Virus record (IMG/VR): IMGVR_UViG_3300043331_001010
Span: 1-40,841 of that record
Origin: a virus
Reading direction: 5' to 3' (one strand)
Length of the DNA stretch: 40,841 nt
Made by a program: the position numbers and the translations under genes. Positions 1-40,841 of this stretch are shown in pieces; position 1 is the stretch's first letter, and every line of letters starts with the position of its first letter. The notes beneath the pieces are model-generated. The model was given only the letters and a program-made list of their open reading frames with translations, was not told the DNA's origin and did no database searches.

Positions 1-962
1 TCGAGCTGATCCTCCCACCGCGCCGCAGCCCGCTCCTCGCGCGAGGTCGAGTCCGTGAGCTTGGGCGCGATCTCATGCGCCAGGCGCGCTGCGAAGGCAG
101 AAAAGAGCTTGGGTCCGAACTTCGCCGGGTCGGTCAGCTTCGCCGTGTACCGGATCGGCACCGTCGGCCCCTCGTCCGTGAGCAGCTCCGAGCCCACCAC
201 CTCCCACTGCGCGTCCTCCTGGTCCTCGCCAGCGAGGTTCAGGACACGCACGCAGCAGCTCGGCAGCGAGTAGCGCCAGGCGTAGCCGAAGTCCGGCCGC
301 AGCGGCGTGAGCGCCTTCTTCGCGGTCCCTCCCGAGGCGTAGGCGGTGTAGCCCGTGCTGTCCTCGTTCGCGAGCTGGAAGGTGTTCGCCGTCACGCCTG
401 CCGCGGTGTGGTAGCGGTCGTTCAGCTCCACCATGCCCACCACGTCCTCGACCAGCACCAGGTCGCCGTCGCTGTAGCCGTGGGCCGCGCTCGTCACCAC
501 CGCCGGGCTGGCCTGCGTGATGGCCGTGATCGTCTTCGCCGCCTCGAGCCGCGCGAGCCGCGTGTAGCGCGTCGCCTCGTTCCAGGCGTGCTCCTCGAGC
601 ACCTCATCCCGCGTGTACTTCCACGCGCGGAACACGGTTTCGAACGCCTCGCCGCTCGAGATCACGAGACGGAAGGAGACGCCGCCGACGAGGTCCTCGG
701 TGTAGTCCTGCCCGTCCTCATCGTCCAGCGAGTAGGAGTTGGCATCGATCACCGTCACGCGGAAGACTCGGCCGTTCAGCTCCGTCATCGTCACGGCGTC
801 CCCATGCAGCACGAGGTCGCCCGTGTCGTACCCGTGGAACGGACTCGTCACTACCACTGGAAAGGCATTCGTCGCCTCGGTGAAGACCACCGCGCCCTCA
901 AGGTCGATGTGGTAGTCCCCGACCTCGGCCAGCGCCTGATTGAAGAGATCCACTTCGGTCAT
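1..962 (-). CDS. Tail tubular protein A, partial (C-terminus cut by window edge)
   Basis: Virion protein forming the upper tail ring between portal and tail tube B in T7-like podoviruses. ATG at 962-960 overlaps the preceding glycoside-hydrolase gene as ATGA. The frame stays open to base 1 (320 codons), so the C-terminus is missing. The N-terminus (MTEVDLFNQALAEVGD) matches the 'LxNxALxxLG' opening typical of gp11-like proteins. It is longer than the usual 200 or so residues because it contains two copies of a small beta domain, each with an HGY..GD....-VxxMxELNxR core: about bases 866-676 and 533-320. These resemble the domain often auto-annotated as ubiquitin-activating E1 FCCH-like in phage tail proteins. 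The second copy is closely related to one in the 6671-7066 protein. The order (tail fibres, then tube A, with tube B at the opposite window edge) supports this assignment. Confidence 0.8.
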   Translation of the reverse strand, partial: MTEVDLFNQALAEVGDYHIDLEGAVVFTEATNAFPVVVTSPFHGYDTGDLVLHGDAVTMTELNGRVFRVTVIDANSYSLDDEDGQDYTEDLVGGVSFRLVISSGEAFETVFRAWKYTRDEVLEEHAWNEATRYTRLARLEAAKTITAITQASPAVVTSAAHGYSDGDLVLVEDVVGMVELNDRYHTAAGVTANTFQLANEDSTGYTAYASGGTAKKALTPLRPDFGYAWRYSLPSCCVRVLNLAGEDQEDAQWEVVGSELLTDEGPTVPIRYTAKLTDPAKFGPKLFSAFAARLAHEIAPKLTDSTSREERAAARWEDQL

Positions 963-2971
963 GAGGCATCCTTGAAGGGGAAACAGAGGAACGCGCACTC
1001 CTGCGCCTTCAGCTTGATCCGCACCGGCGACGAAGTGATCGCCTCTGGATGGCCCCGCGCGCCGAGCGTCACTGCAGCCTGGGCCCGATCGGCGTCCTCA
1101 CCGGGCGCGTTCGTGTACGCGTACTTCACATCGTTGCGGCCGTCCTCGCCGAACTTCCACATGCGCCCGCGCAGGCCCCGCTTCCCAGGCATCTCGGCGA
1201 TGCGCACCGTGATCGTCTCTTCCGCCTCGCCGGGGTCCCAGCGCGTGAGCACCACGAAGACCACGTCCCCCGAGCGCGCCGCGTACTGGCGCAGCCCGAT
1301 CTCGGAAATCGACTCGGGCGTGATCGCCACGCTGTAGCCGTCGCGCCAGTAGTCGAAGAGCCGCATCACCATGAAGCTCGACACCGCCGCGGGGTAGGCT
1401 GGGCTCGAGATCACGATCTGACCCCACGAGTCCACGAAGAGCGCCGCGGGCGTCGTGGTCGCCTCGAACTTGGTCATGACCTGGCACATCGAGTCGAAGC
1501 CCGCCTGCCAGTGCTCCCAGAGCGCGCTGAGCGTGTACGACGCCGAGCGGTAGTCATCGCGCGTGCCAGCCTGCGCGCCCGCCTTGTCGTGGTGCTGGTA
1601 CTCCGTGAGGATGATCGGCGTCGAAGCATCGAGTCCAGCGTTGGACAGCGCAGACGTGACGAGAGCCTGCGCCTCGGCCACGTGATGGTCGGGGGAGTCT
1701 TGGAAGTTGTGGAAGATCAGGCAGTCCGGCTCGCAGCCCTGCGCCGCAGTGAAGTCGCAGAACTGCTCGATCATCGTCTTTTCGTAGGTCACCCGAAGAT
1801 GCGGCCAGACGCCGATGCCGGATCCGTTGTTGAACCCGGCCGGGTTCGCGCGGCGGTCGAGCCCCGATCCCGCGCCCGTCATCGTGCTCGCAAGCGACCA
1901 GTTCACACCGGCCGACACCGCCGCAGCGAGGTCGATCGCGGCCTGCGATCCGAGAGTCACCAGCGCTTCGTTGATGGACCTCCAGCCCGTGTATCCGGAC
2001 ACGTAGGCGGTTCCGGAGGCGCAGCGGTTGTACACGTCGCTGATCGGGGACTCCGTCGCCGGCGCGCCCTGCCCGTTCGTGTTGTAGGGGCGGATGCTCC
2101 AGGTCTCCGCCGACACGTTGCCCTCGTTCGCGATGTTGAAGGTGCTGAGCTGCACACTCTGGATCGCGCCCGTCGCGAACCCCGATGCGGGGAACGTGAA
2201 GTAGTTCCGGAACTCGGCGCCGCCCGAGCGTCCCACGCCCTCCGTCCCGCCCGTGAAGCGCGAGGACGTCAGCACGTCCGCGCTCGTACTCGCGTAGACG
2301 CGGTCCACGCGCCGGTCTGCGTACCCGGACACACTCGGCCCGCCCCAGCAGCAAGACGCATTCGCCGAGCGCCCGCCGATGTAGGCCCGCTGGTACATCA
2401 GCAGGTAGTCCTTCATCGTGGCGCCGCCGAGGTAGCCTAGAAAGCCATCCCCGTTCGGCTCGTTCCAGAACTCGAACACCACGCCCGGCCGTCCGAACTC
2501 GAGCTTGCCCGTGCTCGGATTCCGCGGCGCCGGGTGACCGAGCACGTTCATGACCGTGTCCACGAGCTCCGCCATGGCCGCCTGGAAGTCGTCGTAGCTC
2601 GCCGGGCGCGCGGTGCGATAGACCGGCCAGCCACTTCCCGGGAGCGGCGTCGTGTCCACGCTGCTCGAGAGGAACCGCGGCATGCCGTTCACCTCGAGCA
2701 CCACCGTCCCGCGGCCGATCGCCTCGATGAACTGCGGCTGCGCGCAGTACAGCGTGACGCGCGCGATGTAGTCGGAGAGCGACGTCGCCGCGCTCATGTC
2801 GTACGCGCCGAAGGGGAAGTGCCCCCGCGTCACTCCGCGCGGGCCGCGGATCGACTGAAACTGCGAGTAGTGCTGAGCGCTGGCGTTGAAGAGGTACGCG
2901 CTCGGCCGCCACATGTTCGGGATCGCGCCCGCGCTCGCGCGCGCATCCACCTCGATCGCGTAAGGGGCCAT
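959..2971 (-). CDS. Tail-associated glycoside hydrolase, GH39-like TIM barrel with inserted beta-sandwich
   Basis: A 670-residue protein, probably a virion-bound depolymerase that cuts a host surface polysaccharide. Visible motifs: EFWNEPN with candidate acid/base Glu171, and IILTEYQHH with candidate nucleophile Glu457. This pair, on barrel strands 4 and 7, is typical of clan GH-A enzymes such as GH39. Between them, roughly residues 235-400, lies a Thr/Ser/Gly-rich beta-strand segment ending in HLRVTYE. It looks like a carbohydrate-binding sandwich spliced into the barrel. The C-terminal 100 residues (after about 560) look like the beta domain that follows the barrel in GH39 enzymes. The start ATG at 2971 overlaps the upstream stop (TGATG), and the stop overlaps tail tube A (ATGA), placing it in the tail operon. 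No signal peptide. Substrate unknown; family inferred from motifs only. Confidence 0.72.
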   Translation of the reverse strand: MAPYAIEVDARASAGAIPNMWRPSAYLFNASAQHYSQFQSIRGPRGVTRGHFPFGAYDMSAATSLSDYIARVTLYCAQPQFIEAIGRGTVVLEVNGMPRFLSSSVDTTPLPGSGWPVYRTARPASYDDFQAAMAELVDTVMNVLGHPAPRNPSTGKLEFGRPGVVFEFWNEPNGDGFLGYLGGATMKDYLLMYQRAYIGGRSANASCCWGGPSVSGYADRRVDRVYASTSADVLTSSRFTGGTEGVGRSGGAEFRNYFTFPASGFATGAIQSVQLSTFNIANEGNVSAETWSIRPYNTNGQGAPATESPISDVYNRCASGTAYVSGYTGWRSINEALVTLGSQAAIDLAAAVSAGVNWSLASTMTGAGSGLDRRANPAGFNNGSGIGVWPHLRVTYEKTMIEQFCDFTAAQGCEPDCLIFHNFQDSPDHHVAEAQALVTSALSNAGLDASTPIILTEYQHHDKAGAQAGTRDDYRSASYTLSALWEHWQAGFDSMCQVMTKFEATTTPAALFVDSWGQIVISSPAYPAAVSSFMVMRLFDYWRDGYSVAITPESISEIGLRQYAARSGDVVFVVLTRWDPGEAEETITVRIAEMPGKRGLRGRMWKFGEDGRNDVKYAYTNAPGEDADRAQAAVTLGARGHPEAITSSPVRIKLKAQECAFLCFPFKDAS

Positions 2972-4908
2972 CAGGGCACCTCACAGGCCCCTGGCCGCCG
3001 CGAGACGTAGAGCGGCGCCAGCACCTTCCAGCCCATCCCCGGCACGTGCGAGGGCAGGTCATCCGCACGCACCTCGGTCGTCACGCCGTCCTGCGTCGCG
3101 CGCACCTGCACCGCCCACGTCGCCGCCGTCTTCGAGGTGACGCTGCACCAGTTCGTCCAGCTCGCCGAGAAGTCGCCGTCCTCCACCAGGAAGCCGAGCT
3201 GCGGCAGCCCGGGGTTGAGGCCGACGCACGGCATGTAAAGCCCCCCGAGCAGCTCTGCCGCGGCCCCGGGCTGCACCTGCAGAGTCGGCGCGCCGCCGAG
3301 CGCGAGGCCCTCGGTCTTCACCCCCAGCGCGCGCAGGCGCCCGCCTGAGGCCACGAAGCTGCCGGGGCCCGACTGGATACCCTCCAGGTTGAGCTGCCAC
3401 GCCCAGGCGTCCCCCGCGATCTCCACGGTGCGGATCGCCACGTTCTCGAGGAAGAGGCGCCCCGCGCCCGGGAGCTGCGCCACGCCGCGGTTCACGGTGG
3501 AGCCCTGCAGGTCGCGCACGTAGAGCGTCCGCGCATCGCGGTGCTCGATCCATGCGCCGCCGGCGAGGTCCGCCTGGCCCCAGAAGCCCTCGACCGTCGT
3601 GACGTCCGACCACGAGCAGCCCGCGTCGAAGCGGAGCAGCGGGAGGCCCGCGGGGCGGCCCGTGTGCGCCACCGGGATCGTCTCCAGGCCCACGATCCGG
3701 CGCACCGAGCAGGGGATGTCGAGCGTCCCCGAGAAGCGCCAGCGCGGGACCAGCGGCGCCGCCACCGAGGCGAAGTAGAGCACCGGCCGGCCGCTGTCCG
3801 CCGCCTGCTGCGCGCAGGCCAGGTCGTCCAGCGTGTCGCCCGCCGCGCAGCCGTAGTGCGTCGGGCTGGCCCAGTCGGCGGGGTCCTCGCTCTCGAAGAC
3901 CGCGGGCGGGGGCAGCTCGGGGAGCCGCAGCGACGTCGCGCCGGGCGGGATCGCCGCATGCGAGACCCACTCCGACTGCTCGATCCCGGGCACCACCGCG
4001 GCGCCCTGCTTGAGCAGGGAGGCGTACGCCGAGCCCACTGCGCTCGAGTCGCGGACGAACGCCTTCGTGTCCGCCCCGAGCTCGATCGCGCTCCGGCTGG
4101 CCGCGCCGCCGCCGAAGGTGCAGCGGATGCAGGTGAGCTGCGCCCCGGGCGAGGTCATCGAGATCGCCGCCACTGCGCCCGCCGGCGCGATGTGGACGTC
4201 CTCGGCGTGGATCAGGTTCGCGCTGGCGTCGATCCCGCGCACCGTCTGCCCGAGCATGCGCACCGCGCGGAGCGTGAGGCCGTACTGCACCTGCGTCATG
4301 TGCAGGCCGCGCGCGCCGCCCTCCAGGTCCGAGTCCGCGATCAGGCAGGGCCCCGGGTAGGCGCGCGCCATCGAGATCGCGTCCCGCCCGCCGCCGATCA
4401 CGCGCACCCCGCGCACCACGCCGCGGTTGCTGCACACCCAGTCGATCCCGTGCGCGCCGGGGTTCGTGGTCCCGCGGTCGATCGTGCAGTTGTAGACCGA
4501 GTTGCGGAAGCCCTCGTCTCCGCCGCCCGAGGCAACCGAGCTCGGCGCGTTGCCGTTCGTCGAGCCGAACACCAGCAGGCCCTGCGGGGCGCTCGCGTTC
4601 TGGAAGGCCGCGGAGCCCGGCATGATCCGCAGCACCGCCGCGCGCGACTGGCAGTGCACCACCCAGTTCGCCACCCACAGCCCGGCGGCGTTCTGGGCCT
4701 TGAGCGGGGCGGAGAGATCCCACGCGCCGTCCGGGACGTGCATCACGCGCCCGACGTGCGCGGAGTCGAGCTGCGCTGCGCGGAACGCCGCCCAGTCGTC
4801 CAGCCCATCGTCCGCGATCGCGCCGTAGTCGCGCACGTCGATCACGCCGGAGTCCGGCGGGAATCTGGCACCGAGCAGCAGCAGGCACAGAAGCCAGGCC
4901 CACCGCAT
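2971..4908 (-). CDS. Tailspike-like protein with two pectate-lyase-type beta-helix domains
   Basis: A 645-residue protein starting at ATG 4908-4906, which overlaps the previous stop as TGATG. It begins with a hydrophobic segment (MRWAWLLCLLLLGA) that looks like a signal peptide or signal anchor, odd for a virion protein. Next comes the Pectate_lyase_3 opening VIDVRDYGAIADDGLDDWAA (about residues 22-41), followed by repeated G/N-rich rungs such as the VRGVRV and LIADSDLEGG segments. A second, similar opening (DWASPTHYGCAAGDTLDDLA) occurs near residue 330 and starts another helix, so there are two tandem beta-helices. Proteins of this type are tailspikes that bind or cleave polysaccharide. It lies between the LamG-like protein and the GH39-like enzyme. 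Catalytic residues cannot be assigned by eye. Confidence 0.68.
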   Translation of the reverse strand: MRWAWLLCLLLLGARFPPDSGVIDVRDYGAIADDGLDDWAAFRAAQLDSAHVGRVMHVPDGAWDLSAPLKAQNAAGLWVANWVVHCQSRAAVLRIMPGSAAFQNASAPQGLLVFGSTNGNAPSSVASGGGDEGFRNSVYNCTIDRGTTNPGAHGIDWVCSNRGVVRGVRVIGGGRDAISMARAYPGPCLIADSDLEGGARGLHMTQVQYGLTLRAVRMLGQTVRGIDASANLIHAEDVHIAPAGAVAAISMTSPGAQLTCIRCTFGGGAASRSAIELGADTKAFVRDSSAVGSAYASLLKQGAAVVPGIEQSEWVSHAAIPPGATSLRLPELPPPAVFESEDPADWASPTHYGCAAGDTLDDLACAQQAADSGRPVLYFASVAAPLVPRWRFSGTLDIPCSVRRIVGLETIPVAHTGRPAGLPLLRFDAGCSWSDVTTVEGFWGQADLAGGAWIEHRDARTLYVRDLQGSTVNRGVAQLPGAGRLFLENVAIRTVEIAGDAWAWQLNLEGIQSGPGSFVASGGRLRALGVKTEGLALGGAPTLQVQPGAAAELLGGLYMPCVGLNPGLPQLGFLVEDGDFSASWTNWCSVTSKTAATWAVQVRATQDGVTTEVRADDLPSHVPGMGWKVLAPLYVSRRPGACEVP

Positions 4909-6386
4909 CACACGTACCCCCAGCGCGCCTTGAGGAACGTGCGCCACTGCGCCAGCTCGGGGCCCGTCAGCGCGTCGTTGAAGAGGTAGAGCGCTCCCAC
5001 GAAGGCGTCCGCGGGCGCCGTCGCGTCGAAGAGCCGCCGCAGCGTGAGCGCCTCGCCCGAGTCCGCGCCCCCGCCCGTCGTCGCCGGCGTCCCCTCGTTG
5101 ATCGTGAGCGAGAGCGTGCCGCCCGAACTGCAGGTGCTCTCGATCAGGTACGTGACGCCCGTGGTGATCGTCGTCTCCGTGCTGAGCACGTTCACCGAGT
5201 TCGGACCCACCGCCGGTGCGTACGCGCGGATGCGGTCCCCGCCCGAAACCGCCACGCGGAGCGCCGCGCGCGGCGCCGCCGAGGCGTTCAGCAGCGACAG
5301 CAGGTAGTCGTTGTTTACGACCGCCTGGAGGCTGCACACCAGCAGAATGTGGTACGGCGGCATCAGGTCCGACACCCAGCCCGCCAGATCCGCCGGCACG
5401 ACCAGGAATCGCGCATCAGCGCTGTCCGCTGCCAGCTCGCCGTTGATCGTGGCCGCCCCGTACAGCGGACGGCTCGCGTCCGTCGACTGCACGCCGTTGT
5501 TTCCGTTGCCGCTCGAGTCGGTCACGCTCGAGATGCCCTGGCCCGTCACCGTCACCGTGGAGTCGATGCCCGAGAAGTCCCAGCCGAGCACCAGCTTCGC
5601 CGTCACCGGCTGCGAGGGCGGCGTGGCGCCCGGGCTCGGCTTCCACGAAGCCAGCAGGTGCACCGTGTTGTTTCCGGCAGAGAGGTTCGTCCACGACATC
5701 TCGCGCGCACCCACAGGGGTGGGCCCGAGCGCCTGCGACGCAACGAGAGAGGCCGTCGCGCCGAGCACCTGCGCACCGGCGATCTCCGTCTGGCCGGCAG
5801 AGCCCGCCGCCGGGTCGCTGGCTGCCGAGTTGGACATGGCGTCCGTGACCAGCGCAGACTCCGTCGACGTCGTGACGCTCGAGGTGATCGACCCGCCGCC
5901 GGCGGCCACCTCGTTGTCGTCCACCGCCTCGGGCGCTTCGTTCGCAGCGCCCTCGATCACGTACGCGTGCGCCATCGCGGTGCCCACCTCCTCGTCGAAG
6001 GTGATGACGATGTCGTCCGTGACGCCCTCGTCCGCCGCGAGCAGGTACCAGAGTTCGATCGTGACCGACGAGAGGCTCGTGTACGTGCCCGCCAGCGTGA
6101 ACGCGCGCGCATTCCACGAGATCGAATCGACGCCGCCGCTGCCGAACTCGTTGAGCGCGGACGTGGCCACGACGATCACGCGCGTCTCGCGCAGCTCGAG
6201 CGGGACCTCGAAGTCCGCGATCGTCAGCGTGTCGACGATGTCATCCGAGTCGGTGGCGGCCGTCGAATCTACGACCGCAGGCGGCAGAAGCGGTTCGCCG
6301 CCGCCGACCGCGCGGAACACGAACTCATGCGGCTGGGGCGTGAGCCAGCGGTCCCCGCCGCGGAACTTCACCCCCGGGTGGATCAC
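4908..6386 (-). CDS. Tail protein with C-terminal concanavalin A/LamG-like lectin domain
   Basis: A 492-residue protein. I chose GTG 6386-6384 because it overlaps the upstream stop as GTGA; the longer open frame upstream has low-quality, Arg-rich sequence belonging to a shadow. Residues 1-150 form an all-beta segment with WNARAFTLAG and WYLLAADEG, followed by Ala/Ser/Thr-rich sequence. From about residue 275 there is a LamG-like domain: FSGIDSTVT, the Asp-Ser-Ser-Gly-Asn-Gly turn, and a closing LYLFNDALTGPELAQW helix that is typical of LamG repeats in phage and bacterial surface proteins. The likely role is glycan recognition on the tail or head surface. The neighbouring beta-helix and glycoside hydrolase suggest a three-protein adsorption apparatus. 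Confidence 0.6.
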   Translation of the reverse strand: MIHPGVKFRGGDRWLTPQPHEFVFRAVGGGEPLLPPAVVDSTAATDSDDIVDTLTIADFEVPLELRETRVIVVATSALNEFGSGGVDSISWNARAFTLAGTYTSLSSVTIELWYLLAADEGVTDDIVITFDEEVGTAMAHAYVIEGAANEAPEAVDDNEVAAGGGSITSSVTTSTESALVTDAMSNSAASDPAAGSAGQTEIAGAQVLGATASLVASQALGPTPVGAREMSWTNLSAGNNTVHLLASWKPSPGATPPSQPVTAKLVLGWDFSGIDSTVTVTGQGISSVTDSSGNGNNGVQSTDASRPLYGAATINGELAADSADARFLVVPADLAGWVSDLMPPYHILLVCSLQAVVNNDYLLSLLNASAAPRAALRVAVSGGDRIRAYAPAVGPNSVNVLSTETTITTGVTYLIESTCSSGGTLSLTINEGTPATTGGGADSGEALTLRRLFDATAPADAFVGALYLFNDALTGPELAQWRTFLKARWGYV

Positions 6387-6658
6387 GCCCTGCCTTCGAT
6401 GACCCGCACGTTCTGGCTGACCTCGCCAGAGATCACGTACACCGCCGCCGATCCGAGAAACGTCACCACCTGGCCCGCCTCGAGTTCGCCGAACCCCGTC
6501 GCAGCGGTCACCGCTGCCGAGCCGCCGCAGTAGATGATGCCGGTGTTCGCGCTGTCGGCCTGAACCATCGTGTAGCGCTTGCCCGAGTTCCATGCGGACG
6601 CGAGCGCGAACGTCGTGCCCACCGCGACCTTCGACTCAACAAGCGTGCTTGCGGACAT
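6383..6658 (-). CDS. Small beta-rich virion protein
   Basis: A 91-residue protein. ATG 6658 is preferred over GTG 6664 because a GGGGGTGG Shine-Dalgarno sits a few bases upstream. The pattern (TLVESKVAVGTTFALA, then NTGIIYCGG, then GFGELEAGQVVTFL, then SAAVYVISG) is that of small single-domain beta-barrel proteins found near the capsid or tail genes of many phages. Its exact place in the virion is unknown. The stop shares a GTGA overlap with the LamG-like gene. Confidence 0.6.
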   Translation of the reverse strand: MSASTLVESKVAVGTTFALASAWNSGKRYTMVQADSANTGIIYCGGSAAVTAATGFGELEAGQVVTFLGSAAVYVISGEVSQNVRVIEGRA

Positions 6659-6670
6659 GTCCACCCCCGA

Positions 6671-7066
6671 TCAGCCCGCGAAGACTTCCCGCGCACGCTG
6701 CAAGGCGTCCACGATGCGCGCATTGCTGGTCGCGTCGTCGTACAGAACCCGCACGTTGCCCGTCACCGTCATCAGCTTCGTCGCCACGCCGCCGCTCGAG
6801 TAGGCGGTGTAGCCCGTGCTGTTGATGCCCGTCAGCGAAAACTGGTTGGTCGAGGCGCTCGACACCACGAAGGTGCGGTCGTTCACCTCGACCATCCCCA
6901 CCACGCCCGAGATCGCCACCACGTCATTCAGCACGAAGCCGTGCGACGCTGCGAGCACGACCGCCGTGGTGGCCTGGCTGATCCCCGTGATGACTGCGGA
7001 GATTCCCAGCGGCGCAACGGACGAAGGGGCCGTGGTGTACGAGAGATCGATGAACTTGATCGCCAT
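6671..7066 (-). CDS. Small virion protein carrying one FCCH-like beta domain
   Basis: A 131-residue protein; ATG 7066 has GGGAG seven bases upstream. Its middle (about residues 25-98) is a single copy of the beta domain duplicated in tail tubular protein A: SHGFVLNDVV, then VGMVEVNDRTF, then STGYTAYSSGG. The last 30 residues form a helix (ARIVDALQRAREVF). Sequence shared with tail tube A extends to DNA level: 22 consecutive identical bases at 6801-6822 and 340-361. Function unknown; possibly a head or tail accessory protein that uses the same contact module as tail tube A. Confidence 0.55.
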   Translation of the reverse strand: MAIKFIDLSYTTAPSSVAPLGISAVITGISQATTAVVLAASHGFVLNDVVAISGVVGMVEVNDRTFVVSSASTNQFSLTGINSTGYTAYSSGGVATKLMTVTGNVRVLYDDATSNARIVDALQRAREVFAG

Positions 7067-7086
7067 GGATCACTCCCGAAGTGGAT

Positions 7087-7118
7087 GCGGGGAGGGCAAC
7101 GCGAGCCGCCCTCCCCGC
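7087..7118 (-). terminator. GC-rich hairpin after the capsid gene pair
   Basis: A perfect 11-bp inverted repeat, GCGGGGAGGGC (7087-7097) and GCCCTCCCCGC (7108-7118), with a 10-base loop. It lies between the 7125-7640 gene and the next start at 7066. There is no U-tract on either side. Such hairpins after the major capsid gene often trim or partly terminate late transcripts. Confidence 0.55.
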
Positions 7119-7124
7119 CCAGGA

Positions 7125-7640
7125 TCAGCCAGAGGCCTGCGCGAAGAGCACCGTCAGCCGGAAGCCCTGCGCCGTGGTGGTGAAGGACGTGCTCGGAGTC
7201 CCGGAGATCGTCCAGAGCTGCTGCGGGTCCGTGGTGTAGGAGGCACCGCCCGCGGCGGCCATCTCCCAGAGATGACGGCCGCGGTGCATGGACAGCGTGC
7301 CGGACTCGACCAGCGCATCCACGCTCGCGGCGTTCTTGGCGATCGCGGTGCCGAAGAGGTCCGCATCGATCACCGCCCCGCCGAGGCCGTCCGAGAGGTG
7401 CAGGCCGAGATTCAGCGCACCGGCGGCCGCCGCGTCGTCGCCCGAGATCCACATGGCGAAGATGCGCGCGTTCGAGTGGAAGTCCCCGAACTTCATCATG
7501 TCGCTCGTGGTCGCGAGCGCCTTCACGTACAGGTCCGCGGCGTACAGGTCCAGCTTCCCGCGCACGCTCATGAAGCCCTGAGTCACAGCGGTCTGCGTGA
7601 TGCCGGTCGCGGTGTAGTAGTTGCTGTAGAAGGTCGCCAT
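7125..7640 (-). CDS. Virion protein next to major capsid, possibly decoration protein
   Basis: A 171-residue protein of unknown fold; no cysteines, no membrane span. It begins MATFYSNYYTATG right after the capsid stop and contains a hydrophobic, Ala-rich centre (WISGDDAAAAGALNLGL, roughly residues 65-83) and a beta-rich C-terminus. Its position directly after the major capsid gene and before a hairpin terminator suggests co-expression at high level, as expected for a decoration or second head protein. That role is inference from position only. Confidence 0.5.
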   Translation of the reverse strand: MATFYSNYYTATGITQTAVTQGFMSVRGKLDLYAADLYVKALATTSDMMKFGDFHSNARIFAMWISGDDAAAAGALNLGLHLSDGLGGAVIDADLFGTAIAKNAASVDALVESGTLSMHRGRHLWEMAAAGGASYTTDPQQLWTISGTPSTSFTTTAQGFRLTVLFAQASG

Positions 7641-7643
7641 GGC

Positions 7644-8513
7644 TTAGGCCTCCGCGCACAGGATCGAGACGACTCGACCCTGCTCCAGCCGGGTGGCCCC
7701 GAAGTCGCCCGTCGCAGCGACCTGCCACGCCTGCTTCTCCGGGATCCAGTCGATGGGAGTCCGCGTGTCCTCCCAGGTCGAGAAGTCGATGCCGCTCTTG
7801 GCGTAGAGGAGGCACGTGCGCACGCCGCCGGAGAGCGCGAGGCGCTGCGTGCGCTTGATGTTGAAGCCGAGCAGCGTGTTCAGCCGCCCGTCCTTCAGCG
7901 TGTACTCGGGCTGGTAGTCCCGCGAGATGACCTGCGTCTCGTTGCGCAGCTCGCGAGCCTGGCGCGCGGCGACCACGAGGTAGATCTCTTCCTCGCTCGG
8001 GTCCACCTCGGCCGCCTCGAGCAGCTCCAGCCCGAGCCGGAGCTTGTCCATCGTCATGCCCACGCCGCCGCTGGCGACCTGGTACGCGGTGTCGAACGCC
8101 TCCGTCTCGGAGCCGTCGCCCACCTCGCCCACCACGGCAGTCCCCGTGGCGGCTGCGATGATGGCCGAGTCCTGCGCGCGACCCAGCGACATGGCGAAGC
8201 TTTCGGCGTACTTGTTCCCGGGCTCCCAGAGCATGCGGAGCGTGTCCGCACGGTCCACGAACTCGCGGAAGTGCCGGCGCTTGGGGAAGACCCAGCGCCG
8301 CCGGTGCGGCACGCTCACGACCGGCAGGTCCTCGTGCCGGGTGCGCTGCTCGAGCGCCTCGACCGAGCCCACCTGGTCGAGCGCCACCGCCTGGCGCCCG
8401 GAGTGCGTGCTGTTGGTGACGGTACTGCGGAGCTTGCTGCCCCGCTGCTGAAGAAGGTGCTTCACCATCGCATTGAACTGCTGATGGCGCGCTACGGTGA
8501 CCTGATCCGACAT
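7644..8513 (-). CDS. Major capsid protein
   Basis: A 289-residue protein forming the icosahedral shell. Recognisable features of the podovirus capsid family related to Phage_capsid_2: an N-terminal helical arm (VARHQQFNAMVKHLLQQRGS), the VPHRRRWVFPKRRHF stretch, a long-helix segment (MTMDKLRLGLELLEAAEVD), and the conserved NETQVISRDYQPEYTL...LLGFNIKRT block near residues 195-230. It ends with a WIPEKQAWQVA...GATRLEQGRV strand, typical of the capsid P-domain closure. It follows the scaffold gene after a 218-base gap that holds three related hairpins in the mRNA leader. ATG 8513 has AGGTG a few bases upstream. Confidence 0.85.
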   Translation of the reverse strand: MSDQVTVARHQQFNAMVKHLLQQRGSKLRSTVTNSTHSGRQAVALDQVGSVEALEQRTRHEDLPVVSVPHRRRWVFPKRRHFREFVDRADTLRMLWEPGNKYAESFAMSLGRAQDSAIIAAATGTAVVGEVGDGSETEAFDTAYQVASGGVGMTMDKLRLGLELLEAAEVDPSEEEIYLVVAARQARELRNETQVISRDYQPEYTLKDGRLNTLLGFNIKRTQRLALSGGVRTCLLYAKSGIDFSTWEDTRTPIDWIPEKQAWQVAATGDFGATRLEQGRVVSILCAEA

Positions 8514-8539
8514 GGAAACACCTGCACGTGGTTGTGCGG

Positions 8540-8656
8540 GCGTGTCCGCTCTTCGCGGGGCCTGCGAGTTCCGATCCGGCTACCTGGCGTGTCCGCGCGC
8601 CACCGCGGGGCCATCTACCCTTGGCTAGGCAGCGTGTCCGGACGCCACTCCGGGGC
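8540..8656 (-). promoter_or_regulatory. Three related hairpins in the capsid mRNA leader
   Basis: Three copies of one element, starting about 46 bases apart (8540-8562, 8587-8612, 8632-8656). On the minus strand each reads GCCCCG..., a hairpin, then CGGACACGC. Stems differ but keep pairing: CCGC/GCGG, CCGCG/CGCGG and CCGGA/TCCGG. Two loops read GTGGCG and one is GAAGA. They lie 27-143 bases upstream of the capsid ATG, so they would be in its 5' leader. A regulatory RNA or protein-binding role is inferred. Confidence 0.6.
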
Positions 8657-8731
8657 TGATCGAAAGTCGCCGGCTCGCATGCGCGAGGTGTCGGCTCAGT
8701 CAAGCATGCACGAATTACGCCGCGAGTGCCA

Positions 8732-9595
8732 CTACCGAGGCGGCCCCCCCGCGCCACCCGGGCCCTCGTCCGGGTAGGCCAGCTCGGAGAGTCGGCGGAA
8801 CTCGCGCACCGCCACCGGGTCCCCGCTGTTCACCTTGCTCATGAAGTCGCGATCGCTCATGGCGATCTGCCAGGCCGCCTGGTGCGCCTGCGGAGTGCCG
8901 CCGAAGGGCGTGCTCGCGGTCGCGCCGGGCGCCGGGAAGCCGTCTTCCTTCAGGTTGCGCCCGATGTAGGCGAGCATCTCGAGCGCGCGCTCGGCCCCGG
9001 CCGGCCCGCCGTCGCGCAGCTCCGTCAGCGCCTCGTCGCTCCAGCCGAGCCGCTTCACTGCGCGCTCGGCGTGGCCCATGTTCGCGTCGTGCTCGTTGCC
9101 CCACTTCTCGCGGATTCGGCGCGCCGCGAGCTCAAGATCCCCGCTCTTCCCCTGCGCGGCCTTCTCGGTGTGCTCCTTCGCGAAGCCGACGAACTTCTCG
9201 GCCAGCTTGCGCGCCTGCGCCTTCGTGAGCCCGGCCTCGTGCGCCACGCCCTTGAACCAGTCCCGCAGATCCTCCGCGCCCGCGTCCGGCGCCGGAAGGT
9301 CGTCGTACCCGTCCGCCTTCTCGGGGCGGCCGAGCGCCGTCAGCACCTTGTTCCAGCCCTCGGCGTCCTTCTCGTCTCGCGGCAGCCGCAAGAGCCGATC
9401 TGCCGGCGCGCCGAGGTGGCTCTCCAGGCTCCGGTGCGCCTTCGCCAGCGCCGCGAGCCCTCCCGGGTACTTGAGCTCCGCCCAGCCGCGATCCTCGCCC
9501 GCCAGGCTCTCCAGACTCCACGGACTCGGCGTCGCCGCCGGAGCGCCCGCAGCCGGCGCCCCACTCCCACCGACCTGCTCACCCGCCTCAGCCAT
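8732..9595 (-). CDS. Scaffolding protein
   Basis: A 287-residue, acidic, mostly helical protein encoded just before the major capsid gene, the usual scaffold position. It has a Gly/Ala/Pro-rich disordered N-terminus (residues 1-30), then LKYPGGLAALAKAHRSLESH, which matches the 'YKNPEELAKAYKNLEKKL'-type opening of podovirus scaffolds. Charged helices follow, with a Gly/Pro-rich tail. It would direct procapsid assembly and then leave. ATG 9595 overlaps the upstream gene by eight bases and has GGGGGTGATGA as ribosome site. Confidence 0.75.
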   Translation of the reverse strand: MAEAGEQVGGSGAPAAGAPAATPSPWSLESLAGEDRGWAELKYPGGLAALAKAHRSLESHLGAPADRLLRLPRDEKDAEGWNKVLTALGRPEKADGYDDLPAPDAGAEDLRDWFKGVAHEAGLTKAQARKLAEKFVGFAKEHTEKAAQGKSGDLELAARRIREKWGNEHDANMGHAERAVKRLGWSDEALTELRDGGPAGAERALEMLAYIGRNLKEDGFPAPGATASTPFGGTPQAHQAAWQIAMSDRDFMSKVNSGDPVAVREFRRLSELAYPDEGPGGAGGPPR

Positions 9596-9908
9596 TCATC
9601 ACCCCCCCTTGGACCTCTTCCATGTGCTCGGCGGCCGCGTCGATCTGCGCGTCCGTCGTGTCCAGAAAGCGACGGATGCGGAAGTACACCCGCGCCCGCG
9701 CCATGTGCTCTTTCCAGGCGTCCGGCTCCTCGCGCGCCTCCTTCTCGAGGACCTGCCACTCGAGCTGCGCAGGCTTGCACTGGCAGTACTCGCGCAGGTC
9801 CGCCAGCACGTAGGCGGCGCTCGGCCCCGAGAAGGTCTCGCGGTACTTCGTGACCCCGAAGCGCAGGACCTCGCGCCAGCTCTCGACCGCCTCACGCAGC
9901 CGGCGCAC
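9588..9908 (-). CDS. Bbp19-like structural protein
   Basis: A 106-residue protein. The pattern (tyrosine/phenylalanine-rich FSGPSAAYVLADLREYC near residues 26-42, then ARARVYFRIRRFLD near 69-82) matches the Bbp19-like phage domain found between portal and scaffold genes in BPP-1-like phages. GTG 9908 is the only in-frame start giving the conserved part, with GGGGGG upstream; it overlaps the portal gene by 17 bases. Function in the family is unknown, probably virion assembly. Confidence 0.65.
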   Translation of the reverse strand: MRRLREAVESWREVLRFGVTKYRETFSGPSAAYVLADLREYCQCKPAQLEWQVLEKEAREEPDAWKEHMARARVYFRIRRFLDTTDAQIDAAAEHMEEVQGGVMNG

Positions 9909-11592
9909 TCTGCCCCCCCTGAAGCAGCGTGAGCGCCTGGGCGCCCTTCTGGAGTGCCCCGGCGCCCTGTTCGGCCATCGCGCCCTGCTGCGCTGCAGCC
10001 GCAGCCTCGTTCGCCTGGGCCACCATCTCCTGGAACTCCTCCTCCGGCACGAGCAGCTCCGTGGGCCCGCCGTAGATTTCCATGCTGCGGTCCGCGATCG
10101 CCCCGGGCCGAAACTTCTTGAGGATCATCGGATCCTGCTCGATGAACGGCGCCAGGATCTGCAGCGTGCGCGTGGTCGCCGCCATCTCGCCCGCGCGCAT
10201 GAGCGCGCTCGCCGGGCTCGTGTGCTGGATGCGGTACGTCCCCGCCTCCGCCACCACCGGCGGCACCTCGGGGAAGTCGCCCGCGCGCCAGAGGATGTCC
10301 ACACAGCGCTGCGTCTCGACGCCGAAGAGCTCCGACTGCAGATAGTCCCCCGTGGGGCCCATGAGCTGGCCCTTCTCCTCGAGCCGCTGCGCCACCTCGA
10401 AGGCCGTCTTCACGCTCGGGTCATCGACCAACATCCTCATCAGGTTCAGGCCGAAGGCGTCATCGATCGCCATCTCCTCGTCCTGCATCATCTCGCGCGT
10501 GAGGTCGAGCTTGCCGCCCGTCTCGAAGGGCCGCAGCAGCGGGTTGCCGCGAGAGTCCAGCATCCCGCCGTTCAGCCCCCAGGGCGTGAGGTTGATCTTG
10601 CGCGCGCCGAGCGTGACCGCATCGTCCCGCAGCAGGATCGGCGGCGCCGCCACGCGCTCACCTGACTGCAGGAAGGTCCGCTTCTGCGCGTTGAGCGTCC
10701 CCATCTCGGGGAGCACCAGCATGCCCGCGCCGCGGCCGTAGATTTCGTTGGGCGCGAGCATGTCCCGCGGGAACATGTACGGCATCGTGTAGTAGCCGCC
10801 CTCGTCCACCACCACGCGGTCTTCCAGCGCGAAGTGCAGCGAGCGCCACGCCTTCCCCTCGTTGCCCAGGCTGTCGGGGTTCACGTTGCCCCGCGGCGTC
10901 ACGATGTGCAGCCACTGCATCTCCGCAAAGGGCCGCGTCTCCAGGTTCTGCCGCACCTTCTCGGGCGGGCTCTTGCCCCAGACCTTGCGCCACTTCATGT
11001 CCGCGGCAGCCGCACTCATCTCGTACTGGTAGAAGATCGTCTGCACGCGCCGCTGGTGGTCGACCGCAATCCACACCTGCGAGAGCGGCACCGGGATGTA
11101 GCGGGCCCGGCCGTCCTCCTCGTCCACGAAGAAGCAGCCATTGCCGAACGCGCCGAAGTCCATGAGCGTGCCCTGCAGCGTCTCGTAGAAGCGCGCGCGC
11201 GGGCTGAGCCGCATCTTGAAGATGCGACGCGTGAGGTCCTCGAAGAAGGCCTTCGCGGCAGGATCCTTCGCGAGCTCCTCATCCTCCGGCAGGACCTGCT
11301 GCCACTGCGTGGTCTTGGGCGCGGTGAGCGAGATGATGAAGCGCACCCACTTGCGCAGCGCGCGCGCGGCGTGCGAGCTGTAGACCTCCTGCCGCACCTT
11401 GCGCCCGGGCTCGCGCTTCTGCGTGAACTGATCCGCCTCGGGGTAGATCTTGCGCGCCACCTCGCTGCAGTGCGAGTCGAAGGTGGCCCGGCTGGTCTTC
11501 ACCGAGTCGAAGAGCCCGAGCCAGTAGTCGACGTCCACGCTCGCCTGCAGGGACTGCAGGATCAGGCTCTGTCCCGCCGCAGGCATGGCCAC
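9892..11592 (-). CDS. Portal protein (head-to-tail connector)
   Basis: A 564-566 residue protein forming the dodecameric vertex through which DNA passes; it binds terminase during packaging and the tail ring afterwards. It matches the Head_tail_connector family of T7-like and Bcep22-like phages: HAARALRKWVRFIISLTAP near residue 75, RARFYETLQGTLMDFGAFGN near 127-146, and the conserved PRGNVNPD and MFPRDMLAPNEIYGRGAG segments in the middle. A helical Ala/Gln-rich C-terminus (AAAAAQQGAMAEQGAGALQ) is probably the barrel. Two starts are possible, GTG 11592 or ATG 11586; neither has a clear ribosome site. Confidence 0.88.
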   Translation of the reverse strand: MAMPAAGQSLILQSLQASVDVDYWLGLFDSVKTSRATFDSHCSEVARKIYPEADQFTQKREPGRKVRQEVYSSHAARALRKWVRFIISLTAPKTTQWQQVLPEDEELAKDPAAKAFFEDLTRRIFKMRLSPRARFYETLQGTLMDFGAFGNGCFFVDEEDGRARYIPVPLSQVWIAVDHQRRVQTIFYQYEMSAAAADMKWRKVWGKSPPEKVRQNLETRPFAEMQWLHIVTPRGNVNPDSLGNEGKAWRSLHFALEDRVVVDEGGYYTMPYMFPRDMLAPNEIYGRGAGMLVLPEMGTLNAQKRTFLQSGERVAAPPILLRDDAVTLGARKINLTPWGLNGGMLDSRGNPLLRPFETGGKLDLTREMMQDEEMAIDDAFGLNLMRMLVDDPSVKTAFEVAQRLEEKGQLMGPTGDYLQSELFGVETQRCVDILWRAGDFPEVPPVVAEAGTYRIQHTSPASALMRAGEMAATTRTLQILAPFIEQDPMILKKFRPGAIADRSMEIYGGPTELLVPEEEFQEMVAQANEAAAAAQQGAMAEQGAGALQKGAQALTLLQGGQSAPAA

Positions 11593-11595
11593 GGG

Positions 11596-12150
11596 CTACC
11601 CGCCCAGGAGCGTGCGGACGCCCACGCTCTGCCGCGCCCCCGGCCCGCGCGCGCCGAGCGGCGTGGTGAGGATCGTCGCCGCGCGCCCCGGCTTGCTGCG
11701 CCTGCGCTCCGCATCCGCCGCCGCCCCCGCCGCGGCATCCGCCGTGCCCCCGCTCTGCAGCTTCACCTGCGGCGGCTTCGGCTGGTCCGCCAGCGCCTGG
11801 CTCACGCCCGCCGTCGCCCCCGCCGCCGCCGTCTGCTGCGCGAGCGAGCTCGAGACGCCCTTGCCCACCAGCTTCTTCACCGCCCCTGTCGCCGCGTCCG
11901 TGGCGCTCTGCTGCGCGGTCGCAGAGAACGCCGGCTCCAGGCCCGGGGTGAGCGCCGAGCCCGCCTTGCCCGCCTCTGCTCCGCCGGCTGCGGCTCCCGC
12001 GCCCGCTCCGGCTCCCGCGATCGCCTCGCCATAGATCGAGGCGCCCTGCTGGGCCAGGGCCACCGCCTGCGTGGCCGCCGCAGCCGCCGCCTGCTGGGCA
12101 GCCGCCAGCGCCATCGCGCCCCACGAGATCGGGTCAAAGCCCATCGCCAC
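11596..12150 (-). CDS. Ala-rich protein of the terminase-portal interval
   Basis: A 184-residue low-complexity protein: Ala/Gly-rich, helical N-terminal 120 residues and a charged C-terminus with ERRRSKPGRAATILTTPLG and a final RTLLGG. A short tail of the type GRxSTILTxPLG...R.TLLGG recurs in proteins at this location in other podoviruses, so the C-terminus is the conserved part. Function is unknown; it may be a minor virion or ejection-associated protein. ATG 12150 overlaps the upstream gene by 17 bases. Confidence 0.55.
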   Translation of the reverse strand: MAMGFDPISWGAMALAAAQQAAAAAATQAVALAQQGASIYGEAIAGAGAGAGAAAGGAEAGKAGSALTPGLEPAFSATAQQSATDAATGAVKKLVGKGVSSSLAQQTAAAGATAGVSQALADQPKPPQVKLQSGGTADAAAGAAADAERRRSKPGRAATILTTPLGARGPGARQSVGVRTLLGG

Positions 12151-12733
12151 CGCCCTCCAGGTCCATGTGCCCGCGCGCGGCCATTTCAGCCAAGCCCTTG
12201 CGGATCTTGTCCGCGTTCAGCCCCTGCTCCGCCGCCCAGTTCAAAACCTCGGTCGCGTTCACACTCGGGCGATCGCCGTAGGGGTAGCGCAACTCCTCGG
12301 CGCTCACGTGAGGCACAGAGAGCGGCGGCGCGAGGATCGCGGGCGAAGAGCACTCCAGGTCCATGTAGCAGCCCTGCGCGTCCTGCTTCTCGAAGAGGCC
12401 GCTGCGCATGAGCAGCTTCTGCCACCCCGGCCGCGCCTCGCCGAGCGCAGCGTACACCCGCTTCGCCCCGATCAGCCCCGCCGTGACGCGGATGGCGCGG
12501 ATCACCTCGAGCGAGGGCAGTCGCACGCCCTCATGCGGCGCCAGCTGCGCGTGCAGCGCGTAGTGCCCCTCCCCGATCCACTTCACCAGCCACGCGATGC
12601 CCGTCTGCGGCTCGTCCGTGATCCAGATGCCGTCCGCGATCTCCGCCCACGTGATCTGGCGCGGGAAGCCCCAGCTCACGCACTTCAGCGCGGCCAGCTT
12701 GCGCTGCTCGGGAGGGATCTCGCGGATGATCAC
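12134..12733 (-). CDS. Unknown protein, possibly GNAT-like
   Basis: A 199-residue protein; GTG 12733 overlaps the previous stop as GTGA. The first 110 residues (IADGIWITDEPQTG, then HYALHAQLAP, then SLEVIRAIRVTAGLIGAKRVYAALGEARPGWQKLLMRSGL) have the strand/helix order and the final 'xxWxxLLxxxGF'-like block seen in GNAT acetyltransferases that occur between terminase and portal in podoviruses. The remaining 80 residues are unrelated and unrecognised. I do not see a clear acetyl-CoA Q/RxxGxG/A loop, so activity is doubtful. Confidence 0.45.
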   Translation of the reverse strand: MIIREIPPEQRKLAALKCVSWGFPRQITWAEIADGIWITDEPQTGIAWLVKWIGEGHYALHAQLAPHEGVRLPSLEVIRAIRVTAGLIGAKRVYAALGEARPGWQKLLMRSGLFEKQDAQGCYMDLECSSPAILAPPLSVPHVSAEELRYPYGDRPSVNATEVLNWAAEQGLNADKIRKGLAEMAARGHMDLEGGGDGL

Positions 12734-13014
12734 GCGAGCACCACGTCGCCCGGCTGGGACGGCGGCGGGGCGGCCAGATACCGCTCCACCGCCTCAGCGC
12801 CCATGCGGATGGACCGTCGCAGGCGATCCTGCAGGCCTTCCTCGTCCGCCAGCACCATGTCCCGCCAGTAGGCCTTGCCCTCGCTGGTCATCGTGGTGAA
12901 GCCCACCATGTAGACGGGCACCACGCTTCCGTCGATCACCTTCAGGTGAAAGTCCACCGTCGGCGTGATCCCTTGACCGCGGAACTCCGCCAGCACTTCT
13001 TGCACTTCGTTCAC
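12730..13014 (-). CDS. Small acidic protein downstream of terminase, unknown
   Basis: A 94-residue protein. GTG 13014-13012 overlaps the terminase stop as GTGA; a second in-frame GTG lies upstream, inside terminase. It contains a strand-rich centre (VDFHLKVIDGSVVPVYMVGFTTM) and a helical half (YWRDMVLADEEGLQDRLRRSIRMGAEAVERYL). No family recognised. Its tight coupling to terminase suggests a late or packaging-associated role. Confidence 0.5.
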   Translation of the reverse strand: MNEVQEVLAEFRGQGITPTVDFHLKVIDGSVVPVYMVGFTTMTSEGKAYWRDMVLADEEGLQDRLRRSIRMGAEAVERYLAAPPPSQPGDVVLA

Positions 13015-14492
13015 CAGTTCGTCTCCGCCCACATGGGCTCCGCCTCGCGCCCGCCGTACAGGTGCGCCGCAGGCCGCAGCGCCGCCGCGCCCTCGCCGCC
13101 ACCCAAGAGCGCGTACTCCGCACTCTCGACCACGTGACTGTACTGGTTCTTGTCGGGCTCCTCGGTGTACTCCTCGGTGCCCTTGATGCGCTTGCGCCGG
13201 TAGCAGAAGCCGCCCATGAGACCCTTGCGCAGCGTCTTGCACCGAGGCGAGACGAGCAGCGCGGGCCGGCCATCCATGCACACGCGCGTGCCCGGTCCCG
13301 TGATCGCCGCACGCCGCAGCGCCTCGACGTTGGACGGCGCCTCCTGCATCGGGATGCCGTTCGCGCGCATGATGTCGATGGGCGTGGTTTCCACCGTCTG
13401 CCCGCTCTTGTCGCCCGCGGGATCGCCGAAGCCGCGCACCTTCGCGCCGGGGTACTCGCGGTCCAGCTTTCGCTTCAGCTCGGGCGCGAACAGCACCGCG
13501 CTCATGTTCTCGCTCGTGAGCTCGTCGATGCTGCACCATCGGCCCATCTTCGGGTGGTACTGCCAGAGCGTCGCCGCCGGCGTGCGGCCGAAGTCAGCGC
13601 CCACGTAGATCGGCAGGCTCGCGTCCGCCTCGATCGGCTGCGCTGCGCAGTGCACCGAGTCCACGTACCACGGATGCACCGGCATCCCGTCCACGTGGAA
13701 GCCGAACTCGTTCGCGAGCAGGACCTTGATCGAGTCGTCCTTGTTGCCCGCGCAGAGCTGCATGTAGTAGTCCGGCGGCAGGTTCGCGAGGTTCTCCGCG
13801 TCCGGGTTCGGCTCCCACACGATGCGCCCATCGGGATGCAGCCGGCCCGTGTTGCGCACGCCGCCCGGCTGGCGAAAGAACTCCCAGCCCTCGGGCGGGT
13901 TCGTCACGATCGGGAAGAGCCAGTGCGACTCGTCGAACGCGTTCGTGTCGCAGAAGACGCCGCGCCACGTGCACCGCACACCGCCCGACGCCGTGCTCGG
14001 ATAGCGGCCGAGCGCCTCACGCACGCGCTGGAAGAAGGCGCGGTCCGTGCCGCTGAACTCGTTGAACCACGCGTAGGTGAGCTGGAAGCCCTTCGCGCGC
14101 TCCGGCGCATCGATCACGCCCGAAGACTGGAAGATCACCTCCGCATCGAGGATCGTGCCATCGGGCAGCGTGACACCCGGCTTCGTGCGCGCAGTCGGCG
14201 TGCCGCTCGAGCCCGTGGTGAAGTCCATGATGTCGCCGAGCACGGAGCGAAAGTCCGGGATCGTCGTGTTCATCAGCTCGGCGTAGCTGTCGCGAGTGAT
14301 GAGTCCGCGCGTCGGCCGGATGCCGCGATCGTTCGGCTCTTGCTCTTCCATGTGCATGAGGCAGCGCTGCGCAGCGGAAAAGGTCTTCGCTGAACCGCGC
14401 GGCCCCATGATGATCGACACCGGCGCGCGCGACTGCATGAACGCAGAGAGCACCGGGTAGTCACTGCCGATGTGGTAGTGAATCGCGGGCAT
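13011..14492 (-). CDS. terL: Terminase large subunit
   Basis: A 493-residue packaging motor. ATPase: Walker A GPRGSAKT at residues 30-37, and Walker B-like AWFNEFSG near residue 165, where the Asn-Glu pair supplies the catalytic carboxylate. RNase H-like nuclease: YVGADFGRTPAATLW (first metal Asp) and KVRGFGDPAGDKSGQT (second Asp), with further acidic residues downstream. Length is normal for the family. It pumps DNA through the portal and cuts it at headful or cos. ATG 14492 overlaps the small gene before it as TGATG. Confidence 0.92.
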   Translation of the reverse strand: MPAIHYHIGSDYPVLSAFMQSRAPVSIIMGPRGSAKTFSAAQRCLMHMEEQEPNDRGIRPTRGLITRDSYAELMNTTIPDFRSVLGDIMDFTTGSSGTPTARTKPGVTLPDGTILDAEVIFQSSGVIDAPERAKGFQLTYAWFNEFSGTDRAFFQRVREALGRYPSTASGGVRCTWRGVFCDTNAFDESHWLFPIVTNPPEGWEFFRQPGGVRNTGRLHPDGRIVWEPNPDAENLANLPPDYYMQLCAGNKDDSIKVLLANEFGFHVDGMPVHPWYVDSVHCAAQPIEADASLPIYVGADFGRTPAATLWQYHPKMGRWCSIDELTSENMSAVLFAPELKRKLDREYPGAKVRGFGDPAGDKSGQTVETTPIDIMRANGIPMQEAPSNVEALRRAAITGPGTRVCMDGRPALLVSPRCKTLRKGLMGGFCYRRKRIKGTEEYTEEPDKNQYSHVVESAEYALLGGGEGAAALRPAAHLYGGREAEPMWAETNW

Positions 14493-14746
14493 CAGGGCTT
14501 CTTCACGAAGCTGCGCACGAGCGCGACCTGCAGCCCGCCAGTCACGTCCACGTTCACGTCCTTCGGGATCAGCTTCGCCACCAGCTGCGTGAAGAGCTCC
14601 GGCCGCTCTTCCTTCAGCCGCTCGCAGTACGCCTGCGCACCAGCACCCGCATGCAGCGCGCCGAGGATCGCGTCCTTCAGCTCCTGGGGCTTCTTGTTCT
14701 TCGAGCCCTTGGGCCGTCCTGGGTTGCCTGGACCGAACTTACCCAC
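14492..14746 (-). CDS. Small terminase-like DNA-binding protein (DUF5681-type)
   Basis: An 84-residue protein opening with GKFGPGNPGRPKGSKNKKPQ, the signature of DUF5681-type proteins, which often precede terL and are probable small terminase subunits. The AT-hook-like GRPKGSKNKK and a following helical part suggest DNA binding, likely recognition of the packaging site. GTG 14746 is the start, with GGGA seven bases upstream. Confidence 0.6.
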   Translation of the reverse strand: MGKFGPGNPGRPKGSKNKKPQELKDAILGALHAGAGAQAYCERLKEERPELFTQLVAKLIPKDVNVDVTGGLQVALVRSFVKKP

Positions 14747-14767
14747 GCCGCGTTCCCAACCGTACCT

Positions 14768-14968
14768 TTACGGGACCACCGGCTTGAATTCCCCGCACCA
14801 GTCGACCGCGAGGTGCACGACGTAGCTGGGGAGCCTGCGGCAGGTGATGTAGCGCTCGCCGCGATCGGGGTCGGGGAGGTGGAAGCGGCAGGTGGAGCAG
14901 GAGTCTGGTGCCTTGGCGCGGGGCGTCGGCTGGGGCTGGCGCTCGAAGCCTTGGCGCGACTTCTGCAT
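14768..14968 (-). CDS. Four-cysteine zinc-binding small protein
   Basis: A 66-residue protein with a Cys-x2-Cys at residues 23-26 (SCSTCRFH), a third Cys in YITCRRLP and a fourth in DWCGEFKP. This is a small zinc-ribbon-like pattern seen in many phage and prophage proteins near packaging genes. No role is known. It is basic at the N-terminus and short enough to be a single zinc-knuckle domain. Confidence 0.6.
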   Translation of the reverse strand: MQKSRQGFERQPQPTPRAKAPDSCSTCRFHLPDPDRGERYITCRRLPSYVVHLAVDWCGEFKPVVP

Positions 14969-14977
14969 GGGCGGATT

Positions 14978-15169
14978 CTACCTCTTGCGCTGGGAGTGGA
15001 CAAGCCGCTTTTCGCTCTCGCGGCGTGCGTCCAGCTCGACGGAGAAGGACACGTACCCCGCCGGGTAGCCGGTCCACGGGTCCACGGGGATGGCCTCGAA
15101 TGCCTGGCGGAGCTGCTTGTGAGTGGGCAGTCCGCTGCGTGGCAATCTGTAGCGCTTCCTTGATTCCAT
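14978..15169 (-). CDS. Small basic protein, first gene of the late minus-strand operon
   Basis: A 63-residue protein starting at ATG 15169 (MESRKRYRLPRSGLPTHKQL), with GAGG eleven bases upstream. A longer start at GTG 15205 is possible but would place the N-terminus in a hairpin at 15189-15206. Contains a conserved-looking DPWTGYPAGYVSF segment. Function unknown. It is the promoter-proximal gene of the packaging/structural transcript. Confidence 0.45.
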   Translation of the reverse strand: MESRKRYRLPRSGLPTHKQLRQAFEAIPVDPWTGYPAGYVSFSVELDARRESEKRLVHSQRKR

Positions 15170-15188
15170 TGAGGATTTCGCCTCGAAA

Positions 15189-15240
15189 AGTGGCGTGACT
15201 GCCACTCTGCAAGTATATGCAATCGCTCGCGATTCGACAG
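15189..15240 (-). promoter_or_regulatory. Candidate late promoter with palindrome and leader hairpin
   Basis: On the minus strand, TATACT (15217-15212) is a good -10 box with only a weak -35 at the right distance. Between them lies a palindrome, AATCGC-TC-GCGATT (15221-15234), a possible operator. Just downstream the RNA would start with AGTGGC...GCCACT (15189-15206), a 6-bp hairpin followed by TTTT, resembling a short attenuator. Confidence 0.35.
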
Positions 15241-15636
15241 GTCCGCGGTTCTGCGCTACTGGAAGGGGTTACGAGCCACCGGGCACAGCTTGGGGCGCCG
15301 CCCCTTGCCCCCGCCGGACCCGGCTCACGCTCCGCGGTGGGGACGCCGCTGCGCCAAGCCTCCGCGTCGAGCGCTTCGCGCTCTCTCTCTCCCTGATCGC
15401 TTTCGCTCCCGGAACGTCGGATCGCGCGCTGTACCTGCACCGCGCTGCGGCATCGTTTCCCACCCTCCGGGCGACCGGAGCATCGAGCTGGAGGGAGCTG
15501 CTGCGCCGCGGCTGCGGACGATCCCCGAGCTGGAGGTAGCCCCGGTGACTTCTTCACTCCGCGATGGGAGGTAGAAGCACAAGGGGGCACGAACGGCGCG
15601 AAAGTGCCTTGTTTCACCGCGTTCGCGAGCAAGCCC
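15241..15636. other. Divergent intergenic region without convincing genes
   Basis: About 400 bases between the two divergent operons. Open frames here look like GC-driven shadows. It holds small palindromes: GGGGCG-C-CGCCCC (15292-15304), and GAGCGC-TTC-GCGCTC (15369-15383) followed by a pyrimidine run. It could hold a packaging site or a small RNA, but nothing specific is recognisable. Confidence 0.4.
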
Positions 15637-15665
15637 TTGCGGCATTGCCGCGCCCGTGGCATAGT
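15637..15665 (+). promoter_or_regulatory. Accessory-operon promoter with palindromic operator
   Basis: TTGCGG (15637-15642), 17-base spacer, CATAGT (15660-15665) preceded by TGG, an extended -10. A 13-bp palindrome GCGGCATTGCCGC (15639-15651) covers the -35 and spacer, so a bound repressor would block polymerase. The same module recurs at 23611-23583 on the minus strand, and the core GGCATTGCC recurs beside the repressor gene. Confidence 0.55.
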
Positions 15666-15727
15666 CTGCTGTGTCGGGTGGCTGAGCGGTTCGGCGGCCC
15701 GGTGCGGTGAGGCGGGAGGGTGGGGCG

Positions 15728-15925
15728 ATGGATCAGCGGGTGGCGCAGGGCATGGGGTTCGAGGATGCGATCGAGGCGCAGGTGACGCGGGGTCAGGCGC
15801 GCGGCGAGATCCAGCGGCATCTGAACGGCGAGACGCTCGAGGAGGCGTGGGCGCAGTTCGTGGCCGAGTACGGGGAGCGGGAGCGCTACCGCGGTGGCGA
15901 TGTCCTGGGCTGGCTGGGGTACTAG
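15728..15925 (+). CDS. Small unknown protein, first gene of accessory operon
   Basis: A 65-residue acidic protein (MDQRVAQGMGFEDAIEAQV...), predicted helical, with no membrane span or cysteine. It is followed by a hairpin (15944-15968) and lies 62 bases after the operator-bearing promoter. ATG 15728 is preceded by GGCGGGAGGGTGG. No family recognised. Confidence 0.5.
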   Translation: MDQRVAQGMGFEDAIEAQVTRGQARGEIQRHLNGETLEEAWAQFVAEYGERERYRGGDVLGWLGY

Positions 15926-15943
15926 GCGCGCTGAGGTCCCGCT

Positions 15944-15968
15944 CTGCTCCGGGCCCGCGCCGGGGCAG
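15944..15968 (+). terminator. Imperfect hairpin between small genes
   Basis: CTGCTCCGG (15944-15952) pairs with CCGGGGCAG (15960-15968) with one mismatch and a 7-base loop. No U-tract, so it is more likely an mRNA-stability or partial-termination element than a full terminator. Confidence 0.35.
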
Positions 15969-16003
15969 ATCAGGGCAGCAGCACGCTGCGAAGGGAGAAA
16001 GAA

Positions 16004-16213
16004 ATGGAGGCGATCGTGGCGGAGCGATTGTTGGGGACGCGCGAGATCCTGGGCACGCAGTGGCCGATCGTGACGCGGGTGCGCCGAGATCAGCGCCCGG
16101 GCCAGCGCCCGCAGTGGGTCCTGGAGACGCTGTGCAATGGCGCTTGCGATCGGGGCGAGACGTACCGGACGCGGCGCGAGGCGCTGCGCGCTTTCGAGGG
16201 CGCGGAAGTCTGA
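16004..16213 (+). CDS. Small basic unknown protein
   Basis: A 69-residue protein with a good ribosome site (GAAGGGAGAAAG before ATG 16004). It has two cysteines in CNGACDRG and a basic C-terminal helix (YRTRREALRAFEG). No family recognised. Followed by a 6-bp hairpin GCCAGG...CCTGGC (16227-16245). Confidence 0.45.
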   Translation: MEAIVAERLLGTREILGTQWPIVTRVRRDQRPGQRPQWVLETLCNGACDRGETYRTRREALRAFEGAEV

Positions 16214-16281
16214 ACGCTGCGCGGGGGCCAGGGCCTGCGCCTGGCTCTCTCGGAGCGCTCAGGCTTCACAAGGGGGTGACG

Positions 16282-16461
16282 ATGCAACCGATCGAGCTCT
16301 GGGTGGTGCACTACCGGCTCGGGCCGGGGGAGGAGGGGCAGTGGGCGGCGCGCGCGTGGGACGCGGAGGACGCGATGGACCGGTTCCTGGAGAGCGCGGG
16401 GGAGTTCTACGCCGAGCGGGACGTGGTGGCGGTGCGGCGGGCGCCGGAGCTGGACTCGTGA
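16282..16461 (+). CDS. Small unknown protein
   Basis: A 59-residue protein beginning MQPIELWVVHYRLGPG, after AAGGGGGTGACG. The pattern of a beta strand, a helix with AARAWDAEDAMDRFLE, and a final strand VVAVRR looks like a small ferredoxin-like alpha/beta fold. The stop overlaps the next GTG (GTGA). No family recognised. Confidence 0.5.
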   Translation: MQPIELWVVHYRLGPGEEGQWAARAWDAEDAMDRFLESAGEFYAERDVVAVRRAPELDS

Positions 16462-16616
16462 AGCGCTGGGGGCGGGTCGAGATCGGGGGCGCGTGGATCT
16501 TCTGGTGGCGGCGGATCGGGTTCACGCTGCGGCTGCACGATGGGTTCAGCTGCGGGGTGTACTGGGTGAGCCGTCGCAAGCCCAAGGCGCCCGCGCTGCG
16601 GGTGGTGTCCGAGTAG
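16458..16616 (+). CDS. Small Trp-rich unknown protein
   Basis: A 52-residue protein translated from GTG 16458 by GTGA coupling. It has a strand/hairpin-like sequence (WGRVEIGGAWIFWWRR, LRLHDGFSCGVYWVSRR) rich in Trp and Arg. It is not hydrophobic enough for a confident membrane span. No function suggested. Confidence 0.45.
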   Translation: MKRWGRVEIGGAWIFWWRRIGFTLRLHDGFSCGVYWVSRRKPKAPALRVVSE

Positions 16617-16640
16617 TTCGCAACAACAAGGAGAGCGACC

Positions 16641-17159
16641 ATGTCAAGTATCGATTGGGCGACCGCGACAGAACAGGAGCTACGCGACGCAGAGGCGCCG
16701 CGCCCGCAGACCGCCGAGGAACTCGCCGCCTTCGTGCAGCTCATGGCCACGCGCGAGCACGACTACGGCACCTGCGTCTACGCGATGTCTCTTTCGGCAG
16801 TCGCCGCGTTCAACTACATCGCCCACGTGCAGGGAGTGACGGGTTTCCAGGCAAGCTGCGCCGATCTCGACATCGTGCGGCGCACGCGCCATCTCGAGCA
16901 CGGCGGCGGCATCCAGGACTACGGCAACCTGCTCTATCCGCAGTACTGCAACGCGAGGCACTTCCCGTCCGCCATCGACATCATCAGGGAGCGCGGCAGG
17001 GATCTCGCCAAGGCCGCACAGGCGTGCCTCGCAGAAAATGGCCCCGCGCATCCCACAGTACGCGCCCACTGGCAGTGGCTCGCGGCGGACCCCTTCGCGT
17101 CAGAGCGACCGCCCAGCGAGGACGAGGAGCCGCAGACCGAGTCGAGCAACACGCACTAG
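16641..17159 (+). CDS. Conserved phage protein of unknown function
   Basis: A 172-residue soluble helical protein with GGAG before ATG 16641. The central block (YGTCVYAMSLSAVAAFNYIA, GVTGFQASCADLDIVRRT, LLYPQYCNARHFPS) is one I recognise as a widespread hypothetical family in phages and prophages; no role has been assigned that I know of. Three cysteines lie in this block. The acidic tail (about residues 150-172) looks disordered. It is the largest ordinary protein in the accessory operon. Confidence 0.6.
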   Translation: MSSIDWATATEQELRDAEAPRPQTAEELAAFVQLMATREHDYGTCVYAMSLSAVAAFNYIAHVQGVTGFQASCADLDIVRRTRHLEHGGGIQDYGNLLYPQYCNARHFPSAIDIIRERGRDLAKAAQACLAENGPAHPTVRAHWQWLAADPFASERPPSEDEEPQTESSNTH

Positions 17160-17355
17160 CCCCGCCTGAGCATCAGCGGCAGCGCATCGCCCAGGGGTGC
17201 GCGCCCGCGGACGCTCAGTCCGAAGTGCGTAGGTTCCGATGGGTGCGCAGCGGATCACGGCAGTGGCGGCGGGATGGCAAACCGCGAGTTCAGACGCCTA
17301 TAGCCTCCAACCGCTGCGCACCCACCGGCGCCTAACGTCGGATGAGGGGGTGAAC
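17160..17355 (+). repeat. Structured intergenic region with 13-bp inverted repeat
   Basis: No gene. GGGTGCGCAGCGG (17241-17253) and CCGCTGCGCACCC (17311-17323) are perfect inverted copies 57 bases apart, which would close a long stem-loop in RNA or a cruciform in DNA. It sits before the membrane-protein part of the operon. An untranslated regulatory RNA, a processing site or an insertion scar are all possible. Confidence 0.4.
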
Positions 17356-17496
17356 ATGACATACGGGGGTGAGGCGATGGAGCGAGCGGAGATGTGCGCG
17401 CGGCTCGAGCGCGAGGGGCGCGGCGCTGCGCGGGGTCTCTCGCTGGCGCTTTGGCTGGGGATCGGGGCGGCGGCGCTGGTGGGGTGGCTGCTGTGA
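17356..17496 (+). CDS. Small single-span membrane protein
   Basis: A 46-residue protein from ATG 17356 after GAGGGGGTGA. A charged N-terminal half (residues 1-25) precedes one membrane span (LSLALWLGIGAAALVGWLL) that ends at the C-terminus, giving a tail-anchored topology. It is coupled to the next small membrane protein by GTGA. Function unknown. Confidence 0.5.
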   Translation: MTYGGEAMERAEMCARLEREGRGAARGLSLALWLGIGAAALVGWLL

Positions 17497-17663
17497 ACCG
17501 CACGCGTCGCATGCACGAGGCACAGGTGAGTGCGCGCGGGCCGCTGCGCATGCAGGCCGAGACGCCGCTCGGGGCGCTGCTCGACCTGCTCTTGGCGGGG
17601 GTCGTGGTCGCGGGGCTGGTGTCGGTCTACGTGTGGCTGCGGATCTTCGGGGTGGTGTCGTGA
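17493..17663 (+). CDS. Small single-span membrane protein
   Basis: A 56-residue protein translated from GTG 17493. Basic N-terminus, then one span (LLDLLLAGVVVAGLVSVYVW) near the C-terminus. Same layout as the gene before it. Such tiny tail-anchored proteins in phage accessory operons may act in membrane or exclusion functions, but nothing here shows which. Confidence 0.5.
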   Translation: MNRTRRMHEAQVSARGPLRMQAETPLGALLDLLLAGVVVAGLVSVYVWLRIFGVVS

Positions 17664-17677
17664 CGAGCGGAGGGCAC

Positions 17678-18556
17678 ATGAAAACAACAGCGTTCAAGGT
17701 CTTCACTCACGACGGCCGCCCGCCTATCCAGGGCGGCGAGCCGATCATCCCCGCGGGCGCTGCGTTCCCGCTTCGGCTGCCGCTGGTCCCCGTCGATGTC
17801 TCCGATGCCGAGTGCGGCGCCGGCTGGAACGCCTGCCGTGAGCTCTCGACCGCGCTGCGCATCGCTGGGCTCTGGCGCACGGGCCGTCCGAATGCAGCTT
17901 ACGTGGTCGAGACGTCGTCGTCGTCGGAGGTAATCGAGCGTGGCGACAAACTCCGTGCGACGACCTGGGACGTCGTCCGCCCCTGCACGCAGGAGGAGAT
18001 CGCAGCGGCCATCCACCGGATGTCCTCGCCCTTCGGGGACTTCCAGGGCGAGATGTCCCAGGAGCAGATGGCCTGGCGTCTCGCACTCGGCCGACCGGGA
18101 GCGGACCGATCTGCGGTAGAGAGCGGTCTACGTCTAGCTCTCGAACATCGCGGCCTGAACTGGACGGTTCGCGAGTTCGATTCCGCCAGGGCCGCCTGGG
18201 CCGCCAGGGACGCCTGGGACGCCAGGGCCGCCTGGGCCGCCAGGGACGCCTGGGACGCCAGGGCCGCCAGGGACGCCTGGGACGCCAGGGCCGCCAGGGA
18301 CGCCTGGGACGCCAGGGCCGCCAGGGACGCCAGGGCCGCCAGGGACGCCTGGGACGCCAGGGACGCCTGGGACGCCTGGGACGCCAGGGCCGCCTGGGCC
18401 GCCTTGACTGTGCACTTCGCCGCGCGCAAGGGCTGGATCAGCCACCGCCCCGATCTGCTGACGATCGGCCTGCGCGACGCCTACGCGAAGGGCCTGGAGA
18501 TCGCTCTGCCGACGGGCCCGAACGAGCTCGGGTACGCGATGCAGGTGGTGTCGTGA
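17678..18556 (+). CDS. Phage protein with 24 tandem A-(W/R)-(A/D) tripeptides
   Basis: A 292-residue protein. ATG 17678 is chosen because GGAGGG sits just upstream; GTG 17660 is an alternative. The N-terminal 165 residues form a globular domain with TAFKVF at the start and [19 protein letters not shown] near residue 50, which recalls the N-terminus of DUF7666-like phage proteins (a short strand pair plus a Gly-x-x-Ala-Cys motif). Residues about 170-241 are 24 tripeptides Ala-(Trp/Arg)-(Ala/Asp). The last 50 residues are again ordinary ([18 protein letters not shown]). Similar Ala/Trp/Arg/Asp repeats are known in that family. Such a repeat is likely a long helix with stacked Trp and Arg/Asp pairs. 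Function unknown; repeat number probably varies. Confidence 0.55.
18185..18400 (+). repeat. 24 tandem 9-base repeats inside a coding region
   Basis: 216 bases made of 24 units GCC-(T/A)GG-G(A/C)C with no interruption. Only two positions vary, encoding Trp/Arg and Asp/Ala. The unit length is a multiple of three, so copy-number change keeps the reading frame. All other frames stay open too, producing long antisense shadow frames, including a collagen-like one. Confidence 0.9.
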
Positions 18557-18726
18557 ACGAGTATGCCGGCTGCCAGTGCAACCAGCACCTTGCGGACGCG
18601 CTCAAGCTGGCGCTCACGCCGGCGCGCCCGCTGCCCATGGGCTGGATCGTGTCCGCCTGCGTGTTGATCGGCTACGTCTCGGGAGCAGCGCACGTGGGGT
18701 GGCTTCTGGGAGGGATCTTCAAGTGA
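18553..18726 (+). CDS. Small single-span membrane protein
   Basis: A 57-residue protein from GTG 18553, coupled by GTGA to the tripeptide-repeat gene. Two cysteines near the N-terminus ([15 protein letters not shown]) are followed by one span ([24 protein letters not shown]). Function unknown; third of four tiny membrane proteins in this operon. Confidence 0.5.
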
Positions 18727-18884
18727 CCATCACCCTCCTGGATCTCGCGTTCCTCCTGGCGATGCTGTTCGCGTTCGTGTTCGTGAGTAGCTGGGAGCAC
18801 CGCAGCGAGATCCGCACGCGGGAGCGCCTGGCGCAATGCACGGCGGAGGCGGAGACGCTGGCCGACGCGTGCGAGGGGAGATGA
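18723..18884 (+). CDS. Small membrane protein with N-terminal span and helical tail
   Basis: A 53-residue protein from GTG 18723 (GTGA overlap). The N-terminal span TLLDLAFLLAMLFAFVFV is followed by a charged helix with two cysteines (EHRSEIRTRERLAQCTAEAET...). This topology also fits a spanin or small inner-membrane protein, but it is far from the lysis cassette. Function unknown. Confidence 0.5.
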   Translation: MTITLLDLAFLLAMLFAFVFVSSWEHRSEIRTRERLAQCTAEAETLADACEGR

Positions 18885-19090
18885 TGGGCAAGTTGGATGA
18901 CGTGAAGGCGGCCATTGAGATCGCGAACGAGTCGACTCGGCTGGAGCGACTGCGCTGCGCAACGCTCTTCGCTTGGTGGCGCAACACAGGCCGCGACCAC
19001 GGCGTGACCGAGGGCGATCTCGCAGCCGCGCTCGAGAACGGCACCACGACCGAAGAGCTGAGCTCGACGGTCGACTGGACCGCAGCATGA
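18881..19090 (+). CDS. Small soluble unknown protein
   Basis: A 69-residue acidic helical protein. ATG 18881 overlaps the previous stop (ATGA) with GAGGGGAG directly upstream; ATG 18884 is equally possible. It contains WWRNTGRDHGVTEGDLAAAL, which resembles the helical part of small DNA-binding or adaptor proteins, but no family is certain. Confidence 0.45.
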   Translation: MMGKLDDVKAAIEIANESTRLERLRCATLFAWWRNTGRDHGVTEGDLAAALENGTTTEELSSTVDWTAA

Positions 19091-19365
19091 CACCCGCGGA
19101 GATCCTCTCCCGGGCCGCGGATCTGCTGGAGGCGCGGCAGGGGCTGGCGGCGCAAGTCTTCGCGGCCATCGACTCCGCCGTCGCAGAATCCAAGCGAGGC
19201 GCGGATACCGCATCCACCGGCATCTCCGCTTCGGTGATCCGGGAAGTCTGGCCTCGCATCGGCGGCCCAAGCCTCGGCAGCCTCGGCACCTGGCTCCGCG
19301 ACCCCGACCGCACGCTCCCCCAAGTCCTCGCCATGCTGCGGGGGCAGGACTGGAGGAGCGCCTAG
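19087..19365 (+). CDS. Last gene of accessory operon, unknown
   Basis: A 92-residue protein from ATG 19087 (ATGA overlap). An N-terminal helix (TPAEILSRAADLLEARQG) is followed by a central Ser/Thr-rich turn and SVIREVWPRIGGPSLGSLGTWL, which may be a helix-turn-helix-like segment. No family recognised. It ends nine bases before a strong bidirectional hairpin. Confidence 0.45.
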   Translation: MTPAEILSRAADLLEARQGLAAQVFAAIDSAVAESKRGADTASTGISASVIREVWPRIGGPSLGSLGTWLRDPDRTLPQVLAMLRGQDWRSA

Positions 19366-19374
19366 AAGCGCAAC

Positions 19375-19401
19375 GGGCCCCGGGTTCGCTGCCCGGGGCC
19401 C
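19375..19401. terminator. Bidirectional hairpin between convergent operons
   Basis: A perfect 10-bp stem GGGCCCCGGG (19375-19384) / CCCGGGGCCC (19392-19401) with a 7-base loop. It separates the plus-strand operon ending at 19365 from the minus-strand operon ending at 19407. No U-tract. A related GC stem occurs at 22090-22109. Confidence 0.65.
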
Positions 19402-19406
19402 TCGGC

Positions 19407-20387
19407 TCACCCCCAGCACAGCCGCAGGTGCGGCTTCGCCAGGCCGAACGCAGTCAGCTCCCCACTCAGATCCGTGTAGCCGTACTCGGACATCACGGTG
19501 AGACTGCGCGGCCCGCCGCGATCGACGATGCGCACGCCGAACTCACGCAGGCACTGCAGCAGCCGCCAGCCGCGCGCCGAGACCATGGGGCGCATCGGCT
19601 CAAGGTCGACGGTGCGCGGGATCGCCAGCAGCGATCCCATCGGCAGCGCGCCCGTGTAGGTGCTGTTCGTGTCCCAGGCGTAGGCGGGGAACACGCACTG
19701 ACGCGTGAGCAGCTCGGGGCCGGCCTTGGCAGCGAGCGCGTGCGTGATCTCGCTGTCGAGCTCCCCGCGCCGCAAGATCCCGGCGAACGAGGGCAGCATC
19801 GATGCGCGCACGCCGTTGTGGTAGCCGCTGCCGCTTCCGCTTCCGTCGATCCAGCTCCCGTTCATCGCCACGACGCGGCCTCCCGCGAGCACGACCGCCG
19901 CGTACAGGTCCAGCGCCCATCCATCCGGCTGGAAGATCGCGAGCATGCCGTCACTGTCCGGGCTGGGCGTCGCGCTCGGCGGCAAGTGGAAGTGCGGGCG
20001 CCAGAAGCGGGAGTGCGGCAGGTACGACTCCGGGGGCACCGAGGCGACGTCGTCCGTGGGGTCCGTCGTGGAGTAGAAGTTCCACTCGAGCGGCGGCGTG
20101 GCGGACGTCGCTGCGTTCCAGAGCCGCGCCTCGACATCCGGCGGGTTGCCCACGTTGGGCCCGCCGTGGTGCAGGTGCTCCCAGGTCGACCCCGGGCCCC
20201 AAGGCGTGAACCGCACGGCCCCGATCGGATCGCTGCAGCTCGCGGCGATCGCGACGCTGCAGGTCCAACGGCCGTCACCGGGGCCGAAGTAGGCGTCCTG
20301 GACGCCGGGCGCGGCGCCGTAGCGCGCCGTGGTCGAGATTCGCCGCTTCCAAATGCTGGAGGCGGCGAATGGAGCGAGCTGGATCAC
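19407..20387 (-). CDS. Virion/exported-type protein with FAxxSxW opening, unknown
   Basis: A 326-residue protein from GTG 20387 (GTGA overlap with RusA, GGAGGG five bases upstream). It opens with LAPFAASSIWKRR, like the 'PFAxxSPWNxPI' start of secreted bacterial and phage proteins. It has a Gly/Ser-rich SWIDGSGSGSGYHNGVRAS turn (about residue 175) and a C-terminal domain with LTRQCVFPAYAWDTNST and MGSLLAIPRTVDLEPM. I recognise the pattern as a family of surface or exported proteins without assigned function. The many His and Asp residues suggest metal or carbohydrate binding. No signal peptide. It is the last gene of the operon. Confidence 0.5.
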   Translation of the reverse strand: MIQLAPFAASSIWKRRISTTARYGAAPGVQDAYFGPGDGRWTCSVAIAASCSDPIGAVRFTPWGPGSTWEHLHHGGPNVGNPPDVEARLWNAATSATPPLEWNFYSTTDPTDDVASVPPESYLPHSRFWRPHFHLPPSATPSPDSDGMLAIFQPDGWALDLYAAVVLAGGRVVAMNGSWIDGSGSGSGYHNGVRASMLPSFAGILRRGELDSEITHALAAKAGPELLTRQCVFPAYAWDTNSTYTGALPMGSLLAIPRTVDLEPMRPMVSARGWRLLQCLREFGVRIVDRGGPRSLTVMSEYGYTDLSGELTAFGLAKPHLRLCWG

Positions 20388-20875
20388 AATTCCCTCCTCG
20401 GCCCGAAGGCCAGCACGGTCCGGGGGTTCCCCCGGTCGATGTCCACCAGCACCACCAGCGCCTTGATCTGCTTGTCGTCGCGCCACAGGATGCCGTTTCC
20501 GGCGTCTTCCACGGCCTTGAGCATGTTCGAGGCGTCCTTGATGTCCTTCGCGACGTAGAACCTCGCGTAGAGCGCCAGGCGGCCTTCGAGCGGAGCCCCC
20601 CGCCACTGGGACCGCATCTGCCAGCTGATCGAGCGCTCCTGGGCCGAATCCGGCTTCCACATGCGCCCCCCGGCAGCCCGCGAGCGGCGCGGCCGCTGGT
20701 TCGCGTGGGGCGGTCCCGGGATCGTCACCCAGGTCGGATAGCCCTCCCACAGGTTCATCACCCAAGCCGGGTGCCCGACATGCGCACGAGGGCCCCAGAT
20801 GATCCCCGGAGCGCTGCCGTCCACCGTAAGCTGGAAGTCGCTCGGGATCGGCACCAGGCTATCCGGCGGCTTCAC
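20384..20875 (-). CDS. rusA: RusA-like Holliday junction resolvase
   Basis: A 163-residue dimeric endonuclease that resolves four-way junctions formed during replication and recombination. Evidence: the C-terminal half has the RusA signature AKDIKDASNMLKAVEDA followed by WRDDKQIK, with the acidic residues expected for the metal site (the family has DxDN...KxxxD...DD). GTG 20875 gives the operon's usual GTGA overlap; ATG 20890 is an alternative. It fits with the Bet protein on the opposite strand, as RusA often pairs with single-strand annealing systems in phages. Confidence 0.8.
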   Translation of the reverse strand: MKPPDSLVPIPSDFQLTVDGSAPGIIWGPRAHVGHPAWVMNLWEGYPTWVTIPGPPHANQRPRRSRAAGGRMWKPDSAQERSISWQMRSQWRGAPLEGRLALYARFYVAKDIKDASNMLKAVEDAGNGILWRDDKQIKALVVLVDIDRGNPRTVLAFGPRREL

Positions 20876-21459
20876 TGCTGCAGCCCGCATGTGCAGGCCA
20901 CGCCGGGCCCGTTCTCGGACGAGCACGTGGGCAGGTGCTGCACGTAGGACTGCACCGCCGCCAGCTCCCTCCTCGCCTCCTCCGCCCTGCGCATGGCCTC
21001 GTCCGTGGCCTGCTGCTGCGAGGTGAGGGCGGCCTGCAGCTCTACCACCCGCGCCGCGGCATCCTGCTCGCCCTTGCGTGCGGCGGCGAGGGCGGCCTGC
21101 GCCTCCTTCAGCTCCTCCGCGTACCGGCGCATCTCCGCCTGGAAGAACGCGCGCTCGGTGCTCTCCTGCTCCAGGGCGGCGCGGGCCTCGTCGCGCTCGC
21201 GCTCCAGTTCATCACGCTTGGCTCGAACCTCCAGCACGGACTCGACGGTGATGGCGCGGATATCATCGGCTGCGTTCTTCAGCGCTGCGGCGCCGTCATC
21301 CCCGAAGTATGCGACGATCGGCACGTAAGCCTCCTGTGCAACTTCGGCGCACTTCTCGATTGCGAGCCTCACCCCCAGCTCGATCAGGGCGCGGAGTGCA
21401 TGGCGATCGACGTCATCGACTGGCCACTCCCGTAGCGCCTCTTCTACCTCCGCCCTCAT
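20872..21459 (-). CDS. Coiled-coil protein with C-terminal cysteine motif
   Basis: A 195-residue protein. ATG 21459 overlaps the previous stop as ATGA, with GGGAGG upstream. Residues about 75-170 are a continuous charged coiled coil (RAKRDELERERDEARAALEQ and onward). It ends with HLPTCSSENGPGVACTCGLQ, a cysteine cluster (C..C-x-C) at the C-terminus common in small phage proteins of this kind. Role unknown; perhaps a scaffold-type or DNA-associated protein. Confidence 0.5.
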   Translation of the reverse strand: MRAEVEEALREWPVDDVDRHALRALIELGVRLAIEKCAEVAQEAYVPIVAYFGDDGAAALKNAADDIRAITVESVLEVRAKRDELERERDEARAALEQESTERAFFQAEMRRYAEELKEAQAALAAARKGEQDAAARVVELQAALTSQQQATDEAMRRAEEARRELAAVQSYVQHLPTCSSENGPGVACTCGLQQ

Positions 21460-22064
21460 GGCTTGCCTCCCATCAGCGCCGACGTCGGTCCCGGCGTGAG
21501 CCAGTAGTCCATGTGGTCTTCGATGATCGCCTCGATATCCGTCACGCCAACCTCCACGCTGCCGAAGATCACCGCACAGTTCCGCGCGACTCCGGCCGCG
21601 ATGTGGCGCAACTTGTCGTCGCGCGTGAGCTGATGCCGCATGCGCTCCGCATCCGCCTTCGCCGCCGCCAGCTCCTTTTCGAGCTGCGCGATGCGGGAGG
21701 CGGCCTTGCAGAGCAGGTACGCGTCGGTGGCGAGGATGCTCGCTCGCCCAACTCTGAGTGGTTCGCTTTCGACCCGCGCAATCGCCTCCGCCAGCGCGAT
21801 CGGCCCCTCCACCCCCGGCGCGGGAGGGGGCTCGGCCGGGGCCTCGTCGGCGTCGTACTCGAAGCTGGGACGTGTCTGCGGAGGCAGCGGCCGCAGCCGC
21901 TGCAGCTCGGCCAGGGCGCAGCGGAGCTGCGTGCAAAGCCAGCGCTCGTCACTGCGCACCTCTCCCACAACGCGCCCATGCGGCCTTTCGCACCCCTGGA
22001 GCCGGAGTTCTTTGCTGTCGCCCCACTCGAACCCCGCCAGCTCGCTCACTTTGGTGTCGGTCAT
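21456..22064 (-). CDS. Unknown protein with coiled-coil centre
   Basis: A 202-residue protein. ATG 22064 is chosen for its strong ribosome site (GGGAGGTGAGC just upstream); a longer frame lacks one. It has a Pro/Ala-rich linker (EAPAEPPPAPGVEGP), then a coiled coil (LCKAASRIAQLEKELAAAKA, about residues 118-137) and a helical C-terminus. No family recognised. It follows a hairpin at 22090-22109, so it may head its own transcript segment. Confidence 0.45.
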   Translation of the reverse strand: MTDTKVSELAGFEWGDSKELRLQGCERPHGRVVGEVRSDERWLCTQLRCALAELQRLRPLPPQTRPSFEYDADEAPAEPPPAPGVEGPIALAEAIARVESEPLRVGRASILATDAYLLCKAASRIAQLEKELAAAKADAERMRHQLTRDDKLRHIAAGVARNCAVIFGSVEVGVTDIEAIIEDHMDYWLTPGPTSALMGGKP

Positions 22065-22089
22065 GCTCACCTCCCTGCAGCTCACGAAG

Positions 22090-22109
22090 GGCCCCGGGCG
22101 GCCGGGGCC
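22090..22109 (-). terminator. GC hairpin between exported-protein gene and downstream genes
   Basis: GGCCCCGG (22090-22097) pairs with CCGGGGCC (22102-22109) with a GCGG loop, a perfect 8-bp stem. It lies between the stop of the exported protein and the strong ribosome site at 22064. No U-tract, so partial termination or mRNA processing is possible. Confidence 0.45.
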
Positions 22110-22125
22110 GCGCGTCAACCGCAGG

Positions 22126-22686
22126 TCAGTACGCCACCCCGCCACACGTCGGCACCCGCAGCAGCACCGCGCGAATCCGTTCGAGCTGTTCCACCGACAG
22201 CTCGCGCGGCCAGGAGAGCCGCCACACGAGCGAGTTCACGCGATGGATGCGCAACCGCACAGGGTCTCCGGCGGTGCCGCGCGCGGGCAACGGCATCGGA
22301 AGCCGCGGGCCGCCTGGCGAGGGGGCGTACACGATGCCGAAAGCTTCCTCGAGCTGGTCGTAGCCGATGGAGGGCGCCTGTTCGCCTCGGCCAAAGTAGG
22401 CTGCGTTGAGCTGCGCGAGCCAGCCGTAGCGGACCCCGGCGGCGTACGCGACGGGATCGTGCGTGTCGTCAGCCGGCGGTACCGGAAGCAGCGCCTGCGG
22501 GCCGTACTCATACAGCGCCGGGATGGATGCGACGTGCCAGTCGTACTCGCGCCACACGTGCCGGTAGGCGCTGCAGTGGGCGGCATCGTGCCAGGTGCGC
22601 GCGCCACCCGCGATGCGAAGCGGGTCGTCCTGCGCGTGTGCGGGCGCGACGAGCGCGAGGATCAGTGCGGTCAGTGCGAGTCTCAT
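22126..22686 (-). CDS. Exported protein with signal peptide, unknown
   Basis: A 186-residue protein. Residues 1-18 (MRLALTALILALVAPAHA) are a clear type I signal peptide with an AHA|Q cleavage site. The mature part has three cysteines, one near the start and one in PTCGGVAY at the end. It is rich in aromatic residues (YRHVWREYDWHV, YAAGVRYGWLAQLNAAYF). No family recognised. Co-encoded with the lectin-like protein and a tiny membrane protein behind an operator-bearing promoter, it looks like a gene that alters the host envelope, but that is inference. Confidence 0.5.
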   Translation of the reverse strand: MRLALTALILALVAPAHAQDDPLRIAGGARTWHDAAHCSAYRHVWREYDWHVASIPALYEYGPQALLPVPPADDTHDPVAYAAGVRYGWLAQLNAAYFGRGEQAPSIGYDQLEEAFGIVYAPSPGGPRLPMPLPARGTAGDPVRLRIHRVNSLVWRLSWPRELSVEQLERIRAVLLRVPTCGGVAY

Positions 22687-22687
22687 G

Positions 22688-23464
22688 TCACCCCCTACCG
22701 CCCTGGCCCAACGCGCGCACCCTGCGCGCGAGGTCCGAGGCGTTTGCGGCCATCTTCTCGAGGTCCAGCGCGGCGAGCTCGTACTGGCTCGGCGGCACGG
22801 GCACAGGCGTCGGCGGCGCCGGCGTCACGGGCGGCACCACGATCTGCTCGCCCGGCCGGCGGTCGCCGATCACGATGGGACCCATCACCCGCATCTCCTG
22901 CACTCGCGGCGCGCTCTGGTTGCGGTAGGCGCCCACCTGCACGGCAGTGGTCGGACTCGGCGTCTTTCCACAGGTGCGCGCCCGCACATCGATGACGGGC
23001 CGCCCATCCAGCCAGACCTGCACGCGGTCCTGCGCGCTGCCCGTGCGCTCCACCAGGAACTCGACGCGATGCGGCAGGCCATCCGCCGGCCAGGGGGCAC
23101 CCTCGTACTCCCGATCGTCGAGGTGCTCGAAGTAGATCGAGAGCCGCGGCGTGAGCCCGCGCCCTCGGAGCTTCACCAGGATTCTGCCGACCGCGTCCGC
23201 CGTGAAGACGCAGAACAGCTTGTGCTCGAAGCTCTGCCCCGGGCCGCTGCCGTAGCCCTCGGCAGCGTCGAACGTGTAGCCCGCAGGGAAGTGCCACGTC
23301 GCAGCCGAGTAGAACTCACGGCCGCTCTCGCGCACGGCGTACTCGAGAAAGCAGCTCTGCTGCGCGGCAGCGGAAAGCGTGAACGAGACGCCACCGCCGC
23401 TCGCGAGAAGCTGCGCGCCCTTCGAGGTGCACAGGTCCAGGTTCAAGAGGCCGTCGAAAATCAT
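22688..23464 (-). CDS. Concanavalin A-like lectin/lyase-fold protein
   Basis: A 258-residue protein. The central part (residues about 20-205) has the beta-sandwich pattern of polysaccharide lyase/heparin lyase I-like proteins: FLEYAVRESGREFYSAATWH, LPHRVEFLVERTG, VQVWLDGRPVIDV and VQVGAYRNQ. The WLDGRPV strand-turn is typical of the fold's back sheet. A Pro-rich linker (PPVTPAPPTPVPVPP) leads to a C-terminal helix (about residues 228-258). No signal peptide. ATG 23464 overlaps the tiny membrane gene (ATGA). Likely carbohydrate binding; lyase activity is not evident. Confidence 0.6.
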   Translation of the reverse strand: MIFDGLLNLDLCTSKGAQLLASGGGVSFTLSAAAQQSCFLEYAVRESGREFYSAATWHFPAGYTFDAAEGYGSGPGQSFEHKLFCVFTADAVGRILVKLRGRGLTPRLSIYFEHLDDREYEGAPWPADGLPHRVEFLVERTGSAQDRVQVWLDGRPVIDVRARTCGKTPSPTTAVQVGAYRNQSAPRVQEMRVMGPIVIGDRRPGEQIVVPPVTPAPPTPVPVPPSQYELAALDLEKMAANASDLARRVRALGQGGRG

Positions 23465-23574
23465 CGCTTACTCCAGATCAGCCGGCCCACGAAGAGGCCG
23501 AGCGGGAACCACAGCAGTCCGCCCGCGATGGCGCCGACTGCCAGCCCGAAGTCGAGGTACATCTGCGGTGTCAT
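23461..23574 (-). CDS. Tiny membrane protein
   Basis: A 37-residue protein (MTPQMYLDFGLAV...) that is almost entirely one membrane span, ending RLIWSKR, so the C-terminus is cytoplasmic by the positive-inside rule. ATG 23574 is only eight bases after a candidate -10 box, so its mRNA could be nearly leaderless. Overlaps both neighbours (ATGA). Function unknown. Confidence 0.5.
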   Translation of the reverse strand: MTPQMYLDFGLAVGAIAGGLLWFPLGLFVGRLIWSKR

Positions 23575-23723
23575 GCCGCACCAGTATGCCGCGTTGCCGG
23601 CATTGCCGCAAGTATCTCCACCCCGCGCCGCCCGCAGAGCGCGCAGCGGTAGACGACGCCGCCCGGGCGCCAGTGGATCAGCCAGAGGGAGCCGTGCGTG
23701 CGCAGCCGCCACCAGAGCTTCAC
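23571..23723 (-). CDS. Small zinc-knuckle-like protein
   Basis: A 50-residue protein from GTG 23723 (GTGA). The first 34 residues (LWWRLRTHGSLWLIHWRPGG, then YRCALCGRRG) contain one Cys-x2-Cys pair and resemble small phage proteins of unknown role. Its C-terminal 15 residues are encoded by the promoter/operator module at 23583-23611, so coding and control sequences overlap. Confidence 0.45.
   Translation of the reverse strand: MKLWWRLRTHGSLWLIHWRPGGVVYRCALCGRRGVEILAAMPATRHTGAA
23583..23611 (-). promoter_or_regulatory. Promoter module with palindromic operator
   Basis: On the minus strand, TTGCGG (23611-23606), 17-base spacer, CATACT (23588-23583). TTGCGGCAATGCCG is the same 14-mer as at 15637-15650 but for one base, and both are followed, after seven variable bases, by GGCATA(G/C)T. 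Would drive the tiny membrane/lectin/exported-protein genes. Confidence 0.5.
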
Positions 23724-24088
23724 GGCCGGCGCCCGAGCGGCACGGCCCACGCGGGGCGGTACCCACTCTCGCGGCCTGGGTCCGGGTCTCCGCCGGGCGA
23801 GGGCGGGCGCACGGACTCCCGGCGCAGCCAGGTGCGCCGCGTCTGCGCGTACGGATCGGCCCCCTCCTGCGCCTGCGCGGCCCCAGGAGCCCCGATCTCG
23901 GGCGGGGTGGGTACGGACGGCGGGGGCGATCCGATCGGCCGTCCACCGGGCCCCTGGTAGACCGCCTCTCGCCAGTAGTCCCGCCAGCCAGGCATGCCGG
24001 GCCGGCTCGCCGCCCACTTAGCGCACAACCGCGCGTAGGTCTTCTCCCTCTCCTCCGCTGCCAACCGAGCGAGGCAGTTCCGCAGCAT
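23720..24088 (-). CDS. Unknown Pro-rich protein
   Basis: A 122-residue protein from ATG 24088 (TGATG overlap). The N-terminal 45 residues are helical (LRNCLARLAAEEREKTYARL), the rest is Pro/Gly/Arg-rich and probably disordered. No family recognised. Likely a small early protein of the replication operon. Confidence 0.45.
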   Translation of the reverse strand: MLRNCLARLAAEEREKTYARLCAKWAASRPGMPGWRDYWREAVYQGPGGRPIGSPPPSVPTPPEIGAPGAAQAQEGADPYAQTRRTWLRRESVRPPSPGGDPDPGRESGYRPAWAVPLGRRP

Positions 24089-24477
24089 CACGCGGCCTCC
24101 TTGCGCACGTAGTTCGGCAGCGGCTCCATCAGCGCCCCGCGCCGCGTCCGCCACTTCCGGCGCATGCCCACGATCGCGCGCGCCAGCCACACGGAGCGGT
24201 ACTCGGTGCTGTAGTCCCAGTGCTCTTGCAGCTCCTCGCCCAGGCCGTGGAAGAGCGAGCCGCCGCACTGCACCACCAGCCATGTGCGCGCCGCGTCGCA
24301 GTTCAGGCAGCTCCGATAGGTGCACCAGCCTCCGTCGTAGAAGTAGCCGCGCGCGTACTGGTACAGCTCGCCAGCGGCGATCTCGCGGCCGCATTCGATG
24401 CAGCGATGCGGCTTCCTCGCCCGCCGCTGCTCGATGTTCCCGAACTGCCAGTCCTCCGCATCGTCGATCGAACACAT
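24088..24477 (-). CDS. Zinc-ribbon phage protein, unknown
   Basis: A 129-residue protein. ATG 24477 overlaps the previous stop (TGATG). It has HRCIECGREIAAGELYQYAR followed by TYRSCLNCDAARTWL: two Cys-x2-Cys pairs about 30 residues apart, forming a probable zinc ribbon. The CGGSLFHGLGEELQEH stretch that follows belongs to the same conserved block. I recognise this as a common hypothetical in phage early regions. It may bind nucleic acid, but no role is established. Confidence 0.6.
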   Translation of the reverse strand: MCSIDDAEDWQFGNIEQRRARKPHRCIECGREIAAGELYQYARGYFYDGGWCTYRSCLNCDAARTWLVVQCGGSLFHGLGEELQEHWDYSTEYRSVWLARAIVGMRRKWRTRRGALMEPLPNYVRKEAA

Positions 24478-24668
24478 CACCGCACCCCTTCGAGCAACTC
24501 CGCCAGCTGGCGGGCCACCCACTGATCGATCCGCCGCGCCGCCGGGCTGCGCCAGAACTCGGCCCGCTGCCGCCGGCTCATCCTGCCCGGCTGCCGCTCC
24601 CGCGTGCGCCGCTCGCGCTCGCGGCCGCGCTCCTTCGCCGTCCGCCGCCCCCGCCCCTTGCTCGCCAT
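24477..24668 (-). CDS. Small Arg-rich basic protein
   Basis: A 63-residue protein from ATG 24668 with GGAGG seven bases upstream (TGATG overlap). The first 40 residues are very rich in Arg/Lys (RRTAKERGRERERRTRERQ), followed by a helix RRIDQWVARQLAELL. Likely binds nucleic acid. Function unknown. Confidence 0.5.
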   Translation of the reverse strand: MASKGRGRRTAKERGRERERRTRERQPGRMSRRQRAEFWRSPAARRIDQWVARQLAELLEGVR

Positions 24669-24835
24669 CAGCTCGCCTCCTTCTCGTGTTCGGCCCACGC
24701 GGCATCCATCTGCCGCTCGAGCAATGCAATCCGCTGTGCGGCCGCGCCATGCGCGTAGGTCACGCCACGCTCGCGCAGCAGAACCAGCCCGTACCACTCG
24801 TGCATCATCTTCTGGATGCGTTTCTCTTCACTCAT
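24668..24835 (-). CDS. Small helical protein downstream of primase-helicase
   Basis: A 55-residue acidic helical protein (MSEEKRIQKMMHEWYGLVLL, ending EHEKEAS). ATG 24835 gives an eight-base overlap with the primase-helicase gene; ATG 24844 and 24862 are in-frame alternatives, with no decisive ribosome site. Function unknown. Confidence 0.4.
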   Translation of the reverse strand: MSEEKRIQKMMHEWYGLVLLRERGVTYAHGAAAQRIALLERQMDAAWAEHEKEAS

Positions 24836-26393
24836 CGCCGTCATAGCCTGGTCTTTCATCACGAGCGAGCGACAAGCTCGCAGTGCGCCAGTCCAACGTC
24901 ATGCGCAGCCGAGTACCCACGCTCGCATCCCAACCCTTGGTGATCTCCATGAACTTCGTCAGCGTGTCGCTTTCGTCGTCGGTGTTCTTCTCCATGCGCA
25001 CCACAAGGTCCGCCTTGTGATCTACGAACTTCCCGCGGGTGTGCCCCTCTTTGCCTGCCAGCTCCGACAGCACGAGAAAGGACACCTCACCCTTCGTCTC
25101 GTTGCGCACGTTCATCATCCACATGAAGATGCGCTTGAGATCCTTCATGCCGAAAGCATCATCGCCGGCGCTCACCGCAAGTCCCTGATCGATGAAGCTC
25201 GAGAGCGAATCGAAGACCAGAAGCGTCTTGCGCGCCGTCACGCGCTCTGCGATGTACTCGATCAGCTGTGCGACGCCGGCCCCGGGCTTGACTGAGATCA
25301 GCTTCCAGTTCTGCGGCGGCAAGCAGCCGAGGTAGCAGACGACGCGCCCGATGATGAGCTTGGGCGACATCTCCGCGTGTAGGTAGAAGACATCCCAGTC
25401 GTAATACATCGCCGCGGAGAGCGAACTGCCCAGTGCGAGGTACGACTTCGCGGCACTCGGCCCGCCGGAGATGATCGTGAGCCCCGCGAAGTGCCCAATC
25501 GGGAAAGGACCCTTGATCCCGGTCGGCCACCGCGGCGAGTCCTCTTCCGCAAAGACCTTCGCCGGGTCTTGCTCCTCGAACGGAGCCCCGATCTCGGCTG
25601 CTGTGCGCAGCGCATCGCGCTTGCGCTCGATCGGGCACTGCGTGGGCCACACGTGCACGAAGTCGCCAGGGGTGAGGCTGGACTCGAGATGATCGCGGGC
25701 GTCCTTCCCGCTCTTCGCCTCCACGATGCGCACCGACTTCGCGACGCCGCGCAGCTTCGCGGCCACGTCGCGCGCATGGGCGCGGCCCGGATCGTCCTTG
25801 TCCTGCACGATCGTGACGTCAGCGCCGGCCAAATGCTTCGCCATCGCGGCGGGGAACTTCCCGGCGCCGCCGCTGTTCGTGGTCGCCACGAGACCCGCCT
25901 GCTCGAGCGCATGCACGTCGCGCTCGCCCTCGGCGATCCACACGGGGTCTCCCGCCGCCACGGCCGCGACCACCTCGGGCAGCCGATAGAGCAGCGGCGC
26001 AACGCCCTGCAGGTTCCAGATCCACTCGCCGCCCGGGCCGAGTCGGCGCTGGCGGAAACCCTTGGGCTCGAGGCGCACCGCTTCGTAGACCACCTGCCCG
26101 TCGAGCCCGCGGTACGCGTAACGCTCGATGATCTTGGCGCGCTGGGACTGCGCGATGTCGCGCACCTCGGCGCCGTGCTGCTTGCCGCACAGGCACGGCC
26201 CGAAGCGCTTGTGCGCGTAGGCGCCCCCAGCGTTCTGCGCGAGCCGACCGGCGTGCTCCTCTCTCGTGCAGCAGATGAAATCGCCGTCGATGTAGCCGCT
26301 GCAGCGAGTGCCTCGGTCGCGCGGCATCCGCTCCCAGCCGCCGCAGATCGGGCACGGGTCGTCCGCGGTCTTGAACCGCCGCTGCGCGCTCAT
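24828..26393 (-). CDS. Primase-helicase
   Basis: A 521-residue fusion that lays primers and unwinds DNA at the fork. Zinc finger: CPICGG at residues 14-19, with further cysteines at 31 and 41-42 and 67/69. TOPRIM: VWIAEGERDV (Glu155) and IVQDKDDPG (Asp198/Asp200). RecA/DnaB-like ATPase: Walker A GGPSAAKS at 310-317, in which Ala replaces the usual Gly before Lys, and Walker B LLVFDS (Asp395). Length and order match phage primase-helicases of the T7 gp4 or RepA-like type. The C-terminus is acidic. ATG 26393 overlaps the replication gene (ATGA). Confidence 0.85.
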   Translation of the reverse strand: MSAQRRFKTADDPCPICGGWERMPRDRGTRCSGYIDGDFICCTREEHAGRLAQNAGGAYAHKRFGPCLCGKQHGAEVRDIAQSQRAKIIERYAYRGLDGQVVYEAVRLEPKGFRQRRLGPGGEWIWNLQGVAPLLYRLPEVVAAVAAGDPVWIAEGERDVHALEQAGLVATTNSGGAGKFPAAMAKHLAGADVTIVQDKDDPGRAHARDVAAKLRGVAKSVRIVEAKSGKDARDHLESSLTPGDFVHVWPTQCPIERKRDALRTAAEIGAPFEEQDPAKVFAEEDSPRWPTGIKGPFPIGHFAGLTIISGGPSAAKSYLALGSSLSAAMYYDWDVFYLHAEMSPKLIIGRVVCYLGCLPPQNWKLISVKPGAGVAQLIEYIAERVTARKTLLVFDSLSSFIDQGLAVSAGDDAFGMKDLKRIFMWMMNVRNETKGEVSFLVLSELAGKEGHTRGKFVDHKADLVVRMEKNTDDESDTLTKFMEITKGWDASVGTRLRMTLDWRTASLSLARDERPGYDGDE

Positions 26394-27319
26394 CGGTTGC
26401 CGCCGACGCTGGCGTAGTTGTTCGCCATGAACTCCGCGATCAGCTCGGGCGACGGCTCAGGCGGCGTCGGCGTGGCGTAGGTGTCTAGCCCCATGGCTTT
26501 GTGCTCGGCCACGATGGCGAGCCGGCGCTGCTCTTTCCGGGCGATCTCGCGGTAGGGCCGCTCGGGCTTGCCGACGTAGGTGCGCCAGAAGCTCAGCAGG
26601 CCACCGGGGAGCGGGCGTCCGCGCTCGCGGCACCACGCCTCGCACCCGCGCAGCTCGGCGCGCAGCCACAGGCGCTTCTCCTCCAGCCCGCCCGGCTGGT
26701 CGGCGAGGATGTTCAGCGCCTTGTTGACGTCCGCCTCGAGCTTGTCCTTCGCGGCCCGGGCCTGCTCCGGCGTCGGGGCAGCCTCCGGCAGGTGCTCGAG
26801 CTCGGCCGGCGCCGGCTGGACGGCCTGCTCCGGCGCAGCCAGCGGGGGAGCACTGTGCGCAGCACTCTTCTTCTTCTGACTTCTGACTTCTGACTTCTGA
26901 CTTCTGACTTCTGAAGGGGCACTTTTCGGGCGTTCGATTTGTTGATTTTGTTCAGGAATTTCCCGAGATGACTGGCAGATGTCGAGCAGAACCGTCCAGT
27001 ACGTGTCGTGTTCGTGCAGCTCCCAGGACATCTTCGTGCACAAGTCGCGCACGAGAGCGTCCGCTTCGCGACACTTGCGGTTCCGTTCTCGCGTACTTCT
27101 GCACGGCTTCGTGTCTCCAGCGATCCACATGCGGTCGCCAACGGACAGGACGACGCGGCCCCCCTTCGAGGCGGACCGGGACTGCCAAGCGATGACCTTT
27201 AGACCCAGCCAAGCGCCGCGCAGTGCGGCGTCACCGAAGACGGACGCGTGCTCGGGATCGGGGTTGCGGATCGAACAGGGGACGATCACGGCCGGCTCGC
27301 GCTTTCTCGGTGTCGCCAC
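26390..27319 (-). CDS. Putative replication protein (replisome organiser-like)
   Basis: A 309-residue protein. GTG 27319 is chosen because GGAG lies six bases upstream; the longer frame runs back through a terminator. The N-terminal 115 residues (LRGAWLGLKVIAWQ to HDTYWTVLLDI) look like a winged-helix domain, followed by a Pro/Ala/Ser-rich linker with SEVRSQKSEVRSQK (residues 136-149, encoded by 7-base repeats). A helical C-terminal half (about 185-265) ends with ELIAEFMANNYASVGG. This order (DNA-binding head, linker, helical partner-binding tail) and its place before the primase-helicase suggest an initiator or helicase loader. Family not certain. Confidence 0.55.
   Translation of the reverse strand: MATPRKREPAVIVPCSIRNPDPEHASVFGDAALRGAWLGLKVIAWQSRSASKGGRVVLSVGDRMWIAGDTKPCRSTRERNRKCREADALVRDLCTKMSWELHEHDTYWTVLLDICQSSREIPEQNQQIERPKSAPSEVRSQKSEVRSQKKKSAAHSAPPLAAPEQAVQPAPAELEHLPEAAPTPEQARAAKDKLEADVNKALNILADQPGGLEEKRLWLRAELRGCEAWCRERGRPLPGGLLSFWRTYVGKPERPYREIARKEQRRLAIVAEHKAMGLDTYATPTPPEPSPELIAEFMANNYASVGGNR
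26874..26915 (-). repeat. Heptanucleotide simple repeat inside a gene
   Basis: Five perfect TTCTGAC units plus a sixth with one change (TTCTGAA), tandem and uninterrupted. Three units encode one seven-residue period. Gain or loss of one unit would shift the frame of the replication gene, so it could act as a phase-variable switch or a hot spot of slippage. Confidence 0.9.
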
Positions 27320-27328
27320 GCTGCGCTC

Positions 27329-27369
27329 CAAAAACAGAACCCCCACCGAGCCCGATACCCGGTGGGGGT
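27329..27369 (-). terminator. Rho-independent terminator/attenuator before replication genes
   Basis: Perfect 10-bp stem ACCCCCACCG (27339-27348) / CGGTGGGGGT (27360-27369) with 11-base loop. On the minus strand it is followed by TTCTGTTTTT, the only clear U-tract terminator in the window. The ribosome site GGAG of the replication gene comes directly after, so the element acts in its leader. Confidence 0.75.
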
Positions 27370-27382
27370 CAAGTTGCTCTCG

Positions 27383-27472
27383 GAAATCGCCAAATCGCCG
27401 AGTGCGCAGAATCTTTAGTTTTTCAGGCGAACACGAACAGCACACTCACCGGGAAAGCGATTTGGCGATTTC
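27383..27472. promoter_or_regulatory. Perfect 16-bp inverted repeat made of 8-mers: candidate origin or operator
   Basis: GAAATCGCCAAATCGC (27383-27398) and its exact reverse complement (27457-27472) are 58 bases apart. The left arm contains two tandem AAATCGCC units, the right arm the same unit reversed plus one near copy. The spacer includes a locally AT-rich patch. Position beside replication genes supports an origin with iteron-like sites or a two-site operator. Confidence 0.55.
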
Positions 27473-27546
27473 ACTATCGCGCACCCGGGGCGCCCGCGCA
27501 AGGGCTGCCCGCGGATGTAGGTCCACTTGCGGACCACGTCACTCAT
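27415..27546 (-). CDS. Possible small protein overlapping the inverted repeat
   Basis: A 43-residue frame from ATG 27546 (MSDVVRKWTYIRGQPLRGRP...), overlapping the previous stop by eight bases. No recognisable family, and it runs through one arm of the inverted repeat. Translation coupling is the main support. Confidence 0.3.
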   Translation of the reverse strand: MSDVVRKWTYIRGQPLRGRPGCAIVKSPNRFPGECAVRVRLKN

Positions 27547-27778
27547 CGCCGCCTGCCTCCACGCCGTCCCAGCCGCGGGACTCCGCCGCCGCCTGGCGCT
27601 CGCGCTCCTCCGCGTGCTGGATCGCCTGCTCCGCCGCCGCGCAGATGCGCACGAGCTGGTAGATGGTGCTGCCCTCGTAGGCGCCCATCTCGCAGTCGTA
27701 CAGCACCTCATGGATCGCCGAGCGCAGGTACTGGCGCACCGCGGCCTTAGATAGATCCAACCTCGTCTTAGCGGCCAT
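27539..27778 (-). CDS. Small acidic helical protein, unknown
   Basis: A 79-residue protein from ATG 27778 (TGATG, with GGAGGGGGAG just upstream). Helical: LSKAAVRQYLRSAIHEVLYD, then IYQLVRICAAAEQAIQHAEE. Two cysteines. Fifth gene of the repressor operon. No family recognised. Confidence 0.5.
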   Translation of the reverse strand: MAAKTRLDLSKAAVRQYLRSAIHEVLYDCEMGAYEGSTIYQLVRICAAAEQAIQHAEERERQAAAESRGWDGVEAGGDE

Positions 27779-28032
27779 CACTCCCCCTCCGGCGCGGGGC
27801 CGTCCAGCAGCAGATCGACCACGCTCGGGGACCAGGGCCATCGATGCTGCAGGCACCGATTCTGCTCCGCGAGCACCGCCTCCATCGCCTGCCGCTGCAG
27901 CTCCCGCAGCGCGGTCTGCGTCCGCTTGATCTCGTCGTGGTACCAGCCACGGCCCATATCGTCGTTGTCCACGAAGCGGTCGGCGATCTCCCGCGCCATC
28001 CTCTCCCGCGTTTCCTTCAGCGACTCAGCCAC
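27778..28032 (-). CDS. Small helical protein, unknown
   Basis: An 84-residue protein from GTG 28032. The first 60 residues are a charged helix (ESLKETRERMAREIADRFVD, then IKRTQTALRELQRQAMEAVL). It ends with a Pro/Trp-rich tail. Overlaps its upstream neighbour by eight bases. No family recognised. Confidence 0.5.
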   Translation of the reverse strand: MAESLKETRERMAREIADRFVDNDDMGRGWYHDEIKRTQTALRELQRQAMEAVLAEQNRCLQHRWPWSPSVVDLLLDGPAPEGE

Positions 28033-28228
28033 CCGCCCCCTCCTCCGCCGCCGCTTGGCGCTCCGCCTCGATCTGCTTGCGCTCCGCCTCCGTCAGCATG
28101 CGCAGACAGAACTTGCAGCTGACCTCGGACAGCTTGCGCGTGCACAGCGGATCGACTCCGCCACGCCGGCACAGTGCACGACGGGACATGAGCCGATGCT
28201 GCACGTAGAGATGGCATCGCTCCGCCAT
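28025..28228 (-). CDS. Small cysteine-rich zinc-binding protein
   Basis: A 67-residue protein from ATG 28228 with GGAGGGGGAGTG upstream (TGATG overlap). Cysteines lie at residues 5, 20 and 29 and in VSCKFCLRM, a pattern (C...C...C-x2-C) common in small zinc-binding phage proteins. The tail is a charged helix ending in Gly/Ala/Glu. Function unknown. Confidence 0.5.
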   Translation of the reverse strand: MAERCHLYVQHRLMSRRALCRRGGVDPLCTRKLSEVSCKFCLRMLTEAERKQIEAERQAAAEEGAGG

Positions 28229-28560
28229 CACTCCCCCTCCTCCACCGCCGAGAGATGACACGCCACCCCACTGGCGGACAGCAACAGCACCGGGCGCCCA
28301 TCGCCATCGAGCCACGGGTCCGCCGCAAGATCGAGTCCGACTACCGCGTTGCCGAGGATCACCTCCCCGCGGTCCGACTTGCCGCCGAGCTGCTGGACCC
28401 GCACGCGGAACGCCTCGATCAGCTCGCGCTCCGCCTGCTCCCACGCCTCGCTCGTGGCAAGGTCCACCTGCACCTCATGCATCACTGGGCCGAAGTGCGC
28501 CAGCGCCCGCAGGCCGGAGGGGCAATTCGACATGAACGCACCGTGCCACTCCGCGCTCAC
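28228..28560 (-). CDS. Small unknown protein downstream of repressor
   Basis: A 110-residue protein from GTG 28560, coupled to the repressor gene by GTGA. Mixed strand/helix (VMHEVQVDLATSEAWEQAER, then GEVILGNAVVGLDLAAD). No family recognised. Its coupling to the repressor suggests expression in the repressed state. Confidence 0.45.
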   Translation of the reverse strand: MSAEWHGAFMSNCPSGLRALAHFGPVMHEVQVDLATSEAWEQAERELIEAFRVRVQQLGGKSDRGEVILGNAVVGLDLAADPWLDGDGRPVLLLSASGVACHLSAVEEGE

Positions 28561-28847
28561 GGCGCAGTCCCGAGCAGCCGCCGCAGCTCCGCCACCTGGT
28601 CCGGCGCCGCCAGCTCCTCGGCCTCCGTGCCCATGATCCGCGCCAGCACCACCAGCTTGTCCACCGGCAGCCGCTGGCGCCCCGTCTCGTAGCCCTGCAC
28701 GCTACGGTGCCCGCTGTAGCCGAGCGCCTCCCCGATCTGCGCCAGCGAGATCGGCGGGTCTTGCGCCGTGCGCCACTCGCGGAGCAGCCGCGGCCCCTTG
28801 CCTCGCACCTTCACCTTGATCCTCGGTCGCGCGATGAGTCTTGCCAT
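28557..28847 (-). CDS. Cro/CI-type helix-turn-helix repressor
   Basis: A 96-residue protein. Residues about 33-75 form an XRE-type helix-turn-helix: ISLAQIGEALGYSGHRSVQGYE, where the second helix (HRSVQGYETGRQRL) is the probable recognition helix. A basic N-terminal arm (RPRIKVKVRGKGPRLLREW) may add DNA contacts. It is short and lacks a CI-like C-terminal cleavage domain, so induction by RecA is unlikely. It is transcribed divergently from early genes, as in lambda-like switches. ATG 28847 lies six bases after the -10 box. Confidence 0.8.
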   Translation of the reverse strand: MARLIARPRIKVKVRGKGPRLLREWRTAQDPPISLAQIGEALGYSGHRSVQGYETGRQRLPVDKLVVLARIMGTEAEELAAPDQVAELRRLLGTAP

Positions 28848-28853
28848 GCAGGG

Positions 28854-28882
28854 ATTTTACCGGCATGGCGGTTGCCGCGCAA
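28854..28882 (-). promoter_or_regulatory. Repressor promoter giving a probable leaderless mRNA
   Basis: On the minus strand TTGCGC (28882-28877), 17-base spacer, TAAAAT (28859-28854), then six bases and the repressor ATG. Transcription would begin at or next to the start codon, as for lambda cI from PRM. Confidence 0.65.
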
Positions 28883-28884
28883 GA

Positions 28885-28917
28885 GGCATTGCCAAGCGGG
28901 CGGCGGCGAGTTAGAGT
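28885..28917 (+). promoter_or_regulatory. Rightward early promoter with operator palindrome
   Basis: TTGCCA (28889-28894), 17-base spacer, TAGAGT (28912-28917) on the plus strand. The palindrome GGCATTGCC (28885-28893) overlaps its -35 and lies just upstream of the repressor promoter's -35. A second inverted pair, GCCATGC/GCATGGC, flanks the repressor start. Confidence 0.6.
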
Positions 28918-28960
28918 CCGGTGGTCGGCAATCAAGCCGGCGCAAAGGAGGGGAGGCGAA

Positions 28961-29122
28961 GTGAGCGTCATCACGGGGCACGACGCATGGAAGCTCGAGG
29001 GCCCGCCCGAGACGAACGGGCCGGAGCGCTGCTGGGACTGCCGCGAGGAACTCAGCGCGCTCGAGGCGAGAGAGGGGATCTGCCGACCATGCCTGAATCT
29101 GCGCAGCGAAGACGACAGGTGA
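28961..29122 (+). CDS. Small zinc-finger-like early protein
   Basis: A 53-residue protein from GTG 28961 with a very strong ribosome site (AAAGGAGGGGAGG). Two Cys-x2-Cys pairs, CWDC and CRPC, about 20 residues apart form a probable zinc finger. First gene of the rightward early operon. Function unknown. Confidence 0.55.
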
Positions 29123-29289
29123 TCCCGCGGTTCATGTCGCTCATGGATGCGGTGATCTGGGTCTCGGAGCGGGACCGCAAGTGCATCGGCAACGACTGCG
29201 ATCTCGGCGCGCCCTGCAAGCGCCACGATCGCACGTACTCGCTCGGGCTGCGGCTCTGGAAGCGTCAGCTCGTGAAGGGGAAGGCATGA
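29119..29289 (+). CDS. Small cysteine-containing early protein
   Basis: A 56-residue protein. GTG 29119 is preferred because it overlaps the previous stop (GTGA); ATG 29089 or 29134 are alternatives. It has [12 protein letters not shown], three closely spaced cysteines that could bind zinc. Its stop overlaps the Bet start as ATGA. Function unknown. Confidence 0.5.
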
Positions 29290-30257
29290 AGAGTTCAGAC
29301 GTTGCGATTCGTCCCGAGGGGGACTGGAAGCTGGCGCAGCAGCAGAACCGCATCGACTTCACCCAGGAGCAGCTCGGGCTGATCAAGACCCAGATCGCCA
29401 AGGGGGCGACGGACTCTGAGCTGGCGATGTTCTTGGCGCAGTGCCGCCGCACGGGACTCGATCCCTTCGCGCGGCAGATCTTCGCGGTGAAGCGTTGGGA
29501 CTCGAAGGAAGGCCGCCAGGTCATGGCGGTGCAGGTGAGCATCGACGGCTTCCGGCTGATCGCCGAGCGCAGCGGACAGTACGAGGGCCAGGTGGGCCCC
29601 TTCTGGTGCGGCGAGGACGGTCAGTGGAGGGACGTCTGGCTGGACCACAACCCGCCGGCAGCCTCGAAGGTGGGGGTACTGCGCGCGGGCTTCCGCGAGC
29701 CCTGCTGGGGAGTGGCTCGCTTCGACGCCTACGCGCAGCGGACGAAGGACGGCGGGCTCAACTCCATGTGGGCCAAGATGCATGACGTGATGATCGCGAA
29801 GTGCGCGGAGGCCCTCGCCCTGCGCAAGGCGTTCCCGCAGGAACTCTCGGGCCTGTACACCTCGGACGAGATGATGCAGGCCAGTCGCAGTGAACCCGAA
29901 CCCGCGCCCACGCGGAGGTACACGGACGAAGAGATCGAACGCGCGAACGCCACGCCGCCGCCGTCCGCGAAGCGCGAGAAGCCGGCCGGCCCGCCGCCCG
30001 AGGAAGGCTTCGGCGATCTGCCGCCCGACACCGGCCAGCGCTACGGCGTGCCCATCGACCAGAAGCACATCAAGCTGTTCTGGTCCTCGGTCGATGCGCG
30101 GGCCAAGGATCTCGGCATCCCGAAGCGCAAGGAGGACATCGGCCGCAAGCTACTGCAAGCCTACGACATCGAGCACACCAGCGAGATCGGCATGGACATC
30201 TACGACGAGCTGATCCTGCTGGTTTCCAAGTTCCAGATCAAGGACCTGGACGCATGA
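29286..30257 (+). CDS. bet: Bet-type single-strand annealing protein
   Basis: A 323-residue protein of the RecT/Bet superfamily that coats and anneals complementary single strands in phage recombination and recombination-dependent replication. Signature: [20 protein letters not shown] near residues 50-69, [18 protein letters not shown] near 84-101, [20 protein letters not shown] near 160-180 and [14 protein letters not shown] after it. The C-terminus (about residues 205-323) is extra: a Pro/Arg-rich linker, then a helical domain ([20 protein letters not shown]). No partner exonuclease is visible next to it; RusA lies in the opposite operon. ATG 29286 is coupled to the previous gene. Confidence 0.88.
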
Positions 30258-30664
30258 GCCGCGCATCAGACTTCTGGATGACCGACCGCGCGCACGACCT
30301 CGAGCTCGGCGGCTGGCCGCTCAAGATGCAGCACGAGGTGTTGCTCGAGCTGCGGGCCTCGCGCGAGCGGGAGCGCGAGCTCATGGCCGCCCTCTCGGAC
30401 CCCTCCAGCGGCTGGTATGAAAAGACCGTGCGCGCCGTGGCCCGCAAGGCCGCCGAGCTGCTGCCGCCCGTGGAAGAGCGCGGCACGATGATGCAGTCCG
30501 TCTGGATCGGCCGGCTCGCGCGCGCGATCGAGCGGGCCATCCACGCCGCCTGCGCGGACGTCGGCCTGATCGGCGACCACCCGGGGATTCGCTGGCGCGC
30601 CAAGGTCCTGCTCACCGAGCTGCGCGCGGACGTGCGCTCGGCCGTCGCGCCGGCGAAGCCCTAG
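30254..30664 (+). CDS. Unknown helical protein after bet
   Basis: A 136-residue protein from ATG 30254 (ATGA overlap). Helical: [38 protein letters not shown] and [19 protein letters not shown]. No family recognised. Its stop (TAG) shares the palindrome CTAG with the stop of the convergent endolysin gene. Confidence 0.5.
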
Positions 30665-31128
30665 ACCTCGAGAGCGACGTCCACCAGCCGGCTGAGCCAG
30701 CCGGCCAGGTACCGCGGGTTCCCGTTCGCCAGCAGCTGTCGCTTGCGCACCGCCAGGAGCTCCCGCACGAGGGGCCCTGGCGGTCGCGCATCGATCGCCG
30801 CGAGCGTGCGCGGCCCCACCTTGCCGTCCGGGTGGACGCCGAGGATGCCCTGCAAGGCCCGAACGGCCGTGGGCAGCCCCTGCAGGACCGCGAAGTCGAG
30901 CAACGCCAGCCCCAGGGCCTCCGGCAGCGCGTCACCCCGGAAGCGGTCCCAGTACCGCGCCCGGTACAGCTCGATGGCCTGCTCGCGGGTGAGCCGCGCG
31001 ATGTCCACGTCCGGGTGCGCGCGCTGCGAGAGGCCGAAGCGGGTGAGCCCGCCTGGGTCCTGCGGGTCGTCCGTGTCCGCGCCCTCATGCGCGAGCACGA
31101 AGGCCACCGCGCGCTCGAAAGAGGCCAT
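30661..31128 (-). CDS. Endolysin, GH108-type muramidase with peptidoglycan-binding domain
   Basis: A 155-residue lysozyme that cleaves peptidoglycan glycan strands at the end of infection. The N-terminus has FVLAHEGADTDDPQDPGG with catalytic Glu15, followed by LTRFGLSQ; this is the GH108 pattern 'xHEGGxxxDPxDPGGxTxxGI', here with Ala in place of the first Gly after Glu-Gly. Residues about 85-150 (LQGILGVHPDGKVGPRTLAAID) match the peptidoglycan-binding domain that follows in this family. No signal peptide, so release needs the holin next door. Confidence 0.85.
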   Translation of the reverse strand: MASFERAVAFVLAHEGADTDDPQDPGGLTRFGLSQRAHPDVDIARLTREQAIELYRARYWDRFRGDALPEALGLALLDFAVLQGLPTAVRALQGILGVHPDGKVGPRTLAAIDARPPGPLVRELLAVRKRQLLANGNPRYLAGWLSRLVDVALEV

Positions 31129-31353
31129 CTACAGCGCGGGCTTTCCCCGTGAGAGCTTGCGCAGCTTGTCGAGCAATCCGATCACGATGAGGATCTGGCC
31201 CGCGGTGCCGACGCCGCCCGCGACCGCAGTGAGCGCCGCGAGATCCTCCGGCGAGAGCTGCGCCAGAAGCCCCACGCCCGTTCCGAGAACGGTCAGCAGT
31301 GCGCCGGCCACGGTCTTTCCGCGCTGCGCCAGAGTCCAGAAAAACTCAAGCAT
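31129..31353 (-). CDS. Holin-like membrane protein
   Basis: A 74-residue protein with two membrane spans (about residues 15-33, AGALLTVLGTGVGLLAQL, and 40-62, LTAVAGGVGTAGQILIVIGLL) and a basic C-terminus (KLRKLSRGK). The stop directly abuts the endolysin start. Size and topology fit a class II holin. ATG 31353 has AAGGGGGTGG upstream. Confidence 0.7.
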   Translation of the reverse strand: MLEFFWTLAQRGKTVAGALLTVLGTGVGLLAQLSPEDLAALTAVAGGVGTAGQILIVIGLLDKLRKLSRGKPAL

Positions 31354-31364
31354 GCACCACCCCC

Positions 31365-31634
31365 TTAGCGCGGCTCCCCATCGAGCCGCTTTTCAATGCG
31401 ATCCAGTCTCCGGTCCAGGGCCTCGAGCGCCGTCCGCGTCTCGGGCGCCATGCGCGTGTACGTGCCATTCACGAGATCGGTCTGCAGCTGCTTGATCAGC
31501 AGAGCGTTCTCCGCAATCGCGCGCTCGACAGCGAGTCGATCCGCGTAGAACTTGCCGGCCACCCCGAGGACCCCCAGCACAGCCGTGAGGCTGAGCGCGA
31601 TCGGCGTATTGCCGTTGAGCGAGGGTATCGTCAT
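31365..31634 (-). CDS. Lysis-cassette protein with one span and coiled coil
   Basis: An 89-residue protein from ATG 31634 (GTG 31649 is an alternative). One membrane span (IALSLTAVLGVLGVAGKFY) is followed by a long charged coiled coil (ALEALDRRLDRIEKRL). This fits an inner-membrane spanin or a holin accessory. It has no lipobox partner that I can recognise. Confidence 0.5.
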   Translation of the reverse strand: MTIPSLNGNTPIALSLTAVLGVLGVAGKFYADRLAVERAIAENALLIKQLQTDLVNGTYTRMAPETRTALEALDRRLDRIEKRLDGEPR

Positions 31635-31668
31635 GAGGCCAGGATACACTCCGATGTGACGAAAAGCC

Positions 31669-31755
31669 TCAGGGCGCGAACACCGAGCGCGCGACGTAGG
31701 TCAGCACGTAGGCCAGCAGGATGCCGCAGGACACCGCGCACACGCGTACCCTCAC
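31669..31755 (-). CDS. Possible 28-residue membrane peptide
   Basis: A frame from GTG 31755 overlapping the previous stop as GTGA: a short basic start with two cysteines, then one span (GILLAYVLTYVARSVF). I considered an outer-membrane spanin but see no proper lipobox. Support rests on the overlap and hydrophobicity only. Confidence 0.3.
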   Translation of the reverse strand: MRVRVCAVSCGILLAYVLTYVARSVFAP

Positions 31756-32006
31756 CCTTCGCCATCGCGCGCGCGTCCGTTGAGCCGCTTCAGCTCGTGC
31801 TTGCGCATGAGCAGCTCGAAGCTCTTCAACTGCAGGTCGAGCGCCTTCTCGGTCTCCAGGATCTGCTGATCGCGTTCGGCCTTCATCTGCTTGAACGTAT
31901 ACCAGCGCATCACGCTCGCTGCGCAGAGGCCGAGCACCGCCCAGCCAAGTCCACTCGCCCCCGTCTCGAAGAGCGTCTTCAAGAACTCGATCGCCTGCCA
32001 CGGCAC
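31752..32006 (-). CDS. Lysis-cassette membrane/coiled-coil protein, possible i-spanin
   Basis: An 84-residue protein. GTG 32006 follows a purine-rich GGGGGCGGAGG; a TTG start at 32054 would lengthen it. One span (GLGWAVLGLCAASVMRWY), then a charged coiled coil (MKAERDQQILETEKALDLQL and onward). The topology is that of an inner-membrane spanin (Rz-like). First gene of the lysis cassette, after the structured 32111-32175 element. Confidence 0.5.
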   Translation of the reverse strand: MPWQAIEFLKTLFETGASGLGWAVLGLCAASVMRWYTFKQMKAERDQQILETEKALDLQLKSFELLMRKHELKRLNGRARDGEG

Positions 32007-32110
32007 CCTCCGCCCCCTCTGCCACGCCACGGCACCTTCGCCGGTGTTTGTCAACTGCGATCCTGGGCAGGTTGTGTCCCGCCCCGATCCTGAGCGATGC
32101 TCTCAATCAA

Positions 32111-32175
32111 GGCGCGGGCGAGTGCCGAGGACAGCTCGGGGGTGGTTGAGCTGTCGCGGACCTCTCGCCCGCGCC
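32111..32175 (-). terminator. Two-tier hairpin between ejection and lysis genes
   Basis: An outer perfect 12-bp inverted repeat, GGCGCGGGCGAG (32111-32122) and CTCGCCCGCGCC (32164-32175), encloses an inner 7-bp one, ACAGCTC (32131-32137) and GAGCTGT (32148-32154). No U-tract follows. It may end or process the long ejection-gene mRNA, or act as a structured RNA. Confidence 0.55.
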
Positions 32176-32186
32176 CGCGTCCGATC

Positions 32187-35100
32187 CTACTTCTCTTCGA
32201 GCAAGCCCTCGACCAAAAGCGCCGGCGCCCCCGTCGGGATGCCCGCCGCCAGTCCTGCCGAACGGATCACATCGAACATGAACTCGGTGCCATCCTTGGG
32301 ATCGAGCAGGTCCGCACCCTCGCGCGCGAACAGCTCGAGCGGATGCCCGCCCCGCGCGCGCTCGCCGAGCGGCACCGTCCACACATCTCGGATGAAGGGC
32401 ACAGACCCCGCCACGTCGCCCACGGCGGCCTTGATCAGCGCCTTGGCGACCTTCTTTTCGTAGTTGGGGTCATCGGGGTCAGGCACGTCCCCGCCGCTCG
32501 TGAGCGCGTAGATCGCCGCAGCGTAGAGCCCCGGCGCCAGGATGAAGAGCGCGTAGTCCGCCATGCGCTCCGCGCCGAAATTCCCCTTGCGAAAGAGCTG
32601 GTTGTACACCGTGTTGCTGTACGAATAGAACGGCGTGATGAGGCGCAGCAGGTCGTTCTGCTCGAAGGCGCTCTGGTCGAGCTTCGTGCCGCCGCCCTGG
32701 GACTTGCTCACCGCCGCATCCGCCGCCGCCACCGCGCGCGCCTCGGTCATGCCCTGGTTCACCGCCACGCGGTGCGCCGCGAGCCAGATCGGCATGTCCA
32801 CGGTCCGCAGCTGCACCTGGCCGATCAGCTCGAGCGCGAACGCGCCCACGCCGCTCTTGATCTGGCCCGCCTTGCTCTGCGTGCGCACGAGCTCGCGGAT
32901 CTCCTGGTTCCCCGAGCGCGCGCGGTCCCGCATGAAGGGCGAGGCGTCGAAGACCTGCGCGTAGGTGTCGCGCATGCGCTGCGGGCTCCCGCCGCCGAGC
33001 CCCTCCCAGACGCCGCGCATCCAGTCCGCGGAGCTGCCGCCCATCTGCTGAATCACGCGCAGCCCGTTGCTGTGCCCGCTCGCCTGCATGATCAGCGTGG
33101 TGGCCCGGAATCCGAGCTTGAAGATGCTGCCCCGCTGGCGCACCCAGCGCGCCGTCCGCTGCCAGGCCGCCAGCCCCCGCGTATCCGCCGTGTCCCGCGC
33201 CACCGCGCGCAGCCGTGGCGCCCAGAAGTCCCGGAACCCGAACTCCCGCCCGAGCGCCTTCGTGATCGCCCCGTCTACCCCCGGCCGCGCCAGCACGCGC
33301 TGCGCATCGATCAGCGCCTCGCGGTGCGTGAGGTCGAGGATCACCTGGTCCATGTGCGTCGCGATCACGTCGGGACTCAGCAGGAGCGGCCCCGCCACCT
33401 TCGTGCGCTCCCGCGTGTGGCTGTGCCCCGTGCTGGCACGGGTGAAGCCCTCGGAAGCGTTCGGCACGATCTGGCTGCTCTCCTGCTTCTGCCCGAGTTG
33501 GCTGCGGTGCGGGTCGTAGACCACCGGGAAGTAGCCGCCGCGGAAGTCCCCATGCCGCGTGCGCACCGTCTGCGCCTCGATCTTGGGCGGCGCCACACCC
33601 GAGAGGCGCCGCTCCATCGCTGCGACCTCAGGCCAGAGCGAATCGATCAGATCCCACGTCCCCTGGACGAAGGCCCAGTCCTTCGCGTCCAGGTGCGCGT
33701 CGAGCACGGCCTCCACGGTCTGCTGCGACCAGCGATAGCCCTTCAGCAGCTTCTCCATGTTGGAGGCGTTGCCCATGTTGAGCGCGATCATGATGACGTT
33801 CCACTTCGTGACCGGGAACGCGCTGCCACCGCGCCGCTTAAGCCGCGTCTCGCGGACCTGCCGGTCCCAGCCGCTCACCTCCGCCTCGCCGCGAGCCGCG
33901 CGCAGCGCCGACAGCTTCTCTGTGTAGGCCGCCAGCTTGGCGTTGTACTCGCCCTGCGCCGCGCGCAGCGGCTCCCAGACCACCCGGCGCAACACCGAGT
34001 TGGGGTCGTTCCCGGCGAGTGCGTCGATCACGAACTCGGCCTTGCGCAGCGAGGCGTCCAGGCCCCGCGCGGTCGCGCGCACCCGCTCGAGCGGCGACTC
34101 GGTGAACCCGGCAGGCTCCTTGCTGCGGAAGCCCTGCTCCTCGATCACCTCGACGATACGCTCTTCGAGGGACTGCAGCTCGAGCTTCTCGCGCCCGCGC
34201 GTGTAGGTGGTCTCGCGGCGGGCCAGCTCGGCCATGTTCGCGAGCGCGTCCCGCAGGTCCCGCCAGTCCGCCACGGAGAGCTCCCGCGCCGGCGCGCGCT
34301 GCCGCGGGTCCCGCAGGCGATCGCTCAGCACCACCTCGCGCCCGGCGGCTTCCTGTTCCTGCGCCCACTTCTCGGGTGTCATCCCGAGATCCGCGCCAGC
34401 CACCGCCTTGCGCAGCCCGTGGCGCTCCAGGAGCCCATCGATCTGCCGCAGGTACTCGCCCTGCGCGGCCCGGGCGATCGTAGCCCGCGTGGACTTCCCG
34501 CGCGCGAGCTTGGCCATGGCCCGCGTGCCCTTCTCGATCTCCTTCCGGAGCGCGCGGGACTCCTGCTCGAGCACAAGGTTCAGGATCTGCGAGCGCTTGT
34601 GGTCCTGCGCCAGCGCGTAGTCCTTCACCGCCACCGCCTCGACCGCAGCGAGAGCCGCGCGGCGCGCCTGGTCGCGGTACGCCTGCGGGCGGATGTCCTT
34701 CACCACCCGCGCCGCGAGCAGCCGCCGCGCCGCCGCCTTCACCTGGGCCTGCTCCGCCGGCCGCCCGCCCACCTGCCGCGCCAGCGCGCGCTCCTCGATC
34801 TGGAGCACCCGCATCTGCTCGTCGTTCTGGGCCGCGTCCTGGATCGCCTCCTCAGCGCGCTTCTGCTCCAGATCCCCGAACCGCGCCAGCATGCGCGCTT
34901 CGGTCCCGTCCGCGATCGCCTGCTCACGCGCAGGCGCCGAGACGAGCGCATCGACCAGCTCGAACCCGCTCGGGAAGCCGAACAGCTCCGCCACCGCGTC
35001 CGGGTGCAGCCCGCCGATCTGCTGCATTCCCCGTGGAACGACGTCTTCCCAGCTACCGCCGTAGGGACTCTGCCCCATCTCGCGCACGAGGTTGCGATCG

Positions 35101-37619
35101 AGGCGCTGCTCGGGCGTCGCCTCGGGGTCCACGCGCAGCTGCAGGAAGGCGCGGGCCTGCTCGACGGGGGTGCGGTCCACCTCGGCCGTGACCTCGCGCT
35201 GGAAGTCGCGCCGCACGCGCGCGAGGGTGCGGTTCTCGGCGCGTCGCGCCGCCGCCTTGTGCCGGGCCTCCTCGGACATCTCCTGCGAGAGCTTCGCGCG
35301 CGCCTTGCTCCGGGCGCCCTCGAGCGCGGCTTGGTACTGCGCGAACTCGTCCCCCGTGAGCACGCCCGCCGGGTCCGTGAAGAGCGGCGCGGAGAGGCCC
35401 AGTTGGTCCTGGGCCCGGAGCACCGCGATCACCTCTTCCGCCGCCTTGCGGGTCTTGGCGTTGCGGATCGCCTCGACGGCCCAGGACTGGGGCGCCTGCA
35501 CCGGCGCTGTAGCTGAAAGTACAGTGGCTGCGCCTTCTGGCGGCGCGACGCGGTACACCGGGCGCGCAGGAAGACCTCTAGGGATGGACCATCCACCATC
35601 CGCGCGCTGCACTGCGACCGGGTCCTTGATGACCGTGTAACCCCGATGTTCCAGTGCTTGGTAGATACGGTCTGCCGCCGGAGAAACATCGGCGTCAGAG
35701 AACACAACGCGCCCTTCCTCGGCGGCTTGCTGAATCAGCTCCATGTAGGCGCGCAGCCCATGACCGGAGCCGCGATCTTCCTGGCTGTCGATGTGCGAGT
35801 GTTCGATCTTGAGAGCAGGCACGCCCTCGAAATCTCCCACCGCGCCATTTATGACGCCCACCTGATCGCCAGCGGCGTTTCTGATTGGCTTGGTGAAGCC
35901 ATCTCCCTGGATCTGCACTTTGGTGGCCGCCTCGGCCACGGCAGCCGCCAGGGCCACCTCCTGGTCCATCTGCGCGGGGAGCTCCGCCTCGGTCGCCTGG
36001 GCCTCGCGCAGCGTGAGGTCCTCGGGGCGCAGCCTCACGTCCTGCACCAGATCGGGCAGCGCCGGCGCCAGCGTGCCGAAGTAGCGCCCCACCGAGACGC
36101 GCACGTCCCCGCCCGTGGCCATCGCCTCGGGGATCTGGCTCGCCACCTCGGGCATCTGCGCCAGCAGCTCCGGGCTCGCCGCCAGCACCGCAGCCGGGAT
36201 GCGCACGTCCTCGATCCCCGCCTCGCGCGCGAGGGCCTCCGTGAGCTCCCCGAACGCTTGCGGGCTGATCTCGCGCGTCTTGGCCTGGGCCACCGCCTCC
36301 GCCGCGAGCTGCAGCTGGGCGGCGTTCTGCTGCGCCTGGGCCACGCGATCCAGCTTCACCTGCACCGTCTGACCCACGCCCACGAGCGGCAGCACGCCGA
36401 AGGCCGTCTGGACCGCCGTCTCGCTCAGGCGCTCCACGTCCGCCACGTCCAGGCCGATCTCGCGCTGGGGGTCCAGCACCCGGCCCGCCTCGATGTTGAC
36501 CGCCTCCTGGGCGAGCTCGGTACCAATCTCGGTGCCGACCGCCTTCAGCACCTCGCGCGCGGCCGCGATCAGCTGCTGGCGCAGCACCGGGTTCGCCAGC
36601 TGGCGCTTCACCGTCTCCTTGGCAAGATCCGCACCGCGGCCCACCAGCCGGTTCACGCCCGGGATGCGCTTGGCGATGGACTGGAAACCCGCGAACTCCA
36701 GCCCCGCGTTGATCGCGCCGACCGTCACCGCCGCCGCCGCCACCGCGTCCTCGGGCAGCGGCTGCCCCGCCGCGTCCGTGAGGTCCGAGAACTCGGCGAA
36801 GGCGTTGCCACTCTCGAGCAGGAACGCCCCCGCCGCCGAGCCAGGCTTGAGCCCCAGCGTGAATCCCGTGGCCGCCCCCGCCACTGCGCCCGGGACCGCC
36901 CCCACGCCGCCCGCGAGCGCTCCGCCGATGCCGCCCACCACGGCGCCGCCCGCGCCGCCCGCCACGCCGCCCGCCAGCGCGCTCCCGCCGATCGACGCGA
37001 GAATCGGCAGCTGCTCCAGCGGAGCACCCAGGATGTCGTCCATGATGCCCGCACGGCGCGTGGGCCCGAGCTCCCGCGCGCGAAGCTCCTGCCACGTGCG
37101 CCGCTGCTCGAAGCTCACCGGCGACCCCGTGAGGGCGCCCCACATGAGCGGCGCTGCGGCCGCCGGGATCTCGAAGGCCCCCCGGCGTCCCGACTCGAAG
37201 CGGTTGCCCACCACCTCGAAGAGCCCCGGCTCGGGTGCCGCGGGCGCCTGCGGGAGCGCCTGCACCGGCCCGCCCGGGAGCAGCGCTCGGCGGAAGCTCA
37301 GCATCTGCGGCACGTCGTCGCGCACCACCGCCGCGCGCTGCGGGTCCGCGAGGTAGCGCTGCAGCTCGGCGCTCTGCGCAATTTCGTCCCAGGGGAGCGC
37401 GCGCACCGCCTCGCGCTCCTCCACCTCGGGGAGGTTGCGCTCGACCGTCTCCGCCGGCAGCCGCGTGCGCTGCGAGAGCTCGAACACCCGGCCCGCGGTC
37501 CCCGGGTCCTTGGGCGCGGCGAGCTGCCCCGCGGCCTGGGCGCGCTGCAGGCGCTTCTCCTCGAGCTTGCGCTCGAGCGCCGCGTTCACCTCAGAGAGAG
37601 TCGGGTCCGGCGCGCTCAC
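32187..37619 (-). CDS. Giant ejection/large polyvalent protein (1810 residues)
   Basis: An internal virion protein, presumably ejected with DNA, like T7 gp16 or the giant proteins of Bcep22-like phages. N-terminal 130 residues: helical and acidic. A Gly/Ala-rich hydrophobic stretch (about residues 205-260, e.g. SALAGGVAGGAGGAVVGGIG) could insert into membranes. Next come helical Gln/Ala-rich sequence, an inserted GNAT-like domain (about 570-705), long charged coiled coils (about 770-1190), and a conserved C-terminal region from about 1220 (TKWNVIMIALNMGN, then GYFPVVYDP, then LRLITPFYSYSNTVYNQ) that matches the LPD38-type domain of phage polyvalent proteins. ATG 37619 overlaps the gene before it (ATGA). 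No transglycosylase motif was found by eye. Confidence 0.8.
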   Translation of the reverse strand: MSAPDPTLSEVNAALERKLEEKRLQRAQAAGQLAAPKDPGTAGRVFELSQRTRLPAETVERNLPEVEEREAVRALPWDEIAQSAELQRYLADPQRAAVVRDDVPQMLSFRRALLPGGPVQALPQAPAAPEPGLFEVVGNRFESGRRGAFEIPAAAAPLMWGALTGSPVSFEQRRTWQELRARELGPTRRAGIMDDILGAPLEQLPILASIGGSALAGGVAGGAGGAVVGGIGGALAGGVGAVPGAVAGAATGFTLGLKPGSAAGAFLLESGNAFAEFSDLTDAAGQPLPEDAVAAAAVTVGAINAGLEFAGFQSIAKRIPGVNRLVGRGADLAKETVKRQLANPVLRQQLIAAAREVLKAVGTEIGTELAQEAVNIEAGRVLDPQREIGLDVADVERLSETAVQTAFGVLPLVGVGQTVQVKLDRVAQAQQNAAQLQLAAEAVAQAKTREISPQAFGELTEALAREAGIEDVRIPAAVLAASPELLAQMPEVASQIPEAMATGGDVRVSVGRYFGTLAPALPDLVQDVRLRPEDLTLREAQATEAELPAQMDQEVALAAAVAEAATKVQIQGDGFTKPIRNAAGDQVGVINGAVGDFEGVPALKIEHSHIDSQEDRGSGHGLRAYMELIQQAAEEGRVVFSDADVSPAADRIYQALEHRGYTVIKDPVAVQRADGGWSIPRGLPARPVYRVAPPEGAATVLSATAPVQAPQSWAVEAIRNAKTRKAAEEVIAVLRAQDQLGLSAPLFTDPAGVLTGDEFAQYQAALEGARSKARAKLSQEMSEEARHKAAARRAENRTLARVRRDFQREVTAEVDRTPVEQARAFLQLRVDPEATPEQRLDRNLVREMGQSPYGGSWEDVVPRGMQQIGGLHPDAVAELFGFPSGFELVDALVSAPAREQAIADGTEARMLARFGDLEQKRAEEAIQDAAQNDEQMRVLQIEERALARQVGGRPAEQAQVKAAARRLLAARVVKDIRPQAYRDQARRAALAAVEAVAVKDYALAQDHKRSQILNLVLEQESRALRKEIEKGTRAMAKLARGKSTRATIARAAQGEYLRQIDGLLERHGLRKAVAGADLGMTPEKWAQEQEAAGREVVLSDRLRDPRQRAPARELSVADWRDLRDALANMAELARRETTYTRGREKLELQSLEERIVEVIEEQGFRSKEPAGFTESPLERVRATARGLDASLRKAEFVIDALAGNDPNSVLRRVVWEPLRAAQGEYNAKLAAYTEKLSALRAARGEAEVSGWDRQVRETRLKRRGGSAFPVTKWNVIMIALNMGNASNMEKLLKGYRWSQQTVEAVLDAHLDAKDWAFVQGTWDLIDSLWPEVAAMERRLSGVAPPKIEAQTVRTRHGDFRGGYFPVVYDPHRSQLGQKQESSQIVPNASEGFTRASTGHSHTRERTKVAGPLLLSPDVIATHMDQVILDLTHREALIDAQRVLARPGVDGAITKALGREFGFRDFWAPRLRAVARDTADTRGLAAWQRTARWVRQRGSIFKLGFRATTLIMQASGHSNGLRVIQQMGGSSADWMRGVWEGLGGGSPQRMRDTYAQVFDASPFMRDRARSGNQEIRELVRTQSKAGQIKSGVGAFALELIGQVQLRTVDMPIWLAAHRVAVNQGMTEARAVAAADAAVSKSQGGGTKLDQSAFEQNDLLRLITPFYSYSNTVYNQLFRKGNFGAERMADYALFILAPGLYAAAIYALTSGGDVPDPDDPNYEKKVAKALIKAAVGDVAGSVPFIRDVWTVPLGERARGGHPLELFAREGADLLDPKDGTEFMFDVIRSAGLAAGIPTGAPALLVEGLLEEK
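35514..35914 (-). other. GNAT-like domain inserted in the giant protein, distinct base composition
   Basis: The segment encodes an acetyltransferase-like domain: strand-rich VGVINGAVGDFEGVPALKIE, a possible acetyl-CoA loop near SQEDRGSGHGLRAYMELIQQ, and ADRIYQALEHRGYTVIKD, the usual 'A.xLYexxGF' ending. Hand counts give about 60% GC for three 60-base lines here (from 35641, 35761 and 35881), against 78% for lines from 36181 and 36841. This suggests recent gain of the domain. Confidence 0.6.
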
Positions 37620-39097
37620 TGTTCACTCGCCAGCTCGCGCGCGCGCGCGAGGATGGCCTCCGGTGTCACCCGCACCCCCTGCGCGTTCAGGTCGCGCGTC
37701 ACGAAGTCCACCACGGCGGCCGAGAGCCCGGGCACCACGATCGGCGTCCCCTCGGGCTGCAGGTACGCACCGCCCGGACCCCACGGGTCGCCGCGGTAGC
37801 GCTGCAGCTCGATCGCGTCCATCACGGACTGCTGCTCCTTCGCGCTCGCCTGTCCGTTCTTCTGCTTCTCGAAGTCCTCGAGCGCCGCCTCGTAGCTGCG
37901 CTGCAGCTCCGCCTGCTCCAGCTCCGAGAGGTCCGCCCGCAGCTTCGCGCGCTCGCGCGCCACCGTGCGCACCTCGCTCGGGGAAGCGCTCTCTCCGCGT
38001 CGCGCCTTCGCCTGCGCCTCCTTGAGCTTCTCGTACTCGACCGGACCCACCTTCGCCGGGTCGATCTTCTCCTGCGCGAACTGCTCCGGGGCGTCGTACC
38101 GCAGGTCCACCAGCCGCCGCCACTCGGCCATGTCTTGGATGCCGGTCTTGCTCGGGCCGGTCCGGCGCGTCTCGCCGAGGAAGTAGTCCGCCTCGGTCCG
38201 CGAGAGGTTGGGCAGGTTCTGCCGAATCCAGCCCACCGAGATGCTGCCGTCCAGCACCTGCGCCATCCCCTGGCGCGCAGTGGCTTCCTCGAGCTGCCGG
38301 CGCGTCTCCAGTACCCGGGCCTCGGCTTCCGCCTTCTCCGCCTTGGCGAAGCGCTCGCGCTGTGCGATCTCGGCCTCGAGCGCCTCGATGGCCACCTGCC
38401 GGCGCGGCTCGTCCATGTGCTCGAAGCCGCCCACGCGCGCGCGCACCGCCTCGAGCGTGCCCTGCGGGTCGCGGTCCTTCCCTGCGCGCCAGAGCCCCTC
38501 GGTCGCGGTCGCCTTGAAGCGCTCGAGCTCCCCCTGCGCCTGCTCGGCCGAGAAAAGCCCCGCCCCCTGCGCGCGCCCGATCGCCTCCGCCGCCCGCTCC
38601 ATGAGGGGGCCGCGGTTGGGTTCCGCCGCGCGGCCGTACAGGTTCGCCCAGTCCGCGAGCGCCGCCTGCGTGTCCGCACGTCCCGCGCTCACCCGCCGCG
38701 CGCGCACCTGGTCGCGCACCTGCGCTCCCGCGCGCACTCCCTCGATCCCGAAGCGGTCCGCGAACTCCCCGCGCCAGGGACCGAAGAGCGTCTTCTCATG
38801 GCGCGACTGGATCTCCGCTCGCGCCTTCTCGAAGCGCTCCTCATGGGTCGCCTCGTCCGGGTCATCGCGCAGCGCCTCGATGTTCTGCTCAAGCTCGACC
38901 GAGGCCGCCGCCAGCGCCCGGCTCGCCCGCGCGCTCTCGCGCGCCATGAGGATGCGCTCCGAGGCCTCCGACAGCGCCGAGAAGACGCCAGCGCCCTGCG
39001 CGCGCGCCTGCCCCTCGGCCGCGCCGAAGTCCTCGCCGGTCGCCCGCCGCCCGAAGCTGCCCGGGCGCGCCGTGATGCGCGGCAGCTGCAGCGCCAT
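37616..39097 (-). CDS. Internal virion (ejection) protein, gp15-like
   Basis: A 493-residue, almost wholly helical protein with long coiled coils (e.g. RFAKAEKAEAEARVLETRRQ, about residues 255-275). It sits between the gp14-like and giant proteins, the slot of T7 gp15 in the ejection complex. No enzyme motif. ATG 39097 and the stop overlap both neighbours. Assigned by position and character rather than sequence similarity. Confidence 0.6.
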   Translation of the reverse strand: MALQLPRITARPGSFGRRATGEDFGAAEGQARAQGAGVFSALSEASERILMARESARASRALAAASVELEQNIEALRDDPDEATHEERFEKARAEIQSRHEKTLFGPWRGEFADRFGIEGVRAGAQVRDQVRARRVSAGRADTQAALADWANLYGRAAEPNRGPLMERAAEAIGRAQGAGLFSAEQAQGELERFKATATEGLWRAGKDRDPQGTLEAVRARVGGFEHMDEPRRQVAIEALEAEIAQRERFAKAEKAEAEARVLETRRQLEEATARQGMAQVLDGSISVGWIRQNLPNLSRTEADYFLGETRRTGPSKTGIQDMAEWRRLVDLRYDAPEQFAQEKIDPAKVGPVEYEKLKEAQAKARRGESASPSEVRTVARERAKLRADLSELEQAELQRSYEAALEDFEKQKNGQASAKEQQSVMDAIELQRYRGDPWGPGGAYLQPEGTPIVVPGLSAAVVDFVTRDLNAQGVRVTPEAILARARELASEQ

Positions 39098-39552
39098 CAG
39101 CCCCTCCGCAGGAAGAGCTGGGACGCCACGCTCCCGCTCCCCAGCGCCCCGCCCAGGATCGCGCTCGCCCCCTGCCGCTTCCCCGCGCGCTCCACGCTAC
39201 TCGCCCGCGAGCGGTCCAGTCGCGCCGTGTTCCGCGCCGCAATCTCCGCCTGCACCGCCTCGCGCTCGATCTCGGCCGCGTTGCTCACCAGCAGGTCGAG
39301 CGGACTCCCCTCGAGCTGCACCCCGCTCGCCCCCGCCACCGCCCGCTGGCGCCCGATCTCGCGGCGCCCCTCACGCCGGATCGAGGACGCCTGCTGCGCG
39401 CCCTCCATCTGCGCCAGCTGGGCGTTCGCCCGCGCCGCCGCCGCCTCCGCGCCCGCCTGCTGCTGCAGGCCGCTCGCCTGCGTGATCCCCGCCGCCAGCG
39501 GGCCACCCACGGCCACGCCCGAGAGAAGCGCCGGAAGGTCCAGGAGTCCCAT
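39097..39552 (-). CDS. Internal virion protein B-like (gp14-like)
   Basis: A 151-residue protein. A hydrophobic, Gly-rich N-terminus (LLSGVAVGGPLAAGITQASG) is followed by an Ala/Gln helix (ANAQLAQMEGAQQASSIRRE) and the diagnostic GRQRAVAGASGVQLEGSPLD block, seen in gp14-like ejection proteins of many podoviruses, then charged helices. Such proteins form the outer-membrane part of the ejection channel. Confidence 0.75.
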   Translation of the reverse strand: MGLLDLPALLSGVAVGGPLAAGITQASGLQQQAGAEAAAARANAQLAQMEGAQQASSIRREGRREIGRQRAVAGASGVQLEGSPLDLLVSNAAEIEREAVQAEIAARNTARLDRSRASSVERAGKRQGASAILGGALGSGSVASQLFLRRG

Positions 39553-39555
39553 CGT

Positions 39556-40841
39556 CTAGTCCGTCGTCGTGAGGTTGGGGAAGAGCGCCAGCACCGCGCA
39601 CGGCAGCGGGCTCATGTGCCGCAGCGCCATGCGCGCCCCCCGCTCGTGACCCGCCGGCCACGCCAGGAGAGGCGTATCACCATCGTACAGAGTCCCAGCC
39701 GCCGCGCGGTGCTTCTGGCGGAAGTTCGACGCGTCCGGCCCGTACTCCAGGTCCCCGCCCATCTGGTGCAGCCGGATCACCGCGCGGTGTACCCGCTGGA
39801 TCTTGCCCTGGGACGTGCCGTCCGCCGCGCCCGCCTCAATCCGGAGCGTCACCAGCACCGCGCCGTACCCGTAGCCCACCTGCACCACGCTCGCCGCCGT
39901 CGGCAGCGTGATCCGGCCGTGGCTGTCCACCGTGAGCGGCCCCACGTCGATCCCGTCCGCCAGCACCGACAGCGACTCGCCCGCGTACATCCAGAGCCCG
40001 GACACCGTCGCCGTCGGCGCCCCGTCGTAGGTGAACCCGCCGTCCACGAAGTAGGCGTCCTCGATCGCGCGCGTCTCGTCCCACACGCGGTCCAGGTACT
40101 CCACCGCGCGCACCGTCGTGGCCCCCACCGTGCGCTCCGTCAGCGCCCAGAGCTGATCCGCATCTCCGTCCGGATGCGGGATCACCGCCACCGAGAGCAC
40201 CTTCGCAGCCGTGCCGCCGATCGGATGGCGGTGCCAGCAGAACACCTGCTCATCGCGCTCGTACGTGAAGGCCGCCAGCGAGCCGTCCTCGCCGGGCATC
40301 CAGAGCAGCCGGTAGGGCTCGCTCTGGAAGGCGCCCGACAGGAACAGGCCCCGCGAGATGTGCTCGGCCAGCCGCGTGAGGTCCGGCGCCGTGAATGAGT
40401 CCTGCGTGTCGTCCCACACCAGCTCGCGGACCTTCCGCCCCGCGCGCTGCGTCATGAGGATCACGTTCTCGACCGCGACAGGGATCGACTGCGAGCGCGA
40501 ACCGTAGCGGCTGCGCGCGCGGATCGTCGTCACCGTACCGGGAGAGAGCGGCTCCGCCGCGTTGCGGTTCGTCGCGTACTCCTCCGCCGTCGTGCCGATC
40601 ACCAGCGCGTTGGCGTCGATCATCCACTGGATCGGGTCGCTCGACGAGAGCGTTCCCACGAGCGCCGAATCATCCGCATCGAAGGTGCGGTGATCCTCAT
40701 AGTCCCCCGTCACCGAGGCCCAGAACGTCGTCGGGTTGGCGCGCGTCCCGGCCCAGATGAGCCGATCCTCGAAGAACGTCACCGCGCGCGGGTAGCCCTG
40801 GACATCGCTCCAGGCCCCGAGGCTCCAGCGCAGGCCCGACA
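39556..40841 (-). CDS. Tail tubular protein B, partial (N-terminus cut by window edge)
   Basis: The frame stays open to the last base, so about 428 C-terminal residues are present; the GTG at 40782 is internal. The conserved segment GAWSDVQGYPRAVTFFEDRL then IWAGT is the hallmark of gp12-like tail nozzle proteins of podoviruses, followed by the beta-propeller-type repeats (FWASVTGDYEDH, LFLSGAFQSEPYRLLWMPGE, VRAVEYLDRVWDE). It attaches to tail tube A, whose gene is cut at the left edge, implying a circular map. The C-terminal 130 residues are beta-rich. Confidence 0.82.
   Translation of the reverse strand, partial: SGLRWSLGAWSDVQGYPRAVTFFEDRLIWAGTRANPTTFWASVTGDYEDHRTFDADDSALVGTLSSSDPIQWMIDANALVIGTTAEEYATNRNAAEPLSPGTVTTIRARSRYGSRSQSIPVAVENVILMTQRAGRKVRELVWDDTQDSFTAPDLTRLAEHISRGLFLSGAFQSEPYRLLWMPGEDGSLAAFTYERDEQVFCWHRHPIGGTAAKVLSVAVIPHPDGDADQLWALTERTVGATTVRAVEYLDRVWDETRAIEDAYFVDGGFTYDGAPTATVSGLWMYAGESLSVLADGIDVGPLTVDSHGRITLPTAASVVQVGYGYGAVLVTLRIEAGAADGTSQGKIQRVHRAVIRLHQMGGDLEYGPDASNFRQKHRAAAGTLYDGDTPLLAWPAGHERGARMALRHMSPLPCAVLALFPNLTTTD

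Follow-up and report, generated by a model that had tools for sequence, protein, structure and literature searches.

The autoregulation of the P22 scaffolding protein is an instance, within a phage head operon, of a scaffold gene under post-transcriptional control; to our knowledge, no RNA element of the kind described here is known for P22. With the MS2-type coat-protein operator, translation is controlled through a short hairpin, the interrupted stem of which is read by the capsid protein. The putRNA of phage HK022 is a cis-acting phage RNA of about 70 nt, consisting of two stem-loops right after the promoter, in which bulged internal loops matter; it binds the beta' zinc-binding domain and suppresses termination. 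The pan motif and the mini-ykkC tandem hairpin leaders are built from a simple stem with a conserved interruption, mostly present in tandem in the 5′ UTR (for the pan motif, PMC2864571), an arrangement that suggests protein binding. The site recognized by ribosomal protein S8 in 16S helix 21 and in spc mRNA has an AUA internal loop opposite a single pyrimidine. How the ratio of scaffold to capsid protein is set in double-stranded DNA phages is poorly understood outside a few models.

The stretch of DNA analyzed in this work (hereafter "the window", 40,841 nucleotides) is a 40.8-kb IMG/VR phage contig carrying a podovirus-like head block on the minus strand, with genes for terminase, portal (9892-11592), scaffold and major capsid protein (MCP). 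The scaffold/capsid-assembly (protease-like) gene (8732..9595, minus) belongs to phrog_3742, shows weak protease matches and has a homologue in MW202898. The MCP gene (7644..8513, minus; PF19821 Phage_capsid_2/phrog_3437) encodes a 289 aa protein of the HTVC010P type, 39% identical to the capsid protein of Pelagibacter phage HTVC010P, and is preceded by a likely Shine-Dalgarno sequence, AGGTG, at 8519..8523 (minus). Between the scaffold and capsid genes, approximately 26-120 nt upstream of the MCP start and on the minus strand, lies an array of three hairpins. Elsewhere, the window contains a 9-bp unit, CGCCAGGGA, repeated 24 times with copies 86% alike (18184-18403), six perfect copies of CTTCTGA that are possible iterons (26873-26914), a gene for a RecT-like annealing protein (29181-30257, plus strand; phrog_2780) and one for a large polyvalent protein of 1810 aa with an LPD22 domain (32187-37619, minus strand; phrog_9880).

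The three units, all read on the minus strand, are module 1 (8630..8659, CAGC-C-CCGGA-GTGGCG-TCCGG-ACAC-GCTG), module 2 (8585..8614, TGGC-C-CCGCG-GTGGCG-CGCGG-ACAC-GCCA) and module 3 (8539..8563, GGC-C-CCGC-GAAGA-GCGG-ACAC-GCC), the 3′ end of the last lying 25 nt before the capsid start codon. In each, the order is outer stem, single C, inner stem beginning with CC/GG, variable loop, ACAC and outer stem, so that all three present an invariant asymmetric internal loop in which a single C faces ACAC. All three meet the definition of the module, namely an internal loop C/A-Y-A-(C/A) and an inner stem closed by CC/GG, and the window meets the criterion for a locus, which requires at least two coding-strand copies ahead of an MCP or scaffold gene. 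A preliminary description of this stretch, made from the sequence alone, had reported three hairpins in the capsid mRNA leader with a spacing of about 46 bases, two GTGGCG loops and stems that differ through compensating changes. These claims held: there are three minus-strand units, spaced by 45 and 47 nt, two of the three loops read GTGGCG, and compensatory stem changes are also seen in relatives. The claim that the units share flanks held only in part, as the shared elements are more exactly the internal loop plus an outer stem which itself covaries between units (CAGC/GCTG versus TGGC/GCCA). The description had not noted that the internal loop is conserved, that some copies are permuted, or that relatives carry a copy in the first scaffold codons (see below); the hairpin observation is confirmed and larger than first claimed. 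The pattern GCCCCG-N3..20-CGGACACGC occurs three times in the window against 0.05 expected from dinucleotide shuffles, and none of 100 shuffles reached three.

Folding of the leader by itself was not informative in the same way. The stability of the window capsid leader as a whole is not unusual (z = −1.5) and in its minimum-energy fold the pairing of units 1 and 2 departs from the module architecture; therefore, the structure is visible by comparison and not by single-sequence folding. In the same fold (8514-8560, minus strand), ACGCC, the 3′ strand of unit 3, is base-paired with a GGUGU that spans the Shine-Dalgarno region. It therefore seems that unit 3 cannot be fully formed while the ribosome site is sequestered, making a switch possible.

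A tandem pattern scan of IMG/VR returned dozens of phage contigs with at least two units directly upstream of MCP or scaffold genes (a single-unit pattern scan had been dropped for tandem patterns, as chance matches in GC-rich contigs dominated its output), and across several families the genes downstream of motif-bearing loci are those for MCP or scaffold. One such group, family A (MCP family phrog_9953), was sampled by fetching leaders through the capsid protein and not through the motif. The resulting 48 non-redundant leaders harbor 78 units, compared to a mean of 1.5 (maximum 4) in dinucleotide shuffles, and nearly all have exactly two GGAYAC cores, most commonly spaced by 29 nt. A covariance model, R1, was built solely from family A units, with no window sequence included, and was restricted to units of one length because MAFFT misaligned whole units. 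When R1 was run on the window, the three units were the best 3 of 30 matches, with modules 1, 2 and 3 scoring 20.2, 17.9 and 13.8 bits, respectively (E 0.004, 0.016 and 0.21). When it was run on 24 full records, the best matches clustered in most of them at a single place, the head-gene leader.

Searching with the window MCP alone yielded no relative; those of its family were recovered via an alignment of MCP homologues. Their leaders contain 43 units, distributed over 36 of 62 leaders, against 0.5 in shuffles, the fourth loop base being usually A (ATAA/ACAA; AGAA in pelagiphages). Among the carriers are the cultured SAR11 phages HTVC010P, Greip and Baldr. No unit was found in 25 of the 62 leaders (~40%) under a strict scan for the two topologies described below. 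Leaders of phages with SU10-type capsids (PaP2, Kuura, Tiera, EBPR podovirus 3 and others) are too short for the module, and no module was found in the capsid leader of Mx8/Mx9 and ppBjS10J-1. Two points qualify all of these counts: pairing is part of the unit definitions, with shuffles scored identically, and kinship within families causes the shuffle comparison to overstate the number of independent events. The module recurs, its stems kept by matching changes, at capsid and scaffold genes in several phage groups that are unrelated to one another, ocean SAR11 phages among them.

Two members of the window MCP family, L426 and L432, have three units each, of which some have GTGGC(A/G) loops like those of the window. 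The GTGGCG hexaloop of window units 1 and 2 (8583-8640, minus strand) recurs in this form in the first two units of L432 and in unit 2 of L426; third units carry other loops, and a separate role for the hexaloop is possible. In the L426 leader, CTTCCA and TGGAAG lie on either side of unit 2 and could lengthen its outer stem; GCTGCCT and AGGTAGC could likewise extend that of window unit 2.

These comparisons bear on the simplest alternative, that the hairpins are intrinsic terminators or attenuators, or chance repeats in GC-rich DNA. In its favor, the hairpins are GC-rich. Against it, no T-run follows a stem and a terminator scan of positions 8450-8900 found no intrinsic terminator; chance is excluded by the shuffles of the window, of family A and of the window-family leaders, and the module persists in the AT-rich genomes of SAR11 phages. 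The comparative data refute this explanation, which we regard as all but excluded.

The same comparisons revealed that the module occurs in two circularly permuted forms. In the permuted order, an outer stem ending in G is followed by AYAM, a loop-bearing stem, the single C and the other strand of the outer stem, as in L341 (GTCGG-ACAC-TCCG-GAAA-CGGA-C-CCGAC) and L423 (GTCG-ATAA-CCC-GCAA-GGG-C-CGAC). Soil phages whose portal is P22-like have permuted units, as do many window relatives, the window MCP family comprising 30 normal and 23 permuted units against 0.4 in shuffles. In pelagiphages, including the cultured HTVC010P and Greip, a permuted unit lies about 135 nt upstream of the MCP gene, and HTVC010P-like leaders have a normal unit near −50. 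Applied to both strands of the window, the strict two-topology scan returned the three units and one other match. What is common to the two forms is an internal loop in which the single C faces A-Y-A-(C/A), with a C-G pair (usually CC/GG) closing one side and either any Watson-Crick pair or A.G closing the other. As permuted copies retain the internal loop and swap the side bearing the apical loop, it is the internal loop, not the linear order, that is selected.

Evidence that selection acts on RNA came from covariation and from strand distribution. RNAalifold, given 40 family A leaders, predicted unit 2 exactly, with its 3-bp outer stem, 1x4 loop and CC/GG stem, and with compensating changes in 11 and 3 sequences at the two variable outer pairs. 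It did not predict unit 1 in these leaders, probably because MAFFT aligns the variable stem of this unit poorly. In gap-free units, 88% of pairs are kept compared to 18-38% when the pairing is slid, and the covariation score is 0.432 versus 0.103 in shuffles; both values derive from units chosen by fit. An anchored count covering all 48 unselected family A leaders, set against shuffles and slides, supported the outer pairs beside the loop in unit 2 and a larger number of outer pairs in unit 1. Finally, over 219 kb, 81 matches fell on the coding strand and 7 on the other, a near-exclusive location that argues for RNA. We conclude that the module is real, selected as RNA on the coding strand, and present in two to three copies in the capsid leader. 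The preliminary description had inferred selection on RNA structure, and comparison with relatives supports this. It had also set a check in advance, that homologues should lie before capsid genes with their stems intact; the check was passed, in that relatives retrieved through the capsid protein have the module in the equivalent position, with stem changes that compensate one another.

A double-stranded DNA site, such as an operator or a recombination or packaging site, remains conceivable insofar as inverted repeats occur in DNA too and late promoters lie nearby in family A. However, the 81 to 7 coding-strand bias, the free covariation of stems, G-U pairs included, and the fact that the permuted order preserves pairing and not linear sequence make this very unlikely.

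The module is not confined to leaders. In three phage groups (window relatives, family A and the soil group) the scaffold gene bears an extra copy inside its first ~20 codons. Among window relatives, the copy has the normal topology in L396-L407 and the permuted one, in the same region, in pelagiphages, the two being sister groups. The first codons of the window scaffold gene contain no module, and the scaffold-start copy is common among carrier groups without being universal. In the soil group, the scaffold residues vary (QAPAQQDTP, QAPAPPDTP, QAPQNGDTP, QAPPEADTP, QAPLNGDTP) and the inner stem re-pairs each time. This looks like RNA selection overriding protein sequence.

In family A, the array is closely associated with a promoter. 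The motif TTGNNN-N17-TANNNH is present in 45 of 48 leaders (shuffled mean 0.9), a spacer of 17 nt alone standing out among those compared, and it ends 22-30 nt before the first core; the array is therefore at the 5′ end of the capsid transcript, as is putL. In the window, a possible promoter, TTGACT-17 nt-ATGCGA (8675..8703, minus strand), was identified from the sequence and by analogy with other motif-bearing leaders; it has a good −35 and a poor −10 and sits where those leaders have a strong TTG-N17-TA promoter. A consensus scan found no promoter before the window array. In L141 and L180, intrinsic-terminator-like hairpins with T-runs end between a few nt and ~16 nt before the first core, leaving little room for a promoter.

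This position invites comparison with factor-independent processive antitermination of the HK022 putRNA type: stem-loops arranged in tandem where the late transcript begins would bind RNA polymerase and allow terminators to be read through in the long structural operon. The family A promoters and their distance from the first core speak for it, and a host target would explain the absence of a shared phage protein. Against it, in putRNA two unlike stem-loops make up a single V-shaped fold (PMC9378689), whereas identical modules are repeated here two to four times, at spacings of 27 to 48 nt and in either topology; the copies in scaffold codons are not at a transcript start, and no promoter of the family A kind was found before the window array. 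We consider antitermination unlikely. A role in mRNA stabilization or processing, whereby 5′ hairpins would keep RNase E/RppH off the abundant capsid mRNA or position a cut by RNase III, without any specific binder, also appears unlikely. It is favored by the 5′-proximal location of the hairpins ahead of the gene for the most abundant virion protein and by the promoter directly upstream in family A; but stabilization alone requires neither an invariant C/AYAM loop, nor permuted copies that keep this loop, nor a copy in the scaffold codons.

An invariant internal loop, repeated while stems, apical loops, spacing and topology are free, looks like a protein-binding site, and the presence of the module at the genes of both main procapsid components suggests that the two are made under coordinate control. 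Placement at scaffold and capsid genes, the invariant loop and the repeated independent copies together favor a protein-binding array. On balance, we lean toward the view that the array is a set of protein-binding sites coordinating scaffold and capsid synthesis; binding and regulation are inferred here, in the absence of expression or probing data. The preliminary description had listed translational control, a protein-binding array and mRNA stability as possible roles, and the sequence does not separate the three. Under the protein-binding hypothesis, one RNA-binding protein would bind each module, and through the array it would set scaffold and MCP synthesis after transcription start. The most likely action would be on translation, with a free head-assembly protein, either scaffold or capsid protein not yet assembled, exerting feedback; the alternative partner would be a conserved host factor. 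Modules in MCP leaders end ~25-60 nt before the start codon and leave the Shine-Dalgarno sequence uncovered, so that simple occlusion by a hairpin is unlikely. BLAST and profile searches for an RNA-binding protein shared across the motif-bearing groups returned none; terminase and tail proteins were the only ones in common, and no binder was identified. Consequently, an autogenous binder would need to be a fast-evolving scaffold or capsid protein, and for the same reason the host factor is kept as an alternative. Two observations count against coordinated control of scaffold and capsid: the window scaffold gene lacks the module, and so do, under the strict two-topology scan, 25 of the 62 family leaders.

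A bolder reading, toward which we are more skeptical than convinced, is that a single permutable internal-loop module serves as a mark of scaffold and capsid genes in many tailed phages that are otherwise unrelated, ranging from soil phages to SAR11 pelagiphages. Its reader would be a protein of one conserved kind, either a universal host factor or a head-assembly protein in its free form, which would balance shell-protein synthesis. If true, this would amount to a shared and undescribed control code for phage head assembly. It is unusual for a short RNA that the internal loop is kept across phages without recognizably related proteins, in both permutations and sometimes within coding sequence; such conservation speaks for a partner with strict recognition. 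With a defined RNA element present at both genes in cultured phages, HTVC010P for example, the question of the scaffold to capsid ratio becomes directly testable.

A scan of bacterial genome contigs returned mostly coincidences in coding sequence or tandem repeats, and the copies it found were essentially all of phage origin. The only clear element, L307, represents the L141 phage, present in an assembly of Salinisphaera, so there is no support for a regulatory role in cells. Two loci from an assembly labeled Bifidobacterium breve (L295 and L302) have tandem GGCCCCTTTCGGACACGC-type repeats with conserved spacers, a module-like sequence that is probably unrelated. Rfam 15 covariance models gave no match at a useful score over the arrays of the window and eight motif-bearing loci, with E values up to 5-10 considered, and no description of the module was found in the literature searched, which was limited to open-access papers.

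Structured cis-acting RNA is a known kind of element; the present module appears to be undescribed and has unusual features, a judgment that stays provisional given the open-access limit. CsrA/RsmA sites, in which GGA is unpaired in a hairpin loop, do not fit, as the GG within GGAYAC pairs with CC in almost every unit. The S8 site has a 1x3 loop, U/AUA, compared to the 1x4 C/AYAM loop of the module. The module does not fit among MS2-type operators either: these need a bulged A and a conserved tetraloop, whereas the module, found in double-stranded DNA phages, conserves the internal loop and varies its apical loops in length and sequence. The pan motif has two bulged A residues and belongs to cellular pantothenate genes, unlike a permuted 1x4 C/AYAM loop at phage head genes. 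The module differs from putRNA in being repeated two to four times in either topology, at head genes and not early promoters, and also inside coding sequence, there being no data on polymerase contact. Compared to the P22 case, finally, the module is found at the capsid gene as well, and in phages unrelated to P22.
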